Of a stretch of 64,000 nt of DNA, positions 1-64,000 are shown piece by piece. The notes under the pieces were generated by a model that did not search any database, was not told the DNA's origin, and saw only the letters and a program-made list of their open reading frames with translations. Position numbers and translations under genes: made by a program. Numbering within the stretch: position 1 is the stretch's first letter; each line of letters begins with the position of its first letter. Origin of the DNA: Flavobacteriales bacterium (lineage in GTDB: Bacteria; Bacteroidota; Bacteroidia; Flavobacteriales_D; Sanyastnellaceae); NCBI GenBank assembly GCA_029238785.1, contig JAQWFN010000095.1:1-64000 (forward strand), in the 5' to 3' direction.

Positions 1-1253
1 CTTAAAAAGAAATATCCTTTTTCGTATGCAATGTCAGACATTCCATCATCTGGATTACGATCATTTAAATCTAATTTTAAATGTGTGTCTTTAGGTTGGC
101 CATCTTCCATATACCCATCAACCGTTTCTAGTAAGTCTTGGTAACCCAATTGCGCTAACATTTCTGCGTAGTCTTTACCATACAATGATTCCATTATTCT
201 TCTTTCAAAGTAAACGGTAAACCCTTCATTCAACCAGAAATCATCCCAAGTAGAATTCGTTACCAAGTTTCCACTCCAGCTGTGCGCCAACTCATGTGCC
301 ACCAAAGAAGTCAAACTACGGTCGCCGGCAATAATGGTGGGCGTAGCGAAGGTCAAACGTGGGTTTTCCATTCCTCCAAAAGGAAAGGCTGCGGGCAAGA
401 TCAAGAGGTCGTAGCGGTCCCAAACATAATCGCCATAAAGTGCTTCAGCGGCCTTCAACATGTCTTCGGTTTCGGCAAACTCCCATGCTGCTGCTTCAAT
501 CAAGTCTGGAGTGGCGTAAACAGCTGTATTCGGACCCATTGAACGGTATTCGATATCTCCAACGGCCAAGGCCATCAAATAGCTTGGAATGGCTTGTTTC
601 ATCTCAAAATGGTACTTACCGTCAGCCGACTTCTCGGTAGGATTGCTTGCGCTCATCAAAGCCATCAAATCTTCGCGTACTTGAACATCAGCTTCGTAGG
701 TGTAGCGCACACCTGGACTGTCTTGACAAGGAATCCACGTTCTTGCAAGAATCGCTTGCGACTGCGTGAATAGGAAAGGCTTCTCCCCTTCTACCCAAAG
801 CAAAGCACCTGCATCTGGGCTTGATTGGTATTCAATACTCACTTTTTTTGTTTCTGGGGTGATGGTCACCACGAGTGGTTCTCCCATGAATTCTTTTTCC
901 GGACCAATTTCCCAAGAGGTGGCCGTGCTGTCGTCCAAGATGATGCTTTGAATGCTCAAGTCTCTAATGTCGAAGATGATTTTGTCACCTCCTGATTTGT
1001 TGTCGATATCGTAATGTGCCGTACCACTAATGATTTTTGTGGTGAAGTCAACCTTTGCATCCCAAGCGAGGTGAGTAACAACGGCATCGTTAGGCCGACT
1101 AAAAGAGTGGTTATCTTGAGCTAATTTCATGGCTGCGATTTTAGATTTACTCTCTTCGCTTCTTTCATTTGCTTTATTTTCTGGCTGATGTCCGTGGTTG
1201 CAGGCCGTCAAAACCATTAGGGAAAGCATTAAAAACAGGCAGATTTTCTTCAT
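1..1253 (-). CDS. M1 family metallopeptidase (aminopeptidase), C-terminus cut by window edge
   Basis: The start codon is at 1253 and the gene runs off the left edge; no stop is seen, so about 417 residues are present. The N-terminus looks like a lipoprotein signal (MKKICLFLMLSLMVLTAC, lipobox Cys about residue 18), so the enzyme is probably exported and membrane-anchored. Visible M1 hallmarks are the exopeptidase motif GGMEN (about 293-297), the zinc motif HELAH (about 320-324) and the third ligand Glu in WLNEG (about 343), giving HEXXH-X18-E. The family removes N-terminal residues from peptides; the order of motifs matches leukotriene A4 hydrolase-like M1 enzymes. The C-terminal helical domain is outside the window. 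A 7-bp repeat array lies 35-90 bp upstream of the start. Confidence 0.93.
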   Translation of the reverse strand, partial: MKKICLFLMLSLMVLTACNHGHQPENKANERSEESKSKIAAMKLAQDNHSFSRPNDAVVTHLAWDAKVDFTTKIISGTAHYDIDNKSGGDKIIFDIRDLSIQSIILDDSTATSWEIGPEKEFMGEPLVVTITPETKKVSIEYQSSPDAGALLWVEGEKPFLFTQSQAILARTWIPCQDSPGVRYTYEADVQVREDLMALMSASNPTEKSADGKYHFEMKQAIPSYLMALAVGDIEYRSMGPNTAVYATPDLIEAAAWEFAETEDMLKAAEALYGDYVWDRYDLLILPAAFPFGGMENPRLTFATPTIIAGDRSLTSLVAHELAHSWSGNLVTNSTWDDFWLNEGFTVYFERRIMESLYGKDYAEMLAQLGYQDLLETVDGYMEDGQPKDTHLKLDLNDRNPDDGMSDIAYEKGYFFL

Positions 1254-1287
1254 TGTGTGGAGTTTTGTCGAAAGTAAGAAAGTTTTC

Positions 1288-1342
1288 CGGGATTCGGGAT
1301 TCGAGAGTCGAGGGTCGAGAGTCAAGATTGGGGAGTCTTGAG
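1288..1342 (-). repeat. Heptanucleotide repeat array 1 (imperfect)
   Basis: About seven head-to-tail 7-bp units are visible on the plus strand: CGGGATT, CGGGATT, CGAGAGT, CGAGGGT, CGAGAGT, CAAGATT, GGGGAGT. Read on the minus strand the units are AATCCCG/ACTCTCG, the same family as the arrays at 2006-2077 and 21231-21300 but in opposite orientation. It sits between the aminopeptidase start and the S23-like gene's stop. Confidence 0.85.
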
Positions 1343-1353
1343 AAATAATACTT

Positions 1354-1387
1354 ACCCGAGATTCCTCGAATTGGTTCAGAATGACAA
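1354..1387 (-). repeat. Degenerate GTCATTCTGA...CGAGGAATCTCG intergenic repeat
   Basis: On the minus strand this reads TGTCATTCTGAACCAATTCG followed by AGGAATCTCGGG. It resembles, from memory, the intergenic element of form TGTCATTCTGAGC...GAGGAATCT found in many Bacteroidota and other genomes. It is degenerate in its middle. It lies just downstream of the S23-like gene and next to heptamer array 1. Confidence 0.5.
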
Positions 1388-1447
1388 GGTATTAAAATTC
1401 TTTCCTTTGGCTTAAGAACTTATCAATCAATGATATTACTTCTATGC

Positions 1448-1810
1448 TTAAGCACCCTTTTTTGTTACTCCCTTTTTATTAATCATAGCATAGAGCATTC
1501 TCGAAATTTGGTCTGCCTTATTGAAATGATATTGAAATTGTTGAATGGTAATGAACCCTTCTTCTTTCAACAAATCCAAAATGGTCATACATTCAAGAAC
1601 AGAGCCTCTTGCTATAATGTAAAAATTTCTTCGCGATGGCCAGGTGATTCTTGAAGTTCCTTCTACTAGATTCAAATTCACACTATGAGCCGCACGTTGA
1701 AATTGCGGCTTGATGAAATAATCAGCTCGAGTATCTTTTAAAAGTGCTCGCGACTCAAGATAGAAGGTCTTTGTTAGCTTATAGATTTCAAGGTTCAGAA
1801 AATTAGACAT
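1448..1810 (-). CDS. Four-helix-bundle protein, S23/IVP-like
   Basis: A 120-residue all-helical protein. The segments QFQRAAHSVNLNLVEGTSR, FYIIARGSVLECMTILDLL and the C-terminal helix are the typical core of the 23S rRNA intervening-sequence (S23/IVP) family, which forms a pentameric four-helix bundle; the DGR accessory protein Avd shares the fold. The family's usual length is 115-130 residues, so this looks complete. Biochemical function is unclear; RNA or DNA binding is inferred from the Avd relationship. No reverse transcriptase or rRNA gene is nearby, so neither a DGR nor an rRNA intervening sequence applies here. It is flanked by two oppositely oriented 7-bp repeat arrays, which may be part of the same element. 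Confidence 0.85.
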   Translation of the reverse strand: MSNFLNLEIYKLTKTFYLESRALLKDTRADYFIKPQFQRAAHSVNLNLVEGTSRITWPSRRNFYIIARGSVLECMTILDLLKEEGFITIQQFQYHFNKADQISRMLYAMINKKGVTKKGA

Positions 1811-2005
1811 ACTGCTCTTTTCTGCTGAATTTCCGTTTTAAAAACAATGATATCAAATCAAAACAGCACCATTTTATGATTTCGGTCGGAAATTTTGTGA
1901 CTAACGCTAGAAGTCATCTTTCTTCAATCAATTTTGAAAAGTCATCGAATTGAATTTTTAAGATTCAAGCAAATAAATATTCACTTCAATTTTTAAATAT
2001 CAAAT

Positions 2006-2077
2006 CACGATTCCCGTATCTCGAATCCAGTATCACGTATCTCGAATCCCGTATCCCGTATCCCGTATCCCGTAATC
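2006..2077 (+). repeat. Heptanucleotide repeat array 2 abutting a stop codon
   Basis: Ten consecutive 7-bp units: CACGATT, CCCGTAT, CTCGAAT, CCAGTAT, CACGTAT, CTCGAAT, CCCGTAT three times, then CCCGTAA. The consensus is CYCGWAT. The array ends directly at the stop codon (2078-2080) of the minus-strand giant protein gene. It is inverted relative to array 1 and together they bracket the S23-like gene. Confidence 0.9.
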
Positions 2078-5000
2078 CTATCGCATCAAATTAACCGAAC
2101 CTGAAAATTCCTTTCTCTCGGTAGTACTCTGTGAATGAACCACCACCCTCCAAGCATAAATGCCATCTTGAGCGTAGTATTCTTCGTTAACAGTTTGATA
2201 TGAACCATTCCAGCCCACTTCTGGGTCGGTGGTTTCAAAAACAATCCCTCCCCAACGATCAAACACTTGAAGCTTGAATCTACTTGCATCAATGTCAGTT
2301 CCTTCAATTCTAAAGATATCATTGATTCCGTCATTGTTTGGAGAAAAAGCATTTGGAATGAAGAGGTTAAACAAATCATTCACCACAATGGTTCTCACTA
2401 AGGTACTGGTGCAATTGTTTGCATCCATAACAGTTAACGAAACGGGGTAATATCCACCAACATCGTAAGGAAACTGAAACACAGGATTTTGCGCGGTGCT
2501 TGTCCCAAGTACATTCAAGGTATCGAAAACCCAATAGTAGGCAACAACATCATTCGCTGAAGCATCGAAAAACTGAATTTCAGTGTCAGGAACCGTTGCT
2601 GGCTGTGGCGTTGCATCATAACCAACTTGCGGCGCTGGTAGAATAGAAATCATGTTTTGAATTTCGGCGTTGTATGTACAACCAAAGTTTGATACAATCT
2701 GCAGAGACACATCGTAAAGCCCTGGATTACCATATCCGTGAGCAGGATTCAATTCACTTGAACCTGTTCCATCACCAAAGTTCCATAAACTGCTATTGTA
2801 GAGCGTTTCATCCACTAAACTTGTAAACTGAATGCTCGCTGGATTACAAGCTACCGTTGTATCTGATTCGAAAACAACAGGTATCGCTTGTTCAATTTCT
2901 AAAAGCGCACATGCCGTAACAGCAGGTGTTTCACAAGCATCGCTAATGGTTACGCAATAGTCTCCGGTTATGGCTGCTTGGTAATCGATCATATCACCAC
3001 TTCCGATGGCCTGACCATTATAAGTCCAGTCATAAGTATAAGGCGCTAAACCACCACTTGAATTTGTGACTTCAAATTGACTATTCACTCCAGCACACAG
3101 CATTGTTGGTCCGTCGATTTCAACCGACAAAGGCTCGCGAACTTCAACTTCGACTTCTAAAGGATCAGCATCACAACCGTTATCGTCTGTAGCGAATACA
3201 GTGTAGGTAGTAGTAACTGCCGGACTAACATTTACGCTCGAGCCTACACCCAAACCATTGTCCCAAGTGTATGTCCAAGTGCCGTTCACATCATCGTCAG
3301 ACCATGCTTCAAGAACAGCAGTGCCCGTTAAACAAATGATCTGGTCATCTGACACCTCAAATAAGGTAGGCTGTGGGCCATTGATTACAAACTCATTCGT
3401 ATAACTGCACCCTCCAAGATCGCTAACTGTAACGCTGTAATTTCCAGGAAGGAGGTTATCAAAATCGGTAGTACCACCATTACTTTGAACGGTTTCTACC
3501 AAGGCCATGTCTTCAAAAAGTTCAACTGTCCATGGAGCTACGCCAGTGGTTTCATCAATAAACACACTAATCACACCATCATTACCTAAACAGCTTGGGT
3601 CGTTAGCTTCAATGTTAAAATCAAAGGCCGGTAAAACCTGAACCTCGTCAGTACTCCAGCAATCTGGTCGTCCAAAAGGGTAAGTTGTTAAGGTATAGCT
3701 TGTAGCACCATTCAATTCAGTAACGAAAGGCGTCGCTGTATTCGGGTCTGACAAGCCGGTAGCTGGTTCCCAAGAGTAAACATAGTTGTCACCACCTTGG
3801 GTACAACCAACATCGTAATTCCATTCTGTTTGAGAACCTGAGCCACAAGATACAGAACCGTCTGGTGTAAGTTCAATAGTGATACAGCCTGTTGGGTTTG
3901 TTGCCACCCAAGACATTCCAGCGAGATTACCATAGATTGGACCTTCGATCAAAGGCGCATTGGTATTATCCCCGTCGTACACATAGAATTCATCGAAGCC
4001 ATTTTCTACCGTACCAGCGTTGAAGGTGATGTCCATAAATGTAACACCATCACCTGGGTTATCAGGACAATAGGTAAAACTTACATTAGCACTATTATCA
4101 TAGCAATACGTGTAATTCCCAGCATCATCAGAACAAGTTGGTGCCGGTTGTCCGTCCAAGCCACCGAGTAATTGAGTCCCCGGTCCGCAAAAAGTCACAT
4201 CCGGACCAGCATCCGCCTGTCCTGCTTGTTCTACGGTAACAGTTACTGTTGAATCCGAAGAACAACCATGGTTGTTGGTCAAGGTAAAGGTGAAAGGATA
4301 CACCCCTACTTCTGTTGGGTACACCGTAATGGAATTGCCATCTGCAGAGGCATTTGTTATGTCTAGGCCAGTAGTATCATAAGACCAGAACGAACTGTCT
4401 GCATCGCCACCAATTTGAGGGGTAAACTCAGTGACATCAGGAATAATCGCCGGGTTGAAGCCCAAGCCCCATTCGCTCAACTCTCCTGAATCACCCCCCC
4501 AAAGGTCGGTAATCTCAATGGTCCAAGTTCCGTTTAATTCACATCCAACGAGTTGTTCCAGAGGTTCTAAAGAATTATAATCTCCTTCAGGAAGTGTGGT
4601 ACCCAAACCTGTTGCTACTTGCGACCATGTTCCTTGGGTGGCATCTGGTGTCCAATTGTAACTATAAAACTCACCTCCAGGAACCCCTAAATTTGTACCA
4701 TTCGCTCCAACATCAGCCCCAACTGGTTGTTGCATTTGTTGGTGAAGAATGGTTGATTGACCGTTTGGACAAGATACAATGATCACCAAGTCAAAAAGGA
4801 AACTGTGGTTCATCAAAACGTTCAAATAAAACAGGTCATTGATATTATCGAGGGTTTGACCTGGAGCAAACCCTGCAACTTCAATGTCTGAAGTAAAAGG
4901 TAAACCAACATCATCTGGGAGCAGTACATTTTCAGAATTCGAATAGGTGACATCCGGACCAGACCACGTGACTTCATAATCTTCTGGAAAAGCCTCTAGG

Positions 5001-5809
5001 GTAATCTCTTCTCCCAAGCACAAAAGTGCATCTCCGGGGAAAGGTTCCCAACTCGGGTAGGTAGCTACTAAAACTTGCAAGCTCACTCGGTTGGTACTTG
5101 CACAACCGTTGTCATCTTCGAGGAAAAGCTCTACGATGTATTCTCCAGGTTCAGACCATGAGTGAGAAGTAATTAATCCAGAATCTTCTGTTGTTCCGTC
5201 ACCAAAATCCCAAACGGTACTAACAAGATTAAATCCGGGAGCAGCAGTAGACGCTGTTCCATCGAAGTTGATGACATCCCCAACACAAATTCGCTTATCA
5301 GCAGGCGCGTCATAGGTGGCATCAGCAACAGGGCGATCACAAGGCGTATCGCAAGTAATCGCAGCACCAATGTTTCCCGTTCCAACATTGTTAGAGTCAA
5401 AAACGAAAGTCAAACATCCGCTTGAATTTTGTGTCGTTGCTGATACAAATAAACCTTGTAACTGGTTTCCTGTATAAGATCCAAGAGGTGTATCTCCAGT
5501 TGTTTCTCCATCATAAATAGCGAGGTAATCCCACGAGTTTTGCGGTCCAGATTGATCCAATTGAAATGTCACAAAATCCACGGTAACAACATCACCCGGC
5601 ACATCTGGGCAAATGGTGAAAGTGTAGTACTCGTCATTTGAATAACCCGGACCACCTTGACCTCCACTATCGATCAATGCACCTCCACATGACTCAAAAG
5701 TACCATTGGCCATTTGCACGTTGTTTTGTGCTGAAGCGCTCTGATTAAAGAGCAGACCTAGAACAAAAACAATTGAGGTTAAAAATCTCATCGTAAAGTT
5801 ATTGCGCAT
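2078..5809 (-). CDS. Giant CUB/PKD/P-domain surface protein with type B T9SS sorting domain
   Basis: A 1243-residue exported protein; a clean signal peptide begins at Met7 (MRFLTSIVFVLGLLFNQSASA), so the true start may be 5791. Domains in order: CUB-like domain (about 30-155), PKD (DFGDGT, about 195-245), a proprotein-convertase P-domain-like sandwich (about 310-450), a second CUB-like domain (about 570-680), SprB/PKD-type Ig-like repeats, another PKD (NFGDGTG, about 1045), and a C-terminal type B sorting domain beginning FIPNAFSPNNDGINDIF. The family is translocated by T9SS and acts at the cell surface, often in adhesion or gliding. It is a close paralogue of the gene at 6272-9976. Its start overlaps the upstream small gene's stop by 11 bases, implying translational coupling. 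Confidence 0.93.
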   Translation of the reverse strand: MRNNFTMRFLTSIVFVLGLLFNQSASAQNNVQMANGTFESCGGALIDSGGQGGPGYSNDEYYTFTICPDVPGDVVTVDFVTFQLDQSGPQNSWDYLAIYDGETTGDTPLGSYTGNQLQGLFVSATTQNSSGCLTFVFDSNNVGTGNIGAAITCDTPCDRPVADATYDAPADKRICVGDVINFDGTASTAAPGFNLVSTVWDFGDGTTEDSGLITSHSWSEPGEYIVELFLEDDNGCASTNRVSLQVLVATYPSWEPFPGDALLCLGEEITLEAFPEDYEVTWSGPDVTYSNSENVLLPDDVGLPFTSDIEVAGFAPGQTLDNINDLFYLNVLMNHSFLFDLVIIVSCPNGQSTILHQQMQQPVGADVGANGTNLGVPGGEFYSYNWTPDATQGTWSQVATGLGTTLPEGDYNSLEPLEQLVGCELNGTWTIEITDLWGGDSGELSEWGLGFNPAIIPDVTEFTPQIGGDADSSFWSYDTTGLDITNASADGNSITVYPTEVGVYPFTFTLTNNHGCSSDSTVTVTVEQAGQADAGPDVTFCGPGTQLLGGLDGQPAPTCSDDAGNYTYCYDNSANVSFTYCPDNPGDGVTFMDITFNAGTVENGFDEFYVYDGDNTNAPLIEGPIYGNLAGMSWVATNPTGCITIELTPDGSVSCGSGSQTEWNYDVGCTQGGDNYVYSWEPATGLSDPNTATPFVTELNGATSYTLTTYPFGRPDCWSTDEVQVLPAFDFNIEANDPSCLGNDGVISVFIDETTGVAPWTVELFEDMALVETVQSNGGTTDFDNLLPGNYSVTVSDLGGCSYTNEFVINGPQPTLFEVSDDQIICLTGTAVLEAWSDDDVNGTWTYTWDNGLGVGSSVNVSPAVTTTYTVFATDDNGCDADPLEVEVEVREPLSVEIDGPTMLCAGVNSQFEVTNSSGGLAPYTYDWTYNGQAIGSGDMIDYQAAITGDYCVTISDACETPAVTACALLEIEQAIPVVFESDTTVACNPASIQFTSLVDETLYNSSLWNFGDGTGSSELNPAHGYGNPGLYDVSLQIVSNFGCTYNAEIQNMISILPAPQVGYDATPQPATVPDTEIQFFDASANDVVAYYWVFDTLNVLGTSTAQNPVFQFPYDVGGYYPVSLTVMDANNCTSTLVRTIVVNDLFNLFIPNAFSPNNDGINDIFRIEGTDIDASRFKLQVFDRWGGIVFETTDPEVGWNGSYQTVNEEYYAQDGIYAWRVVVHSQSTTERKEFSGSVNLMR

Positions 5810-6209
5810 TGTTTATTTTTTCGAGGGTGTACTGGGCTGAATAGATCACAAGCATGATTCCGGAGTCACCTAAACGGTAGTAGCTGAACTCGTCGTTTTT
5901 CACTTGAAAATCATATAACATATAATGAAAGTTGTTTGAAGCGAGTGCCTCTTCAACAGAAAGGACTCCTTCAAATTTCGGACTAACATCAAAAGCGTTA
6001 GGCAAAGAACTAATGTCTTTAGGAGCTACATCTTCTAAGCGATAAGCGATTTGATCTGCAGCTTCGTAGTAAGCTATTTTTTCAGCTGGAAGTGTTGCTA
6101 GAACGCTTTCGCCCAAGAGGGTTTTCATCCAATCATCAGTAGGATTATTCTGAGCAATCATTGATCCGCCAAGGAGGGCAAAAAAGGCTAAAAATGCTAT
6201 TTTTTTCAT
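5799..6209 (-). CDS. Small exported protein of unknown function
   Basis: Met at 6209 begins a clear signal peptide (MKKIAFLAFFALLGGSMIAQ); the upstream in-frame codon at 6227 is only a TTG, so I prefer 6209. The mature part is about 116 residues, acidic, with no cysteines and no sorting domain I can recognise. It is squeezed between two paralogous giant T9SS cargo genes, and its stop overlaps the start of the next giant gene by 11 bases. That position suggests a periplasmic partner or chaperone-like role for the cargo, but this is inference from location only. No family recognised. Confidence 0.85.
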   Translation of the reverse strand: MKKIAFLAFFALLGGSMIAQNNPTDDWMKTLLGESVLATLPAEKIAYYEAADQIAYRLEDVAPKDISSLPNAFDVSPKFEGVLSVEEALASNNFHYMLYDFQVKNDEFSYYRLGDSGIMLVIYSAQYTLEKINNAQ

Positions 6210-6271
6210 TTTGTAAGTTCTAGACAAAGGGTTCTTATTTACTGTGACGCTTAAAATACTTAAAGTGTTGC

Positions 6272-9200
6272 TTATCGAATCAAATTGATATGGCCAACAA
6301 ATTCTTTTGGGTCTTTTGTGGTGAGCGATCTTGTGATGATTTGATAAACATACATTCCATCAGGAGCAAAATATTCACCTCCATTTACACTACCATTCCA
6401 GACGGCATGAAGATCGCTTGTTTCAAACACGATGTTCCCCCAACGATCAAAGACCATCAAGGAATAATCACTTTCATCAATATCAATTCCAGTTACTCCA
6501 AAAACATCGTTCACCCCATCCAAATCCGGCGTGAATGAATTCGGTACATAAATGATAAAATCTTCGATCACTTCTACGTTTCTTGAGATGCTATTCACAC
6601 ATCCCCAATCGTTTTCTACAGTTAAACTCACTTCGTAAATCGAAGCTAGATTTGGCTCAAAAGTGAAGCTTGGTTCAAACTCATCGCTGTCTGCCAAGTT
6701 GTTAAAGTTCCAATAGAACTCTGTAGCACCGATGCTATAGTTGACGAAGTCGAAAGTAGTGTTTGGTAAAACAGCAATTACAGGTTCAGTGCTAAAGTCA
6801 GCCACTGGCCATTTGAAGATGCTGATCATGTCGGTCATCACAGTATCATATATACACCCCAACTCCGAGGTGATGGTTAATCCAACACTGTAGATACCAG
6901 CTTCACCATAATTATGTGCTGCCGTGTAATTCAAATCAGAAATAGCACCATTACCAAAGTCCCAAAGCATGCTTGCAACGGCATCTTCATTATCTGCTTC
7001 TGTATTGAACTGAATCAAAACCGGTAAACATCCTCCCAAGGTATCCGCAGTGAAAGCCGTTGGAATTTCATCATCCAAAACCACATCGATGCATTGCTGT
7101 ACTGGAGTTGACTCACACTGATCGCTCATGCTTATACACCAGCTTGTAGTTTCAGTTGGAATGATGCTTTGACTCGCTTGATTCAAGGTTTCTCCCTGAG
7201 TGTTGGTCCATTCATAATTGTATGGCGGAATTCCACCTGAAGCATTATTGGCTTCTATCAAAGCTGTTTCATCGGCACAAATCAAAACATCCTCAGAAAC
7301 ACCTACAGATAATGGATCATAGAGATCAACAGTAACAATGCTCGGTTCTGATTCACAAACACCATTGTAGGTAGCGTAAACAGAAACTGTTGTGCTTTGT
7401 TGCGGACTAACAGTAATGCTCTCTCCTACTTCGTTTGTACTCCAGAAGAACTGAAGGTTGTTCAAAGGAATGGACATGGCTGCGGTGAAGATTGCTGTTC
7501 CATTCTGACAAACGGTGGTATCATTTGACAAGATGAGTTCAGCAAAGGCAGGAGCATTCAGGTCTATTTCTTCGGTAAACGAACAGTTCAATTCAGTAAT
7601 CACCAGGTCGTAGTCGCTTTGATAAAGCTCATCAAAAACATACACTTCCCCTGTATTTCCCTCCACGGTTTGAAGTAAAGCGTTGTTTTCGTACAACTCA
7701 AATGTCCATGGCCCCTCACCACTTGTTTCATCAACATCTACTGTAATGCTTCCCGGCAATCCTGGACAAACTGATTGTTCAAAATCATAGCTGTAAACGA
7801 AAGAAGGACTCACGGTTGTTTGATCGCTAGAAGCACATTCTGGTCGGCCAGTTGGGTAGGTCGTCAAAGTGAAAACAGTAGGTTCAGTAATACCATCGAG
7901 AATTGGTGTTGGACTGTTAGCATCCGATAAAAATTCTGTTGGCGTCCATTCATAAACATAATCTGGTGAAGAAGCTCCACAGCCTACTTCATAAATCCAC
8001 TCGGTTTGAGAGCCATAAGCCGATGCACAATCTACAGAACCATCGGGCTCGACTGCAATTGTCAAACAACCATTTGGGTTCGTAGCGATGAATTGGAGTC
8101 CTGATAAATCACCATAAATTGGTCCGGCCAACAAAGGCGCATTAGAATCTGCACCATCATACACATAAAACTCATCAAAGAAGTTTTCTACCGAACCCTG
8201 CTGGAAGGTAATGTCGATAAAGCTTATCCCATCTCCCGGGTTGTCTGGGCAGTAGGTGAATTCAGAGATAACACTATTCTCGTAGCAGAAATTATACGTT
8301 CCAGCAACAGCGGCGCACTGTCCAGAAGGCAAATCAATAAAACCTCCTTCAAGCACGGTATTGTCGCCACAGAAAATCACATCCGGACCAGCTTCTGCTT
8401 GTAGCGCCTCTTCCACGGTTAAGGTTAAGGTAGAGTCGTATTGACAACCGTGGTTGTTGATTACCCTATAGGTAAAGTCCCAAGAACCAATTGTTTGTGG
8501 CAATACACAAATGTTATTTTGATCGTCTGAAAAGCTTGTTACAAAAGGTGGATTTGGTGGTAAGATCCAGAACGAAGAATCATTAGCCAATCCAATTTGC
8601 GGCGTGAATTCAGTAACATCAGGAAGCAAAGAAGGGTCGAAGTTTAGCGCCCATCCGCCCAACTCACCATCATCACCTCCCCAAAGGTCGCAAATCTCAA
8701 TCTGCCAAGTTCCGTTCATCTCACAACCAATGAATCCGTCCATAGGCTGTAATGAGTTGTATTCACCTTCTGGTAAAACATCTCCAAGGTTGGTAGCTAC
8801 CTGCGACCACGTTCCTTGAGTAGCGTCTGGAGCCCAAGTATAAGTGTAATAATCACCATCGGGGACCCCCAAGTTGGTTCCATTTGAGCCCACATCAGCT
8901 CCACCGCCTGGTTGTTCCATTTGCTGGTGCATCAGCACTGTTTGTCCGTTCGGACAAGTCACACTAATCACCAAATCGAACAAAAAGCTGTGATTCATAG
9001 AAACGTCTATTCCTTGAAGGTCATTCACGTTGGTGATTGTTTGACCTGGTGAAAAGCCTGAAACGTTAATTTCAGAAACATTACAAGCTCCTACGTCATC
9101 AGGAAGTTCGACAGTATCTGGGTTCTCATAAGACTCCTCTGCCCCACTCCACAATTCTTCATAATCATCTGGGAATGCATCGAAACAAACCTCTTCACCC

Positions 9201-9976
9201 AAACATAAATCCGTATCACCAGGGAAGGGACTCCAGGTAGGATAGGTGGCCACTAAGAACTGAAGACTTACCAGGTTCGTGCTTGAACAGCCGTTATCAT
9301 CAGTCAAGTAAAGCTCAACAATATATTCGCCCGGCTCATCCCACGCGTGCGTCACAACTGGACCAGAATTGTCAGTTGTTCCATCTGCGAAGTCCCAATT
9401 GTATTCAACAATATTAAAACCAGCAGCGGGAAAAGAAGCTGTACCATCGAAATTGATTTCATCACCAACACAAATTCTTCTCGAAACTGGACCGTCATCA
9501 GTAGCTGCAGAAATTGGTCGATCACAAGGTGTTGAACAAGTAATACTGCCACCAAAGTTCCCAGTACCGTTAGCATTTGAATCAAACACAAAGGTCAAAC
9601 AACCGCTTGTATTTTGTGATGTTGCTGAAACAAAAAGACCTGCTAAATCATTCCCTGTGTATGAACCCAAACTCGGAGCAGAAGTGTCATCACCGTCGAA
9701 AATGGCCATGTAATCCCAAGTGTTTTGTGCTCCTGTTTGGTCGAGAGAGAAAGTGATGAAATCCACTGTTACAACGTCGCCATCTGTTTCTGGACAAATG
9801 GTGGTAACGAAATACTCATTATTTCCATATCCAGGTCCACCTTGACCACCGCTGTCAATAAAAGCTCCATCACAAGAAAAGAAAGTCCCACTTTGCATGG
9901 TAACGTCGACTTGTGCTTGGATACTTATGGACAAGAAAATACTAAAAAAGGCAATTACTGATAGGTGTTTCAACAT
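6272..9976 (-). CDS. Giant CUB/PKD/P-domain surface protein with type B T9SS sorting domain (paralogue)
   Basis: About 1234 residues from the ATG at 9976; the in-frame codon further out at 9997 is TTG. A signal peptide starts MLKHLSVIAFFSIFLS. Domain order mirrors the 2078-5809 gene: CUB-like domain with GGQGGPGYGNNEYF, PKD (DFADGTTDNSG), P-domain-like sandwich, second CUB-like domain, Ig/PKD repeats including LWDFGNGA, and a type B sorting domain beginning YVPNSFTPDLDGVNDVF and ending in HINLIR. The two proteins align over their full length, so this is a tandem gene duplication. Expected to be exported by Sec, then T9SS, and attached to the cell surface. It lies 91 bp downstream of another type B cargo gene and 62 bp upstream of the small exported protein. 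Confidence 0.93.
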   Translation of the reverse strand: MLKHLSVIAFFSIFLSISIQAQVDVTMQSGTFFSCDGAFIDSGGQGGPGYGNNEYFVTTICPETDGDVVTVDFITFSLDQTGAQNTWDYMAIFDGDDTSAPSLGSYTGNDLAGLFVSATSQNTSGCLTFVFDSNANGTGNFGGSITCSTPCDRPISAATDDGPVSRRICVGDEINFDGTASFPAAGFNIVEYNWDFADGTTDNSGPVVTHAWDEPGEYIVELYLTDDNGCSSTNLVSLQFLVATYPTWSPFPGDTDLCLGEEVCFDAFPDDYEELWSGAEESYENPDTVELPDDVGACNVSEINVSGFSPGQTITNVNDLQGIDVSMNHSFLFDLVISVTCPNGQTVLMHQQMEQPGGGADVGSNGTNLGVPDGDYYTYTWAPDATQGTWSQVATNLGDVLPEGEYNSLQPMDGFIGCEMNGTWQIEICDLWGGDDGELGGWALNFDPSLLPDVTEFTPQIGLANDSSFWILPPNPPFVTSFSDDQNNICVLPQTIGSWDFTYRVINNHGCQYDSTLTLTVEEALQAEAGPDVIFCGDNTVLEGGFIDLPSGQCAAVAGTYNFCYENSVISEFTYCPDNPGDGISFIDITFQQGSVENFFDEFYVYDGADSNAPLLAGPIYGDLSGLQFIATNPNGCLTIAVEPDGSVDCASAYGSQTEWIYEVGCGASSPDYVYEWTPTEFLSDANSPTPILDGITEPTVFTLTTYPTGRPECASSDQTTVSPSFVYSYDFEQSVCPGLPGSITVDVDETSGEGPWTFELYENNALLQTVEGNTGEVYVFDELYQSDYDLVITELNCSFTEEIDLNAPAFAELILSNDTTVCQNGTAIFTAAMSIPLNNLQFFWSTNEVGESITVSPQQSTTVSVYATYNGVCESEPSIVTVDLYDPLSVGVSEDVLICADETALIEANNASGGIPPYNYEWTNTQGETLNQASQSIIPTETTSWCISMSDQCESTPVQQCIDVVLDDEIPTAFTADTLGGCLPVLIQFNTEADNEDAVASMLWDFGNGAISDLNYTAAHNYGEAGIYSVGLTITSELGCIYDTVMTDMISIFKWPVADFSTEPVIAVLPNTTFDFVNYSIGATEFYWNFNNLADSDEFEPSFTFEPNLASIYEVSLTVENDWGCVNSISRNVEVIEDFIIYVPNSFTPDLDGVNDVFGVTGIDIDESDYSLMVFDRWGNIVFETSDLHAVWNGSVNGGEYFAPDGMYVYQIITRSLTTKDPKEFVGHINLIR

Positions 9977-10067
9977 CGTTCCTACTTTAAAATTCAAAGT
10001 TCAGAATTAAGACCCAATAATCCTCAATAAGGTTGTTCCAGTAATCAACAAAATTGGATGTATAAGC

Positions 10068-13000
10068 TTAGCGAAGAAGGCTCACATGGCCTTGAAACTG
10101 TTTTATCTCCCCACTGAAATCATCAGCCACTTCAAAAAACCACTCGTACACTCCATCAGGAGCGAAGTAATCACCAGCTTGAAGTGCTGATCCAAACCAG
10201 TATTCATTCGGGTCGAAACTCTCGAAGATCAGCTCACCCCATCGGTTATAAATCATGAGGTGATAACTATCAGGTGCATGCCCATTAATTACGGGCTTAA
10301 AGCCATCATTCACACCATCAAAATCAGGTGTAAAAGCATTCGGGATGAAGACGTTTAAGGTGGTAAAAAGAAGCACATCCCGACAGGTAGAATCAGTACA
10401 TCCAAAGTCGTTTTCAAGAAAAAGGCACAGCTCTAACAGCTGAGATTCTTCGGGATATTCCAACTCTACTTGAGGTTCCCAGGAACTTGAAATACTTGTA
10501 TTCCCATTCAAATTCCAAATCCAAGAGTTCGCTCCCTCACTTTGGTTCTCAACATCCAAAAAAGGATAATCTGCCGATATACTTTCACTGAGCAATTCAA
10601 AGTCAGCGATGGGCAAGGGATATGCTTGAATGTAGTCTTCAATGGTTTGAGATGCCACGCAGCCCCACTCATTAATGGCTTGTAAACTCACATAAAAACT
10701 CCCGGCCTCAAACAAAACAAAAGGGTCGGGATTAACAGCATTCTGTGTTGTGCTTCCTATTTGCCACAGATAACTCACTGCTTCAGTGTTCTTACTTATG
10801 TTTTGAACCAAGACCTCGTGAGGAACACAGCCGGTTAAAGGTGAAGCATCGAATTGCGCATCGGGAATGGGATGAACCAAATAAGGTACTTCAAAGTTGT
10901 TTGCACAAGCATCAAGGCTGATCAAGTCAAAAATAATAGTCCCACTCTCTTGGGCATCGACACTAATGTCACCATCTTGCCCTTCCTCGCCGGTACCTGC
11001 CGTCCAAAATATACTTTCAGCTCCACTCGCTTCAAGGGTGATTAATTCACCAAAACACACTTCTAGATCACCGCTCAAAGTCAATTCTGGAAGAGGATGA
11101 ACCAACACTTCTAGTTCATCTTCAAAGGTGCAAACGCCATTGCTAATCAGTAATTGAAAAACAAATACCTCATCATTTTGGGCACCTATACTTGATGTAA
11201 AGGTGGTTTGCGCATTATTAGCATTACTGAGACCAGCACTTGGTGTCCACAAATACTCATAAGCCGGATGTTCACTTGCCTGAAGTTGGACACTTTCTCC
11301 CTGGCAAATGGTGAGGTCGGTTCCCGCATTGAGCACCACACCTTCATCCACAACAATATCTATCCACGCGGTATCGCTGATGCACGGACCCACTTCTTGA
11401 ACCACTAATGCGATGTTTTGACTCCCAATTGCTGGGTTAAAGATCTCCAATTCATTGGTAAACTCCTCATTCCATACCACAGGATTCCCAGTAAAAGCGA
11501 TAAAATCTTCTATCGCAACAGGGGCTTCATTTGCACAAAATGTGAAACTCTGATCGGGTCCGGCAAAAGGAGAAAGTTCAATACTCAGGTCAAGAGTTAA
11601 TGCTGCAGCTCCGCAGGCGTTTTGGTGATCGAAGGCGTAGATATAAATTCCACTTGAGGCAGATTCAGCTACAATTTCATTACTGCTTGGCTGTCCATTA
11701 ATCTCCCACGTGCTGATGGTCCAATCTGTTTGAGAAGGAAAGAAATCATTGAGGTTGATGATTTCACCGTTCTCACAATTCAAGCTGCTTAATGTTTGAC
11801 TTTCGACTAGTGATTCATCAACCAAAAAATCGACAAAGAACGACTCGTTTGGACAAGCGTTATTGGAATTGACTTGTACTTCTAGTATTAAATTTTGGAG
11901 AGAACTCGGTTCGAAAACACCATCGTCAAAAACAGGATTGTTTGATAAGAAAGAAACATCTGGATAAGCTGAGGGTGCTAAGGAATTCAGAGCAAAATCA
12001 GCATCACTTGAGCAGAACGTAAGCACTTCATCACTGAAAGATGGCAGTGTGTCATCGATGTTAATTGTTGTTTGCGAATCATCTGCCGGACAAATCAAAG
12101 GACTTACTTCGTAACTTAAAGTAGCACTTCCCGAAATGGTATTGAGGTCTAAAGGAAAAACTACCTGACTATTCTCCATCATCCAAATGCCTCCAGGACT
12201 CATCTCTGGACTTGTTATTTCAGCAGCGAGAATGTTTTGCTGATTCGAACAGAAAAATAGATCCTGATCATTTCCTGCGTTCAAAGGTGCTTCGAAAAAG
12301 ACATTTACAAGCGTACTCTCGTCGTCACAACCCACAGCCGTTACCAAATAGGTATAGTCACCATTCATTGAAAGGTCTGCTGGTATTATTGCATCTACTT
12401 GTGTCCCGCTTTCGTCTAACCAAAGTCCACCCAAAGTTTGGCTGCCATCCAATGAGTTATTTAAATTGAAGTTAGGAGCTTCATTGAGGCAAGCAAGATG
12501 GTCTTCCCCAATTCCCGCGCTAATTTCATTTGTAAAGGAGACAAAGACGGAGGATTCTTGATTGGGACAAGGAACAGCGCCTAAAATACGGTAACGGTAT
12601 TCTCCTTCGGGCATAACAGAAGGGTCGAACTGACCATCAAAGGTTTGATTGTTTGTATTAAACCATGTACCTCCTGCCTCAGGAGTTCCTCCCAGATAAT
12701 CCAATAAGTTCACTTGAACGGCGCCAGGACAAACGAAAAGATTATTGTCTTCACCCACATCCGCTAAGGTATTTTCAAGGATGGTGAGTGTACTGAATAC
12801 AGCTGGGCAAAATTCAACGGTATCGATCATATACACGTAGGTCCCTGGTTGATCTTGAGTGGGCGTGTACAGTCCGGTAAAAGGATTCTGATTTGGATCG
12901 AACCACACACCACCGAGGTCGGCACCATCCAACTGCTCATCCAATTCAAAGGCTTCATATGTTTCACAAATGAGGTAGGTTTCAGAAAGACCAGGATTCG

Positions 13001-13562
13001 CATTTTGTACAATATTCAACTGCACACCACTAGTTTGAACACAAGCATCAACAAGAATTTCGTAGGCATACCAACCGCTTTGAGCAGTCGCAGGAGGAAT
13101 TACACCCGTAGCATTCGGTGTACCGTTTGGATTATACCATTGCCCTCCTGCTGGCAGGTTACCTTGAAAGAGATTAGAAAGGTTGATTGGCGGACCGCTA
13201 TTGCAGTTATTGTGAAGAATAGCTTCTGGAAGGTTACTCACTTGTGTGCTAATCACGAACCATTCAAAGGACGTTTCATCTCCATTCGTCGCCTGCACCT
13301 GATATACTCCTTGACAGAGATTGAAGAGCGATGATGTTCCCAAATTTGTGGTTTCTCCAAAGAGAAGGCTTCCGTTATTATCATACCACTCATACAAAAC
13401 ATCTCCTGTGAGCTCTGTCGTATAAACGGCTTCACCCGTGCACGAAATACAATCTAAAGTTGGATTAGTAAGTGTTGTAGAAAGCACCTCCAAGCTGCAT
13501 AGAAAGGACAGCAAGAACACAGCTATTATATTACCAATGAAGGAAGGTGATGCCTTTCTCAT
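10068..13562 (-). CDS. Giant repeat protein with type B T9SS sorting domain
   Basis: 1164 residues. N-terminal signal segment FIGNIIAVFLLSFLCSLEVL. Instead of CUB domains it has about five copies of a roughly 80-residue module with the pattern GG-W-(F/Y)-(D/N)-N...F-G...YTP...G-Y-Y, e.g. GGTWFNTNNQTFDGQFDP, followed by Ig-like segments, a PKD-like segment (SYLWQIGSTTQNAVNP) and a type B sorting domain (FIPNAFTPDFDGVNDGF). Predicted surface-exposed adhesin-like protein; substrate unknown. It is the first of four codirectional genes running to 2078, and a strong terminator (13615-13640) separates it from the sigma/anti-sigma pair upstream, so it likely has its own promoter in the 13563-13614 region. 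Confidence 0.9.
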   Translation of the reverse strand: MRKASPSFIGNIIAVFLLSFLCSLEVLSTTLTNPTLDCISCTGEAVYTTELTGDVLYEWYDNNGSLLFGETTNLGTSSLFNLCQGVYQVQATNGDETSFEWFVISTQVSNLPEAILHNNCNSGPPINLSNLFQGNLPAGGQWYNPNGTPNATGVIPPATAQSGWYAYEILVDACVQTSGVQLNIVQNANPGLSETYLICETYEAFELDEQLDGADLGGVWFDPNQNPFTGLYTPTQDQPGTYVYMIDTVEFCPAVFSTLTILENTLADVGEDNNLFVCPGAVQVNLLDYLGGTPEAGGTWFNTNNQTFDGQFDPSVMPEGEYRYRILGAVPCPNQESSVFVSFTNEISAGIGEDHLACLNEAPNFNLNNSLDGSQTLGGLWLDESGTQVDAIIPADLSMNGDYTYLVTAVGCDDESTLVNVFFEAPLNAGNDQDLFFCSNQQNILAAEITSPEMSPGGIWMMENSQVVFPLDLNTISGSATLSYEVSPLICPADDSQTTINIDDTLPSFSDEVLTFCSSDADFALNSLAPSAYPDVSFLSNNPVFDDGVFEPSSLQNLILEVQVNSNNACPNESFFVDFLVDESLVESQTLSSLNCENGEIINLNDFFPSQTDWTISTWEINGQPSSNEIVAESASSGIYIYAFDHQNACGAAALTLDLSIELSPFAGPDQSFTFCANEAPVAIEDFIAFTGNPVVWNEEFTNELEIFNPAIGSQNIALVVQEVGPCISDTAWIDIVVDEGVVLNAGTDLTICQGESVQLQASEHPAYEYLWTPSAGLSNANNAQTTFTSSIGAQNDEVFVFQLLISNGVCTFEDELEVLVHPLPELTLSGDLEVCFGELITLEASGAESIFWTAGTGEEGQDGDISVDAQESGTIIFDLISLDACANNFEVPYLVHPIPDAQFDASPLTGCVPHEVLVQNISKNTEAVSYLWQIGSTTQNAVNPDPFVLFEAGSFYVSLQAINEWGCVASQTIEDYIQAYPLPIADFELLSESISADYPFLDVENQSEGANSWIWNLNGNTSISSSWEPQVELEYPEESQLLELCLFLENDFGCTDSTCRDVLLFTTLNVFIPNAFTPDFDGVNDGFKPVINGHAPDSYHLMIYNRWGELIFESFDPNEYWFGSALQAGDYFAPDGVYEWFFEVADDFSGEIKQFQGHVSLLR

Positions 13563-13601
13563 AGTTTGAGCTTTGCCAAATCAGGATGGCTTCGGGTATT
13601 G

Positions 13602-13609
13602 CAAAAATA
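13602..13609 (-). promoter_or_regulatory. Possible TAnnTTTG -7 element for the 10068-13562 gene
   Basis: The minus strand reads TATTTTTG about 40 bases before the ATG at 13562, matching the Bacteroidota TAnnTTTG consensus. A TTG lies 17 bp further upstream, slightly short of the usual 19-21 spacing and inside the terminator loop, so this is weak. Confidence 0.3.
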
Positions 13610-13610
13610 C

Positions 13611-13640
13611 AAAAAAGGCCCGAGAGCAATCTCGGGCCTT
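13611..13640 (-). terminator. Rho-independent terminator after the ECF sigma/anti-sigma pair
   Basis: A perfect 10-bp stem AAGGCCCGAG / CTCGGGCCTT with a 6-base loop is followed on the minus strand by TTTTTTG. It lies 27 bp downstream of the stop at 13668. Confidence 0.9.
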
Positions 13641-13667
13641 CTACCAGTGGTATATTAGGAGTTTTGG

Positions 13668-14939
13668 TTAAGGTATTATCGTAATTGTTCCACTGTAAAA
13701 TTCTTCTTGACCTTGCTTGTTATAAAGGATAACAATCCATGGAAACTTATCTCCAACTTTTGCCACTTCTCCTCCAGGAACTGTTCCATCCCATGGCTTT
13801 GATGCGTCTCTTGTTTCATAGATAACTTCTTGTCCGTTATAAACTGCAAGTTTAAATTTCTGAGCCCCTGACTTCAAAGCCTCTGGCATAAAGCTATCGT
13901 ACTTGCCATCATCATTTGGGGAAATTTGTTCTCGAGCCAAAAGCTTGTAATCTTTATCTACACTAACATAGTTGTACTTGGTATCTGAACAACCAAATTT
14001 GTTAGAAACCGTTAAGCGAATGGTGTGTTCTCCCTTGTTTTTGAATGCAATACTAGGATTGATTTCTTCGCTTGCAATAGCGTCATCAACCAGCCACTCG
14101 CATTGGTCTGCAAACTCACTTTGGTTGACGATTTTGACGCTTGGTTTCTCGTTTGGATTTTCTTGAAACTCCCATTCAAATGCCGCTTCAGGAGTTGGAT
14201 TAATAACGATTAGGTTTTCGATCGTTTTCGTTCTGATTTGACCATCTTCTTTTCCCGTTACAGAAAGCGTAATATCATATACCCCTTGGTTCAAGTAAGT
14301 ATGAACAGGATTTGCTTCATTAGAGAAATTACCATCTCCAAAGTTCCAAAGGTAGTTGCCCTCATTACCGTCGGTAAACAAGTTGAATTCAACAGCAGAC
14401 CCTTCGCAAGCAGAGCGCACGCTGGGCATGAAAGCTAATCCTTCGTCCTTCATCGACAACAAGGCGGTTTCAATAGGATCTTCTTTCTCAAGGTTAATTT
14501 CAGCCGCTACAGTCTCTTTCGCTGGTGCATTGTTAGCGATTGCTGAGCGTGAATTACCGGGTAACTTTGCTTCGGTAGATGCTTCTAATTCTTGAACATC
14601 AGCCATAGCCTCTTGATGGCTATACTGACTTTTGTGCAAGGCAACCAATTCCTTTTTCGCCTCAACTACTTGGAAATAATTTGCATCAATTTCTTTTCGA
14701 GAATGACTTGAAAGCGCACCTGCACTAGCTGAAGCATCACTTGTGTAATACCAAACCGCGGCACCACCTAACATAACCGCAACGAAGGCTGCGGCAGCAA
14801 CCATGTTTGCAAGATTACTTGAGATCTTACTCGGCAACTGCTTTTCGAGATTTTTCCATGCATCTGGATTATAATCCACACGCATTTCGTTAACGCTCTG
14901 CTTTACCTTATTTTCGAATGTACTTAAATGTTTTGCCAT
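13668..14939 (-). CDS. Single-pass membrane protein, putative anti-sigma factor with PKD folds and a type-B-CTD-like end
   Basis: 423 residues with no signal peptide. About 42 N-terminal residues (DYNPDAWKNLEKQL, an anti-sigma-like pattern) are predicted cytoplasmic, followed by one transmembrane helix (about 43-65) and a large periplasmic part: a low-complexity linker (70-175), a PKD domain (NYLWNFGDGNFS, about 185-240), a second PKD-like domain (about 250-330), and an end that aligns with type B T9SS sorting domains (ISPNDDGKYDSFMP...KLAVYNGQEVIYET...PWDGTVPGG...GTITI). It sits 5 bp downstream of the ECF sigma gene, so the anti-sigma role is inferred from position, topology and length of the cytosolic tail; it is not a FecR-type protein. 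A sorting-domain-like module tethered to the inner membrane is unusual and could sense T9SS state. Confidence 0.75.
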   Translation of the reverse strand: MAKHLSTFENKVKQSVNEMRVDYNPDAWKNLEKQLPSKISSNLANMVAAAAFVAVMLGGAAVWYYTSDASASAGALSSHSRKEIDANYFQVVEAKKELVALHKSQYSHQEAMADVQELEASTEAKLPGNSRSAIANNAPAKETVAAEINLEKEDPIETALLSMKDEGLAFMPSVRSACEGSAVEFNLFTDGNEGNYLWNFGDGNFSNEANPVHTYLNQGVYDITLSVTGKEDGQIRTKTIENLIVINPTPEAAFEWEFQENPNEKPSVKIVNQSEFADQCEWLVDDAIASEEINPSIAFKNKGEHTIRLTVSNKFGCSDTKYNYVSVDKDYKLLAREQISPNDDGKYDSFMPEALKSGAQKFKLAVYNGQEVIYETRDASKPWDGTVPGGEVAKVGDKFPWIVILYNKQGQEEFYSGTITIIP

Positions 14940-14944
14940 TAAGC

Positions 14945-15499
14945 TCAGTGTGTTCCGTTTCTAAGAATTTTGGCCAGATTACGTTTCGCTTTCGCCAAAT
15001 TCGATTTCGAGGTCCCTACACTAATGTCGAGCTTATCGGCAATCTCCTTGTGCGTCAGGTTCTCAAACACATAAAGGTTAAAGATGGTCCTGTACGCCGG
15101 TGAAAGTTCATGCATTGCTGCTAGTACTTGGTCTGGTTTAAATTCAACTTCCTCTTCTCCCAAGTCTTCTTCAATCAATTCGGCAAAATCCTCCAATGAT
15201 TGATCTTCTTGAAGTAAGATAAAATCGTTTTTTCGTTTTCTCAGTTGGTCAATTGCTGTATTGGCAATTATCCGCCTAATCCAACCTTCAAATGAGCCTT
15301 CATAGTTGTATGCCTCTAACTTGGCAAACACCTTCAAAAAACCATCCTGCAAAATATCCGCCGCCTCGTCCGCGTTCTTAGTATACCTCATTGAAACTAT
15401 CATCATCTTGCTGTAATAGCGTTTGAAGAGTTCCTCTTGAGATTTCCTTTTCCCACGAACGCATCCATTGATTAGATCTCTCAAATCCGACTCTGGCAT
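14945..15499 (-). CDS. ECF-type RNA polymerase sigma factor
   Basis: 184 residues with the sigma-70 region 2 signature (DILQDGFLKVFAKL, then FEGWIRRIIANTAIDQLRK for 2.3-2.4) and region 4 helix-turn-helix (LSPAYRTIFNLYVFENLTHKEIADKL, broken here only by wording; the HTH is at about residues 130-175). The length is typical for ECF sigma factors. An acidic linker (about 100-125) joins the two domains. It should direct RNA polymerase to a small regulon and be held by the membrane protein encoded 5 bp downstream. A paralogue lies at 28872-29417 with a similarly placed membrane partner. The upstream GCAACC/GTCTATTA motif suggests autoregulation. Confidence 0.93.
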   Translation of the reverse strand: MPESDLRDLINGCVRGKRKSQEELFKRYYSKMMIVSMRYTKNADEAADILQDGFLKVFAKLEAYNYEGSFEGWIRRIIANTAIDQLRKRKNDFILLQEDQSLEDFAELIEEDLGEEEVEFKPDQVLAAMHELSPAYRTIFNLYVFENLTHKEIADKLDISVGTSKSNLAKAKRNLAKILRNGTH

Positions 15500-15513
15500 G
15501 CGAACACTTGTTT

Positions 15514-15543
15514 TAATAGACGCACCTTCTTATGAAGGGTTGC
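15514..15543 (-). promoter_or_regulatory. Putative autoregulated ECF promoter
   Basis: On the minus strand GCAACC, 16 bp, GTCTATTA, ending 15 bp before the sigma gene's ATG. AAC-type -35 and GTC-type -10 elements are typical of ECF promoters, and the same pattern occurs before the second ECF gene (29432-29462). Confidence 0.6.
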
Positions 15544-15617
15544 CCGTTATTCTGACGAATTAAGTGATTTTTTTTGAATGAGCTACAAACAAGAACTCAA
15601 AGAGCTGATTTTCAACA

Positions 15618-16010
15618 CTAAGCTACTTCTCTCATGAGCGTATGTTGAAGAAAACTGTCGATATCGTTTTTCGAAACAAAGTCTTTCACACAAGAATGTG
15701 ATAAAGCGCGCTCTTTGTCTTCTACTCGAAGTGACGAACTAAGCATGAATATTTTACAATTGGGATTCTTCAAGGTATACTCTTTCTCGAAGTACTCAAT
15801 GAAATCAAAACCGTTCATTACGGGCATGTTGACATCCACATAGATAACGTCTGGACAACTATCTAGCTTCGCCAAAATTCCCAAAGCATCTTCCACCGAG
15901 TCTGCCTCATAAACCTGAATATTAGGGTCTGCAAGCTTAATAAACTCGTTCATGATAAAGTTACAACTCGGGTTGTCATCGATCAATAGTACACTTTTGA
16001 CGAATTCCAT
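15618..16010 (-). CDS. Stand-alone response regulator receiver protein
   Basis: 130 residues, a single receiver domain and no output domain. Acidic pocket Asp11-Asp12 (LLIDDNP), predicted phospho-acceptor Asp59 (VIYVDVNMPVMNG), Ser91 in IFMLSSS for the conserved Thr/Ser, and Lys114 in DFVSK. It resembles CheY-like or Spo0F-like relays. No kinase is adjacent; candidates in the window are the hybrid kinases at 53715-58068, but pairing cannot be told from sequence. It is transcribed in the same direction as the ECF sigma gene, 118 bp upstream, with the ECF promoter-like motif between them. Confidence 0.93.
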   Translation of the reverse strand: MEFVKSVLLIDDNPSCNFIMNEFIKLADPNIQVYEADSVEDALGILAKLDSCPDVIYVDVNMPVMNGFDFIEYFEKEYTLKNPNCKIFMLSSSLRVEDKERALSHSCVKDFVSKNDIDSFLQHTLMREVA

Positions 16011-16223
16011 GGTTTTAGCTAATAGGTGGACCTAAAGTAAGGCTTATGTGTCCGCTCATTTGTCAGTTAAATAACTTAAGCCAATGTAGGAATTAACCGA
16101 TAAGCATTTTTGGGTCTCGCTATTTAAAACATCTTAAGTGATGGCAAAAAAAACAAATCTTAACAGAAGAAATCTGAGCCTAACAAGAAGTGATAAGCGA
16201 TGGTTCGAAGATTTGAAAAGAAG

Positions 16224-16231
16224 TATCTTTG
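16224..16231 (+). promoter_or_regulatory. TAnnTTTG -7 promoter element for mnmA
   Basis: TATCTTTG ends 4 bases before the mnmA ATG, implying a very short or leaderless 5' end. The -33 TTG is not clear. Confidence 0.5.
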
Positions 16232-16235
16232 CGCC

Positions 16236-17396
16236 ATGAAAAGAGTCGTGGTTGGTTTGTCTGGAGGAGTCGATTCCTCCGTAGCAGCGTACCTATTAAA
16301 AGAGCAAGGTTATGAAGTGATCGCCATATTCATGAGGAATTGGCATGATGACTCTGTGATTATCGATGATGAGTGCCCATGGATTGATGATTCCAACGAT
16401 GCCATTATGGTGGCTGAACATTTAGGCATTCCCTTTCAAGTGATGGACTTAAGCATCGATTACAAGGAGCGCATTGTTGATTACATGTTCAAGGAATATC
16501 AAGAAGGCAGGACACCTAACCCTGATGTACTTTGTAACCGTGAGATTAAATTCGACCTTTTCCTAAAGGCTGCAATGGACTTGCGTGCCGATTTTGTGGC
16601 AACGGGGCACTATTGCAGAAAAAGAGAATTCACAGATAAGAACGGAAAGGTACATTATGAACTGCTGGCCGGAGCAGATAACAATAAGGACCAGAGCTAT
16701 TTTTTGTGTCAGCTCAACCAAGAACAACTTTCAAAAGCCTTGTTTCCCATTGGCGAGCTGAGCAAACCAGAAGTGAGAAAAATCGCCGCAGAAGCCGGTT
16801 TTGTTACAGCTGAGAAAAAAGACAGTCAAGGCCTCTGCTTTATTGGAAAAGTGAAGTTGCCCACCTTTCTCCAACAACAATTAAAGCCAAAAACAGGCGC
16901 AATTCATATTGTTGGTGATGAAGACCTATCGACTATTGTTCAAGAAAACCCCTATCGCGAAGCTGATTTTTCACTCATCGATTCGCAAGAGATTGGAACA
17001 CATCAAGGTGCTCATTATTTCACCGTCGGTCAGCGCAGAGGACTTCATGTTGGAGGCAGGAAACAACCCGTTTTTGTTATTGGTACCGATGTGGAAACGA
17101 ACATCATTTATGTGGGTGAAGGAGAAGATCATTGGGCATTGAACCGAAGCAAATTAATGGTAGCTCCTCACGAAATTCATTGGATCGACCCAATTAACGA
17201 ACTCCAAGTGGGGGAATCAAAAACCTATTTCGCGAGAATCCGCTACAGACAAAGTTTATCAAAGGCCCTGCTCACTCGAACAGAAGACGGACTCTTATTT
17301 GACTTCGAAGAAGAGCAGAAAGGTGTAGCTGCCGGACAGTTTGTGGCCTGGTATGAAAACGAAAGCTTGATTGGCAGCGGAGTTATCATGGCCTGA
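16236..17396 (+). CDS. mnmA: tRNA-specific 2-thiouridylase MnmA
   Basis: 386 residues from the ATG at 16236, chosen because a TATCTTTG promoter element ends just before it and homologues start [11 protein letters not shown]. The enzyme thiolates U34 of Glu, Gln and Lys tRNAs using ATP and a sulfur relay. The PP-loop SGGVDSS is at 9-15; the two catalytic cysteines are Cys100 ([13 protein letters not shown]) and Cys201 ([10 protein letters not shown]); the C-terminal beta-barrel contains [15 protein letters not shown]. Length is usual for the family. It is monocistronic on the plus strand, with the giant type A cargo gene following after about 80 bp. Confidence 0.97.
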
Positions 17397-17479
17397 TAAA
17401 AAAATATTCTATCTTCATGCAACTTTCTGGAACTCAAGCATGTCTTTTTTCCAGAACAACAACTAAACCCTATTGTCGC

Positions 17480-20400
17480 ATGAAGAACTTACTACTTTTC
17501 GGGGCCTTTCTCGCCTTGTTTTCCCTAACTAATTTAAAAAGCACTGCTCAAGAAATTAATTGTGAAGGCACAGAAGTGCTCCTCGTTGTAGGAACAGATT
17601 CTTGGGCTTCTGAAATTTATTTTGACATTGTAGATGAAAACGGCGACACCCTTTTTGTAGGTGCAGCTTTTGACAACTTCACTGCTTACACTTTCAATCT
17701 TTGCTTACAAGACGGCTGCTATACACTCAATGCAGTGGATTATTTTGGTGACGGATGGAATGGTGGAGTTGTAAGCCTCTTAAACGATGATAACGGTGTT
17801 TTCCTGATTGCTGATTTACCGAGTGGATCTGCTCAAACCTACACCTTTGGGGTGAACAGCGAGGATTGCGCTGAGGTTCCAACAAGCGGTTGCACCGATC
17901 CAAACGCTGTGAATTTCAACCCAAATGCCATCGATGATGACGGTACTTGCTTCTACCCAACAATACCGGGTTGTACAGATGTTGAAGCTTTGAATTTCAA
18001 TCCTGAAGCTACATTTGATGATGGCTCTTGTGAATACGAAATTGTAAATGAACCTTGTGATGCTAATAGCTTAACCTTCGTCATAGCAACCGAAAGCTGG
18101 GGAAATGAAATTTCTTGGAACATCACCAACGCCTTTGGCGACATCCTCTACGAAGGAGGCGATTATGAAAACGAAACAGGTTATAGTGAAGCGATTTGTC
18201 TTGAAGATGGATGTTACGACTTCAACATGTTTGATTCATTTGGCGATGGTTGGAATGGTGCAATTGCCAGCATCCTTAGTGATAACGAAGTACTCCTTGT
18301 AGGAGGTTTAAACACCGGAGAATTTGGAACAATTGCTTTTGGGGTGAATGAAGAAGGTTGCGCTCCAGCTGTTGTGCTTGGATGTACAAATCCTAATGCC
18401 ACGAACTTCAACCCTGAAGCTACTTTTGATGATGGATCTTGTGTATTACCTCAAATCCCAGGATGCATTGATCCCAATGCCATCAATTATAATCCTCAAG
18501 CTACTATTAACGACGGATCATGTGAATATGAAACAACGGAGTGTGAAGGCACATTGGCCCAGCTTTATGTTTGTACCTTCTCTAATGGACAAAATGTTAG
18601 TCTTAACATTCTTGCTGAAGATTCAAGCTACGTTTACTCTGCCAATGGTTTACCAAACGGACTCATTACGGTGATTGACATTTGCTTGCCAGATAGCGGA
18701 TGTGTTAATGTTCAAATGGCCAACAATGCTCAAGAAGGTGGCTGGTATGGTGGCTACTTCTGGATACAAGTTGATGGTGTCGAAATCATTAACGAAACCC
18801 TGAACGACGACTACATTTACGAAGAAGTTGAATTCTCTCTGGACGGCTCATGTGGCGGTAATTCCGCTGCAGGATGCATGGATCCAAATGCTTACAACTA
18901 CAACGAAATTGCCATTGAAGACGATGGCTCTTGCATCTATTCTTGTAACGAAGACCCAACGCTCATCACTTACTGTTATGAAAATAACCTCAATTACGTT
19001 TGGACGATCAGCGAAACTTCACCTGGTGAAGGAGCAAGTATCGCCTTCTTAAGCGGATACATTGAAGAAGGTTGGGATTGGTTGTACATCTACGACGGTG
19101 CCGATACTTCTAGTCCTTTGATCGATATTATTGATGGCGACATTAGTGGAATGAGTTATCAAGGAAGCGGCTCAAGCATCTCAGTAGAATTTGTTATTGA
19201 CGGTATTTTCGATTGTCAAAACAGCGATTACGACCCGGTAGTAATGGCCGTTCTTTGCGGATCTTTCGAAGGTTGCGGCGACCCTGAAGCATCAAACTAT
19301 GTGCCTGGTGGAACAAACAATGAAGCATGTGAATATGACGTTTATGGATGTACTGACGCAACTGCATTGAACTACAACCCAGAAGCCAACGAAGACGACG
19401 ACTCTTGTGAATATGCTGAATGTGAGGGCACTGAAGCAACATTATACATCTGCACATTTGGTAATGGTGAAAATGTTGCGCTAAACCTTTATTCGGGGAA
19501 CGATAGTACACTTGTGTTTGCCTCTCCTGTACTGGGGAATGGGGCGATCATGTACTTCGATATTTGCCTTCCTGCCGACTGTATTACTGCTGAAATGATA
19601 AATACCGCTGGCGATCTGGGCTGGTACGGTGGCTACTTCTGGATTCAAGTTAATGGTGTGAACATCTATACCAACCAACTCGATCAAACTAGCAGTTATA
19701 GTGCAAGCAATTTCAATGCTGCAGGAGAAGATTGTGGGCCTGTTATTGGCTGCATGGATCAAGAGGCCATAAACTATAACCCTGAGGCAACTGAAGATGA
19801 TGACTCCTGCTTTTATGGATGTGATGAGGAAGGAAGCCTTTTGAGCTATTGCTATGGTCAAAATGAGGACTTAAGCACTACTTTCTACCCTTCAAGTGAA
19901 GGAAGTCCTGTTTTCTTGCAATTCTTGAGTGGAGAACTTGAAAACAACTTCGACTACATCACGATTTATGATGGACCAGACAACAACTCACCAGTACTCC
20001 TGTCTACTGATGGAAATCTAGCTGGAATGTTGGTTTATTCAAGCGGTGGAGCATTAACTCTAGAAATCGATTCTGATGGATCAGTATCGTGCTTGAACTC
20101 AAATAATATCGACGAAATCCTTGTTTTGGTGTCTTGTGGAACTTCAGAAGGATGCACTGATCCAAATGCGAACAACTACAATCCATTCGCAACAACAGAC
20201 AACGGCTCTTGCGATGAATTAGAAGCTGGTTGTACAGACCCAAGCGCTATCAACTACAATCCAAATGCACTTGTTGATGATGGCTCTTGTGATTACATCG
20301 ACTTCATCTATGGTTGTACAGACATTACTGCTATCAACTATAATCCATTAGCGAATGAGGACGATGGTTCTTGTCAATACAACAACACCGACTATTGCGA

Positions 20401-21085
20401 TTCTCTTGAATCCAATGCAGTGACTATCTTCATCTCAACACAACAATGGGGTCAAGAAATTTCGTGGACACTTACTGATCAAAACGACAGCACTATTGCC
20501 GTTGGTGGCAACTACAACAGCTTCAGCAACTATACTCAAAACCTTTGTCTCATCGACGGTTGCTATACGCTTAGCATGAACGATGCATGGGGCGATGGCT
20601 GGAATGGTGCTTACTACATGATTTATGGCAGCGATGGGCTGTATGCTGAAGGTACACTCCTCTACGGAGAAAGTGGAATGGACATGATTGGAATCAATAG
20701 CCAATGCGGTATCGCAGGATGTATGGATTCCGAGGCAATCAACTACAATCCTATGGCTACCATAGATGATGGAAATTGCGTTTACGGAAATCCAATTATT
20801 GGTGTTGATCTAGAAGACCTCTTCGGATTGGAGATTGAGCTGAATGCAGCACCTAACCCATTTGTTTCTCAATTGGTGATTAATGTTGGCAAGCTCGATA
20901 TCGAAGAAGTTGCTGAAATGCGTGTCATCAATATGATGGGACAATTGATCCAACGCGAGCAGTTCATCCCCGGAACTGAACAAATGAACTTCTCATTAGA
21001 AGCAAGCGACTGGAGTGCAGGAAACTACTTTATCTCCATCACACAAGGCGATCAACAAGTTTCTAAAATGATTATTAAGCAATAA
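17480..21085 (+). CDS. Giant Cys-repeat/CUB surface protein with type A T9SS sorting domain
   Basis: About 1201 residues from the ATG at 17480, which begins a signal peptide (MKNLLLFGAFLALFSL); the earlier in-frame ATG (17417) would add an unlikely leader. The body alternates beta-sandwich modules containing a (F/A)GDGWNG motif (three clear ones), two related W-Y-GGYFWIQV modules and two CUB-like domains, separated by 12 copies of a short two-Cys repeat of form GCTDPNAxNYNPxAxxDDGSC. The aspartates suggest calcium-bound spacers. It ends in a type A sorting domain (AAPNPFVSQLVINV ... NMMGQLIQ ... AGNYFISI). Secreted by T9SS and probably surface-anchored; ligand unknown. The same repeats occur in the 37254-39665 protein. 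A good terminator follows at 21111. Confidence 0.93.
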   Translation: MKNLLLFGAFLALFSLTNLKSTAQEINCEGTEVLLVVGTDSWASEIYFDIVDENGDTLFVGAAFDNFTAYTFNLCLQDGCYTLNAVDYFGDGWNGGVVSLLNDDNGVFLIADLPSGSAQTYTFGVNSEDCAEVPTSGCTDPNAVNFNPNAIDDDGTCFYPTIPGCTDVEALNFNPEATFDDGSCEYEIVNEPCDANSLTFVIATESWGNEISWNITNAFGDILYEGGDYENETGYSEAICLEDGCYDFNMFDSFGDGWNGAIASILSDNEVLLVGGLNTGEFGTIAFGVNEEGCAPAVVLGCTNPNATNFNPEATFDDGSCVLPQIPGCIDPNAINYNPQATINDGSCEYETTECEGTLAQLYVCTFSNGQNVSLNILAEDSSYVYSANGLPNGLITVIDICLPDSGCVNVQMANNAQEGGWYGGYFWIQVDGVEIINETLNDDYIYEEVEFSLDGSCGGNSAAGCMDPNAYNYNEIAIEDDGSCIYSCNEDPTLITYCYENNLNYVWTISETSPGEGASIAFLSGYIEEGWDWLYIYDGADTSSPLIDIIDGDISGMSYQGSGSSISVEFVIDGIFDCQNSDYDPVVMAVLCGSFEGCGDPEASNYVPGGTNNEACEYDVYGCTDATALNYNPEANEDDDSCEYAECEGTEATLYICTFGNGENVALNLYSGNDSTLVFASPVLGNGAIMYFDICLPADCITAEMINTAGDLGWYGGYFWIQVNGVNIYTNQLDQTSSYSASNFNAAGEDCGPVIGCMDQEAINYNPEATEDDDSCFYGCDEEGSLLSYCYGQNEDLSTTFYPSSEGSPVFLQFLSGELENNFDYITIYDGPDNNSPVLLSTDGNLAGMLVYSSGGALTLEIDSDGSVSCLNSNNIDEILVLVSCGTSEGCTDPNANNYNPFATTDNGSCDELEAGCTDPSAINYNPNALVDDGSCDYIDFIYGCTDITAINYNPLANEDDGSCQYNNTDYCDSLESNAVTIFISTQQWGQEISWTLTDQNDSTIAVGGNYNSFSNYTQNLCLIDGCYTLSMNDAWGDGWNGAYYMIYGSDGLYAEGTLLYGESGMDMIGINSQCGIAGCMDSEAINYNPMATIDDGNCVYGNPIIGVDLEDLFGLEIELNAAPNPFVSQLVINVGKLDIEEVAEMRVINMMGQLIQREQFIPGTEQMNFSLEASDWSAGNYFISITQGDQQVSKMIIKQ

Positions 21086-21110
21086 GCTGAAAACACTTTT
21101 CGACAAAAGG

Positions 21111-21141
21111 AAAGGCGGGTACTACGGTGCTCGCCTTTTTT
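21111..21141 (+). terminator. Rho-independent terminator after the type A cargo gene
   Basis: The stem AAAGGCG / CGCCTTT with a 14-base loop is followed by a T-run (TTTTTT), 26 bp downstream of the stop at 21085. Confidence 0.8.
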
Positions 21142-21230
21142 AATTTAGGTATGACCAATAAGCATCTTGGGCTTTTTAAGGGCGGGTATTGATGCTGAAG
21201 CTTGGTTGTTATCTGTCAAACACCCAAACC

Positions 21231-21300
21231 CGCGAATCCCACATCTCGTATCACGAATCTCGTATCCCGCATCCCGAATCTCGAATCTCGTATCCCGTCT
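21231..21300 (+). repeat. Heptanucleotide repeat array 3 abutting a stop codon
   Basis: Ten 7-bp units: CGCGAAT, CCCACAT, CTCGTAT, CACGAAT, CTCGTAT, CCCGCAT, CCCGAAT, CTCGAAT, CTCGTAT, CCCGTCT. Same consensus (CYCGWAT) and orientation as array 2. The last base overlaps the stop codon (21300-21302) of the minus-strand TonB receptor-like gene. Confidence 0.9.
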
Positions 21301-23684
21301 CAACGTCTTCTACCAGAATACTGCATCGCCTCTCCTTTGCCGATACTGTAACTGGCTCCAAAAGTGATGAACCTCCCGCGCTGACCAAAGTCGTACAAAT
21401 AAAAGTTCTGTTGGTCAATCACACTTTCTCTAATCCGACTAGCGAAGATGTCGCGAATGGCGAAATTGGCAATGAGCTTTCCTTTCCAAAATTTCTTTCT
21501 TAAACCAAGATCTGCTGAGGCAAAACCACTTTGTACACCTTGAACATTTCGAACTCTCGATTGATAATCTCCGCTAATCTCTAAATCCATTTCGTGTTTT
21601 AATTTGAGTTTGGCGGTGATTCGCGACGACCACTGGTCTCCTCTAAACGAGAAATCTTGATCCTGGAAAAAGCCTCTTCTTTGGAACACCCCAATATTTA
21701 CATCACCATTAAAAACCAATTTGCGTATGGGTGTGTACTTACCGTTCAACTCAAAGCCCGTTTTCCGGTTACTACCTATATTCATGGGCATGGTAATGTT
21801 CACGTTGTCTTCAAAAATCGACACGCGTTCATTCACGTTGGTGGTGTACAGGTGATAAATACTGGTGTTCAAGGAAACCTTTTCAAAAATCATGATTCCA
21901 GTGAGCTCGTATGAATCTGCAAACTCTGGCTGGAGTTCTGGGTTTCCTTGTCGGATATTGAAGTTGTTTCTGATGTTGAAGAAAGGGTTCAAATCCCAAA
22001 GTCGCGGTCTGAAAATTCTCCGAGAATAACCGGCTTGCACCGAAAACAATTTTGAAAACTTATATGAACTATGGAAAGATGGAAAGAGGTTGTTGTAGTT
22101 CTGATTGTTTCGCTCACCTGTATTTTCGAGAAAGGTTTTCAAATCGGTTTGCTCTGTACGTAAGCCCATTTTTACTCCCCACTTTTCGCGCTCATAAGCA
22201 GCCGTTCCATAAACCCCTAGCACCTTCTGATCAAACTGAAAGGTATTGGTGAAATCCAGGTTCGGCACAAAACCATCTGCTCCTTCATCAAATACAGCAA
22301 ACTCATTACCCACATCATTCATGTCATACAAAGCCCCTGTCTCTAGAGTAATTTGCTTGGTGATGGGATTGGTGTAATCAATTTTGAAAGTATAATCGCG
22401 CTGAAAGAAGTTGGTCTCCGTTAACTGATCTGGTCGTTCAGCATCTCCAATAATCGACGTTTCAGAGAAAGTTGAAGACAAGTCTTTCCCAAAAAACCTA
22501 CCCAAGGTGCTAAATAGAAGCACATGGTCTTTATTATTTTTAAACTCGCGCTTGTACTGCAAGTCATACTGGTATTTTGGATTGGTGGCTGATGTTTCCT
22601 CGTTCCTTCTCCAACTCTCTTGCACCACATCATCAACAATCAACAAAAAATCTGTTTCAGAGGGCTGCGACTCTACTTCATAGGCAAAACTACCGCTGAG
22701 CGTAATTACGTTGCGATCATTGATGTAATAATCAGCACCCAAGGTGGCATTATAAAAGAACTCATTTCTAAACTCCGTGCCCTCACTTCTGATTTCCGTT
22801 TGATCTATTCGGTTGAGGTTGCGGCTCTCATTGAAACGCGGAAGCGAACGGTAGCCCGCTCCTAATTGCGTGAAGAAATTGAATTTATCTGTGCGCTGAT
22901 TTAAACTTAAACCAAAACTGTGGTTGTCTGGAATACCCGTATTAATTGAAATAGACCCGTTGGTTCCCTTTTTTACTTCTTTCTTCAAAACAATATTGAT
23001 GATTCCGCCCGTTCCTTCTGCCTGATAGTTTGAACCCGGATTGGTAATCACTTCAACACTCTCTATTTGATCGGCACCAATACTTCCTAAAGCATTTGAT
23101 CCTTCATCAGTCAAAACAGACGGTTTCCCATTGATTAAAATCTGAACTCCAGAATTTCCCCTCAAAGAAACTTGTCCCTCAATATTCACATTTACTGAAG
23201 GAACGTTATTCAATACCTCTAATGCACTGGCCCCAGAACTACTGATGTCCTTACCTACGTTGAATACGCGTTTGTCTAACTTAAATTCAACCACCGACTT
23301 CTCAGCCTCCACCTCTGCTTCATTGAGCATTTCGGTAGCTGGCTCTAGCAAAATTTGCCCCAAGCGAACTACTCCTTCTTCAACTAAAAAATTCTGAAAA
23401 ACCTGTTCTTGATAGCCAATAAACAAAACGTGGAGTGTCGTGCTTAAAGAGTCTGAACTCAACTGAAACCTCCCCTCATCGTTCGTTGTGGTTCCTTCCA
23501 GCGTTAGCCCAGTGTTCAGCGACTTTAATACAACCGTAGCGTAAGGAATGGGCTCATTACTGGCTTTGTCTTTCACCACCCCTCGAAAAGAAACCTCACC
23601 GCTTTGAGCAAAACCAAAACCACAAAGAAATGCGAAGAAAGTAATTAGGGAAATGCGCTGCATGTGCTGAATTGATCTCATCAT
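21300..23684 (-). CDS. Outer-membrane beta-barrel, TonB-dependent receptor-like protein
   Basis: 794 residues. Signal peptide about 8-26 (MQRISLITFFAFLCGFGFAQ), a carboxypeptidase-like regulatory domain (FRGVVKDKASNEPIPYATVV, about 33-115), a TonB plug (VLNNVPSVNVNIEGQVSLRG, then the EGTGGIINIVLKK segment, about 150-240) and a long 16-22-strand barrel ending in a terminal GASYSIGKG-type strand and a basic tail. This matches the Bacteroidota 'outer membrane beta-barrel family' relatives of TonB receptors. The substrate cannot be told; no SusD partner is next to it, which argues against a glycan (Sus) system. The stop codon abuts heptamer array 3. Confidence 0.92.
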   Translation of the reverse strand: MMRSIQHMQRISLITFFAFLCGFGFAQSGEVSFRGVVKDKASNEPIPYATVVLKSLNTGLTLEGTTTNDEGRFQLSSDSLSTTLHVLFIGYQEQVFQNFLVEEGVVRLGQILLEPATEMLNEAEVEAEKSVVEFKLDKRVFNVGKDISSSGASALEVLNNVPSVNVNIEGQVSLRGNSGVQILINGKPSVLTDEGSNALGSIGADQIESVEVITNPGSNYQAEGTGGIINIVLKKEVKKGTNGSISINTGIPDNHSFGLSLNQRTDKFNFFTQLGAGYRSLPRFNESRNLNRIDQTEIRSEGTEFRNEFFYNATLGADYYINDRNVITLSGSFAYEVESQPSETDFLLIVDDVVQESWRRNEETSATNPKYQYDLQYKREFKNNKDHVLLFSTLGRFFGKDLSSTFSETSIIGDAERPDQLTETNFFQRDYTFKIDYTNPITKQITLETGALYDMNDVGNEFAVFDEGADGFVPNLDFTNTFQFDQKVLGVYGTAAYEREKWGVKMGLRTEQTDLKTFLENTGERNNQNYNNLFPSFHSSYKFSKLFSVQAGYSRRIFRPRLWDLNPFFNIRNNFNIRQGNPELQPEFADSYELTGIMIFEKVSLNTSIYHLYTTNVNERVSIFEDNVNITMPMNIGSNRKTGFELNGKYTPIRKLVFNGDVNIGVFQRRGFFQDQDFSFRGDQWSSRITAKLKLKHEMDLEISGDYQSRVRNVQGVQSGFASADLGLRKKFWKGKLIANFAIRDIFASRIRESVIDQQNFYLYDFGQRGRFITFGASYSIGKGEAMQYSGRRR

Positions 23685-23774
23685 GCAAAATTAAACAATT
23701 GCCTCACCTTAAAGTTGACTTTTGGAACTTTATAAACGCCCCAAAAACTTGAATTTCACCAAATCATTGGAGAC

Positions 23775-24194
23775 TTATCGCTTGAAAACTTCAATCTCCT
23801 TCTTCACCTTTACCAAATCGGTGAACTTCCCGTTGTAGCGCGTTGCTTTCACCAAGTGATTATCAATCCAATGATAATTACCGCCTCTTGGTTTGCCCAT
23901 CAATAATCCGTGATACAAGAAACCGTGTTTTTCCAACCAAGCCTCTGTAACGGCTCTGTGTTCTTCCGTTCTACTTGTGAAGAAAGTAATGATATGTCCT
24001 TCTTCATACCACTTATTTAAAGTCTCCAAAGCATCTTCAAAAGGAACACAAGTGGCCATGCGCTCGGGCTGCTCATTAGGAACATCTTCAGTAATGGTAC
24101 CATCGATATCAATGAGGTAGTTCTTTACGTCTTCAGGCAAAATGGGCGAGGCTTCTAAACCATTCTGATCCTTGATGGATTTGAGTTCTTTCAT
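23775..24194 (-). CDS. HAD-superfamily phosphatase-like protein
   Basis: 139 residues. The HAD motif I is DIDGT (Asp29-x-Asp31), motif II is the Thr/Ser in TFFTSRT, and a later Lys and DNH segment could supply motifs III-IV (GKPRGGNYHWIDNH). The two-Asp motif fits phosphatase activity on a small phosphorylated substrate. Homologues in this phylum are often labelled 'phosphoheptose isomerase', which I think is a mis-transfer because no SIS domain is present. It follows bshC in the same direction with a 77-bp gap; functional linkage is unknown. Confidence 0.8.
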   Translation of the reverse strand: MKELKSIKDQNGLEASPILPEDVKNYLIDIDGTITEDVPNEQPERMATCVPFEDALETLNKWYEEGHIITFFTSRTEEHRAVTEAWLEKHGFLYHGLLMGKPRGGNYHWIDNHLVKATRYNGKFTDLVKVKKEIEVFKR

Positions 24195-24271
24195 GAGCTA
24201 ATTTTGAGTAAAGGTAAGAAGATTATTCAAGCACAACAGGCTTAGTGTCTAAATAACACTTTATTCTGGTT

Positions 24272-25855
24272 TTAAACGTAAACCACACTCAATCCGGGTT
24301 CCAAAACAGGGAGTTTTGAGCTTAACTTTTGCTTTAATTCTCCTCCAGCAAGTTCATTTAAAGCAAAAAAACTCTGCTGCCTTTCTTGAAACACACCTTC
24401 GGGAAAAACCATTGAAAACAAGCCTTCAATTTGGCGAATACTCACCTCCTCTTGTTGCTTTATCGCTTTTCGAAATCGTTTTTCTAATCCTTCAAGTTCT
24501 TTCTTTTGACGTTGGAGAGCAGCCCTAACAGTGGCATCCAATTGCGGATCAATGCTCAAGGCTTTTTGAATAATACCTTCATACACCTGCTCGAGTTCGC
24601 GAGCTGCATCAACAAGACTTACCTCCCCTTTTTGATCGCTCCACTCCGCAATCAATCGCTCCTGGTCGCTGAAAAGATCCTCTAGTTCTAATGAGAGTTT
24701 CTCCAATTTTTGCTGAACATTGGACTGAAGAACGAGCACATTATTTCTCAAAATAAGATTAGGAAATGGGGTGCTAAAAGCCTCGAACATGGATTTTAAC
24801 TGCATCCAATATGCGAGTTCGCCTGGTCCACCGATATAAGCCAAGTTGGGTAAAATGTACTCTTGGTAAAGCGGACGAAGTACGACGTTCGGACTAAATC
24901 TCTCGGGATGCTGTTTGAGCTCTTCTAAGATTTCCTCCTTGGTCCATGAGCGCTCTCCTTCAAACTCTACAAATCTGCCCTCAGGGTTTATCTCAATTCT
25001 CCTTCTGCTTTTCTCACCAAGATAAAAGAGGTTGATCTCACGAGGATTGATTTGATCTTTATAATTGAGGTCTTTTATTTTCTGGGTGATGCTATTCACC
25101 ACTGGATAAGACACTTGCTCCATCAATTCACGCTCCATTATTGGGGCGAAGCAAGGCTTTAAATCGCGATCATTACCATCTAAAATCAACAACTCATCGG
25201 AAGCGAAGATGTCGTTCACCATTTTGAAATGAAAGTCTGCCAAAGAGTTACTTCCAGACTTCCAATCGTGAAATTGTTGCCTCATTACATGGCCTTCATC
25301 CCACTTCAAAACTTCACAAAGCGCTTCAAAAAGAACATCAATCCCAGCTAAGTCCATATCTCCAACTGCCCCTTCCGAAGGTCTGTCCCAATTGATTTTA
25401 CTACGAAAAGCAGTAGTGTGCTTAATCTCGTCCCAATCGTGATCTTCACTGGCCATCCAATAAATTGGAATCACTTTTAAATTGTGCTCCTCCTCGAGGT
25501 GTTGCGCCAATTTAATGCTTGAAATGATCTTGTAGAAGAAGAAAGCCGGACCGGTAAAAAGGTTGAGTTGATGCCCCGTAGTTACAGTAAACACATCATC
25601 CTTGCGAAGCAGTTCAATGGTTTTTTTTCTGAATGAACTCAGCCGATTGTTGGATTCATACCTTTTGATCAAAGCATCAATCAAAACATCTCTACGGTCT
25701 TGTGGAAACATGCGATCTTGAGCCAAAGCACGCCAATCAAAGGCGTTGGGCAGTTGATTAACAAAGCTACCCAGTTCAGGTTTAGCGTCTATGTAATCTT
25801 GAATAAGCTCTGGTATTAAGCCCAAATTGCGATGCTCCAAGTGTTTCATTTCCAT
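24272..25855 (-). CDS. bshC: Bacillithiol biosynthesis cysteine-adding enzyme BshC
   Basis: 527 residues, the usual length. It catalyses the last step of bacillithiol synthesis, adding cysteine to glucosaminyl-malate. Diagnostic stretches are TTGHQLNLFTGPAFFFYK (about 93-110), IPIYWMASEDHDWDEI (about 127-142), YIGGPGELAYWMQLK (about 340) and a C-terminal coiled-coil arm (about 375-480). Bacillithiol is the main low-molecular-weight thiol in many Bacteroidota, so this supports the taxonomy. An ATG two codons inside (25849) is an alternative start. The bshA and bshB genes are not in the window. Confidence 0.96.
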   Translation of the reverse strand: MEMKHLEHRNLGLIPELIQDYIDAKPELGSFVNQLPNAFDWRALAQDRMFPQDRRDVLIDALIKRYESNNRLSSFRKKTIELLRKDDVFTVTTGHQLNLFTGPAFFFYKIISSIKLAQHLEEEHNLKVIPIYWMASEDHDWDEIKHTTAFRSKINWDRPSEGAVGDMDLAGIDVLFEALCEVLKWDEGHVMRQQFHDWKSGSNSLADFHFKMVNDIFASDELLILDGNDRDLKPCFAPIMERELMEQVSYPVVNSITQKIKDLNYKDQINPREINLFYLGEKSRRRIEINPEGRFVEFEGERSWTKEEILEELKQHPERFSPNVVLRPLYQEYILPNLAYIGGPGELAYWMQLKSMFEAFSTPFPNLILRNNVLVLQSNVQQKLEKLSLELEDLFSDQERLIAEWSDQKGEVSLVDAARELEQVYEGIIQKALSIDPQLDATVRAALQRQKKELEGLEKRFRKAIKQQEEVSIRQIEGLFSMVFPEGVFQERQQSFFALNELAGGELKQKLSSKLPVLEPGLSVVYV

Positions 25856-25891
25856 GAAGCGAAATTAGGGAGAAGACTTGAATTGCCCGAT

Positions 25892-26938
25892 TTATTTAAT
25901 CAGATTAACAGTGCCCGTGAAAGTGGTCAATTTATCCTGATCTTGGAGATCATTGTTGATATAGCTGATTTCCCAGACGTACATATCAATATTGGCTTCT
26001 TTTCCTTCATTGCATTTACCGTTCCAACCTCGATTGATATCATCGGTTTCAAACACAAGTTGTCCCCATTTATTGAAAACACGAAGCGTGAATTGATCGA
26101 TTTCAGAACTAATTGGTAGGAAAACATCGTTGTCTCCATCACCATTAGGCGTAAAGGCATTAGGAATAAAAAAGTGATCGGGATCAATGTATTCAAGTGT
26201 TTCAGGTGTTTTTTCTTCACTCTTAGGGTCGCTGTCAGAAACAAAACCTTCGACCAACTCTTGAATTTCAAATTGGTCCACAAAGTAATAGGCCAAAGCT
26301 GCATTTGAACCTTCCATGTTCACGATGCTTTTATCTGAATCATCACCAAATAAGCCAAGCGTAAAATGCGTGAAGTTATCTGTAGCGGTAAAAGCAAAGG
26401 AAATTGAGGTCCAATTTCTATCGTAAATCACGTTTTGTTTCACGAAGTCGGGAACCGCATTGATTGGCGAGGTTCCAATTTGAATTGGTTCTGAAGTTGA
26501 GAAACACACACCCAAATCACTACAAGCTAGTCCGGCAGAAGAAGCTGCTGTTCGTTCACCATTCGTAATGTAAAAACTCAATTGGTACTTTTTCCCAAGT
26601 TCAAGGGGAGTTGCCAATTCGTTAACGATGTATTCTCTATAATTTGTTCCCTTCACCCCACTAGCAACAAAGCCCATAATGGCGTTTCCTTCATGAGGAG
26701 AAACCATGGCCAGTGGTGTTTCTGGTAAGTCTCCGCCTAAGCTTCCATTCAAATGGTAGTAATCTGGACTAGCGTCAATAGAACTTGCGTTCGACCAAGC
26801 CTCTACCAAAGACCATTCACCTGTGCTGCTCGGCAAGCCTGTATTCAATTCAAAACCTCCATTAGCCACTTGTGAAAAGCAAGAAGAACTAAAGAGTACT
26901 GCAATGAAAATCAATGATATGCGGGCTTGTACGCTCAT
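25892..26938 (-). CDS. Secreted protein with type B T9SS sorting domain
   Basis: 348 residues from the ATG at 26938, which starts a signal peptide (MSVQARISLIFIAVLFSSSC, then FSQ); the longer in-frame extension to 27091 runs through a terminator and is unlikely to be translated. The middle (about 25-230) is a carbohydrate-binding-like jelly roll (VANGGFELNTG ... AWSNASSIDASPDYYH ... GLFGDDSDK). A short acidic linker leads to a type B sorting domain (FIPNAFTPNGDGDNDVF ... VFNKWGQLVFET ... GWNGKCNEG). Exported to the cell surface by T9SS; binding target unknown. It lies downstream of the second ECF block. Confidence 0.9.
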   Translation of the reverse strand: MSVQARISLIFIAVLFSSSCFSQVANGGFELNTGLPSSTGEWSLVEAWSNASSIDASPDYYHLNGSLGGDLPETPLAMVSPHEGNAIMGFVASGVKGTNYREYIVNELATPLELGKKYQLSFYITNGERTAASSAGLACSDLGVCFSTSEPIQIGTSPINAVPDFVKQNVIYDRNWTSISFAFTATDNFTHFTLGLFGDDSDKSIVNMEGSNAALAYYFVDQFEIQELVEGFVSDSDPKSEEKTPETLEYIDPDHFFIPNAFTPNGDGDNDVFLPISSEIDQFTLRVFNKWGQLVFETDDINRGWNGKCNEGKEANIDMYVWEISYINNDLQDQDKLTTFTGTVNLIK

Positions 26939-27045
26939 AAGAGTAAAAATAACAATTCTGGGATGATTTACAAGGGATTTCTGCATGAAAATGCATTTTA
27001 AAGTGCCCCTGAATTTCAAAGAAAACCAGTCTTTTAAAAAGCAGA

Positions 27046-27080
27046 CAAAATAAGAAGGGGACACCGTTGTGTCCCCTTCT
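27046..27080 (-). terminator. Strong rho-independent terminator after the beta-barrel gene
   Basis: A perfect 12-bp stem AGAAGGGGACAC / GTGTCCCCTTCT with a 4-base loop is followed on the minus strand by TTATTTTG. It separates the ECF/barrel unit from the type B cargo gene. Confidence 0.85.
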
Positions 27081-27203
27081 ACCTTAACCAAAACAACTAA
27101 TTAAAATTCTTAAATCGGTTCCTTGCAGGGATCCTTATGAAAGAATTCAACTAAACTCTCAATAATAAGACGCTTAAAAGGGGGGAATTGTTGTGTACTC
27201 GGC

Positions 27204-28148
27204 TTATAAAAATATGTTAAAGCCAAATTGAATGCGGGAAGACCAAGTGGTCCATGTGAAATTTTGAGCACTTGAATCAACAAGCAAGCTTGGGGTTTCC
27301 CCCACGTACCGGATGCTATAAGCAAAGCTGTCATTAGAATTCCTCCGAACTGCTCCAAACTGGACTTGGCCGTTCACCCAATTGTTTTTAGTAATGTAGG
27401 TCTCGGCTTCAATAAACGCAGTTGTTTTCGGTTCATCTAGAAACAAAACAGAAGGTTGTTCAAGGGCGACTTGCCGACCATAAACCACAGCCAGGCCGAT
27501 ATCCCAGGTCCATTTAGCTTTTCTATTGTAGTAAGGCTTTTGGTACCTCACTCCTAGGGGAACGTGAACGGAGCTCAACACTAAATCGTTCCGGTTTATG
27601 GCTAAATCGATGGTGTCGTTTTCAAGCACCGTAATACCGCCAATCTCATACCGAAGTTCTAGTATTTGGCTGAGTTCGTTCTCTCCAAAGCTTTGAAAAA
27701 AGGCTAGGCTATCATCCAGCCCTTGATCATCAAAAATTCGATTCTGATAGTTTGCTCTATTGAAGTGAATTCCAGTAAAAAGCCACCAGTCTGGTTTTAT
27801 TTCAAGTTCAAACCGACTTCCAAAGCCCAGAACTGCTCCCGATCTTGTGGCATTTCCCGTGAGTTCATTCACGCTTTTCGAATTCGGCTTGTCTAGGCTC
27901 GATCTTGTGAGTCCGACTTCTGGAAAGAAACCGAGAATTTTCTCCTGCTTTTCCCACCACGATGTTTTGTTTGGTTCTTCTTCTTGACCAAGCGTATCCA
28001 CCTCAACAATCCGCTGAACAATGAGTGTTGTTTGATCGATGATAATGGTATCAGCAAGGGCCTTTACACTCGAAGGAGCGAAAAAACAAAGGAGCAAAGC
28101 ACATACTACTGCTTTGCTCCGAATATGATTTATAAAGGTCTTTTTCAT
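27204..28148 (-). CDS. Predicted outer-membrane beta-barrel protein, function unknown
   Basis: 314 residues. An N-terminal signal segment (about 10-32, SKAVVCALLLCFFAPSSVKA) is followed by a short spacer with WWEKQEKILGFFPEVGLT and then alternating hydrophobic/polar strands (GFGSRFELEIKPDWWLFTGIHF, about 108-129; VPLGVRYQKPYY) ending with a C-terminal aromatic residue motif (IQFGFNIFL), all typical of 8-12-strand porin-like barrels. No family-specific motif recognised. It is third in an apparent unit: ECF sigma, membrane partner, barrel, so its expression or sensing role may be tied to that sigma factor. Confidence 0.8.
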   Translation of the reverse strand: MKKTFINHIRSKAVVCALLLCFFAPSSVKALADTIIIDQTTLIVQRIVEVDTLGQEEEPNKTSWWEKQEKILGFFPEVGLTRSSLDKPNSKSVNELTGNATRSGAVLGFGSRFELEIKPDWWLFTGIHFNRANYQNRIFDDQGLDDSLAFFQSFGENELSQILELRYEIGGITVLENDTIDLAINRNDLVLSSVHVPLGVRYQKPYYNRKAKWTWDIGLAVVYGRQVALEQPSVLFLDEPKTTAFIEAETYITKNNWVNGQVQFGAVRRNSNDSFAYSIRYVGETPSLLVDSSAQNFTWTTWSSRIQFGFNIFL

Positions 28149-28194
28149 TCGCGATGGTTGCTAAAAATAAACCAATCTCGCTGAATAGTCTTTG

Positions 28195-28869
28195 TTACTT
28201 TACTTTTTGTTTCGATTTCAAGGTAATTCCCGTTTCCTTCGCTCCTGTTTTCGCTTGGTCTAAAATACCTTGAGCATTGTCAACACTTGGCACTTCTGTT
28301 TTTTCTGCGCTTGAAGCAGCTAGTTCTTCAATGGCATTTGCAAAATTCAAGTTCTGATCTCTTTGAAGGTCTTTTTCGAGAATCACCTCATGTCTTACCT
28401 GAACTTGAGCCAAATTAATTGCTAAAGTACGAGCGTTTTTCTTGCTGTTGTTCGCAGATGAGGCATTGGACTTTGATTGATTTACAAGACCACGCTGATG
28501 TGAATTCAATTGAGAAGCAAGCTTCTGAATTTTCAAACTCGAATCATCATCGTCCAGATTTTCCTCCTCATTTAAACTCAAATGTTCTTGCGTCTTTTCC
28601 ATCGCTGCTAAAGACAAATCTTTCTCTTTTGGGGTAAATGAAAGCGCTGAGCTTTCTCCTCCTTCGTTGGCAAAGAGACTGAAAGCTAGTCCTACTGCAA
28701 TAAGGGCAGAAAGGGTATAAACGTTCAGGCTCGTCCACGAGAAGTACCAGAACCCACCTTTGTTCATTTTCCTATGAACGGCGGCAAGTGTTCCTGCTGG
28801 GGCTGGTGCTTCGTACTGGGCAAATGCCTCGCGGTACGTTTCAAACAATGGGTCTTCGTGACGTTTCAT
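28195..28869 (-). CDS. Single-pass membrane protein, putative anti-sigma factor
   Basis: 224 residues from the ATG at 28869, two bases after the sigma gene's stop; an in-frame GTG at 28875 overlapping that stop is an alternative. The N-terminal cytosolic segment (about 1-45, ETYREAFAQYEAPAPAGTL) resembles Bacteroidota anti-sigma tails, with one transmembrane helix about 48-66 (YTLSALIAVGLAFSLF). The periplasmic part is charged, coiled-coil-like and ends in basic residues (KSKQKVK). Role inferred from adjacency to the ECF sigma gene. Unlike its counterpart at 13668 it has no PKD or sorting-domain-like module. Confidence 0.75.
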   Translation of the reverse strand: MKRHEDPLFETYREAFAQYEAPAPAGTLAAVHRKMNKGGFWYFSWTSLNVYTLSALIAVGLAFSLFANEGGESSALSFTPKEKDLSLAAMEKTQEHLSLNEEENLDDDDSSLKIQKLASQLNSHQRGLVNQSKSNASSANNSKKNARTLAINLAQVQVRHEVILEKDLQRDQNLNFANAIEELAASSAEKTEVPSVDNAQGILDQAKTGAKETGITLKSKQKVK

Positions 28870-28871
28870 TC

Positions 28872-29417
28872 TCACAAGTTTATCTTACTCAACTTTTGCA
28901 ACTCGCGCTGCAAATATTTCTTTGCTCTTGAGAGTTGCGACTTCGATGTGTTGATATCGATGTTGAGCTCTTCAGCAATTTCTTTGTGCTTATATCCTTC
29001 AATCACATACATGTTGAAGACAATTCTGTACCCATCTGGCAAATTATTGATGGTGCTCATCAACTCTTCTTTGGTATACTCATCAACTCCAAAAGGAGCG
29101 TCGGTAGTGCGGGCTTGAGGCACATCCTCAATGTCGTGATGATAAGCGTGCTTTAAGTTTATCCGATAGTGTGTAATCGCTGTATTAACCATAATCCTGC
29201 GAATCCAACCTTCGAAAGAATTGTTGATGGTATAGCTGTCGATGTTCTTATAAATCTTCACCCAACCTTCCTGCAGCACGTCCTCTGCATCAAATCCGTT
29301 CTTCGTATACCTCAAGGCCACTCCATAGAGCATGTTTCCATACTTTTTATACAGGGCATCCTGGTGTTTCCTGCTTTGCTTTTTACAGCCTTCTATGAGT
29401 TCCTCCAGTGTGTACAT
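28872..29417 (-). CDS. ECF-type RNA polymerase sigma factor (second copy)
   Basis: 181 residues with region 2 (DAEDVLQEGWVKIYKNI, FEGWIRRIMVNTAI) and region 4 (LPDGYRIVFNMYVIEGYKHK, EIAEELNIDINTSKSQLSRA) signatures; clearly related to the sigma factor at 14945-15499. Both carry the same FEGWIRRI segment and YRxxFNxYVxE...HKEIA pattern, suggesting they recognise similar promoters. The putative anti-sigma follows immediately. The upstream GCAACC/GTCT motif suggests autoregulation. Confidence 0.93.
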   Translation of the reverse strand: MYTLEELIEGCKKQSRKHQDALYKKYGNMLYGVALRYTKNGFDAEDVLQEGWVKIYKNIDSYTINNSFEGWIRRIMVNTAITHYRINLKHAYHHDIEDVPQARTTDAPFGVDEYTKEELMSTINNLPDGYRIVFNMYVIEGYKHKEIAEELNIDINTSKSQLSRAKKYLQRELQKLSKINL

Positions 29418-29431
29418 TTGGTATAATCGAA

Positions 29432-29462
29432 TATAAGACTAAGCAGCGTGAAAAAAGGTTGC
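29432..29462 (-). promoter_or_regulatory. Putative autoregulated ECF promoter (second copy)
   Basis: On the minus strand GCAACC, 17 bp, GTCTTATA, ending 15 bp before the sigma gene's ATG. Matches the motif at 15514-15543 in sequence, spacing and distance to the start codon. Confidence 0.6.
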
Positions 29463-29580
29463 ATTTAAATGACATACTAGTGCTTCATCATCACAAAAAG
29501 TAAGAAATGGCCAGCATGAATAGCGACAAAATTGCTTTGTTCTGTGGGGAATTGGATGTGAAAACGGAAAGAATAAAATG

Positions 29581-30588
29581 CTACAAGAAATCTTCCTTAC
29601 TCATGTTCAACCACTCAAGGGTGGAGTTACAAAAGATGTCTTCCACCGTGCTTTCTGGCAAGTTCATCTCAGTAATGAAGTGACCGATTTCAAGGTCGCC
29701 AAGAGGAAATGGGTAATCTGAACCTAGACATACTTTTTTCGAACCTTGCATTTCCAATACGTACTCTAACATTCTGGCGTCGTGCGTAATGCAGTCGGTC
29801 CAAAATTTCCCAAGATAATCTCTCGGGTTGATTGGGTTATCGATAGCGACGAGATCTGGACGGCAATTAAAACCGTGTTCTACTCTCCCGATGGTGGCCA
29901 AAAACGAGCCACTCGCATGTGAGAAGTTGAACCTTACTTTCGGGTATTTTTCAAGAATTCCTCCAAAGATCAAAGAACAGATTGCTCTTGAAGTTTCAGC
30001 GGGCATTCCTACCAACCACGGTAGCCAATACTTTTCCATCTGTGATTTCCCCATCATGTTCCAAGGGTGAATCATGATGGCCAAGTCCAAACGTTCGCAG
30101 GCTTCCCAAATGGGATAAAACTGGGGTTCATTTAGGTTTTTGTCGTTGATGTTAGACCCAATTTGAATCCCCTTTAAACCTAAGGTCTTCATGCGCTCCA
30201 ACTCCTTCACTGCGAGTTCAGCATCCTGCATTGGAACGGTTCCAAGGCCCACGTAATTCTTTGGGTATTTGTTGCAAATTTCTGCGATGTGATCATTCAG
30301 GAACATGGAAACCTCCAAACAATCCAAAGGCTTCGCGTCGTACGAGAACATCACAGGAATGGTGCAAATTACTTGTACTTGGGTATCAAACTTTTGGTAA
30401 TCGCTAATGCGCAGTTCAGGATCCCAGCAGTTTTGCTCAATTTCTCGGAAAAACCTTCCCCCTTGCATCATTCGTGCAAACCCCGGTCTATGGTGCTCTA
30501 AATGAATAAAGTTTCCATATCCAAATTGCTCTGTCCATCTTGGAAGCTTCTCTGGAATGATGTGGGTGTGCATGTCGATTTTTAGCAT
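29581..30588 (-). CDS. ACMSD-like amidohydrolase (aminocarboxymuconate-semialdehyde decarboxylase family)
   Basis: 335 residues. The metal-binding HxH is His7/His9 (IDMHTHIIPEKL); further ligands are His in MIHPWNMMG (about 177) and Asp in CLGSDYPFPLG (about 294). The length and motif spacing fit ACMSD, which decarboxylates 2-amino-3-carboxymuconate semialdehyde in the kynurenine/3-hydroxyanthranilate pathway. No other kynurenine pathway gene is next to it here, so the precise substrate is uncertain within the family. Cytoplasmic; no signal peptide. Confidence 0.9.
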   Translation of the reverse strand: MLKIDMHTHIIPEKLPRWTEQFGYGNFIHLEHHRPGFARMMQGGRFFREIEQNCWDPELRISDYQKFDTQVQVICTIPVMFSYDAKPLDCLEVSMFLNDHIAEICNKYPKNYVGLGTVPMQDAELAVKELERMKTLGLKGIQIGSNINDKNLNEPQFYPIWEACERLDLAIMIHPWNMMGKSQMEKYWLPWLVGMPAETSRAICSLIFGGILEKYPKVRFNFSHASGSFLATIGRVEHGFNCRPDLVAIDNPINPRDYLGKFWTDCITHDARMLEYVLEMQGSKKVCLGSDYPFPLGDLEIGHFITEMNLPESTVEDIFCNSTLEWLNMSKEDFL

Positions 30589-30628
30589 GGGAATGGGCTT
30601 TGTGGCGAAAATAAGAAATGTGAGCGAG

Positions 30629-32305
30629 CTATTTTTTCTGAACGCGTTTGAGATCTAACATGTTTACAGGATTTGTTGGGAAATCAAGCACATCTTTGGA
30701 CACAAAGTGCGATACTTGGTCGTAAAACAAAGGAATCACGGGAGAACTGCTCATCACCAAACTGTCTAATTTGCGGTAAGCCCTCTCGCGCTCTTGCAAA
30801 GGCATGAGCGATGAAGCCTCAAACAAGGAGTCAAATTCTAGGCTTTTGAAATGCGTGTAATTTGGTCCGTCTGGACAAAAGTTCTTGCTGTGAAACAAGC
30901 CCAAGAAATTCTCGGCATCGGGATAATCTGCGAGCCATGATTTTCTGAACATCATCAATTGTGACTTGGCTACTTTTTCTCGATGAGCTGATCCCGCCAA
31001 GACGTCAATCTCGACGTTTAAACCAATTTTCTGCCAAGCGTGTTGAAGGTATTCGCACAGATCAACATAGTCTGATGTGCTTGAGATTGTTATTGGGGGT
31101 ATTCCTTCTCCCTCAGGATAATTGGCTTCACGAAGCAAATCTTTTGCCTTTTGAAGATCGTAGTTCACGCCATAATTGGCAGATTCCACGTAACCGGGCA
31201 GTCCTTTCGGAATAAAACCATGCCCCGCTTCCACCACGGCATTGTTTCTCAGATACCTCACCATGAGCTCACGATCGAAGGAATAGTTCAAAGCTTGCCT
31301 TACTAGAGGATTCAACAAGGGGTGCCCTTGCATTTCTGGAGCTGTTTCATCAACTAGAATACCGATATAGTCTGTTTTCAAAAAAGGCGTGCGCTGAAAA
31401 TTCAATCGCTCATGAAATTCTTTATTCAGTTCACCATTTGGGGTGAGTAACTCGTCTTTGTAGGCTGGATGAATTCCCGACATAAAATCGTACTCTCCCT
31501 TCACCAAGCCCATAAACTCAGCACTCATGTCGCGCACAAACTCAATTTTAATGGCATCGAGGTAAGGAAGTGCTTCGTTGTTTTCATCTCTTTGCCAAAA
31601 GGAGGTGTTTTTATGAAAAACCAAGGCTACGTTTTCGAGCCAGAAGGCGAGTTTAAACGGACCGCATCCAACGGCCTTCGAACGAAAATCAGCTCCTGTG
31701 GCTTCCACCACTTCTTGAGGCACAACATTACAGTACTGCATGCTGAGCATTGATAAAAACGGAGCAAAAGGGGCCTTTAGGTGAATGTTAAAAGTACTGT
31801 CATTCACCACTTCAAAACCACCTTTGTATTCGAAATCAACTTGATTAAAAATCCACTTCCCGGGAGATGCTCTTTTCTCATCAACAATACGCAAAAAGCT
31901 GTATTTGAAATCGCTTGCGGTAACTTTTCGGGTTGAATCTGGAGTTCCAAAATGAATGGAAGGGTGAAAATACACCTCGCTTCGAAGTTGAAAACTGTAA
32001 TGTTTACCTGTGCTGTCGATGGTCCACGATTTGGCAATCAGTGGTTGTACTTCGAGCTCGTCGTTCAACTCCACCAAACCGTCGAAAAGTTGATTCACGG
32101 CCCACATGTTTTCGAGGTTTCGGGCAAAAGCGGGGTCTAAACTGCTTATCCCGTTGCTTTCGTTGTAGTGAAATACCTTTTTTTCCTCTTCTGAGGCCAC
32201 AGTACCACAAGCAAAAAAGGCCATCATAAGGACAGCCAATAAGGTATAAGTGGGTACTTTATGTTGAATCGAATGAAACGCTTTACCTGCCTTTTGGGAT
32301 TTCAT
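30629..32305 (-). CDS. Family 5 solute-binding lipoprotein (oligopeptide ABC transporter type)
   Basis: 558 residues. The N-terminus has a hydrophobic stretch and lipobox (LLAVLMMAFFACGT, Cys about 33), so it is a lipoprotein. The SBP_bac_5 pattern is clear: GISSLDPAFARN (about 52), LFDGLVEL, the segment VTASDFKYSFLRI (about 123-135), VRQALNYSFDRELMVRYL (about 336) and the late KSWLADYPDAENFL region (about 459). Family members bind oligopeptides, nickel or other solutes for ABC import. No permease or ATPase subunit is adjacent, so its transporter must be encoded elsewhere or it acts alone. Confidence 0.92.
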   Translation of the reverse strand: MKSQKAGKAFHSIQHKVPTYTLLAVLMMAFFACGTVASEEEKKVFHYNESNGISSLDPAFARNLENMWAVNQLFDGLVELNDELEVQPLIAKSWTIDSTGKHYSFQLRSEVYFHPSIHFGTPDSTRKVTASDFKYSFLRIVDEKRASPGKWIFNQVDFEYKGGFEVVNDSTFNIHLKAPFAPFLSMLSMQYCNVVPQEVVEATGADFRSKAVGCGPFKLAFWLENVALVFHKNTSFWQRDENNEALPYLDAIKIEFVRDMSAEFMGLVKGEYDFMSGIHPAYKDELLTPNGELNKEFHERLNFQRTPFLKTDYIGILVDETAPEMQGHPLLNPLVRQALNYSFDRELMVRYLRNNAVVEAGHGFIPKGLPGYVESANYGVNYDLQKAKDLLREANYPEGEGIPPITISSTSDYVDLCEYLQHAWQKIGLNVEIDVLAGSAHREKVAKSQLMMFRKSWLADYPDAENFLGLFHSKNFCPDGPNYTHFKSLEFDSLFEASSLMPLQERERAYRKLDSLVMSSSPVIPLFYDQVSHFVSKDVLDFPTNPVNMLDLKRVQKK

Positions 32306-32385
32306 CCGCTAAAAATAGACAAGCTAAATTGGATTAAAACCTTTGCCTTGAAAAAATGCTGAGGCTTTTTATTTCTAAGAGATGC

Positions 32386-32802
32386 TTATTTTGATTCCAT
32401 AACACCACGAAGCTCTTCGGTACGTGCCGGATTGTAGTATTTATCGGGTCTTTTAGCGCCATTTTCAGCAAAGCGCTGCCATGTTCCAATTTTAATACCT
32501 AGGTCGTATAAACCTTTTGATTCGATGCTTCCATTGGGGTAAAAGAAAACGAATTCGCCATGTTCCACGAGCTTTCCTTTAGAAAACATGTAGTTTCCGG
32601 TGAATCGCAGTCGTTTTTCGAGATCAAAAACTTCGGCCACAAAAAGCGTATCGTTCACGCGAACTAATCTTCGATGATATCTGGCTTGATCTGGACTGGC
32701 TTTCTCCAATTTTGAATCGAGGCAATCTTGAGCTTGAACTCCCATTCCAAGAGAGAAAAAGAGTGCAGTTAAAACAAAAATGGTCAGCTTCGGGTTTTTC
32801 AT
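32386..32802 (-). CDS. Exported MORN-repeat (YwqK-like) protein
   Basis: 138 residues from the ATG at 32802, where a signal peptide starts (MKNPKLTIFVLTALFFSLGM, cut after VQAQ); GTG/ATG codons a little upstream (32826, 32823) are alternatives. After a cysteine (DCLDSKLEKA) come two to three degenerate MORN-type beta-hairpins (LRFTGNYMFSKGKLVEHGEF, FYPNGSIESKGLYDLG, GTWQRFAENG). Such proteins occur in many copies in Bacteroidota with unknown roles, sometimes labelled antitoxin YwqK without proof. Divergent from the TonB receptor at 32903. Confidence 0.82.
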   Translation of the reverse strand: MKNPKLTIFVLTALFFSLGMGVQAQDCLDSKLEKASPDQARYHRRLVRVNDTLFVAEVFDLEKRLRFTGNYMFSKGKLVEHGEFVFFYPNGSIESKGLYDLGIKIGTWQRFAENGAKRPDKYYNPARTEELRGVMESK

Positions 32803-32890
32803 ATTGAAGTTCTTATACCTCATCACTTACGTACCTTTCTCAATAAGGTTTCTTTTTGTTAAAAGATTGCCTTTAGGAAGCTGCTCTTTA

Positions 32891-32898
32891 TACCTTTG
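32891..32898 (+). promoter_or_regulatory. TAnnTTTG promoter for the TonB receptor/ABC unit
   Basis: TACCTTTG ends 4 bases before the ATG at 32903; a TTG 21 bp upstream (32867-32869) is a plausible -33 element. Confidence 0.55.
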
Positions 32899-32902
32899 CC
32901 GC

Positions 32903-35332
32903 ATGATTCGCCCCTCGATTTTGTTCATTTTTATTCTCCTGTCGAGCGCCCTTTTTGGGGGTGATTTGGCGAGTGGGAAATTCACACTTAGTGGTGAAAT
33001 CAGAGATAAAATGGATGGTGAGACGATTGTTGGAGCGAACATCTACGTGCAAGAATTGCAAAAAGGTGTTTCTAGTAATGCCTTTGGTTTCTATTCGCTC
33101 ACACTACCAGAAGGAAATTATACCATTGAGTACAGCTTCATCGGTTATCAGAAGATTGTCAAGAAAGTAGCACTCACTGAAGATTTAAAAATCAGCGTTC
33201 AATTAGAGCTGAGCGTCATTATGGGTCCGGAAGTTGAAGTCGTAGGCGAACGAAGCGACCACACCGAAAGCACTGATATTGGACGGGTTGAATTGGAGGT
33301 TGACGCCATTAAGAAGTTACCTGCTTTCATGGGCGAAGTGGACATTTTGAAAACGATTCAATTTCTTCCAGGAATTCAAAGTGCGTCTGAGGGAAATTCT
33401 GGCTTCTACGTGCGTGGAGGAGGTCCAGACCAAAACCTGATACTGCTCGACAATGCCACCGTTTACAATGCTTCCCACCTCTTCGGTTTTTTCTCTGTTT
33501 TCAACGCTGATGCGATTAAAAACATTGAGGTGATTAAGGGCGGAATGCCGGCACAATATGGCGGTCGTGTTGCCTCAGTTCTCGACATCACTCTAAAAGA
33601 AGGAAATAAAAAAGAATACACCTTCGAAGGTGGAATAGGCCTCATCAGCTCTCGCTTCACGGCTCAAGGACCGATTAAAAAAGACACCTCTTCATTCATT
33701 GTTTCAGGAAGGAGAACATACATCGATCTATTAGTTCGTCCTTTCATTTCGGAAGAAAGCAATTTCAGTGGTTCGGGCTACTACTTTTACGACCTGAACA
33801 TGAAATTGAGTCACCGTTTTTCAGACAAAGACCAGGTTTATTTGAGTGGTTATTTTGGTCAGGACGTGTTCGGTTTCCGGAGTCAAACAGCCGGTTTTGA
33901 AACAGCTATTCCTTGGGGTAATGCCATTGCTTCTTTGAAGTGGAATCACTTGTTCTCTGATAAGTTCTTCATGAGCACCATGGCTTCTTTTTCCGATTAC
34001 AACTTTGCTTTTGAGGCGACCCAAGAGGATTTTAGTTTCAGTCTTCAAAGTGGTATCCGAGATTGGGGAGGAAAGGTGATGTTCAATTACTACCCTTCCA
34101 TCAACCATGAAATAACGGGCGGAATTGACTACGTTTTTCACAAATTCACCCCAGGAACACTAACGGCCAACAGCGGTGAAACCAGTTTTGATTTGGGCGA
34201 TGAAGAAATCAACTTCAGCCACGAAGGCGGTGTTTTTATTCAAGACGAATTTGAATTGGGTGAACGCTGGAAGTTCAATGCTGGATTGAGGTACGCTTAC
34301 TTTGCACAAGTTGGTCCGTTTACCCGCTTCATCCCAAACCCTGGAAACGATAACCTCAGCAGCCCACTGCCCGATGAAATTGTAGAATATGGCAAGGGCG
34401 ATGTGGTTCAAGTGTATGATGGTTGGGAACCGCGTTTTAATTTCCGTTACAAGTTGAATGGGAAATCGTCCATCAAAGGGGGCTACACGCACAATTACCA
34501 GTTCATCCACTTAGCGAGCCTCTCTCCTACTTCACTGCCTACAGATATTTGGTTGCCGAGTTCTGAGTTGATCAGACCGCAATTTGGCCAACAGGGTTCT
34601 ATTGGGTATTTCACTGATTTGAAAGAGAACCAATACGAGGCTTCTGTAGAGGCCTACTACAAAACCATGGAGAACTTGGTGGAATACAAAGACGGTGTTG
34701 CTCCTGAAGACAATGTGGGAACGAATGTAGACAACAACCTCACCTTTGGGGATGGAACGTCTTATGGTTTGGAGTTCTTCTTAAAGAAGAAAACCGGTCG
34801 CTTGAACGGATGGGTAGGCTACACTTGGAGTAAAACCGACCGGGTATTTGAAGCCATCAATGATGGTAGGGCTTTTCCGGCAAAGTTTGACCGTAGGCAC
34901 GATTTAAGTGTTGTTTTGAGCTACAACTTAAGTGAAAAATGGACCCTTGGTGCTGCTTTCGTTTATGCTACAGGAAATGCCATCACCCTTCCAGAGAGCA
35001 TTTTCTTTGTTGAGAATAATGTGCTTTTCAATTATGGCGACCGGAACTCATTCAGAATGGCGCCTTATCATCGAGCCGACATCTCCGCCACCTATGTGCC
35101 TAGTCCGTACAAAAGTGTTACCGATGCCGCTACGGGAGAAGTTGTTCAAGAACTCCGCAAGCTGCAATCGAGTTGGAGTTTCTCGATTTACAATTTGTAT
35201 AATAGGATGAACCCATATTTCATCTACTTTGGTACCGACGGAGGTTTAGCCTCTGGAAATTTGTCGCTACAAGCTTATCAAGTAAGTTTGTTCCCCATTT
35301 TGCCTTCGGTAACTTGGAACTTTAATTTTTAG
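32903..35332 (+). CDS. TonB-dependent receptor with carboxypeptidase-like domain
   Basis: 809 residues from the ATG at 32903, chosen because it starts a signal peptide (MIRPSILFIFILLSSALFGG) and sits right after a TACCTTTG promoter element; the in-frame ORF extends 41 codons upstream but would bury the signal. Domains: carboxypeptidase-like regulatory domain (LSGEIRDKMDGETIVGANIY, about 25-110), plug (LPAFMGEVDILKTIQFLPG, about 145; GFYVRGGGPDQNLILLD; VIKGGMPAQYGGRVASVLDI) and a full barrel to the C-terminus (TWNFNF). Active importer of an unknown ligand across the outer membrane. The ABC exporter gene follows after 2 bp, suggesting coupled translation. Confidence 0.93.
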   Translation: MIRPSILFIFILLSSALFGGDLASGKFTLSGEIRDKMDGETIVGANIYVQELQKGVSSNAFGFYSLTLPEGNYTIEYSFIGYQKIVKKVALTEDLKISVQLELSVIMGPEVEVVGERSDHTESTDIGRVELEVDAIKKLPAFMGEVDILKTIQFLPGIQSASEGNSGFYVRGGGPDQNLILLDNATVYNASHLFGFFSVFNADAIKNIEVIKGGMPAQYGGRVASVLDITLKEGNKKEYTFEGGIGLISSRFTAQGPIKKDTSSFIVSGRRTYIDLLVRPFISEESNFSGSGYYFYDLNMKLSHRFSDKDQVYLSGYFGQDVFGFRSQTAGFETAIPWGNAIASLKWNHLFSDKFFMSTMASFSDYNFAFEATQEDFSFSLQSGIRDWGGKVMFNYYPSINHEITGGIDYVFHKFTPGTLTANSGETSFDLGDEEINFSHEGGVFIQDEFELGERWKFNAGLRYAYFAQVGPFTRFIPNPGNDNLSSPLPDEIVEYGKGDVVQVYDGWEPRFNFRYKLNGKSSIKGGYTHNYQFIHLASLSPTSLPTDIWLPSSELIRPQFGQQGSIGYFTDLKENQYEASVEAYYKTMENLVEYKDGVAPEDNVGTNVDNNLTFGDGTSYGLEFFLKKKTGRLNGWVGYTWSKTDRVFEAINDGRAFPAKFDRRHDLSVVLSYNLSEKWTLGAAFVYATGNAITLPESIFFVENNVLFNYGDRNSFRMAPYHRADISATYVPSPYKSVTDAATGEVVQELRKLQSSWSFSIYNLYNRMNPYFIYFGTDGGLASGNLSLQAYQVSLFPILPSVTWNFNF

Positions 35333-35334
35333 CC

Positions 35335-37257
35335 TTGAAAGCACTCAAAAGTCTTAACGTATACCTGTGGAAGTACAAATGGAGCATCCTTCTTGGACTG
35401 TTCTTTATTGTGTTAACCAATCTTTTTGCCGTGTACACACCAAAATTGATTGGAGATGGGGTAGACATGCTGAAGGAAGCGAGAGACCTGATATACGAGC
35501 CCATGAATGAGGCAAAATCCGCTGCTCTTGAAGCAGGTGAGGAATTCGATCGGGATGCTTTTTTAGTTGGTAAAACCATCAAGATCCCCAAAAGTATTCA
35601 ATGGCTTTCAGATTCGTTGGGATTGGATGTGAGTGTAGCTCAGAACATCAACAATTACGACACTTTAAGCGAAGCATTAATTTTCATGGCCTTTCTTTTG
35701 GCGATGATCTACATCGCGATTTACTTAATCAAAGGTGTTTTCCTTTTCTTCACCCGCCAAACCATCATTGTGATGTCTCGTTTGATTGAGTTTGATTTGA
35801 AAAATGCCATTTTCGATCAATATCAACGGCTGAGTTTGGGCTTTTACAAACGCAACAACACGGGCGACTTGATGAATCGAATCAGTGAAGACGTGAGCAA
35901 GGTGCGCATGTATCTTGGTCCGGCCGTCATGTACACCTTAAACTTGGGTGTTCTCATTGTTTTAGTCGTATATGAAATGGTGAGTATAGATCTTGAGCTT
36001 ACGTTGTATTCGCTGCTTCCTTTGCCCTTTATGTCTATGGGCATCTATTATGTCAGTTCGATCATCAACAAGCGTTCAGACGCTGTTCAGTTTCAACAAA
36101 GCAAGCTAAGTACCATTGTTCAAGAAACGATGTCGGGAATTCGAGTCTTAAAGGCGTATCACCGAGAAGAATATAGCACCCAAAATTTTCAATCAGAATC
36201 TGATGGCTATAAAGTGAAAGTGCTCGATTTGGTGAAGATTGAAGCGCTTTTTATGCCGATCATCGTTTTGCTGGTGGGATTGAGTACGATTTTAACCATT
36301 TATATTGGCGGAATGAAGGTGATCAATGGTCAACTCGCTCTAGGTGCCATTTTTCAATTTGTGTTCTATGTTAACATGCTCACTTGGCCTTTTGCATCGG
36401 TTGGTTGGGTGACAAGTTTGGTTCAAAAAGCAGAAGCTTCGCAAGCCCGAATTAATGAGTTTCTGGATGAAGTTCCCGAGATTATGAATGAGGCTGATGC
36501 TCGCTCTGAAATAAGAGGTGAAATCACTTTTGATCGTGTGGGCTTCACTTATCCTGAGTCTGGCACAGCAGCACTGAAAGACGTTTCCTTTACCATTCGC
36601 CCGGGTGAAACATTAGCGATCATTGGTAGAACAGGAAGTGGTAAATCTACTTTAGCGAACTTAATATCTCGTCAGTTTGAAGCTACTTCTGGTCAAATCC
36701 TTGTTGATGGAAAGCTGATTCGAGAAGTGAATCTAAGCGACTTGCGCTCATCGATTGGAGCAGTGCCTCAGGAAGTCTTTTTGTTTAGCGAAAGCATTAA
36801 AAACAACATTGCTTTTGGTTTGGATGATGTTGATCAGCCAAGAATTGAAAAAGCCGCAAAAATGGCTGATGTGCATCAAAACATTGTTGATTTTCCTTTG
36901 GGTTACGACACCCTGCTTGGTGAACGCGGCATCAACTTGAGTGGTGGACAAAAGCAGCGTATTTCGATTGCTCGTGCGATCATCAAAGAACCCAAGATCC
37001 TCATTTTCGATGATTGCTTAAGTGCGGTTGACACGGCAACAGAAGAAGTAATTTTAAGCAATTTGAAAGTCATTATGAAGGACAAAACATCGGTAATTAT
37101 TTCTCACCGAGTTTCATCCATCAAGCATGCAGACAAAATCATTGTCTTAGATCAAGGTCAGGTTATCGAGGCTGGAACACATGAGCAGCTTATCGATACA
37201 AAGGGGGCTTATTTCGAGCTTTACCAAAAACAACTTTTAGAAGAAGCAGAAGCTTAG
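35335..37257 (+). CDS. ABC transporter, fused permease/ATPase (exporter type)
   Basis: 640 residues starting at a TTG 2 bp after the receptor's stop; no ATG fits upstream, so translational coupling is likely. Six transmembrane segments (about 15-330) precede the nucleotide-binding domain: Walker A GRTGSGKST (about 430), Q-loop (VPQEVF), signature LSGGQKQR (about 538), Walker B ILIFDD and H-loop (ISHRVSS). An insertion of about 80 residues between TM1 and TM2 (about 35-125) makes an unusually long extracytoplasmic loop. Homodimeric MsbA-type exporter; substrate unknown. Its stop overlaps the stop of the convergent gene at 37254 by 3 bases. Confidence 0.93.
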   Translation: MKALKSLNVYLWKYKWSILLGLFFIVLTNLFAVYTPKLIGDGVDMLKEARDLIYEPMNEAKSAALEAGEEFDRDAFLVGKTIKIPKSIQWLSDSLGLDVSVAQNINNYDTLSEALIFMAFLLAMIYIAIYLIKGVFLFFTRQTIIVMSRLIEFDLKNAIFDQYQRLSLGFYKRNNTGDLMNRISEDVSKVRMYLGPAVMYTLNLGVLIVLVVYEMVSIDLELTLYSLLPLPFMSMGIYYVSSIINKRSDAVQFQQSKLSTIVQETMSGIRVLKAYHREEYSTQNFQSESDGYKVKVLDLVKIEALFMPIIVLLVGLSTILTIYIGGMKVINGQLALGAIFQFVFYVNMLTWPFASVGWVTSLVQKAEASQARINEFLDEVPEIMNEADARSEIRGEITFDRVGFTYPESGTAALKDVSFTIRPGETLAIIGRTGSGKSTLANLISRQFEATSGQILVDGKLIREVNLSDLRSSIGAVPQEVFLFSESIKNNIAFGLDDVDQPRIEKAAKMADVHQNIVDFPLGYDTLLGERGINLSGGQKQRISIARAIIKEPKILIFDDCLSAVDTATEEVILSNLKVIMKDKTSVIISHRVSSIKHADKIIVLDQGQVIEAGTHEQLIDTKGAYFELYQKQLLEEAEA

Positions 37258-39665
37258 TCGCAAGGAACTCCGAAAATTGTGAGGAAGAAGAGCACGTCTC
37301 CAGCATTCACAACATTGTCACCATTAACGTCTCCACTGCATCCCGTAAAGCAACCATAATCGCCAAGGATAACAAGTAAATCTGAGGCATTTCTTAGTCC
37401 ATCGTTGTTGTAGTCGCCAGGACAGCAAACACCGAATATGCAAGAACCATCATCACAAGTTGCGCTCATGTCGTAATTACAAGCTGTGTCATCGGTACAT
37501 CCGTTTGGAAGAATACAAGACGCATCATCGCAAAGCGCGTTAGCATCATAATTACAAGCCACCGGGTTAGTGCAGCCATCTGGCACTATGCAAGATCCGT
37601 CATCACAAGTGGCATTAGCGTCGAAATTACACGCAAGTGGATTTGTACAACCGTCTGGTAAGATGCAAGAACCATCGTCACAAAGCGCGTTGGCATCGTA
37701 GTTACAGGCGTTAATATCCGTACAACCGTCTGGCAGCACACAAGAACCGTCATCTGATGTTGCTGCCGGGTTGAAGTTACAAGCACTTGAATTTGTGCAG
37801 CCCAGAATTAGATCAGGTTCTGCACAGAAGGTATGTGTTGCGCTGAAACCAAAGTTTCCTCCAGAAACGATTAATGCCAGTGTATTTCCGTTGGCGTCGA
37901 GAAGTTCGTAACTCCCAACAACCCCGTTGAACTGTATTCCATCGCCATAACTATCGAAGATATCGAAGGTGTAACAGCCCTGATTAAGGCAAAATGTTTC
38001 TGTAAAAGCCGTTTGGGTTGAGGCATAAGGACCGCCAGAAGCCACAACTGCTCCCGCATCATCTGTTACCGTCCATGTGGTCTCTCCAGGATAGTTGTCT
38101 GTAAGTAACTCTAGTGTAAAGTCGTAACAAGGGAAAATGCAAGAGCCATCGTCAACAGTAGCATTTGCATCAAAATTTGAAGCTGTTGGATCTGTGCATC
38201 CCAAAACATCATTCACACAATCAAAAACAGTGAAGCTCAAAGCAGCTTTGTAAGTGAAATTAGCTCCTACTCCTTCGATTTCTAAATCAAATACTCCACC
38301 ACTCTGAGGCAAGTTGCTCAAGGTTAAAGTATAATTACCAGGTCCTACGTTATTTGCTGAAAATGACGAAGTAGCTCCTGGTGGTAAACCTGTTACAGCG
38401 AGGTTAACCGGACCAACGAATCCGTTTTCAATGCTGATGTTAATGATGTAATCATCTTCGAAACAAACCAGACTTTCTGCTGCACTAGCACGAAGGAATT
38501 GTGGCTTTAGCAAGAATAATCCTTCTTCAATGTGGCTCACCGGCACAACGCCAGAAGCGAAATAAGGGTAACTACTCCAAGCCCCATTGAATTGTGATGA
38601 ATTGCTCGCAGGGTATACATCAAAAAAGGCCACTTCGCTTAAGTTAGCATTGGCCACATCTTGAATATCTAGAATTCGCAAACCACCGCGGTAGTTTGAT
38701 TGATAGCAAAGGTTTTTGTCGTTATATAAATTATGGTCGATAGCAGCAATTGCCGACTGATAAAAGCCCAATAGCACTGGCGCATTCAAATCTTGTACGT
38801 CCCAAATGAACGTTCTTGTATTGGTTCCGTTATTGCTTTCATCCAACTCGTCGTTTTGAAGAAAATAGCGATGATCGTCTGTTAGCCAGCCTTGGTGTGC
38901 GTAAGCAGAACCTGCATAGCCTGTAACGCTAATTGTTTGAGTATCTGTTGGGTCTTCAACATCAGCAATAGTTACTGCATCCTCGTTGCAATTGAAAGCA
39001 ATTTGTCTTCCTTGGTATGTTGCATCAGGACCGTTGTAGGTCACCACTTGAGCATCGTGAGTATAACCATCAGTGGCATAGTCTCCCAAAATAACAGGGG
39101 CATTTGGATTGCTGATGTCAACGATGTGCAAACCTCCACTAAAGGTATTTGTTCCCACCGCATAAGCGATGGCCTCACTTTCGTTGATTACAATGTTGTG
39201 GGCGTTTCCAAAACCACCATAATGCGCCGTTTCAGAAAAATTTGTTGGAGGATTTGTAACTGAAAGCAACTGAGTAAGATCAAACACTTGCATTCCATGT
39301 CCGCCAGCCTCACTTACGATGTAAGCATGGTTTTGATACACCTTAATGTCTCTCCAAATGGAATTGAGCGTATGGGTTGGAAGATCGCCCAAATAAATGG
39401 GGTTTAAAGGGTCGCTGATTTCAATGAAAGCCGTACCGTTTAATTTTCCTAGGAGAACAAATTCTCTTCCTGAGTTACTGTCTGTCCAGCCCCAGATGTC
39501 GTTCATTTCATTTCCACCGCCCACAGCTTGAACGTTCATGTGTGCGAGTAAATCGACATTATTGCAAGGATATATTCCACCAGCTAGGCCGTTTTCGCAA
39601 AGTTGTTGTGCGAACAAAGAGGAACAGAAAAACAAGGCAAGGAGGATCGTGTAAAATTTGCTCAT
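37254..39665 (-). CDS. Secreted choice-of-anchor B family protein with Cys repeats and dockerin-like end
   Basis: 803 residues. A signal peptide (MSKFYTILLALFFCSSLFAQ) precedes an LVIVD-type beta-propeller region (about 25-390; repeated ...HIVDISNPNAPVILGDY-like units), a short Ig-like linker (about 395-480), one sandwich module containing IFDSYGDG (about 510-600), and six Cys repeats of form GCTNPLACNFDANATCDDGSC-type, four of them with four cysteines each. The end is a paired EF-hand-like dockerin motif (GDYNNDGLRNASDLLVIL and GDVNGDNVVNAGDVLFFL) with no type A or B sorting domain visible. Secreted or surface-attached through the dockerin-like end; role unknown. Confidence 0.88.
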   Translation of the reverse strand: MSKFYTILLALFFCSSLFAQQLCENGLAGGIYPCNNVDLLAHMNVQAVGGGNEMNDIWGWTDSNSGREFVLLGKLNGTAFIEISDPLNPIYLGDLPTHTLNSIWRDIKVYQNHAYIVSEAGGHGMQVFDLTQLLSVTNPPTNFSETAHYGGFGNAHNIVINESEAIAYAVGTNTFSGGLHIVDISNPNAPVILGDYATDGYTHDAQVVTYNGPDATYQGRQIAFNCNEDAVTIADVEDPTDTQTISVTGYAGSAYAHQGWLTDDHRYFLQNDELDESNNGTNTRTFIWDVQDLNAPVLLGFYQSAIAAIDHNLYNDKNLCYQSNYRGGLRILDIQDVANANLSEVAFFDVYPASNSSQFNGAWSSYPYFASGVVPVSHIEEGLFLLKPQFLRASAAESLVCFEDDYIINISIENGFVGPVNLAVTGLPPGATSSFSANNVGPGNYTLTLSNLPQSGGVFDLEIEGVGANFTYKAALSFTVFDCVNDVLGCTDPTASNFDANATVDDGSCIFPCYDFTLELLTDNYPGETTWTVTDDAGAVVASGGPYASTQTAFTETFCLNQGCYTFDIFDSYGDGIQFNGVVGSYELLDANGNTLALIVSGGNFGFSATHTFCAEPDLILGCTNSSACNFNPAATSDDGSCVLPDGCTDINACNYDANALCDDGSCILPDGCTNPLACNFDANATCDDGSCIVPDGCTNPVACNYDANALCDDASCILPNGCTDDTACNYDMSATCDDGSCIFGVCCPGDYNNDGLRNASDLLVILGDYGCFTGCSGDVNGDNVVNAGDVLFFLTIFGVPCD

Positions 39666-39758
39666 AATAAGTTTTGGTTAACGCGGCTTGAATTTACGAA
39701 AAAGTGCTCGATTAGCAATTAGTTTAAACCCTTTGCCCTTTTCTTTGTTCTTTTATAC

Positions 39759-40664
39759 ATGACAAACATGAAAGTAGCCATCAGCGGAGGAACGGGCTTG
39801 TTAGGACAGGCCATCACCAAAATTTTACTCGAACAAGGACATGAAGTTGTGATCTTAAGTAGAAGTAAAAAGAGCAGTTCAGATCAGCGATTGCGCTACG
39901 CTGTTTGGAATCCCGAAGCAGGTGAGTTAGACACCGAATCCATGAGCGCTGTTGATGGGATTATTAATCTTGCAGGAGCTCCAGTTGCCCAACGTTGGAC
40001 TGCTTCGAACAAAAAAGCCATATTGAACAGTCGGATAGACAGCACCAAATGTCTCGTAGATTTTGTGTTGAACCAGCCCAATCAAGTGAAAAGCTTTGTT
40101 TCCGCTAGTGCCATAGGCATTTACCCCAGTAGCAAGGAACTCATGACCGTTAGTTCTAAAGCGGGGAAAGGTTTTTTGAGTGATGTTGTGGTTCAATGGG
40201 AAAAAGCCGCTGAACCCGTTTTTGATAAAGTTAAGGGCGGCATTATTAGAATAGGCATCGTATTGAGCGCTGAAGGTGGAGCACTAGAAAAGATGTTGCC
40301 CATTTTTAAAATGGGATTAGGCAGCGCTTTAGGAAGTGGGAAACAATGGCAAAGCTGGATTCATATTGATGATATCGCCCGCTTATTTGTGTTTGCGCTT
40401 CAAAACAACACCCTTCCGATTATGAATGGTGTTGCTCCTCACCCTGTTAATCAAAAAGCATTTTCAAAAGAATTAGCTAAAGCACTGAAGAAGCCATTTT
40501 GGGCACCGGCTGTTCCTGCCTTTGTCTTGAAAATGGTTTTGGGCGATATGGCCGAGGTGGTTTTGAACTCGCAGAAAGTATCGGCAAAATCAGCCGAAAA
40601 TTCTGGTTTTGAATTCAAATACAAGGAAGTCGACCGAGCCTTGTCTTCCTTGTTTCAAAAATAA
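39759..40664 (+). CDS. TIGR01777-type NAD(P)-dependent epimerase
   Basis: 301 residues (an ATG three codons in, 39768, is also possible). N-terminal Rossmann motif ISGGTGLLGQAI (about 8-19), the family-specific INLAGAPVAQRWT (about 69-81), the SASAIGIYPS segment with its Tyr (about 114-123) and the C-terminal half with WQSWIHIDDIARLF (about 199). These match the SDR39U1/TIGR01777 extended short-chain reductases; substrate unknown. Cytoplasmic. The 4-bp gap to the convergent CIA30 gene leaves no room for a terminator. Confidence 0.9.
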   Translation: MTNMKVAISGGTGLLGQAITKILLEQGHEVVILSRSKKSSSDQRLRYAVWNPEAGELDTESMSAVDGIINLAGAPVAQRWTASNKKAILNSRIDSTKCLVDFVLNQPNQVKSFVSASAIGIYPSSKELMTVSSKAGKGFLSDVVVQWEKAAEPVFDKVKGGIIRIGIVLSAEGGALEKMLPIFKMGLGSALGSGKQWQSWIHIDDIARLFVFALQNNTLPIMNGVAPHPVNQKAFSKELAKALKKPFWAPAVPAFVLKMVLGDMAEVVLNSQKVSAKSAENSGFEFKYKEVDRALSSLFQK

Positions 40665-40668
40665 TGCA

Positions 40669-41205
40669 CTATTCAAAGCTCAGGTAGTCTACTTCAAAGT
40701 CGAAGTCTCCCGGACCTTTACCTTCATTGATGAAACCTAGTCGGATTATTTGTTCCAGTTCGTTTTTAGCGAGCTTGGTCCCCGTTTTTCGTCCAACAGA
40801 CTGCCCTTGAAAATCGTTTAATGAAAACTTAAGTGTTTTCCACTCCCCTTCGGTACTTGGCAGTGCGTGGCGATAGTAGGTTTCATACCAAGCCCTCGAC
40901 ACTTCCATGGTAATAGCCATAGGGATTTCTGAAGAACGGTAGCGTATTTCTACACGCTTCTGGGCTGAGAGATTGAACGTGCTGAACGGACTTTTTAATG
41001 AAGAAAAGCCCCCGTTATTTTCCAAAGAAATGCTGCCTTTGAAGTGCATGGAATTGTTTTCGAAGTTCACTTTACCAAGCGATCTTCCGCCCATTACACC
41101 ATCGTTAATAACAGCCCATGTATTGGTTTTTTCTGTACCGAAGTCAATTTTTGATTGCTCCTTGGTATTTCCCATTAGGGCGAGTAAAATCATCATTAAA
41201 ATCAT
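40669..41205 (-). CDS. CIA30 family protein
   Basis: 178 residues. The pattern TWAVINDGVMGGRSLGKV (about 29-46), NGGFSSLKSP (about 63-72), RYRSS and the C-terminal GDFDFEVDYLSFE jelly roll match the CIA30/NDUFAF1 family, first known as complex I assembly factors; in bacteria the role is generally unknown and many members bind sugars or act outside respiration. A short hydrophobic N-terminus (MILMMILLALMG) may be a weak signal or anchor. It is convergent with the TIGR01777 epimerase, a pairing that I recall as common in this phylum but cannot verify here. Confidence 0.85.
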   Translation of the reverse strand: MILMMILLALMGNTKEQSKIDFGTEKTNTWAVINDGVMGGRSLGKVNFENNSMHFKGSISLENNGGFSSLKSPFSTFNLSAQKRVEIRYRSSEIPMAITMEVSRAWYETYYRHALPSTEGEWKTLKFSLNDFQGQSVGRKTGTKLAKNELEQIIRLGFINEGKGPGDFDFEVDYLSFE

Positions 41206-41222
41206 AAAATAATTGATTATGA

Positions 41223-41256
41223 AAAAGCCCCTTCCGCTTTAACGGAAAGGGCTTTT
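41223..41256 (-). terminator. Rho-independent terminator after the fasciclin gene
   Basis: The stem AAAAGCCC(c)TTCCG / CGGAA(a)GGGCTTTT has one internal mismatch and is followed on the minus strand by TTTTTC; 19 bp downstream of the stop at 41275. Confidence 0.85.
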
Positions 41257-41274
41257 CGCATTCACACTCTGCTA

Positions 41275-43191
41275 TTACTCAACGATAAACGTTCTTACCG
41301 CAACAGCATTTTCAGTTCTAAAAGAGAGGAAGTACATCCCTGATTCAAGTGAACTCACATCAATGGTGCGGCTTCCGAAGAAGTTGTCGCTCATGATGAT
41401 TCTTCCGCTTGCATCTGTGATGAACATTCTAGCGTTTACTGGAAGGTCTCCTGCAATGGTCATTTGATCCGCTGCTGGGTTAGGATAGATGTTCAAATTA
41501 GCTGCGAATGCTGCATCTTCAACATTTGTTGGAGGCGTCAATACCGCATCAATTACGTGAACAACACCGTTTGAAGCTTGGATATCTGCAATTGTTACCG
41601 TTGCAACACCATTGATGCTTACAACACCACCGTCAATTGAAATAACCACTTCGTTTGGAGTAAACAGTGTTGGCAATGCGTCACCATCATTCAAATCGGC
41701 TGCAAAAGCAATGCTTCCAACTACGTGGTACAACAAGTAGTCTGTTAATGTACCTGCTGGATCAGCAAGAATCTCATTCAATACAGCTGTCTCAAGCGCA
41801 GCAAAAGCAGCATCAGTTGGTGCAAAAACAGTGAATGTTCCTTCACCAGACAAGGTTGCATCCAATTCAGCCAAGTCAATAGCTGTTTCCAATGTGTTGT
41901 GGATATCGCTGTTTGCAATGATATCGTAAACTGTTGGAGGAGTCAATACCGCGTCAATCACGTGAACAACACCGTTAGATGCAAGGATATCAGCAATTAC
42001 AACTTCTGCTCCGTTGATCATTACTGTACCCATATCGATAGATACATTAACATCTGGACCTAACAAAGTAGCAATAGCATCACCATCATTAAGATCAGTA
42101 GAAAGTGCTGTCCCACCTACTACATGGTAGAGCAAGATATCAGCCAAAGCTCCTGTAGGATCTGCAAGAAGCGCATCCAAGACACCTGCTGGCAATGCTG
42201 CAAAAGCATCATCAGTTGGTGCAAATACTGTAAACGGACCGTCACCACTCAAAGTTCCTGCAAGTTCAGCGGCAATAACTGCTGCTTCCAAGGTCTCATG
42301 AACTGGGCTGTTAACTACGATGTCTACAACAGTTGGAGGTGTCAATACCGCGTCGATCACGTGAACAACACCGTTAGATGCAAGGATATCAGCAATTACA
42401 ACTTCTGCTCCGTTAATCATTACTGTACCCATATCGATAGATACATTAACATCTGGACCTAACAAAGTAGCAATAGCATCACCATCATTAAGATCAGTAG
42501 AAAGTGCTGTTCCACCAACTACGTGGTAAAGCAAAATGTTTGCAAGGTCTCCTGTAGGATCTGCAAGAAGTGCATCTACTAGTCCAGCTGGCAATGCTGC
42601 AAAAGCATCATCAGTTGGTGCAAATACTGTAAACGGACCGTCACCACTCAAAGTACCTGCAAGCTCAGCGGCAATAACTGCTGCTTCCAAGGTTTCGTGA
42701 ACTGGGCTATCTACTACGATATCCACCACAGTTGGGGGTGTCAATACCGCATCAATAACGTGAACAACACCATTTGAAGCAGTTAAGTTGGCAACTGATA
42801 CATCAACACCGTTGATGTTCACCATCATCATGTTTACTCCTACATTGATATTTGGTCCTAATAATGTAGGCGCAGTATCACCATCATTCAAATCCGTTGA
42901 AAGGATAGATCCTGAAACCACATGGTAAAGAAGAATGTCTGTTAGGTCACCTGAAGGGTCAGCTAAGAGTGCATCCAAAGTTCCAGCAGGCAATGCATCA
43001 AAAGCTGCATCTGTTGGAGCAAATACTGTAAATGGTCCAGGTCCTGAAAGAGTTCCTGCTAAATCTGCTGCAATTACTGCTGCTTCTAAAGTGTTGTGAT
43101 CATCACTGTTCACAACGATGTCGACAACTGTTTGTGCCGTAACTCCGATGGACATCACCATCAAAGTAAGAGTGTAAATTAATTTTTTCAT
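41275..43191 (-). CDS. Fasciclin-repeat secreted protein with type A T9SS sorting domain
   Basis: 638 residues from the ATG at 43191, which starts a signal peptide (MKKLIYTLTLMVMSIGVTAQ). Four fasciclin (FAS1) domains of about 133-135 residues follow, each with the H1 (FTVFAPTDxAF) and H2 (SNGVVHVIDAVL) motifs and the (L/I)LLYHVV core. Domains 2 and 3 are nearly identical at DNA level. The end is a type A sorting domain (LNIYPNPAADQMTIAG ... ITDASGRIIMSDN ... GMYFLSF). FAS1 domains mediate cell adhesion; this protein is predicted to sit on the cell surface after T9SS export. No obvious partner is adjacent. Confidence 0.95.
   Translation of the reverse strand: MKKLIYTLTLMVMSIGVTAQTVVDIVVNSDDHNTLEAAVIAADLAGTLSGPGPFTVFAPTDAAFDALPAGTLDALLADPSGDLTDILLYHVVSGSILSTDLNDGDTAPTLLGPNINVGVNMMMVNINGVDVSVANLTASNGVVHVIDAVLTPPTVVDIVVDSPVHETLEAAVIAAELAGTLSGDGPFTVFAPTDDAFAALPAGLVDALLADPTGDLANILLYHVVGGTALSTDLNDGDAIATLLGPDVNVSIDMGTVMINGAEVVIADILASNGVVHVIDAVLTPPTVVDIVVNSPVHETLEAAVIAAELAGTLSGDGPFTVFAPTDDAFAALPAGVLDALLADPTGALADILLYHVVGGTALSTDLNDGDAIATLLGPDVNVSIDMGTVMINGAEVVIADILASNGVVHVIDAVLTPPTVYDIIANSDIHNTLETAIDLAELDATLSGEGTFTVFAPTDAAFAALETAVLNEILADPAGTLTDYLLYHVVGSIAFAADLNDGDALPTLFTPNEVVISIDGGVVSINGVATVTIADIQASNGVVHVIDAVLTPPTNVEDAAFAANLNIYPNPAADQMTIAGDLPVNARMFITDASGRIIMSDNFFGSRTIDVSSLESGMYFLSFRTENAVAVRTFIVE
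41932..42330 (-). repeat. Internal 399-bp coding repeat, unit A (fasciclin domain 3)
   Basis: Unit of a near-identical tandem duplication inside the fasciclin gene; long identical runs begin at 41968 and the period to the next unit is 399 bp (133 codons). Substitutions between units are few and mostly silent. Confidence 0.8.
42331..42729 (-). repeat. Internal 399-bp coding repeat, unit B (fasciclin domain 2)
   Basis: Partner of the unit at 41932-42330. The flanking domains (1 and 4) are clearly more diverged, so only the central pair is recently duplicated or homogenised. Confidence 0.8.
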
Positions 43192-43394
43192 GTGCGAAAA
43201 TTTGGGTTTAATACTCAACAGAACACGATTCAAACTGTATTGTTTAAACTTTTCCTGATTTACTTAAACATATATTGGAATCACAGCAGCCGAGATTTGT
43301 CTCTAGATCACTCCTTATGCCTTTGGATAAAGAGAAACTGCGCAGGAAACACGGCTTGCAAATATTGTGATGCAAGGGTAGTTTTTTTTGCATC
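43192..43394. other. Intergenic region upstream of the fasciclin gene
   Basis: About 200 bases without a supported gene. It holds an inverted repeat GATGCAA (43369-43375) / TTGCATC (43388-43394) with no T-run, which could be an operator or part of the fasciclin gene's promoter region. Nothing else recognised. Confidence 0.4.
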
Positions 43395-43397
43395 CCT

Positions 43398-43585
43398 TAA
43401 CAGTTTTAAGCTGAGATAAACTGAAAACAAGATTGGCTTATGTTTTTTTTCCTTCTGATGAACATTTAAAGTTCATGCTGGTTATTGATAGTGTAGCGCG
43501 CAAGCGCTGCATGATCGTAAGGTGTTTTAATCATTTATTTGATTTTGGACAAACGGCCTGATTCGGGGGAATCAGGTCGTTCTTT
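43398..43585 (+). ncRNA. Candidate small RNA (unknown family)
   Basis: A non-coding stretch between the divergent fasciclin and photolyase genes contains four successive hairpins in plus orientation: CAGTTT/AAACTG (43401-43423), ATGAAC/GTTCAT (about 43459-43476), GTAGCGC-GCAA-GCGCTGC with a GNRA tetraloop (about 43493-43510), and a terminator (43557-43576 plus T-run). No plus-strand gene precedes the terminator, so it must end some transcript. The length of about 190 bases would fit a small RNA such as a 6S-like RNA, but no family-specific structure was recognised and the promoter is not clear. Confidence 0.35.
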
Positions 43586-43588
43586 TTT
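43557..43588 (+). terminator. Orphan rho-independent terminator before the photolyase gene
   Basis: A perfect 8-bp stem CCTGATTC / GAATCAGG with a GGGG loop is followed by TCGTTCTTTTTT. It points in plus orientation with no coding gene upstream on that strand, and ends just before the photolyase promoter element. Confidence 0.75.
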
Positions 43589-43592
43589 CCAT

Positions 43593-43600
43593 TAATTTTG
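43593..43600 (+). promoter_or_regulatory. TAnnTTTG -7 element for the photolyase gene
   Basis: TAATTTTG ends 9 bases before the ATG at 43610; no convincing TTG at -33. Confidence 0.4.
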
Positions 43601-43609
43601 AACTTCGAA

Positions 43610-44908
43610 ATGGACAAGATTGCAATTCATTGGCACCGCCGAGACCTCAGACTAGAAGATAATGCTGCTTTATTTAAAGCCCTGAGTTCGGGTTTACAGG
43701 TTTTACCTGTTTTTATTTTTGACAAGCATATATTAGATCGGCTAGAGCATCCTAAAGACCAAAGGTTATTGTTCATACATCAGGAACTTCAATCACTAAA
43801 AAAGAAATTAAACGCTTTGGGCAGTGATTTATGGGTTCATTATGGAACACCACAAAGCGCCTTTGAAGCCTTGCTAAAGCATTACTCCATTGCTAAGGTC
43901 TTCACCAACAGGGATTATGAACCTTATGCGAAAGAGAGAGATGCTGCCATGCACCAATTCTTTCAGGATAAGCAGATTGAATTCATTGGAGCAAAAGACC
44001 ATGTCATTTTTGAAAAGTCTGAAGTAGTTAAAGACGACGGACTTCCTTACACCGTTTTCACCCCTTACAGTAAGAAGTGGAAAAGCCGTTTACACTCCTT
44101 TCCCATCGAAACTTACCCAAGCGAGAATCACCAGGATGCCTTTCTGAAATGTTCGAATTTTGATTTGCCTTCTTTAAAAAGTATGGGCTTTGAGGAGTTT
44201 GAAGAAGATTTCCCAGACAAAACTGTTGACAAAGCACTTTTGAGCAAATACAAAGATCAGCGAGATATTCCTGCTGTTCGAGGGACAAGCAGGTTAAGCG
44301 TTCACTTGCGATTTGGAACAGTGAGCATTCGATCTTTGGCACTTCAAGGAGCACAGCAGAGTGAGTCTTGGCTGAACGAGTTGATTTGGCGCGACTTCTA
44401 CCAAATGATCATTCACCACTTCCCTGAGAGCGTTGACCACGAATTCAAATCGAAGTATGCTGGTATTCCTTGGCGAAACAACGAGACCGAATTTAAAGCT
44501 TGGTGCGAAGGAAAAACAGGTTATCCACTAGTCGACGCCGGAATGCGTGAATTAAATAGAACGGGTTTCATGCACAACCGAGTGCGCATGGTTGTTGCTA
44601 GTTTTCTCACCAAGCACTTGCTCATCGATTGGCGCTGGGGCGAGCGTTACTTTGCTGAAAAACTCATTGATTTCGAATTGGCCAGCAATGTTGGCGGTTG
44701 GCAATGGGCTTCGGGCACTGGTTGCGACGCTGCGCCTTACTTTAGGGTTTTCAACCCAGAATCTCAATTAAAGAAATTCGACCAAGACTATAAATACGTG
44801 AAGCGGTGGGTACCTGAATTCGGTTCTCCCTCCTACCCCAAACCAATAGTAGAGCACAAGATGGCCCGCCAACGCGCCTTGGATACTTACAAAAGTCATT
44901 TGTCTTAG
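43610..44908 (+). CDS. Deoxyribodipyrimidine photolyase (cryptochrome/photolyase family)
   Basis: 432 residues from the ATG at 43610; the TTG at 43598 overlaps the promoter element. The enzyme repairs UV-induced cyclobutane pyrimidine dimers with light via FADH-. N-terminal alpha/beta antenna domain (IHWHRRDLRLEDNAAL), then the FAD-binding helical domain: ELIWRDFYQMIIHHFP (about 263), GYPLVDAGMREL (about 307), MHNRVRMVVASFLTKHLLID (about 325-344), and NVGGWQWASGTGCDAAPYFR (about 362-381). The tryptophans needed for electron transfer appear present in these blocks. Divergent from the fasciclin gene. Confidence 0.96.
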   Translation: MDKIAIHWHRRDLRLEDNAALFKALSSGLQVLPVFIFDKHILDRLEHPKDQRLLFIHQELQSLKKKLNALGSDLWVHYGTPQSAFEALLKHYSIAKVFTNRDYEPYAKERDAAMHQFFQDKQIEFIGAKDHVIFEKSEVVKDDGLPYTVFTPYSKKWKSRLHSFPIETYPSENHQDAFLKCSNFDLPSLKSMGFEEFEEDFPDKTVDKALLSKYKDQRDIPAVRGTSRLSVHLRFGTVSIRSLALQGAQQSESWLNELIWRDFYQMIIHHFPESVDHEFKSKYAGIPWRNNETEFKAWCEGKTGYPLVDAGMRELNRTGFMHNRVRMVVASFLTKHLLIDWRWGERYFAEKLIDFELASNVGGWQWASGTGCDAAPYFRVFNPESQLKKFDQDYKYVKRWVPEFGSPSYPKPIVEHKMARQRALDTYKSHLS

Positions 44909-44929
44909 CCCTTTCCTTAACTACCTTTG
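44899..44929 (+). promoter_or_regulatory. Complete Bacteroidota promoter (TTTG-N19-TACCTTTG)
   Basis: TTTG at 44899-44902, a 19-bp spacer and TACCTTTG at 44922-44929, ending 3 bases before the CoA-transferase ATG. It overlaps the end of the photolyase gene. This is the best consensus promoter in the window. Confidence 0.7.
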
Positions 44930-44932
44930 GGT

Positions 44933-46021
44933 ATGAATGCATCGTTTAGAAACCTAAAGGTCTTAGAACTGGCCAGTGTACTTGCTGGTCCTTCTGTTGG
45001 AATGTTCTTGCGCGAATTGGGAGCCCAAGTCACTAAAATAGAAGCACCAAAAGGAGACGTCACCCGAACATGGAAGTCTTCTGACGAGTGGCCTGGAAAA
45101 TCGGTTTCGGCTTATTACGCTTCTATTAATTTCGATAAAAAAGTTATTGTTCTAGACTTGAAAGATCCTCAGCAACGAGCACAATTAGATCCCTTAATTG
45201 CTGAAGCTGATATTCTCATTGAAAATTACAGGAGTGATAGTAGAGCACGATTAGGTCTTTCACCCGATCACATTTCTGCCCTAAATCCTTCCATCATACA
45301 CGCTCATCTCGGTGGTTTTGAATCAAATGAAGACCGTGTTGCTTACGACGTTGTTGTACAAGCCGAAACGGGTTTTATGTCGATGAACGGCGAAGCACAT
45401 GGTGGTCCGAACAAAATGCCCGTTGCACTCATGGACGTATTAGCTGCTCATCAATTGAAAGAAGGGATTCTCGCGGCCTTGTACCATCGGGCGCTTACAG
45501 GTGAAGGCGGCTATTTGTCGTGCAGCTTGGAGATGGCTGGAATTGTTTCTTTGGTGAACCAATCGGCCAACTACCTGAATCATGGAAAAATTGCCCAACG
45601 CATTGGTTCCTTGCACCCCAACATTGCTCCTTACGGCGAAACGTTTCCTTGTGCTGACGGAAAGGAGATTGTGCTTGCTATTGGCAGCCACACACAATTC
45701 AAGTCCCTTTGTTCTCTTCTGGGTGAAGCCGAATGGGCTTCAGACGAGCGTTTCTCCAACAATGCCGCTCGTTTGAAAAATCGAAAGGTGCTTCAAGATT
45801 TGCTTCGCGAAAAGTTCAAAGGCTTGGATTCGTTTTCATTTCTAAGCGAATGCGAAGCCGCAAACATTCCTGCCGGCGCCATTCGAAATGTTGGTGAAGT
45901 AATGGAATTAGAACAATCAAAAAACGCCGTTCTCATTGATGAAGAAGACGGAATCGAGTTGAAGCGAATAAAGAGTATTGCCTTTACCTACTCCCCTTTT
46001 GCTGGAAGTATCACTTCATAG
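44933..46021 (+). CDS. CaiB/BaiF family CoA-transferase
   Basis: 362 residues from the ATG at 44933 placed right after a consensus promoter; the codon at 44927 is TTG within it. The N-terminal motif LKVLELASVLAGPSVGMFLRELGAQVTKIE-type (about 7-38) and the predicted nucleophilic Asp in PVALMDVLAAHQ (about 166-168) are typical of class III CoA-transferases, which move CoA between carboxylic acids. The conserved second part (SLHPNIAPYGETFPCADG, about 222) is also visible. The acyl substrate cannot be told. The last 34 bases overlap the 3' end of the convergent lytic transglycosylase gene. Confidence 0.93.
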   Translation: MNASFRNLKVLELASVLAGPSVGMFLRELGAQVTKIEAPKGDVTRTWKSSDEWPGKSVSAYYASINFDKKVIVLDLKDPQQRAQLDPLIAEADILIENYRSDSRARLGLSPDHISALNPSIIHAHLGGFESNEDRVAYDVVVQAETGFMSMNGEAHGGPNKMPVALMDVLAAHQLKEGILAALYHRALTGEGGYLSCSLEMAGIVSLVNQSANYLNHGKIAQRIGSLHPNIAPYGETFPCADGKEIVLAIGSHTQFKSLCSLLGEAEWASDERFSNNAARLKNRKVLQDLLREKFKGLDSFSFLSECEAANIPAGAIRNVGEVMELEQSKNAVLIDEEDGIELKRIKSIAFTYSPFAGSITS

Positions 46022-46929
46022 CTTTTCCCTGCTTTATTGCTTAATGAACGGTCTCTCAACCAAGGGTTAAGCGACTTCAGCACATTGTAATTAGCATCGT
46101 TTTCTTTTGCCCAAACAGCCCAGTCGCCCACTGCAGAATCTACTGTGATGCTTCTTGTATTGTGCGGTGCATAGAGGTCTTTTGGACGAACAACAAAACC
46201 GTACTCTTCACTGTTATTGAGGATTTCTTTAACAGCTAAGATTCTATAAACGTATCGACCAGTTTCTTCATTCAGCAACAAATCCCAGTATTCTTCAACT
46301 TGTTGTCTGTTCAATTGCTTGTTCACACCACCAACACCCATGTTGTAAGATGCAGCAACTAATGCCCAATCGTTAAAATTGTTGTAACTCTCTTTTAGGT
46401 AGGCACAGGCGGCTCTCGTGGCTTTTTCTAGGTGGTATCTTTCATCCACCTCGTCGTTGATTTCTAAACCGTAGTTCTCAGCAGTCTTCGGCATAAATTG
46501 CCAAAATCCTCTAGCGCCTGCCGGAGAAACCGCATCTGTTAATCCGCTTTCAACAAGGGCTAGATATTTGAAATCTTCAGGAACGCCTTCTTCTTTAAGA
46601 ATCTTCTCGATGGCTGGAAACCAGCGATTTGCTCTTTTAAATGCCAAGAAGGTATTGCTGTGCCAGTAGGTATTCACCAAAAGTTCGCGATCTAACTTTT
46701 CTCGAACGCCAAAACGGTCTAAGGGCACGGCCTCTCCGCAGAAATCCACCTCGCTTGGTGTAGGTAGCGAGAACACTTTGTAATTTTCCGTTACATGATC
46801 TTTATAGCTTTCATCAATGATGGCGCTTTTGTCGTGTTCATCCCCTGCGGTAAAGCTAAAAAACTGAATAGCCAAAATGCCAATAAACAAGATGGAAGCC
46901 GACGAAATGAGGGTGAACTTTTTAGACAT
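45988..46929 (-). CDS. Lytic transglycosylase domain protein (SLT/MltD-type)
   Basis: 313 residues. A signal anchor (about 7-28), then an SLT domain: catalytic Glu127 in KYLALVESGL, ARGFWQFMP (about 139), AENYGLEI and VAASYNMGVGG (about 193), followed by a C-terminal stretch with one LysM-like segment (about 260-310). The enzyme cleaves the MurNAc-GlcNAc bond to give anhydro-ends. It is 14 bp downstream of the WecA-type gene and codirectional, making it the last gene of the exopolysaccharide operon, where it could open the wall for the export machinery. This link is inference from position. Confidence 0.92.
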   Translation of the reverse strand: MSKKFTLISSASILFIGILAIQFFSFTAGDEHDKSAIIDESYKDHVTENYKVFSLPTPSEVDFCGEAVPLDRFGVREKLDRELLVNTYWHSNTFLAFKRANRWFPAIEKILKEEGVPEDFKYLALVESGLTDAVSPAGARGFWQFMPKTAENYGLEINDEVDERYHLEKATRAACAYLKESYNNFNDWALVAASYNMGVGGVNKQLNRQQVEEYWDLLLNEETGRYVYRILAVKEILNNSEEYGFVVRPKDLYAPHNTRSITVDSAVGDWAVWAKENDANYNVLKSLNPWLRDRSLSNKAGKSYEVILPAKGE

Positions 46930-46943
46930 GGTCTGGGGTGGAA

Positions 46944-47990
46944 TTAATAAGTGTAACGTTGCTGTTTTAAGTTTTTACGCGAAATCGCATATAAAGTGAC
47001 GAAAACAATCATCTCATATACAACGATAGAAAGGTAGAAATAGTTTTCATGAGACTTGATAAGGAAGAAGATTATTATCGAGTGCAGCAATGTTAATAAG
47101 CTATAAATGAGTGCGATTTGACCGTCTTTCAAGCCTAAGTACGAAAGGTTGTGTGTGCTATGATCTCTCCCTCCTACCATTGGCGATTGGCCCGCACGGA
47201 GTCGGTTTATCGTTACTAAAGTGGTATCGCAAATCGGTAGCAAGAACAAGAGCACGAGTATGCTCAAACTTTGAAATGGGCTTATGCCTAGGATGTGAAT
47301 GTTTAGAGGTCCGGCACAGGCCAAAGCTGCAAGAAGCACTCCAAGCAATTGACTCCCTGAATCTCCCATGTAGAGTTTCGCGGTTTTCCAATTCAAGAAG
47401 AGAAAACCAAGTACTCCAGCAGCCATGCACAGCGCAATGAGTGAAAGGAAGACCAAGTTCAACTGAATAAAAACAGCACTCAAGCCAAGGAAAATACCGA
47501 AGCTTACTCCACCAGACACACCGTCCATATTATCGAGCATGTTAATGGAGTTCATCATGCCTACAATCCAGAACAGGCTGAAGAGGTAGTTCATCCATTC
47601 TGCAGCGAATAAGCGGGCATAAAAGCCACCTGCAATGAGCAGCAGCGCGCAGGTTATTTGAACAAACAATTTGAAGTAAGGTCGTGTATTAAAGGCATCA
47701 TCAGCCAAGCCCATAAAAAATGCCATCATGGCAGCAGCGCAGAGAAAAAGCAGAGGCATACCAATACTTGAATTGATAAAGAGTCCGAAAATCACTGCAA
47801 ACAAAAAACTGAAAAAGAAGCCTATTCCGCCAATGGTGGGTTTTGATTGAGCGCTCCAACGGACTTCAATTTTTGCTTTTTGGTCTTTCGTCCCCATTGT
47901 TCTCAAGAAGCGCAGAAGAATTAAGTTTAAACCAAATGAAGCGCCCATCACCAGTACCAGCAGAAGTGATATAACCAAGACTTGGTTCAT
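46944..47990 (-). CDS. MraY/WecA-family undecaprenyl-phosphate sugar-1-phosphate transferase
   Basis: 348 residues, about 10-11 transmembrane helices. Family motifs: the DDAFNTRPYFK segment (about 97-107), NMLDNMDGVSGG (about 150-161), FLFLNWKTAKLYMGDSGSQ (about 195-213) and the cytosolic GGRDHSTHNL loop (about 273). Such enzymes load GlcNAc-1-P or similar sugar phosphate onto undecaprenyl phosphate to start polysaccharide assembly. The start overlaps the stop of the upstream rfbC gene in an ATGA, indicating coupling. Within this operon it is the likely initiating transferase. Confidence 0.93.
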   Translation of the reverse strand: MNQVLVISLLLVLVMGASFGLNLILLRFLRTMGTKDQKAKIEVRWSAQSKPTIGGIGFFFSFLFAVIFGLFINSSIGMPLLFLCAAAMMAFFMGLADDAFNTRPYFKLFVQITCALLLIAGGFYARLFAAEWMNYLFSLFWIVGMMNSINMLDNMDGVSGGVSFGIFLGLSAVFIQLNLVFLSLIALCMAAGVLGFLFLNWKTAKLYMGDSGSQLLGVLLAALACAGPLNIHILGISPFQSLSILVLLFLLPICDTTLVTINRLRAGQSPMVGGRDHSTHNLSYLGLKDGQIALIYSLLTLLHSIIIFFLIKSHENYFYLSIVVYEMIVFVTLYAISRKNLKQQRYTY

Positions 47991-48541
47991 TTGAAGGGCG
48001 AATCAAAATCTTTAAACAAAGGAGCATTTTGGTCCTTAAGAGAAAGCAGTGCTTCTTGAGCATCTTCGAGCCAATTGATGCCTAAGAAATCATCATCCCA
48101 CCTCAAAGAACGTTCATGTTCAGCGCTGTAATATTCTGAGCATTTGTAGGTAAAAACGGTCTCGTCTTCAAAACTCAAAAAACCATGCGCAAAGCCTTCA
48201 GGTATAAAAAACTGTCGTTTATTCTCTGCACTCAAAATAACAGAAAAGTGCCTGCCAAAAGTTGGACTCTCTGTTCTTAAATCAACAGCTACATCCAAGG
48301 CAGAACCTCTCGAAACCCTAACCAATTTGGCCTGTGCTTTGGGAGGAACTTGAAAGTGCAATCCTCGAAGCACCATGGCTTTTGAAACCGACTCATTGTC
48401 TTGTACAAATTGCACGTCCACTCCACTCAATTCTTGGAATTGATCTTGACGAAACGATTCCATAAAAGTGCCCCTATCATCGCTAAATATGGAAGGTTCA
48501 ATGATGAGAAGTCCTTCAATAGGTAAACTGCTGATTTTCAT
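47987..48541 (-). CDS. rfbC: dTDP-4-dehydrorhamnose 3,5-epimerase
   Basis: 184 residues from the ATG at 48541, chosen because it forms an ATGA overlap with the Wzc stop; another ATG at 48553 is possible. It epimerises dTDP-4-keto-6-deoxyglucose for rhamnose synthesis. The RmlC fingerprint is clear: IFSDDRGTFMES (about 18-29), VQDNESVSKAMVLRGLHFQ (about 46-64, catalytic His in RGLHF), VDLRTESPTFG (about 88-98) and IPEGFAHGFLSFEDE (about 112-126). The other rml genes are not in the window. Position implies rhamnose or a relative in the exported polysaccharide. Confidence 0.95.
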   Translation of the reverse strand: MKISSLPIEGLLIIEPSIFSDDRGTFMESFRQDQFQELSGVDVQFVQDNESVSKAMVLRGLHFQVPPKAQAKLVRVSRGSALDVAVDLRTESPTFGRHFSVILSAENKRQFFIPEGFAHGFLSFEDETVFTYKCSEYYSAEHERSLRWDDDFLGINWLEDAQEALLSLKDQNAPLFKDFDSPFK

Positions 48542-50952
48542 TTTTTGAACCATTTTTTAAAGACGGATACTTTCTTTTTTGAGGCTTCGTCGTAATAACC
48601 GCTTCCGTATCCATATCCGTAAGAGTAGCCGTAACCGTAGTTGTAGCCGTATCGACTCCGTTCGAGATCAATTCCGTTGAGGACGACAGAAAGCGATTTA
48701 ATGCCGTTTTCGTTGATGAGTCGATCGACATTTTGAACGAAGTGTTTTTTCGAATAATCGGCCCTAAAGATGTAAAGCGGGTAATCTGCTTTTTGAATGA
48801 GTGTAACGCCATCAGTAACCAAACCAACAGGAGGAGTGTCGATCACCACCATATCGTATTCGAGTTTCAACTCTTCAATAATTTGACCCATGCGTTCGCT
48901 AATGATTAACTCACTGGGGTTTGGGGGAATTGGTCCGGCAGTAATAAAATCCAAGCCTTCTTGATCACTATGGCGAATGGCCTCTTTGATTGTTGATTTC
49001 CCAATGAGTACCGTACTCATTCCGTAGTTGTTATCAACGCCAAACCCCTTGTTGATTTTAGGTCGTCGCATGTCTAAATCGAGCAAAATCACCTTTTTTC
49101 CGGAGTAGGCGACAATACCTGCCAAGTTGATAGCTATCAAGGTTTTCCCTTCGCCCGAGATGGTTGAAGTAACGGCAGCTACTTTGGGTCCTTCAGAGTT
49201 ATCGATGAAGCGAAGATTCGTTCTAATGTTTCTGAAAGCTTCAGCGAAAAGCGAACGTGGTTTTCCATTCACCAAAAGCATGCTCACTGGAATCGTTTCT
49301 TTGTACATCGGCACTACTCCTAAGGTGGAAATGGTGGAGTTTGAAAGCCTGTTGATTTCGTTGAGCGATGAAATCTGGTTGTGCAACAAGTATTTGATGG
49401 TGATGATAAGGAAGCCAATAATTAGTCCGGCCAAAACAAAGCCAAAAGCAACCGTATTTTTCTTAGGATAAATGGCTTGAAAAGGCACCCTTGCATCTTC
49501 TAGAATTTGGTTTTGTGTTACAAAGCCTTCTTTAGAAATTTGGTATTCAATACGTTTTTCGAGGAGCATGGTGTAATACTTCTCGTTGATGGTAAACAAG
49601 CGATTGAGTCGGGCATATTCTAGCTCTTTCGAAGGCAGATCGAAATAAACATTCTCGACTTCAGCCAGTTTCTCGGTCACATCTGCTGCTTCAGCACTGA
49701 TCTTTTCGCGAATAGACACAATGGTTTGAAGAATCAAGTTCTTTTGAATGCCTATTTGATATTCTAAGGACTCTACAATATTGTTGTCTTCGGTAACTGT
49801 AAAAAGTGCCTCTTCTCTCCGAATGTGCAAGGCGTTTAAATTATCGAGCAAGCGGGTAAGGCTTTTTTCATATTTGCTTCCAGCCACCAGAGGAACAATA
49901 TTAAACACCGAAACATTTTCTAAAGGCTGGGCAGATAGTTGTTCCACTTCATTAAGCAAACGGTTCTCCACTTCGAGTTCAATGAGTCTATTTTCTAGGT
50001 CGTTCAAACGATCTAAATACACGCCCGAGATTTTACTGAGGTCGCTAATCTTATTTTCCTGCTTGTAGTTATTTAGAACAATCTCTGAGCTTTTTAGTCG
50101 GTCGAAAACAGTATCAATTTGATTGTCGATGAACGAAAGGATCTTATCGTCTGAACGCTGTTTCTTTTCCAGGTCGAAGCGAATAAACTCATTGGAGATA
50201 GCAGAAACGATATCTCTGGCGATGTAAGGATTGTTGTCTTTTACCGAGATTTGAATGGTTTTCGCCGTGTTGTTCAGTATGCGCACATCCATGCTTTTCG
50301 AAAAGCGGGCTACGAGCTTATTGACGTTATTGAGTTTAAAGAAGAGCGAATATTCTTCAGAAAGGGACTCGAGTTCCTCTTCATTAATCACCACCATTTT
50401 AAACTTGAGCCAAGGCAGATCTACCGTTTCTCCTGGACGAATGTTCTCATAACTTTCACTTCCCAAGCTTAGTTTGAACTGACCCTGAGCATAGTTCACG
50501 AAAACAGGTGTTTCCTCAATGCTTCCTGTTTTACGTTCGATAATTTCTACCCTGTATGGCGACAACAGGTAGTGTTCGTTCGTAAGGATTTCACCAATGG
50601 CGTAGTAACCAATTTCTAAAGGAAGGTTTGAAAGACTTTGTTTGATGAGAAGTTTAGAGCGAATCAATTCCACTTTCGCTTCGAGACTACTTTCTTCATT
50701 AAACAAAGGATTGACGTTCAGTACTTTGTTCGCCGCGTCATTGGCTTCCAATTGCAAAATCGATTTAGCTTGATACACTTGAGGGGTATAATTCAAGTAT
50801 AGTTTTGCTGAAACAATTGAAATCATAAGCACCCCAAAAACCCAAATGAGGGATTTTTTAGTGAGATGAATAAAAAGACCTAAATCAAACTCTTGTGAAA
50901 AGCTTGTTAAACGCTCTTTGTATTCTTCAAAGTTGGGGTTATCTTGAATCAT
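48538..50952 (-). CDS. Wzc-type polysaccharide co-polymerase/tyrosine autokinase
   Basis: 804 residues. N-terminal Wzz domain between two transmembrane helices (about 30-52 and 510-530) with a long coiled-coil periplasmic part (about 260-480), then a cytosolic BY-kinase domain: Walker A SGEGKTLIAIN (about 609-619), Walker A' LLDLDMRRPK (about 637-646), Walker B MVVIDTPPVG (about 716-725). The C-terminal tail is a Tyr cluster of about ten alternating Tyr/Gly residues (about 770-790) for autophosphorylation. It controls chain length and export of the polysaccharide with the Wza-type protein encoded just upstream (start and stop overlap by one base). Confidence 0.96.
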   Translation of the reverse strand: MIQDNPNFEEYKERLTSFSQEFDLGLFIHLTKKSLIWVFGVLMISIVSAKLYLNYTPQVYQAKSILQLEANDAANKVLNVNPLFNEESSLEAKVELIRSKLLIKQSLSNLPLEIGYYAIGEILTNEHYLLSPYRVEIIERKTGSIEETPVFVNYAQGQFKLSLGSESYENIRPGETVDLPWLKFKMVVINEEELESLSEEYSLFFKLNNVNKLVARFSKSMDVRILNNTAKTIQISVKDNNPYIARDIVSAISNEFIRFDLEKKQRSDDKILSFIDNQIDTVFDRLKSSEIVLNNYKQENKISDLSKISGVYLDRLNDLENRLIELEVENRLLNEVEQLSAQPLENVSVFNIVPLVAGSKYEKSLTRLLDNLNALHIRREEALFTVTEDNNIVESLEYQIGIQKNLILQTIVSIREKISAEAADVTEKLAEVENVYFDLPSKELEYARLNRLFTINEKYYTMLLEKRIEYQISKEGFVTQNQILEDARVPFQAIYPKKNTVAFGFVLAGLIIGFLIITIKYLLHNQISSLNEINRLSNSTISTLGVVPMYKETIPVSMLLVNGKPRSLFAEAFRNIRTNLRFIDNSEGPKVAAVTSTISGEGKTLIAINLAGIVAYSGKKVILLDLDMRRPKINKGFGVDNNYGMSTVLIGKSTIKEAIRHSDQEGLDFITAGPIPPNPSELIISERMGQIIEELKLEYDMVVIDTPPVGLVTDGVTLIQKADYPLYIFRADYSKKHFVQNVDRLINENGIKSLSVVLNGIDLERSRYGYNYGYGYSYGYGYGSGYYDEASKKKVSVFKKWFKK

Positions 50953-51713
50953 TAGAGGTTAGATCTAAAGATAGCGAAGATGAGCGCAAGGCTTGAAACA
51001 ATAGACACTACCGGTGTTATATCTCTGAGGATTTCTCGTGCAATTTCTGGAACCGGTTCAACATAGATCACGTCATTGGCTTGAACAATCATGTTCGCAT
51101 ACTTGATCCCTTCTATGGTGCTTAAGTCGAGAAGAAAAACTTCATAGGGCCTATCGTCATATCTTCTAATCAGCTTTATCTTGCTTGCGTTACCTCTTTC
51201 GGCAACACCTCCTGCCATTGCTACCACTTCAATGAGCGTCATGTTTTGGTTTTGAAGCGGCACAACTACAGCATTCCCTCCATTTCCGTTAAATACGATT
51301 GCTCTATTGTTGATGATCTCTATAATCGCATAAGGGCGTTTATAATACTCTGAGTAGAGGCTTTCCAGGTAAATTTGTGCTTCTTGAATATTCATCCCTG
51401 CGAGTTTTACCATTCCCACTTCTGGAAGTTCTATCAAGCCATCTGGTTGCACGGTATAGGTAAAGCTTGGAAGAATAGCCCTGTTCTGACCTTGTTGATC
51501 AACACCTGCAGTCATCTCAATTAATCGTGCTCCTTCGTTCGAGAACAATCGAAACAAGATTTCATCGTTAGGAGAAATAAGAAAATTGGTGGTTGTTGTA
51601 TCTGATAGGGTATCGAACTCATAATCTTGGTCTGTCTTGAACATCACGTTTTTGTTAATTGTGCAGCTCGACAGAAGGAGGCAAAAAAGGATAAAATAAA
51701 GTCCGTACTTCAT
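50952..51713 (-). CDS. Wza-type outer-membrane polysaccharide export lipoprotein
   Basis: 253 residues from the ATG at 51713, which starts a lipoprotein signal (MKYGLYFILFCLLLSSC, Cys17). The poly-export domain and SLBB-like domains are visible: NDEILFRLFSNEG (about 50), YTVQPDGLIELPEVGMVKLA (about 88-107), AGMNIQEAQIYLE, and NMTLIEVVAMAGG (about 160) with NDVIYVEP near the end (about 220-227). A C-terminal transmembrane-like helix follows (about 231-249). It forms the export channel at the outer membrane. It is first in the operon with Wzc, RfbC, the sugar-phosphate transferase and the transglycosylase. Confidence 0.94.
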   Translation of the reverse strand: MKYGLYFILFCLLLSSCTINKNVMFKTDQDYEFDTLSDTTTTNFLISPNDEILFRLFSNEGARLIEMTAGVDQQGQNRAILPSFTYTVQPDGLIELPEVGMVKLAGMNIQEAQIYLESLYSEYYKRPYAIIEIINNRAIVFNGNGGNAVVVPLQNQNMTLIEVVAMAGGVAERGNASKIKLIRRYDDRPYEVFLLDLSTIEGIKYANMIVQANDVIYVEPVPEIAREILRDITPVVSIVSSLALIFAIFRSNL

Positions 51714-51783
51714 GAAAATAGGTTTCGTATTGAACAAAAATAACAATTCACAAGTGTATTCCTCTTGATAGGTGGTCATTCCT

Positions 51784-51791
51784 TACTTTTG
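51784..51791 (+). promoter_or_regulatory. TAnnTTTG -7 element for the CoA-binding protein operon
   Basis: TACTTTTG ends 4 bases before the ATG at 51796; the nearest TTG upstream is only 16 bp away. Confidence 0.45.
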
Positions 51792-51795
51792 TTTT

Positions 51796-52155
51796 ATGAA
51801 ACGAACGCTGATCATTGGTGCGAGTAGTAACCCAACGCGTTATAGCTACATGGCTACAGTGCGCTTAAAAGCCAAGCACCATGAGGTATTCCCGATGGGG
51901 ATTCGCCAAGGAGAAATCCAGGGGGAACCGATCATCACAGAGCAACTGGCTTTAGAAGACATTGATACGGTAAGCCTTTATGTTGGTCCGAAAAACCAAG
52001 GACCTTGGATCGATTACATTATTGGTCTTTCTCCCAAGCGGGTTATTTTCAACCCCGGCACCGAGGACCTTGATTCTATTCGAAAAGTTCAAAATGCGGG
52101 AATAAAAGCCGAAATTGCTTGTACGTTGGTAATGCTATCAGCGGGAACTTACTGA
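51796..52155 (+). CDS. CoA-binding (YccU-like) protein
   Basis: 119 residues from the ATG at 51796, following a TACTTTTG element. It is a single Rossmann-fold CoA-binding domain: LIIGASSNPTRYSYMATVRL (about 4-23), the middle EVFPMGIRQGEIQGEPII (about 31), SLYVGPKNQG and the C-terminal IFNPGTEDLDS (about 86) and AEIACTLVML. Family members bind CoA; the reaction is unknown. Plus-strand unit with the GNAT and MltG genes, 3 bp before the former. Confidence 0.92.
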   Translation: MKRTLIIGASSNPTRYSYMATVRLKAKHHEVFPMGIRQGEIQGEPIITEQLALEDIDTVSLYVGPKNQGPWIDYIIGLSPKRVIFNPGTEDLDSIRKVQNAGIKAEIACTLVMLSAGTY

Positions 52156-52158
52156 AAA

Positions 52159-52677
52159 ATGAAACTACAAGGAGAACAATGCTTTTTGAGAGCTTTAGAG
52201 CCTCATGATGTCGAACATCTTTTCCAATGGGAAAACCAAACCGAGCACTGGTTGGTTTCTGGTACTAAGGCGCCTTTCAGCAAGCATCAACTGCAACAGT
52301 ATTTAAAGAATACACGAGACATCTATGCAGACCGTCAGCTTCGACTCATGATTTGCACGGATGCCCAGCCCCTTGGGTGCATTGACCTCTTCGATTTTGA
52401 GCCTGAACATCGAAGAGCTGGGATTGGAATTTTGATTGGAGAGGATGAAGAGCGAGGTAAAGGAATTGCAAAATGTGCTTTGAACTTGTTAATTGAGTAT
52501 TCATTTGAAATTCTTTCACTTCATCAGCTCTATGCCAATGTTCCTGCGAACAACACTCCCAGCCATAAACTTTTCCAAGGTCTCGGGTTCGAGCATGTAG
52601 GAACGCGCAAAGATTGGTTGCTCGACGGAAAAAAATGGCGCGATGAATGGATGTATCAACTGATTGATAGGAAATGA
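52159..52677 (+). CDS. GNAT family N-acetyltransferase (RimJ/RimL-like)
   Basis: 172 residues, complete GNAT fold: N-terminal LRALEPHDVEHLFQWEN (about 9-25), acetyl-CoA-binding loop GIGILIGEDEERGKGIAKCA-like (about 92-111) and the C-terminal HQLYANVPANNTPSHKLFQG (about 122-143). Most similar to RimJ/L and spermidine acetyltransferase-type enzymes; the acceptor amine is unknown. The stop overlaps the start of mltG by 4 bases (ATGA). Confidence 0.92.
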   Translation: MKLQGEQCFLRALEPHDVEHLFQWENQTEHWLVSGTKAPFSKHQLQQYLKNTRDIYADRQLRLMICTDAQPLGCIDLFDFEPEHRRAGIGILIGEDEERGKGIAKCALNLLIEYSFEILSLHQLYANVPANNTPSHKLFQGLGFEHVGTRKDWLLDGKKWRDEWMYQLIDRK

Positions 52678-53699
52678 AAAGAGTGATTTGGTTCTTAGCC
52701 TTGCTGATTCTTGTTGCAGTGGCTTGGAAAGGATGGAAGATGTATGAAGAAATATGGGGCGGCGCAACCGGTTTCTACGAGGAAAGTAAGGTTGTTTTCA
52801 TTCCTAGTGATAGCTCTTTTGAGGAGATGATGGGGGTGCTGCTTGCGGAGGAAGTGCTAAAAGACACGGTGAGCTTTAAACAAACTGCCACTTTAAAAAA
52901 GTTCGAAAACGTGAAACCAGGCAGGTATCGCTTTTCTCGAGGGATGAGCAATAACGACATCGTAAACATGCTGCGAATAGGAAATCAAGAGCCTGTTCGT
53001 TTGTTAGTGAAGTCTGCTCGCTTGCCCGAAGAAATGGCAGGCATCATTGCATCGCAATTAGAGCTCGATAGCCTTGAGCTAAGTCAAGCCATGAGTTCAA
53101 CGCAACTTGCTAGTAAATACGGTTTTTCTAAAGACAATTTCAGGACGATGTTCTTACCAAACACTTATGAGATGAAGTGGAACATCAGCACTGAAGAGTT
53201 TATCCAAAGAATGGCCAAGGAATACAAAGCCTTTTGGAATGATGAGCGACTAGCAAAAGCGAAATCAAAAGGACTAAGTCAAAGCGATTGCACTACACTA
53301 GCGAGTATTGTTAAAGCTGAAACTGCTAAACGCGACGAAGCACCATTGGTTGCTGGTTTGTACTTGAATCGAATCAAAAAGGGAATTCCATTGCAGGCCG
53401 ACCCGACTTTGATTTACGCTGCTGGAGACTTCAGTATTAAACGAGTTTTAGACAAGCACAAAGAGATCAATTCTCCTTACAACACGTATAAAAACGCAGG
53501 GCTTCCACCCGGCCCCATTAATTTCCCTGAAACGAATTATATCGATGCCGTCTTGAATGCTGCTTCCCACGACTACATTTACATGTGCGCAAAACCTGAT
53601 TTTTCGGGATATCATAATTTTGCAAAGTCCTACAATCAGCACCTTCAAAATGCAAAGAAGTACCAACAAGCCCTAAACAAGCAGGGGGTTTATCGTTAA
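52674..53699 (+). CDS. mltG: Endolytic transglycosylase MltG
   Basis: 341 residues. An N-terminal transmembrane anchor (about 4-20), a LysM-like domain (PSDSSFEEMMGVL..., about 43-105), and the YceG domain with FLPNTYEMKW (about 160), the predicted catalytic Glu216 in IVKAETAKRDEAPLVAGLYL and the ADPTLIYA segment (about 241). It cuts nascent glycan strands in the inner-membrane periplasm and sets their length. Position in the operon after the GNAT gene has no obvious meaning. Confidence 0.95.
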   Translation: MKRVIWFLALLILVAVAWKGWKMYEEIWGGATGFYEESKVVFIPSDSSFEEMMGVLLAEEVLKDTVSFKQTATLKKFENVKPGRYRFSRGMSNNDIVNMLRIGNQEPVRLLVKSARLPEEMAGIIASQLELDSLELSQAMSSTQLASKYGFSKDNFRTMFLPNTYEMKWNISTEEFIQRMAKEYKAFWNDERLAKAKSKGLSQSDCTTLASIVKAETAKRDEAPLVAGLYLNRIKKGIPLQADPTLIYAAGDFSIKRVLDKHKEINSPYNTYKNAGLPPGPINFPETNYIDAVLNAASHDYIYMCAKPDFSGYHNFAKSYNQHLQNAKKYQQALNKQGVYR

Positions 53700-53714
53700 T
53701 GTGATGAGAAGCAT

Positions 53715-54359
53715 TTAGTCTTGTTCAAACCAGTCCTCAATTTTCTGGAAGAGGTCGCTCTCATTGAGTGGTTTTGGTAGAAAGTCGTCCATGCCTGAAT
53801 CCAAATAGGACTGTATTTCAGCGCGAGCTACATTTCCTGAAAGCCCAATAATAATTGGTCTGTCGTTTTTATCAAACATCCCATGAATTCGCTTAGTGGC
53901 CTCTGTGCCGTTAATCCCCGGCATCTCGATATCCATTAAAATGAGATCGTAAGATTGTTTGTGGAGTTTCTCAATAACCTCATTCCCATCGTACACCCGG
54001 TCTGAGGCATATCCCATTTGCTCAAGGATTTTGCCTGCCACCATGAGGTTGAGTTCATTGTCGTCTGCGATAAGTATACGAAGCTTATTGAAAGCACTTG
54101 CTTGTTTTTGATTGGGGGAAAACTGATTTTTACTTTCACCTCCCTTTTGATCATCAATAACATTGACTAAGGTATTCAGTAATCTACTTGGAGCTACTGG
54201 TTTTGTTAGGTAACTAGAGAAGAGCCGGTCTGCATCATTCATTAAACCAGTACCAATAGATGAGAGCACAATGATGGGCAACTCTTCCACTGAATAGTAC
54301 TTTCTTATTTCTGCGGCCAACTGCTCCCCATCCATCATTGGCATTTGCATGTCCATCAC
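53715..54359 (-). CDS. C-terminal part of a split hybrid kinase (receiver fragment plus full receiver domain)
   Basis: In-frame continuation of the 54360-55907 kinase after a TGA. The first codon after the stop is GTG, then ATG (54356). It begins inside a receiver domain, three codons before its phospho-acceptor (VMDMQMPMMDG), so the beta1-beta2 half of that receiver is on the other side of the stop. A complete second receiver follows (about 95-214; acidic pocket LIADDN, acceptor Asp in LILMDIEMPGING, Lys in FLPKP). Alone this fragment could give one working receiver. Either a pseudogene part, a sequencing error or re-initiated product. Confidence 0.8.
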   Translation of the reverse strand: MMDMQMPMMDGEQLAAEIRKYYSVEELPIIVLSSIGTGLMNDADRLFSSYLTKPVAPSRLLNTLVNVIDDQKGGESKNQFSPNQKQASAFNKLRILIADDNELNLMVAGKILEQMGYASDRVYDGNEVIEKLHKQSYDLILMDIEMPGINGTEATKRIHGMFDKNDRPIIIGLSGNVARAEIQSYLDSGMDDFLPKPLNESDLFQKIEDWFEQD

Positions 54360-55907
54360 TCAGAAATCAAATTTCGACAAGTCTTTTATAATTTCAACCA
54401 CCAATTCAGGACTATTGAAAGGCGTAGATCTCACTCCCCAATTAGAGAGTTGTTTTACAAGAATTCTAAGGTTTGTTGTGTTATCATCTACAACTAATGC
54501 TCTTAGCCCAGCCAATTTTTCTTCTTTCTGGCTTTGTGCTAATGCTTCTTCTGATTCCAGTATGGTGGTAAAGAAAAAGCTACTTCCTTTACCCAATTCA
54601 CTTTCGGCCCAAATACGTCCCGCCATAAGGGCTACAAGCTTTTTACAAATACTCAAGCCTAAACCTGTTCCACCATACTTTCTGGTTGTAGATGTATCGG
54701 CCTGCATAAAACTTTCGAAAAGGTTTTCTAGGGTTTCTGCCGACATGCCGATGCCTGTATCTTTAATTTCGAATTTGACTTGAGAGAAGCCTCCTTCATC
54801 AGCAACACGCTCAACAGTGAGCAATACCTCGCCTTTTTCGGTGAATTTAATGGCGTTGTTCAAAAGGTTGATCAAAACCTGCTTGAGTCGAATAACATCG
54901 CCACAATAATCGCCACTTACCTCTGGTTCGAGGTAAACAATGAGCTCTAGTCCCTTCTCTTGAATGCTTGGTTTCAAAAGATCAACCACCTCTTCAACGG
55001 CATTTTGAAGTTGAAAAGTGCTTTTTTCTAGTCGCAATTTTTCTGAATCCAGCTTGCTGTAATCCAAGATATCGTTGATGATGACCATCAAGTTTTCGGC
55101 ACTACTTTTAATGGTGTTTACATACGATTTTTGATCACTATCAAGAGTTGTTCGATTGAGAATACCCGCCATACCTATGATCCCGTTCATTGGGGTTCTT
55201 ATCTCATGGCTCACATTGGCGAGGAAATCTGACTTTACTTCACTTGCTTTTTGAAGGCTTTGATTTAAGGTTTTGAGTTCTGTATTTTGTTTTGCCACCC
55301 TTTTTAAAGCAGGCTTGATGATGAGGTAAAACATGGTGAACATGATCACAATACCCAGAGCTGCCAAGCCCCATGACAAAACCTGAATACGATTGAATTG
55401 CTTATTGTTCTTATTATTGAAGTAATAGAGCAATTGCAGGATTTGCTCTTCATAAACCGCGTCAAGAATGGCGATTTGTTTGATGTGCTCTTCTATACTG
55501 CCCTCGGGAGAAGCAATTAAAGCGTCCAACTCTTTTTTGATGTTCAGGAATGCGGGGTTTAATTTGGCAATAATAGCCTTCTCTTCTTCGCCTTCTTTGA
55601 CACTGGTTTGATATAAATCGCTTCCTTGAGAAATGGCTTTATGGCTATCAATCCACTTTTGACGCGTGAGCTTCAAGTCTGTAAGCACTTCTTTATAGCT
55701 TTCTCCTTGATGCTGCTTGTGGTCGATTTCGAAAATGAGACGTGATATTTGCTCGGTCAACATTCGTTGTCTTGAAACTACTTTTGCTTCAATACCCGAT
55801 TTGTGTTGTTCGCTCAAATGAATATGCAACAGCACTTGTGCGCTCAAGACAATGACAATCATTGTCAAAAGAAAAAGAAGTATCCTTTTTGAAATACCCT
55901 TACTCAT
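54360..55907 (-). CDS. Sensor histidine kinase, N-terminal part of a hybrid kinase interrupted by an in-frame TGA
   Basis: 515 residues. N-terminal transmembrane helix (about 8-28), an extracytoplasmic helical sensor with a PilJ/type IV pilus-like RQRMLTEQISRLIFEID motif (about 47-63), a second helix (about 178-198), coiled coil, then HisKA with His234 (NVSHEIRTPMNG), and HATPase with N box (NAIKFTEKG), G1 (DTGIGMS) and G2 (GGTGLGLSI). It ends at FDF just before the conserved MDMQMP of its first receiver domain; the reading frame continues after the TGA in the next entry. Together the two make a 731-codon hybrid kinase of usual architecture. Confidence 0.9.
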   Translation of the reverse strand: MSKGISKRILLFLLTMIVIVLSAQVLLHIHLSEQHKSGIEAKVVSRQRMLTEQISRLIFEIDHKQHQGESYKEVLTDLKLTRQKWIDSHKAISQGSDLYQTSVKEGEEEKAIIAKLNPAFLNIKKELDALIASPEGSIEEHIKQIAILDAVYEEQILQLLYYFNNKNNKQFNRIQVLSWGLAALGIVIMFTMFYLIIKPALKRVAKQNTELKTLNQSLQKASEVKSDFLANVSHEIRTPMNGIIGMAGILNRTTLDSDQKSYVNTIKSSAENLMVIINDILDYSKLDSEKLRLEKSTFQLQNAVEEVVDLLKPSIQEKGLELIVYLEPEVSGDYCGDVIRLKQVLINLLNNAIKFTEKGEVLLTVERVADEGGFSQVKFEIKDTGIGMSAETLENLFESFMQADTSTTRKYGGTGLGLSICKKLVALMAGRIWAESELGKGSSFFFTTILESEEALAQSQKEEKLAGLRALVVDDNTTNLRILVKQLSNWGVRSTPFNSPELVVEIIKDLSKFDF

Positions 55908-55965
55908 TGTTTTAGGTTGTAACTGTCAAGTTTGCTCACAAATATACCTAAAATAATGTGCTGAG

Positions 55966-58068
55966 CTAAACCCTTGTCTCTTTGCTTTCTAAGCGTGTAA
56001 AAAAGCCTTTTAATGATTTTTCAAGTGTTTCCATTTGAATCGGCTTTGAAACGAAGTCTGTCATGCCAGTATCAAGGCATTTTTGGCGGTCCGACATTTG
56101 AGCATTGGCGGTCATTGCGATGATTTCTACATGACGATCTTTTGCCTTATGAAGGATGCTTTTGGTAGCACTAATCCCATCCATTACAGGCATTTGCACA
56201 TCCATAAAAATCAAAGAATACCCTCTTTCATCAAACATTTCTACCGCCTCAAGGCCATCATTGGCAATGTCGACTTGAAAACCAAAACTCTGTAGAATCA
56301 AACTTGCTACTTTTTGGTTAACAAGGTTATCTTCAGCCAACAAGACGGTCATGCCTTGAGCTAAACTCTTATCAAATTCATGAATTGATAGTTGATCTAA
56401 GCAATTAGCGGAAGTACAAATCTCAAGTAGAAGTCGCACGGTGAATCGACTGCCTTCTCCCGTTTTAGAATTAACGGTGATTGAACCTCCCATTCGTTCA
56501 GCCAATTGCTTGCTGATGGCCAATCCAAGTCCCGTTCCTCCATATTTTCGGGTAATTGAGGAGTCTACTTGAGAAAAACTGCTGAACAACATGGCGATTT
56601 TATCTTCTTCAATCCCTATACCGGTGTCGCTTACAGAGAAATCAACGTAAACAGACTGGCCATTTCTTTCGATCAGTTTTAGTTCAACAACTATTTCTCC
56701 ATCCTGTGTGAATTTAATCGCATTCCCTACCAGATTCATCATGATCTGCTTCACCCGGGTGGAATCACCTTTTAAGTGTTTTGGGATTTTCGAATCAATT
56801 TCTTCGATAAAATTCACCCTAGAGCTATCTACTTTAGTTCTTAAGAGCGTCATTACATCTTTCAATTGATCAACAAGGGAAAAAGAATGTTCTTCCAACT
56901 GTATTTTCCCTGACTCGATTTTACTGAAGTCAAGAATGTCATTGATAATCACAAGCAAATTGTCGCCACTTCTTTCAATCGTTTCAACATACATCTTCTG
57001 ATCATCATCTAAAGTTGTACTTGCTAAAAGTTGCGTCATCCCTATTACACCGTTCATTGGTGTTCTAATTTCATGACTCATGGTGGCCAAGAACTCTGAT
57101 TTTGCTTTTGCAGCTTCTTCAGCAGCTTCTTTGGCTTCGATAAGTATTCTTGTGTTCTCATATTCTCTAGTCATATCTCGAACACGGTAAACCAACTGTT
57201 CGCGGTCGTATTTTTGAATCAGCACAATGGAAACAAAAGCGAAAAATGTGCTGCCGTCTGCTCGTCTTAACTGAACCTCATCATTCCAAAATCGATCTTC
57301 CCTCAACTTCACTACACCCGCATCATCCTCTTCTTGGGAAAGTTTATTAATCCGGAAGTCACCAAAGTTTTTCCCTTTAATAATAGAAAATTCCTCGCCC
57401 AAAAGCTGTTCTGTTCGCGCATTGGCTTCTTGAATAAACCCTTCAAAATCTGTGATGATGGTTGCCGTTTCATCTTTTCCCACAACGGCCCTTAGAATTT
57501 CCTCACGCACTTTCATCATGGCCTGAAACCTTGATTTCAAGCGAACATTTACATAGGATAGGATGCTAGAAAGTACTACAGCAATGAATGATAGAATTCG
57601 ATGAGTGAAGCTTAAATCTTCACCAACAATCAATGCTATTGCCGTCATCGCCAAGAGAAACATAACATAGCGCAAAACCTGTATCCCATCGCGAAAGACA
57701 GCTGCTACCGCTTGCGAGGAGATAATGAGCACCAAGAGATAATAGATCGAAAAAGAGTTGAGATAACAAGTAAAAACAATGTGAACCGAAAACAGCAAAA
57801 ACAGTCCGTTGGCCACCTTGTAAATGATCTTCTTAGAGGTGATGATAAAAGTTGAACACAAAACGATGAGCGAAAGACCTATGATAATTACCCGGTCGTA
57901 GATGAATTCAACATTGCTTTCGAAAAGGTTCCAATACAAAACCGCCATCAAGACATTCATCACCAGCGATAAGGAAGTCATCACCCTGTAGAACAAGACG
58001 CCCTTGACACTTTGACTTTCGCCAGAAATCAGACCGATATTTTCATTTTCGATGCTCGAGTAAGCCAT
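55966..58068 (-). CDS. Hybrid sensor histidine kinase with PAS and receiver domains
   Basis: 700 residues. Six or so transmembrane helices at the N-terminus (about 25-175), a PAS domain (ILRAVVGKDETATIITDF, about 190-305), HisKA with His332 (ATMSHEIRTPMNG), HATPase (NAIKFTQDG; DTGIGIEE; YGGTGLGLAI) and a C-terminal receiver with acceptor Asp623 (LIFMDVQMPVMDG). The kinase probably senses a signal at the inner membrane and relays phosphate to its own receiver; a downstream phosphotransfer protein is not adjacent. Related to the split kinase 58 bp downstream, so the pair may have arisen by duplication. Complete and intact. Confidence 0.94.
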   Translation of the reverse strand: MAYSSIENENIGLISGESQSVKGVLFYRVMTSLSLVMNVLMAVLYWNLFESNVEFIYDRVIIIGLSLIVLCSTFIITSKKIIYKVANGLFLLFSVHIVFTCYLNSFSIYYLLVLIISSQAVAAVFRDGIQVLRYVMFLLAMTAIALIVGEDLSFTHRILSFIAVVLSSILSYVNVRLKSRFQAMMKVREEILRAVVGKDETATIITDFEGFIQEANARTEQLLGEEFSIIKGKNFGDFRINKLSQEEDDAGVVKLREDRFWNDEVQLRRADGSTFFAFVSIVLIQKYDREQLVYRVRDMTREYENTRILIEAKEAAEEAAKAKSEFLATMSHEIRTPMNGVIGMTQLLASTTLDDDQKMYVETIERSGDNLLVIINDILDFSKIESGKIQLEEHSFSLVDQLKDVMTLLRTKVDSSRVNFIEEIDSKIPKHLKGDSTRVKQIMMNLVGNAIKFTQDGEIVVELKLIERNGQSVYVDFSVSDTGIGIEEDKIAMLFSSFSQVDSSITRKYGGTGLGLAISKQLAERMGGSITVNSKTGEGSRFTVRLLLEICTSANCLDQLSIHEFDKSLAQGMTVLLAEDNLVNQKVASLILQSFGFQVDIANDGLEAVEMFDERGYSLIFMDVQMPVMDGISATKSILHKAKDRHVEIIAMTANAQMSDRQKCLDTGMTDFVSKPIQMETLEKSLKGFFTRLESKETRV

Positions 58069-58144
58069 TCGCCATAGTTGGTTGCAAGCATGAAAGTAGT
58101 GAGAAAAGTAGATGTTGTAAATTTACAAGACCAAATTCAGCAAA

Positions 58145-59047
58145 TTGAGGAATATTCCTACAAGCGCCTTACTTGTTTTCCTGCTTTTTCTTCCTTTTTC
58201 GGTGAAAACGCAAAGTTTGGATTCACTCCAAAGGCGACAGGTCATTTTAGCAGCGGGTACAGCAGGACTTTATGCCGGTTCCATGCTGGCTTTAGACCAA
58301 CTTTGGTACGAAGACTTCCCACGATCTCCATTGCACAGTTTTGACGACTCGAAGCAGTGGTTGCAAATGGACAAGCTGGGCCATGTCACCACAAGTTATC
58401 AAATTGGAAAAGCCGGGTATGCCGCCATGAAATGGGCTGGAGCGAAAGATCAAACAGCACGATGGCTCGGAGGAGGCTTTGGGTTTATCTATTTGGGAGG
58501 GATTGAACTCCTTGATGGAAGCTCCGAGGAATGGGGTTTTTCTTGGACCGACTTTGCGTCCAATGCCCTTGGAAGTGCTTTGTTTATTAGCCAAGAAGCC
58601 CTGTGGAAAGAACAGCGAATTCAATTAAAATACAGCTTTCAAAAGAGTCCATACGTACAATATAGACCTGAATTACTGGGCAGCTCCCCTTCTGAAACTT
58701 GGTTGAAAGATTACAATGGACAAACGTATTGGGCAAGCATTAAGGTGGCTTCTTTTCTGGTTGAAGATACCTTTTGGCCTAAATTTTTGTGTCTAGCTAT
58801 CGGACATGGAGCAGATGGCATGATAGGAGCGAGCAGTAATCCGCTATTCGACAATAATAACATGCCTTACCCCACCTTTGATCGTCAGCGTCAATGGTAC
58901 CTTTCTTTCGATTTGGACCTTTCTGTTTTTGCTTCGCGAAGAAGAATCATTAAAGCCGTATTGAACACCTTTGGCTTTATTAAAATACCCTCGCCAACCT
59001 TAATGTATCAAAACAAGAAGTTTACTTTTTACCCAATCTATTTTTGA
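58145..59047 (+). CDS. DUF2279 (YfiM-like) predicted envelope protein
   Basis: 300 residues starting at a TTG; no in-frame ATG precedes the signal peptide (RNIPTSALLVFLLFLPFSVK), and a stop occurs at 58118. The DUF2279/YfiM core is clear: FDDSKQWLQMDKLGHVTTSY (about 60-79), LGGGFGFIYLGGIELLDGSS (about 104-123), the FSWTDFASNALGSAL helix (about 128-142) and KFLCLAIGHGADGMIGAS (about 219-236). Predicted helical membrane-associated protein of unknown role; some members are lipoproteins, but no lipobox is seen here. Divergent from the hybrid kinase. Confidence 0.85.
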   Translation: MRNIPTSALLVFLLFLPFSVKTQSLDSLQRRQVILAAGTAGLYAGSMLALDQLWYEDFPRSPLHSFDDSKQWLQMDKLGHVTTSYQIGKAGYAAMKWAGAKDQTARWLGGGFGFIYLGGIELLDGSSEEWGFSWTDFASNALGSALFISQEALWKEQRIQLKYSFQKSPYVQYRPELLGSSPSETWLKDYNGQTYWASIKVASFLVEDTFWPKFLCLAIGHGADGMIGASSNPLFDNNNMPYPTFDRQRQWYLSFDLDLSVFASRRRIIKAVLNTFGFIKIPSPTLMYQNKKFTFYPIYF

Positions 59048-59145
59048 TCCCCTAAACATCATCACCCCAAAGAAAACACCTTTCAAAACAAGGAATTAGC
59101 ACTTCCTAATTGAGAATTTCAGATATTAGTAGCAAGAAGCCAAAC

Positions 59146-60690
59146 ATGAGTAAATCAGTACAATTTTTAGAAGACATTCAGAAGGGAAATACCTTCAAAA
59201 AAGACAGTTTTATCCTGGGAGGAGCCATGCTTGATGGTAAGGTTGTTCCTGGAGCTCAAGTTAAAATCCCTTTAAAAACACTCAACCGTCATGGGCTCAT
59301 CGCAGGAGCCACGGGAACGGGTAAAACAAAAACCCTCCAAGTGATTGCAGAGCAACTGTCAATGAAGGGTGTTCCTACGCTGTTGATGGACTTAAAAGGA
59401 GATTTGAGTGGATTAGCTCAGCCAGGAAGCCTGAACGATCATATTGTATGGCGTCATGGCGAAATTGGTACGGAATATATTCCTGAAGCCATGCCTGTTG
59501 AACTCCTTTCTTTGAGTGAGGAAAAAGGGGTGAAACTCAGAGCTACAGTGAGCGAATTTGGTCCGGTACTCTTCTCTAAGATTCTCGACCTGAATGAAAC
59601 TCAGGAAGGGGTGATGACCATCGTTTTCAAATATTGCGACGACAACAGTATGCCTTTGCTCGACCTCAAAGATGTGCGCGAAGTATTGAAATATGTTGGT
59701 GGAGAAGGGAAAGACATTATTACGGAGAACTACGGTTATGTTTCTCCTGCATCCATTGGTTCGATTACTCGAAAAGTACTTCAAATTGAACAGCAAGGAG
59801 CAGATACTTTTTTTGGCGAGCGCTCTTTTGATCCGCAAGATTTGATTCGTACGAAAGATGGCAAAGGGATGATCAGTATTCTCCGATTAACAGACATTCA
59901 GGATCGACCGAAGTTGTTTTCCACCTTTATGTTTTGTTTGTTGGCCGAAATCTATTCCACTTTTCCTGAGCAGGGTGATGATGACCAACCTAAACTGTGC
60001 ATCTTTATTGATGAAGCTCACCTGGTATTTAAAGAAGCCTCAAGTGCTTTGATGGATCAAATCGAAGCCATTGTAAAGCTGATTCGCTCAAAAGGTGTTG
60101 GTCTTTTCTTCTGCACTCAAAACCCAACAGACGTGCCCGACGCCATATTGAGTCAACTTGGACTTAAGGTGCAGCATGCTTTGAGGGCCTTCACTGCAAA
60201 AGACAGAAAAGCCATCAATAAAACAGCAGAAAACTACCCTACAAGTCCGCATTACGATACTTCCGAGCTCCTTACGCAAATTGGAATTGGTGAAGCACTC
60301 GTTACCGCCTTGAACGAAAAAGGGATTCCAACACCTCTGGCCGCTACCCTGCTCAATGCTCCGAAAACACGTATGGACATCCTCAGCACAGCTGAAATTG
60401 ATCACCTCGTGAAGAACAGTGAGCTCGTTGCTAAGTACAATGAAAACATCGATAAAGAAAGTGCTTACGAAATGCTGAAGGGCAAATTGGATGAGGCGAA
60501 AAGCGACGAGCACAAACAAAACATGGAGCAACAACAAGAGGAAGTTAAAAAGGCTTCGCGAAGCAAAAAAGAAGAGCCTAGTCTTTTCGAACAAGCCTCT
60601 AAAAACACCATGGTTCGTCAAATCGGACGTACGATTTTTAGAGAGTTGACGCGTGGAATCCTCGGTGCTTTAGGTGTGAAGAAACGATGA
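59146..60690 (+). CDS. HerA-like helicase domain protein (DUF853 type)
   Basis: 514 residues from the ATG at 59146; the upstream TTG at 59110 adds a leader not seen in homologues. A P-loop ATPase: Walker A GATGTGKTKTLQ (about 49-60), MDLKGDLSGLAQPG (about 80-93), Walker B CIFIDEAHLVF (about 285-295), sensor FCTQNPTDVPD (about 323-333) and a charged C-terminal coiled coil (about 435-490, KLDEAKSDEHKQNMEQ). The family is a DNA-translocase-like hexamer of unknown cellular role; not paired with NurA here. Its stop overlaps the next gene's start (ATGA). Confidence 0.92.
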   Translation: MSKSVQFLEDIQKGNTFKKDSFILGGAMLDGKVVPGAQVKIPLKTLNRHGLIAGATGTGKTKTLQVIAEQLSMKGVPTLLMDLKGDLSGLAQPGSLNDHIVWRHGEIGTEYIPEAMPVELLSLSEEKGVKLRATVSEFGPVLFSKILDLNETQEGVMTIVFKYCDDNSMPLLDLKDVREVLKYVGGEGKDIITENYGYVSPASIGSITRKVLQIEQQGADTFFGERSFDPQDLIRTKDGKGMISILRLTDIQDRPKLFSTFMFCLLAEIYSTFPEQGDDDQPKLCIFIDEAHLVFKEASSALMDQIEAIVKLIRSKGVGLFFCTQNPTDVPDAILSQLGLKVQHALRAFTAKDRKAINKTAENYPTSPHYDTSELLTQIGIGEALVTALNEKGIPTPLAATLLNAPKTRMDILSTAEIDHLVKNSELVAKYNENIDKESAYEMLKGKLDEAKSDEHKQNMEQQQEEVKKASRSKKEEPSLFEQASKNTMVRQIGRTIFRELTRGILGALGVKKR

Positions 60691-61634
60691 GCGCTTTGAA
60701 ACGCGAGCTCATCGCTGTTTTCTACAACGTGGAGAACCTCTTCGATGTTTACGACGACCCTAAAACCAGTGATGATGCTTTCACTCCTGATGGCCTGATG
60801 GCTTGGGATGAAGAACGATATCGACAAAAATTACAGCAGATCAGCAAGGCCATTTTAGGCATCGACCAAGGCAAGGCGCCCGACTTCATGGGCTTTGCTG
60901 AAATCGAAAATCGTCAGGTTCTAGAAGATCTCTTGAAGCAAGATGGCTTGTCTGAAACACATTACGAAATTGTGCATCAAGAGAGCGAAGACACTAGGGG
61001 AATTGATATCGCTTTTGTTTATCGACCAGATGTTTTTAAGTTCAACGAAGCCATTTGGCACGACATCAATACCTTCTCCACTGAGAAAATAAATGCCCGT
61101 AATGTATTGCAGGTAAGTGGTGAAATTGGTGATCAGGTGTTCCATTTTTTCGTCAATCACTGGTCGAGCCGAAGAAAAGGCAAAGCCGAAACCGAATTTA
61201 AACGCATTGCTGCGGCCAAGACCTTGAGGCATGCTGTAGATCAATGCGCTGATGAAAGCGTTCAAATCATCATGGGTGATTTTAACGACGAGCCAAGTGA
61301 TTTCAGTATTACCAAGTATTTAAGCGCCCTTGAGCACGCCCAAGAAGGCACAAAAGAGCTCGTGAACTTATCGTGGCGTTACGAACAACACGGAAAAGGC
61401 AGTATTGAACATGAGGGTGAATGGTATTTGTTTGACCAAATCATGGTTTCTTTAAACCTCAGAAAGGGCACACCTACGGGGTGGAAAGTAAAGAAGATGT
61501 ATTTGGAACAAAATGAAGCTCTCATCTTTCGATCTAGAGGAAGTTCAAAGCCCAACAGGACTTATGTTGGCATCGACTACAAAGGAGGTTTTTCAGACCA
61601 TTTGCCTGTTTTTGTTCGAATACAGGAGCGCTAG
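60687..61634 (+). CDS. Endonuclease/exonuclease/phosphatase family protein
   Basis: 315 residues without a signal peptide. EEP fold motifs: FYNVENLFDVYDDP (about 11-24), the Glu in FMGFAEIENRQVL (about 69-81), VNHWSSRRKGKAE (about 152-164), IMGDFNDEPSDF (about 192-203) and the catalytic His in SDHLPVF (about 305-311). Metal-dependent phosphoesterase on nucleic acids or nucleotides or other phosphoesters; substrate uncertain. Coupled to the HerA-like gene by a 4-base overlap, so it may act on DNA with it, which is inference. Confidence 0.9.
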   Translation: MSALKRELIAVFYNVENLFDVYDDPKTSDDAFTPDGLMAWDEERYRQKLQQISKAILGIDQGKAPDFMGFAEIENRQVLEDLLKQDGLSETHYEIVHQESEDTRGIDIAFVYRPDVFKFNEAIWHDINTFSTEKINARNVLQVSGEIGDQVFHFFVNHWSSRRKGKAETEFKRIAAAKTLRHAVDQCADESVQIIMGDFNDEPSDFSITKYLSALEHAQEGTKELVNLSWRYEQHGKGSIEHEGEWYLFDQIMVSLNLRKGTPTGWKVKKMYLEQNEALIFRSRGSSKPNRTYVGIDYKGGFSDHLPVFVRIQER

Positions 61635-61673
61635 CTGAGTTCTGCTTCTCTTTTTATTTATTCCTATTGAGGC

Positions 61674-61708
61674 AGAAAAAAAGGCTTCGCAATTGCAAAG
61701 CCTTTTGA
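61674..61708 (-). terminator. Terminator between convergent genes
   Basis: Stem AAGGCTT / AAGCCTT with an inner GC-AATT-GC extension; the minus strand continues TTTTTTTC and the plus strand TTTT, so it can serve the small-protein gene (minus) and possibly the nuclease gene (plus). Confidence 0.75.
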
Positions 61709-61730
61709 TAAAGAACAAGAAAAGAGAAGC

Positions 61731-61991
61731 TTACTTAGAAGCCGCCCATTTTCTAATTTCAGTTCTGAACCAATCATCAGCAGCGTCGGTCCATTTAAAG
61801 TTATCTCTGATGTAAGACATGGTATCTTTTTCGATATCCGTGTAGCTTGCACCATCCTTAACTGCATCCAAAAGTTGAGCAGCATCTTCTTTAGAAATAC
61901 GGCCATCTCCACCACCAGCAGTTAGTTTTTCTGCAAGTTCGATGAGTTAACCATCGTATTTCTTTCCGTCAATTGTTTTGTAGTATCCCAT
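61731..61991 (-). pseudogene. Small helical protein gene interrupted by an in-frame TAA
   Basis: Reading from the ATG at 61991 gives MGYYKTIDGKKYDG, then TAA (codon 15), and the same frame continues with LIELAEKLTAGGGDGRISKE and on to WFRTEIRKWAASK at a stop at 61731. The frame is otherwise clean for 86 codons. The protein would be about 86 residues, with an EF-hand-like GDGRIS loop. From memory, similar small proteins with a YYKTIDGKKYD start occur in this phylum with Lys where the stop is, consistent with AAA changed to TAA. Either a nonsense mutation or a base error. A terminator lies just downstream. Confidence 0.75.
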
Positions 61992-62012
61992 GATATTTAT
62001 TGTATTATGATT

Positions 62013-62236
62013 TTATCCAAAAAGTTTACCTAGACCACCTCCAAGCATGTCTTTGGCTTTTCCGCCCAACATGTTCTTCGCTTGATCCATGAGGTTTCCA
62101 CCATCCATTCCAAGACTCTCCATTAGTCCTTCTGCAGAATTTGGAGCGTCTCCAGACTGAAATTTAGAGAAACGTTGTTGTTCTACAGCACATCACCAAA
62201 TTGGCTTTTTGCTGCGTTTAATAGTTGATCTAACAT
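62013..62236 (-). pseudogene. Small Gly-rich helical protein gene with a 1-nt frameshift
   Basis: The ATG at 62236 gives MLDQLLNAAKSQFGDV before a TAG; the next frame gives VEQQRFSKFQSGDAPNSAEG and a Met/Gly/Lys-rich tail (NMLGGKAKDMLGGGLGKLFG) to a stop at 62013. The total length is 224 bases, one short of a multiple of three, so a single missing base near 62184 would restore one frame of about 74 residues. It starts like DUF937-type proteins (MLDQLL), an uncertain link. Located 21 bp upstream of the other damaged small gene, and codirectional with it. Confidence 0.7.
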
Positions 62237-62259
62237 GATTTCAGTTTTAAGAATGTCGT

Positions 62260-62889
62260 TTATTTCTTCGTCGTTAAAGCGTTGGTTTCACGGATTTTCG
62301 TGTTTACTGCCTTCACTGCTTCAATTGCTTTGGCAATTTTTTCTTTCTGCACCGCTGCTTCTTCTTTAGAAATTGCTCCAGATTCAATATCTGCCGCCAA
62401 TTTATCTTGTGCTGCTTGAATTTTCATTTTAGCATTAGCCACCTTCTCGTTACTTTCTGCAACTTCAGTTTGCGCTTTTACTTTTTTGATTTCAAGAACT
62501 TCTTCTGGAGCCTTTTTAGCGATCTCTTCCTCACTCATGTTTTGGATTTCGAGCACTTCTTTTTTACTCTTACCGGTTGATTTAGCAATGTCTTCGCTAA
62601 CTGATTCTTTGCGAATCATATCGCGCATTTTTGCTTCTTTTTCTCCTGTAGGGTCGAGCTTTTCTTTTTGCTCTTCTACCATTTCTTTGCCCTTCTCGTA
62701 AGCTTCTTTGCCTTCTTCAACTTTTCCTTGGGCTTTTTCTAAGCCTTTCTCTGCTTGAGCTTTATTGTCTTCCGCCTTTTGCAAACCCTTCTCAGAAGAG
62801 ACTTTTGCTTTGTCTATTTTCCCTTGTACTTGAGCTTGTGCAGCAGTGATCAAGATCAAACATGCTGCTGATAATAGTAACTTCTTCAT
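62260..62889 (-). CDS. Exported Lys/Glu-rich coiled-coil protein
   Basis: 209 residues from the ATG at 62889, which starts a signal peptide (MKKLLLSAACLILITAAQAQ); the ATG at 62913 is less likely. The mature part is almost entirely charged helix (KVSSEKGLQKAEDNKAQAEK, about 30-70; MSEEEIAKKAPEEVLEIKKV, about 119-138; later heptads to about 200), predicting a long coiled coil in the periplasm. No enzyme motif is seen. Function unknown; possibly a structural or scaffold protein. It is preceded by a small lipoprotein gene and followed by two damaged small genes. Confidence 0.85.
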   Translation of the reverse strand: MKKLLLSAACLILITAAQAQVQGKIDKAKVSSEKGLQKAEDNKAQAEKGLEKAQGKVEEGKEAYEKGKEMVEEQKEKLDPTGEKEAKMRDMIRKESVSEDIAKSTGKSKKEVLEIQNMSEEEIAKKAPEEVLEIKKVKAQTEVAESNEKVANAKMKIQAAQDKLAADIESGAISKEEAAVQKEKIAKAIEAVKAVNTKIRETNALTTKK

Positions 62890-62899
62890 CTTTAAAATT

Positions 62900-63109
62900 T
62901 TATAGTTCTTCAACTGCAGCGTCTAATTGAGATGAAGCTTCGTTCAACTCTTTAACTACATTATCTATTTGATTGATTTCTTCTTGAACTGCAGGAGCAG
63001 CTACTTCTTGATCCATCGAATTTTCACCTTCGTGTGAATCTACAGTTTCGCCTCCTCCGCATGAAGCTAGAGCTGCTACAAGAGCAAAGGCAAGGATTGT
63101 TTTTTTCAT
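62900..63109 (-). CDS. Small lipoprotein
   Basis: 69 residues. Signal with lipobox LASC (Cys17; MKKTILAFALVAALASCGGG), then a short acidic Gln/Glu-rich helical tail (about 30-69, IDNVVKELNEASSQLDAAVE). No homology recognised; such peptides act as envelope lipoproteins. It lies 10 bp upstream of the coiled-coil protein gene and 16 bp downstream of the Zn-peptidase gene, so probably in one operon. Confidence 0.85.
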   Translation of the reverse strand: MKKTILAFALVAALASCGGGETVDSHEGENSMDQEVAAPAVQEEINQIDNVVKELNEASSQLDAAVEEL

Positions 63110-63125
63110 TATTCTTGGGTTTTGG

Positions 63126-63803
63126 TTATCTTCTATTTGCGTATTTCATGACGTAATAAAGCAAGGTTGCTAATGAGCCTAAGGCCGCTACAACATAAGT
63201 TCTTGCCGCCCATTTCAGAGCATCTTCACTTGCTGCATGTTCTCTTTGATTTACAATGCCTTTTTGTTCAATCCATGCTAGAGCGCGCTTACTGGCGTCA
63301 TATTCCACAGGTAAAGTTACAAAAGAGAACAAGGTGGTTACACTAAAAAGTACAATACCAATAAGCAGCAATTGAGGAAAGGTATTCAACAATAGAATTC
63401 CTCCCAATAGCACCCATTGAACCACCTTTGAAGAAATGTTCACTGCTGGTACAAGCCTTGATCTCATTTTCAGCCACTTGTATCCTTGGGCATGTTGAAC
63501 GGCATGTCCAACTTCATGGGCAGCCACTGCAGCGGCGGCGACATTGCGTTCACCGTAAACGACTTGACTCAAGTTCACTGTTTTATTCACTGGGTTGTAG
63601 TGGTCTGTGAGCTGACCACCAACTGAAATGACTTTAACATCTCTGATACCATGATCGCTTAACATGCGCTCAGCAATTTCTTTTCCGCTGAGGTTTGAGC
63701 TCAAATGCAATTGAGAGTACTTCTTAAATTTACTCTTCAATCGAGACTGTACTAGCATGCCAATCAAGGGAATGGCGATGAGGAGAAGGTATGCTCCGTT
63801 CAT
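63126..63803 (-). CDS. Zinc metallopeptidase (YugP/Zn_peptidase_2-type) membrane protein
   Basis: 225 residues. N-terminal transmembrane helix (about 4-20), then a peptidase domain with HEVGHAVQHA (about 96-105), LPVEYDASKRALAWIE (about 166-181; includes the Glu expected as third ligand) and two further helices (about 130-165 and 200-215). Neutral zinc membrane protease of unknown substrate, widely conserved in bacteria. Its start overlaps the small coding region at 63800-63955 in an ATGA. Confidence 0.92.
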   Translation of the reverse strand: MNGAYLLLIAIPLIGMLVQSRLKSKFKKYSQLHLSSNLSGKEIAERMLSDHGIRDVKVISVGGQLTDHYNPVNKTVNLSQVVYGERNVAAAAVAAHEVGHAVQHAQGYKWLKMRSRLVPAVNISSKVVQWVLLGGILLLNTFPQLLLIGIVLFSVTTLFSFVTLPVEYDASKRALAWIEQKGIVNQREHAASEDALKWAARTYVVAALGSLATLLYYVMKYANRR

Positions 63804-63955
63804 TGTTTAAGTGCTTCTGTTATGGGTTGAGACGCTTTTCCACCAAGATAGTCACATTCCATTAAAGATTTCATACCTGAAAAAGGAACTTCACTTTTTT
63901 CGTATCCAAAAATGTCATTCAAACCTTTCGATTGGTATTGGTCAGAAGTGTTCAT
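63800..63955 (-). CDS. 51-residue small protein, unknown function
   Basis: ATG at 63955 to TGA at 63800. The ATG overlaps the stop of the upstream partial gene (ATGA) and its own stop overlaps the Zn-peptidase start (ATGA), so both ends are coupled, which is the main evidence that it is real. Residues MNTSDQYQSKGLNDIFGYEK start the chain; no signal peptide or known domain. May be a small regulator or accessory factor for the neighbouring peptidase; that is guesswork. Confidence 0.6.
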   Translation of the reverse strand: MNTSDQYQSKGLNDIFGYEKSEVPFSGMKSLMECDYLGGKASQPITEALKQ

Positions 63956-64000
63956 TCGAATTCTGGTCCCACTTTTTCAAGCAAATAGCGCAAATGCCCA
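63952..64000 (-). CDS. C-terminal fragment of a gene running off the right edge
   Basis: Only about 15 codons are in the window, ending HLRYLLEKVGPEFE and a TGA that overlaps the start of the 51-residue gene. The reading is too short to name a family; it is called a gene only because its stop overlaps the following start in the same way as the next junctions. Confidence 0.5.
   Translation of the reverse strand, partial: GHLRYLLEKVGPEFE

Follow-up and report, generated by a model that had tools for sequence, protein, structure and literature searches.

The window analysed here, a stretch of 64,000 nucleotides, encodes an ECF sigma factor followed by a putative anti-sigma factor whose C-terminus is, by profile comparison, homologous to the type B sorting domains of T9SS cargo. 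Taken together, gene order, predicted topology, domain homology, conservation between genomes, the loss of cargo motifs, and the conservation of a promoter and a small RNA suggest an envelope-surveillance pair, in which a pseudo-cargo domain docks on the T9SS and the sigma factor is freed when docking is lost. We give this reading about an even chance of being correct.

The mechanism that we infer covers sigma binding, T9SS docking, the nature of the signal, cleavage and the functions of the outputs. Residues 1-43 of the anti-sigma would bind the ECF sigma and hold it at the inner membrane, and a transmembrane (TM) helix with a flexible tether of ~100 residues would place two PKD folds and a sorting-domain mimic in the periplasm. 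There the mimic may dock on a T9SS component that reads type B tags, either a PorP/SprF-type shuttle or the SprA translocon, and it would stay unexported for want of RWG, a motif retained by all neighbouring cargo. Docking would be lost or outcompeted when cargo piles up or when the translocon is absent or jammed, after which the anti-sigma could be proteolysed or reshaped and the sigma released. Free sigma would then act on its own operon, on the gene of a DUF5684 membrane protein and on a conserved small RNA, through GGCAAC-N15/16-CGTC promoters.

Architecture and conservation of the sigma/anti-sigma pair

Sigma regions 2 and 4 are both present in the gene directly ahead of the putative anti-sigma, whose ORF begins 5 nt downstream on the same (minus) strand (Table 1). 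Full-length homologues of the anti-sigma were found in most of the 114 genomes of the organism's own family, in several further families of the order, and in many families across class Bacteroidia. The ECF sigma gene lies directly upstream, often overlapping, at all 29 family loci; it adjoins the homologue at 68 of 80 loci in a second collection (several of the exceptions fall at contig ends) and at 27 of 28 class-level loci. The sigma/anti-sigma architecture described in a first-pass annotation of this DNA thus recurs across Bacteroidia, and the homologues retain the C-terminal domain. The 423-aa product, anchored in the membrane, probably holds the ECF sigma inactive. A single-domain response regulator (15618..16010, minus) is located just upstream of the sigma gene and is found at the same position in a few loci (cluster 13).

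Table 1. Features of the window discussed in the text, with positions counted from its first nucleotide.
Feature	Position	Strand	Evidence or remark
ECF sigma factor, 184 aa	14945..15499	minus	Sigma70_r2 + Sigma70_r4_2; TIGR02937 4.9e-30
Putative anti-sigma factor, 423 aa, type-B-sorting-domain-like C-terminus	13668..14939	minus	ORF, Pfam, AF2, homologues
Cytoplasmic helical domain (putative sigma-binding), residues 1-43	14811..14939	minus	Motif FExxLKxxLExYEvPYnxxxW; profile match 97.9% to N-terminus of the second pair's anti-sigma
Transmembrane helix, residues 44-69	14733..14810	minus	AF2 helix; hydropathy peak, single hydrophobic segment from residue 44
Periplasmic tether, mostly disordered, residues 70-167	14439..14732	minus	pLDDT <50 over most of 67-87, 104-154, 161-165
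PKD domain 1, residues 168-248	14196..14438	minus	PKD_4, AF2
PKD domain 2, residues 249-332	13944..14195	minus	PKD/PKD_3, AF2
Type B (CHU_C) sorting-domain-like module, residues 335-423	13671..13937	minus	Without RWG; YSGTITIIP replaces GxVxLxR
Terminator-like hairpin, gap between anti-sigma gene and first cargo gene	13611..13638	minus	GGCCCGAG-ATTGCT-CTCGGGCC-TTTTTT; recognised by eye, unscored
Predicted autoregulatory ECF promoter	15519..15544	minus	GGCAACC-N15-CGTC, then TA; sole match in the 64,000-nt window
Giant type B cargo C1, 1164 aa	10068..13562	minus	CHU_C 4.3e-14
Giant type B cargo C2, 1241 aa	6272..9997	minus	CHU_C 4.8e-17; TIGR04131 above cutoff
Giant type B cargo C3, 1243 aa	2078..5809	minus	Groups in the tree with conserved neighbour cargo of other genomes (10 cargo rows)
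Third ECF sigma	28872..29417	minus	
TM partner of third sigma, without CTD	28195..28875	minus	
Type B cargo, 399 aa	25892..27091	minus	Downstream of third sigma pair

The same annotation had described a protein with no signal peptide, one TM helix and two PKD-like folds, and all three features held up. The open frame comprises 430 codons for a protein of 423 residues, so there is no room for a hidden upstream signal peptide; instead of the cleavable Sec signal peptide of type B cargo, the protein has a TM helix at 44-69, on which the AF2 model and the hydropathy peak agree. Two PKD stretches were detected by Pfam (PKD_4, E=2.2e-20), in agreement with the AF2 model, which was built on 28 homologues and in which residues 168-423 reach a pLDDT of ~90 and the N-terminus forms helices at 7-18 and 25-34. 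The protein is accordingly modelled as a predicted single-pass inner-membrane protein with a cytoplasmic N-terminus. Anti-sigmas of this type (A1-type) show an average K/R excess of +1.7 on the cytoplasmic side; a second type, P0002, described below, shows no excess (-0.4). Each PKD fold contains one cysteine, C178 and C317, invariant in the 28 aligned family members, and the two might form a disulfide or act as a redox switch.

Type B cargo usually ends in PKD-PKD-CTD, as this protein does, and one could take the protein for plain T9SS cargo or a surface protein that lies downstream of a sigma gene by chance and is anchored by an uncleaved signal sequence. We consider this very improbable: the TM helix is preceded by a conserved cytoplasmic domain of ~43 residues that is homologous to that of other sigma partners, the linkage to sigma is conserved across the class, and the export motifs have been lost.

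Homology to type B sorting domains and loss of cargo motifs

Taken singly, the 423-aa protein gives a real but marginal sorting-domain match, since CHU_C (PF13585) scores just above its gathering cutoff over residues 336-421 (27.9 bits vs 27, E=2.6e-6) and TIGR04131 scores below its own (19.1 bits vs 35). Each of the two models matches 14 of 28 own-family anti-sigmas. In profile-profile comparisons (hhalign), anti-sigma C-termini matched neighbouring cargo sorting domains with 99.0-99.9% probability, a range that includes the anti-sigma set without the SPNGDG loop; the PKD region, used as a control, reached 0.9%. From these profiles we conclude that the anti-sigma C-terminus is homologous to type B sorting domains and that the match at the family level is beyond chance. 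The first-pass annotation had noted that the C-terminal end lines up with such domains; for residues 335-423, CHU_C and hhalign bear this out, while TIGR04131 stays below its cutoff. In a fold search of the PDB, all matches were of the Ig/PKD type, among them fragments of GhpA and PKD domains of collagenase. No structure of a type B CTD had been solved as of PMC12618676.

Compared to type B sorting domains (TIGR04131/CHU_C PF13585), the anti-sigmas share a homologous C-terminus, a WDG segment and, in most members, an SPNxDG loop. They differ in being TM-anchored regulators without a signal peptide, in missing RWG, and, within the own family, in ending with TITIxP rather than GxVxLxR. RWG is present in all 55 neighbouring cargo sorting domains and the terminal GxVxLx[RK] in 54 of them; the 423-aa protein has neither RWG nor the terminal GxVxLxR. 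At the equivalent position, RWG occurs in none of 71 A1-type anti-sigmas of the second collection, none of 27 A1-type proteins at class level, and none of 28 P0002-type proteins, one of which carries DRAG there. Seven apparent RWG matches in A1-type anti-sigmas were rejected, as they lie outside the motif position. Retention of the terminal motif GxVxLx[RK] is partial (16/71, 17/27 and 12/28 in the same three sets). The SPNGDG loop is gone in much of the own-family anti-sigma domains, and many homologues outside the family, as well as P0002-type proteins, retain it along with a basic C-terminal end.

Secretion through the type B CTD of F. johnsoniae needs all five conserved motifs, and the cognate shuttles are PorP/SprF proteins (PMC12618676, PMC9143113); we infer that RWG is one of these five. 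Because RWG is lost everywhere and SPNGDG is lost in much of the own family, the anti-sigma domain reads as a mimic, and these sorting domains look like docking mimics and not exported cargo. The earlier reading of the domain is refined to that extent: its homology and its membrane tether stand, and with RWG absent the domain resembles a mimic for docking more than a signal for export. The annotation is in this way partly supported, its proposals of T9SS contact and of secretion load as the signal being conjectural. In the part of the family where SPNGDG is lost, the domain may no longer act in the manner of a sorting domain.

A second ECF sigma and sorting-domain anti-sigma pair was found in the organism's own genome (contig C68, L169:868-2512, minus). 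Its anti-sigma, P0002 (371 aa), repeats the predicted layout of the 423-aa protein: behind the short N-terminal domain and the TM helix come a tether of ~130 residues, a single PKD fold and a sorting domain that ends in GGNVTLLR. The sorting domain scores 56.5 bits with CHU_C and 37.1 bits with TIGR04131, above the cutoff of 35. P0002-type proteins are present in 28 of 199 genomes of the order, with a sigma adjacent at 28 of 28 loci. The two types share a homologous N-terminal domain (hhalign 97.9%), and their C-terminal modules form separate tree groups, with one change each, apart from most cargo (SH-aLRT 89 each, moderate support for the grouping). This pattern suggests two separate anti-sigma lineages that both bear a sorting domain, and both types occur in genomes rich in T9SS genes or next to type B cargo. 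Farther from the P0002 pair, the same contig carries a PorP/SprF gene and an SprB-repeat cargo.

Within the window, the TM partner of a third ECF sigma probably is related to the sorting-domain anti-sigmas as well, as its N-terminus matches that of the 423-aa type at 89.3% (hhalign), compared to at most 22% for the remaining sigma partners. This third pair is followed by an unmatched 314-aa protein (27204..28148, minus) with an N-terminus that is signal-peptide-like by eye.

Relation to known regulatory systems

To our knowledge, the only roles described for type B sorting domains are as signals for export and anchoring, and no description of an anti-sigma with a T9SS sorting domain was found in the literature searched (open-licence papers). 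Their occurrence in putative anti-sigmas of two lineages suggests that the tag doubles as a signalling module. If true, Bacteroidia would be able to sense T9SS traffic or the envelope gap directly, and with these defined parts one could test what it is that T9SS regulation responds to. In the sigma-E/RseA system of E. coli, an inner-membrane anti-sigma watches outer-membrane protein traffic, and small RNAs (MicA, RybB) are among the outputs. The sensory domain there is unrelated to the present one, and the clients here would be T9SS cargo. We tentatively propose, with somewhat less than an even chance, a conserved Bacteroidia stress response in which a non-exportable copy of a sorting domain monitors the T9SS and the sigma drives the small RNA and DUF5684, as a T9SS counterpart of sigma-E/RseA/RybB.

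Dma anti-sigmas consist of an N-terminal anti-sigma domain, a TM helix, a long disordered tether and an outer-membrane beta-barrel; their partner is an ECF21 sigma and their output is vesiculation (PMC13088901). Compared by layout, the 423-aa protein shares with them a helical N-terminal domain, one TM helix, a long disordered tether, an adjacent ECF sigma and a large outer-membrane-directed C-terminal module; this module is, however, PKD-PKD-type B sorting domain and not a beta-barrel. The best reading of the models is an envelope-spanning anti-sigma that resembles Dma, with a pseudo-cargo domain replacing the barrel. Given this likeness in layout (PMC13088901), the protein could also be a trans-envelope tether in the Dma sense, its sorting domain handled by the T9SS and bound by an outer-membrane shuttle, and it would then sense envelope spacing, pulling or surface events and not backlog. 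A long tether is modelled in both anti-sigma types, and SPNGDG with a basic C-terminal end persists in many homologues outside the own family and in P0002-type proteins. However, both types have lost RWG, and the own family has also lost the C-terminal end and often SPNGDG, which makes this alternative rather unlikely in our view.

Two further systems share elements with the surveillance pair proposed here. In Porphyromonas gingivalis, the surface-located CTD protein PorA signals to an ECF sigma via a histidine kinase and PorX (PorXY-SigP; PMC7712824, PMC4800418). There, too, a CTD-bearing protein feeds an ECF sigma in T9SS biology, but PorA is not an anti-sigma, whereas the putative anti-sigma described here contains the CTD-like domain itself. 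The ECF regulon SM6 of Flavobacterium psychrophilum comprises an ECF/anti-sigma operon, a CGT -10 box, the regulatory RNA Rfp11, a TPR protein and T9SS genes (PMC9723704). Compared by description, a CGT -10 box, an ECF/anti-sigma operon and a regulatory RNA are features of both; the T9SS genes of the SM6 regulon, gldN and porU, set it apart.

Predicted regulon, small RNA and neighbouring cargo

The sigma operon is predicted to be autoregulated via an ECF-type promoter. GGCAAC-N15/16-CGTC lies shortly 5' of the start codon of sigma homologues throughout the family, and most A1-type sigmas at class level have it too. Second-type (P0002) sigmas carry GCAACCTTTT...AGTCT instead, and for this reason we attribute the CGTC sites to the ECF sigma of the window's sorting-domain pair (14945..15499). 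Strict promoter searches of the own genome yielded six distinct sites, three of them intergenic, which precede the sigma operon, a DUF5684 membrane protein gene and a structured small RNA. The other three were discarded as coding, being located in a response regulator 3' end (C80:75262), a cob(I)alamin adenosyltransferase (C81) and a type A cargo gene (C72). Since promoter counts in the own genome showed no excess over a reversed-pattern control (5 vs 7 and 4 vs 7), the argument for a regulon rests on conservation between genomes.

On this footing, the predicted regulon in the own genome consists of the sigma operon, the DUF5684 protein and the small RNA. The DUF5684 protein (PF18936, 3.6e-16) is a small membrane protein (L247:1057-1544, plus, contig C95) whose upstream promoter site is also present in further genomes of the family; no mention of DUF5684 was found in the literature searched (open-licence papers). 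T9SS core genes and PorP genes carry no strict promoter motif in the own genome, and in two other genomes (G046, G048) orthologues of the 399-aa type B cargo have a CGTC promoter. A predicted regulon without T9SS genes is in keeping with a module that is merely a recycled beta-sandwich from an ancient type B cargo, one that makes no contact with the T9SS and senses another ligand or stress in the periplasm. The decay of motifs across half of the own family (each profile matches 14/28) and the grouping of anti-sigma domains apart from cargo in the tree fit this reading as well. Against it, two lineages bear the domain in the T9SS-rich or cargo-adjacent settings noted above, and P0002 still scores above the type B cutoff; we regard recycling of this kind as unlikely.

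The small RNA has about 92 nt (L245:1093-1185, minus, contig C80). It is laid out as a covarying 5' hairpin, in which helix pairs show changes on both sides, a nearly invariant single-stranded core (TTGGTTTCAAAATTTTCCTTGCAGGTTT) and a terminator hairpin (fold z=-3.05). An Rfam search with it found nothing near threshold (best Atu_C8, 25.6 bits vs 50). A covariance model (R1) detected it, mostly as a single copy, in 47 of the 245 genomes searched in the order. The GGCAAC-CGTC promoter is present ~25 nt 5' of the RNA at 29 of the 30 loci read, and the remaining locus has a near match; about 21 of these 30 loci were found by the RNA alone, outside the set that defined the RNA model. The sorting-domain sigma/anti-sigma pair thus appears, from promoter conservation, to control the small RNA. 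A small RNA with a conserved ECF promoter of this kind is undescribed, and together with the recurring sigma/anti-sigma pair it points to a so far undescribed alarm response linked to protein secretion.

Complementarity between the small-RNA core and the start regions of neighbouring cargo genes was not elevated (Mann-Whitney p=0.34). The best pairing with the core among 39 window genes (-21.2 kcal/mol, including CCTGCAAGGAA) is at 27091..27204 (minus), upstream of the 399-aa cargo; it is not significant by itself and lies ~200 nt from the likely true start.

Downstream of the anti-sigma, the window carries the three giant type B cargo genes C1, C2 and C3, and in the second collection such a cargo is usually the next gene. 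None of 56 loci has the promoter between anti-sigma and cargo, and about 20 of them have a terminator-like hairpin there, so any co-regulation of cargo with the sigma operon is conjectural. The own genome also encodes 13 PorP/SprF genes and one PglZ-domain gene, the PglZ domain being as in PorX.
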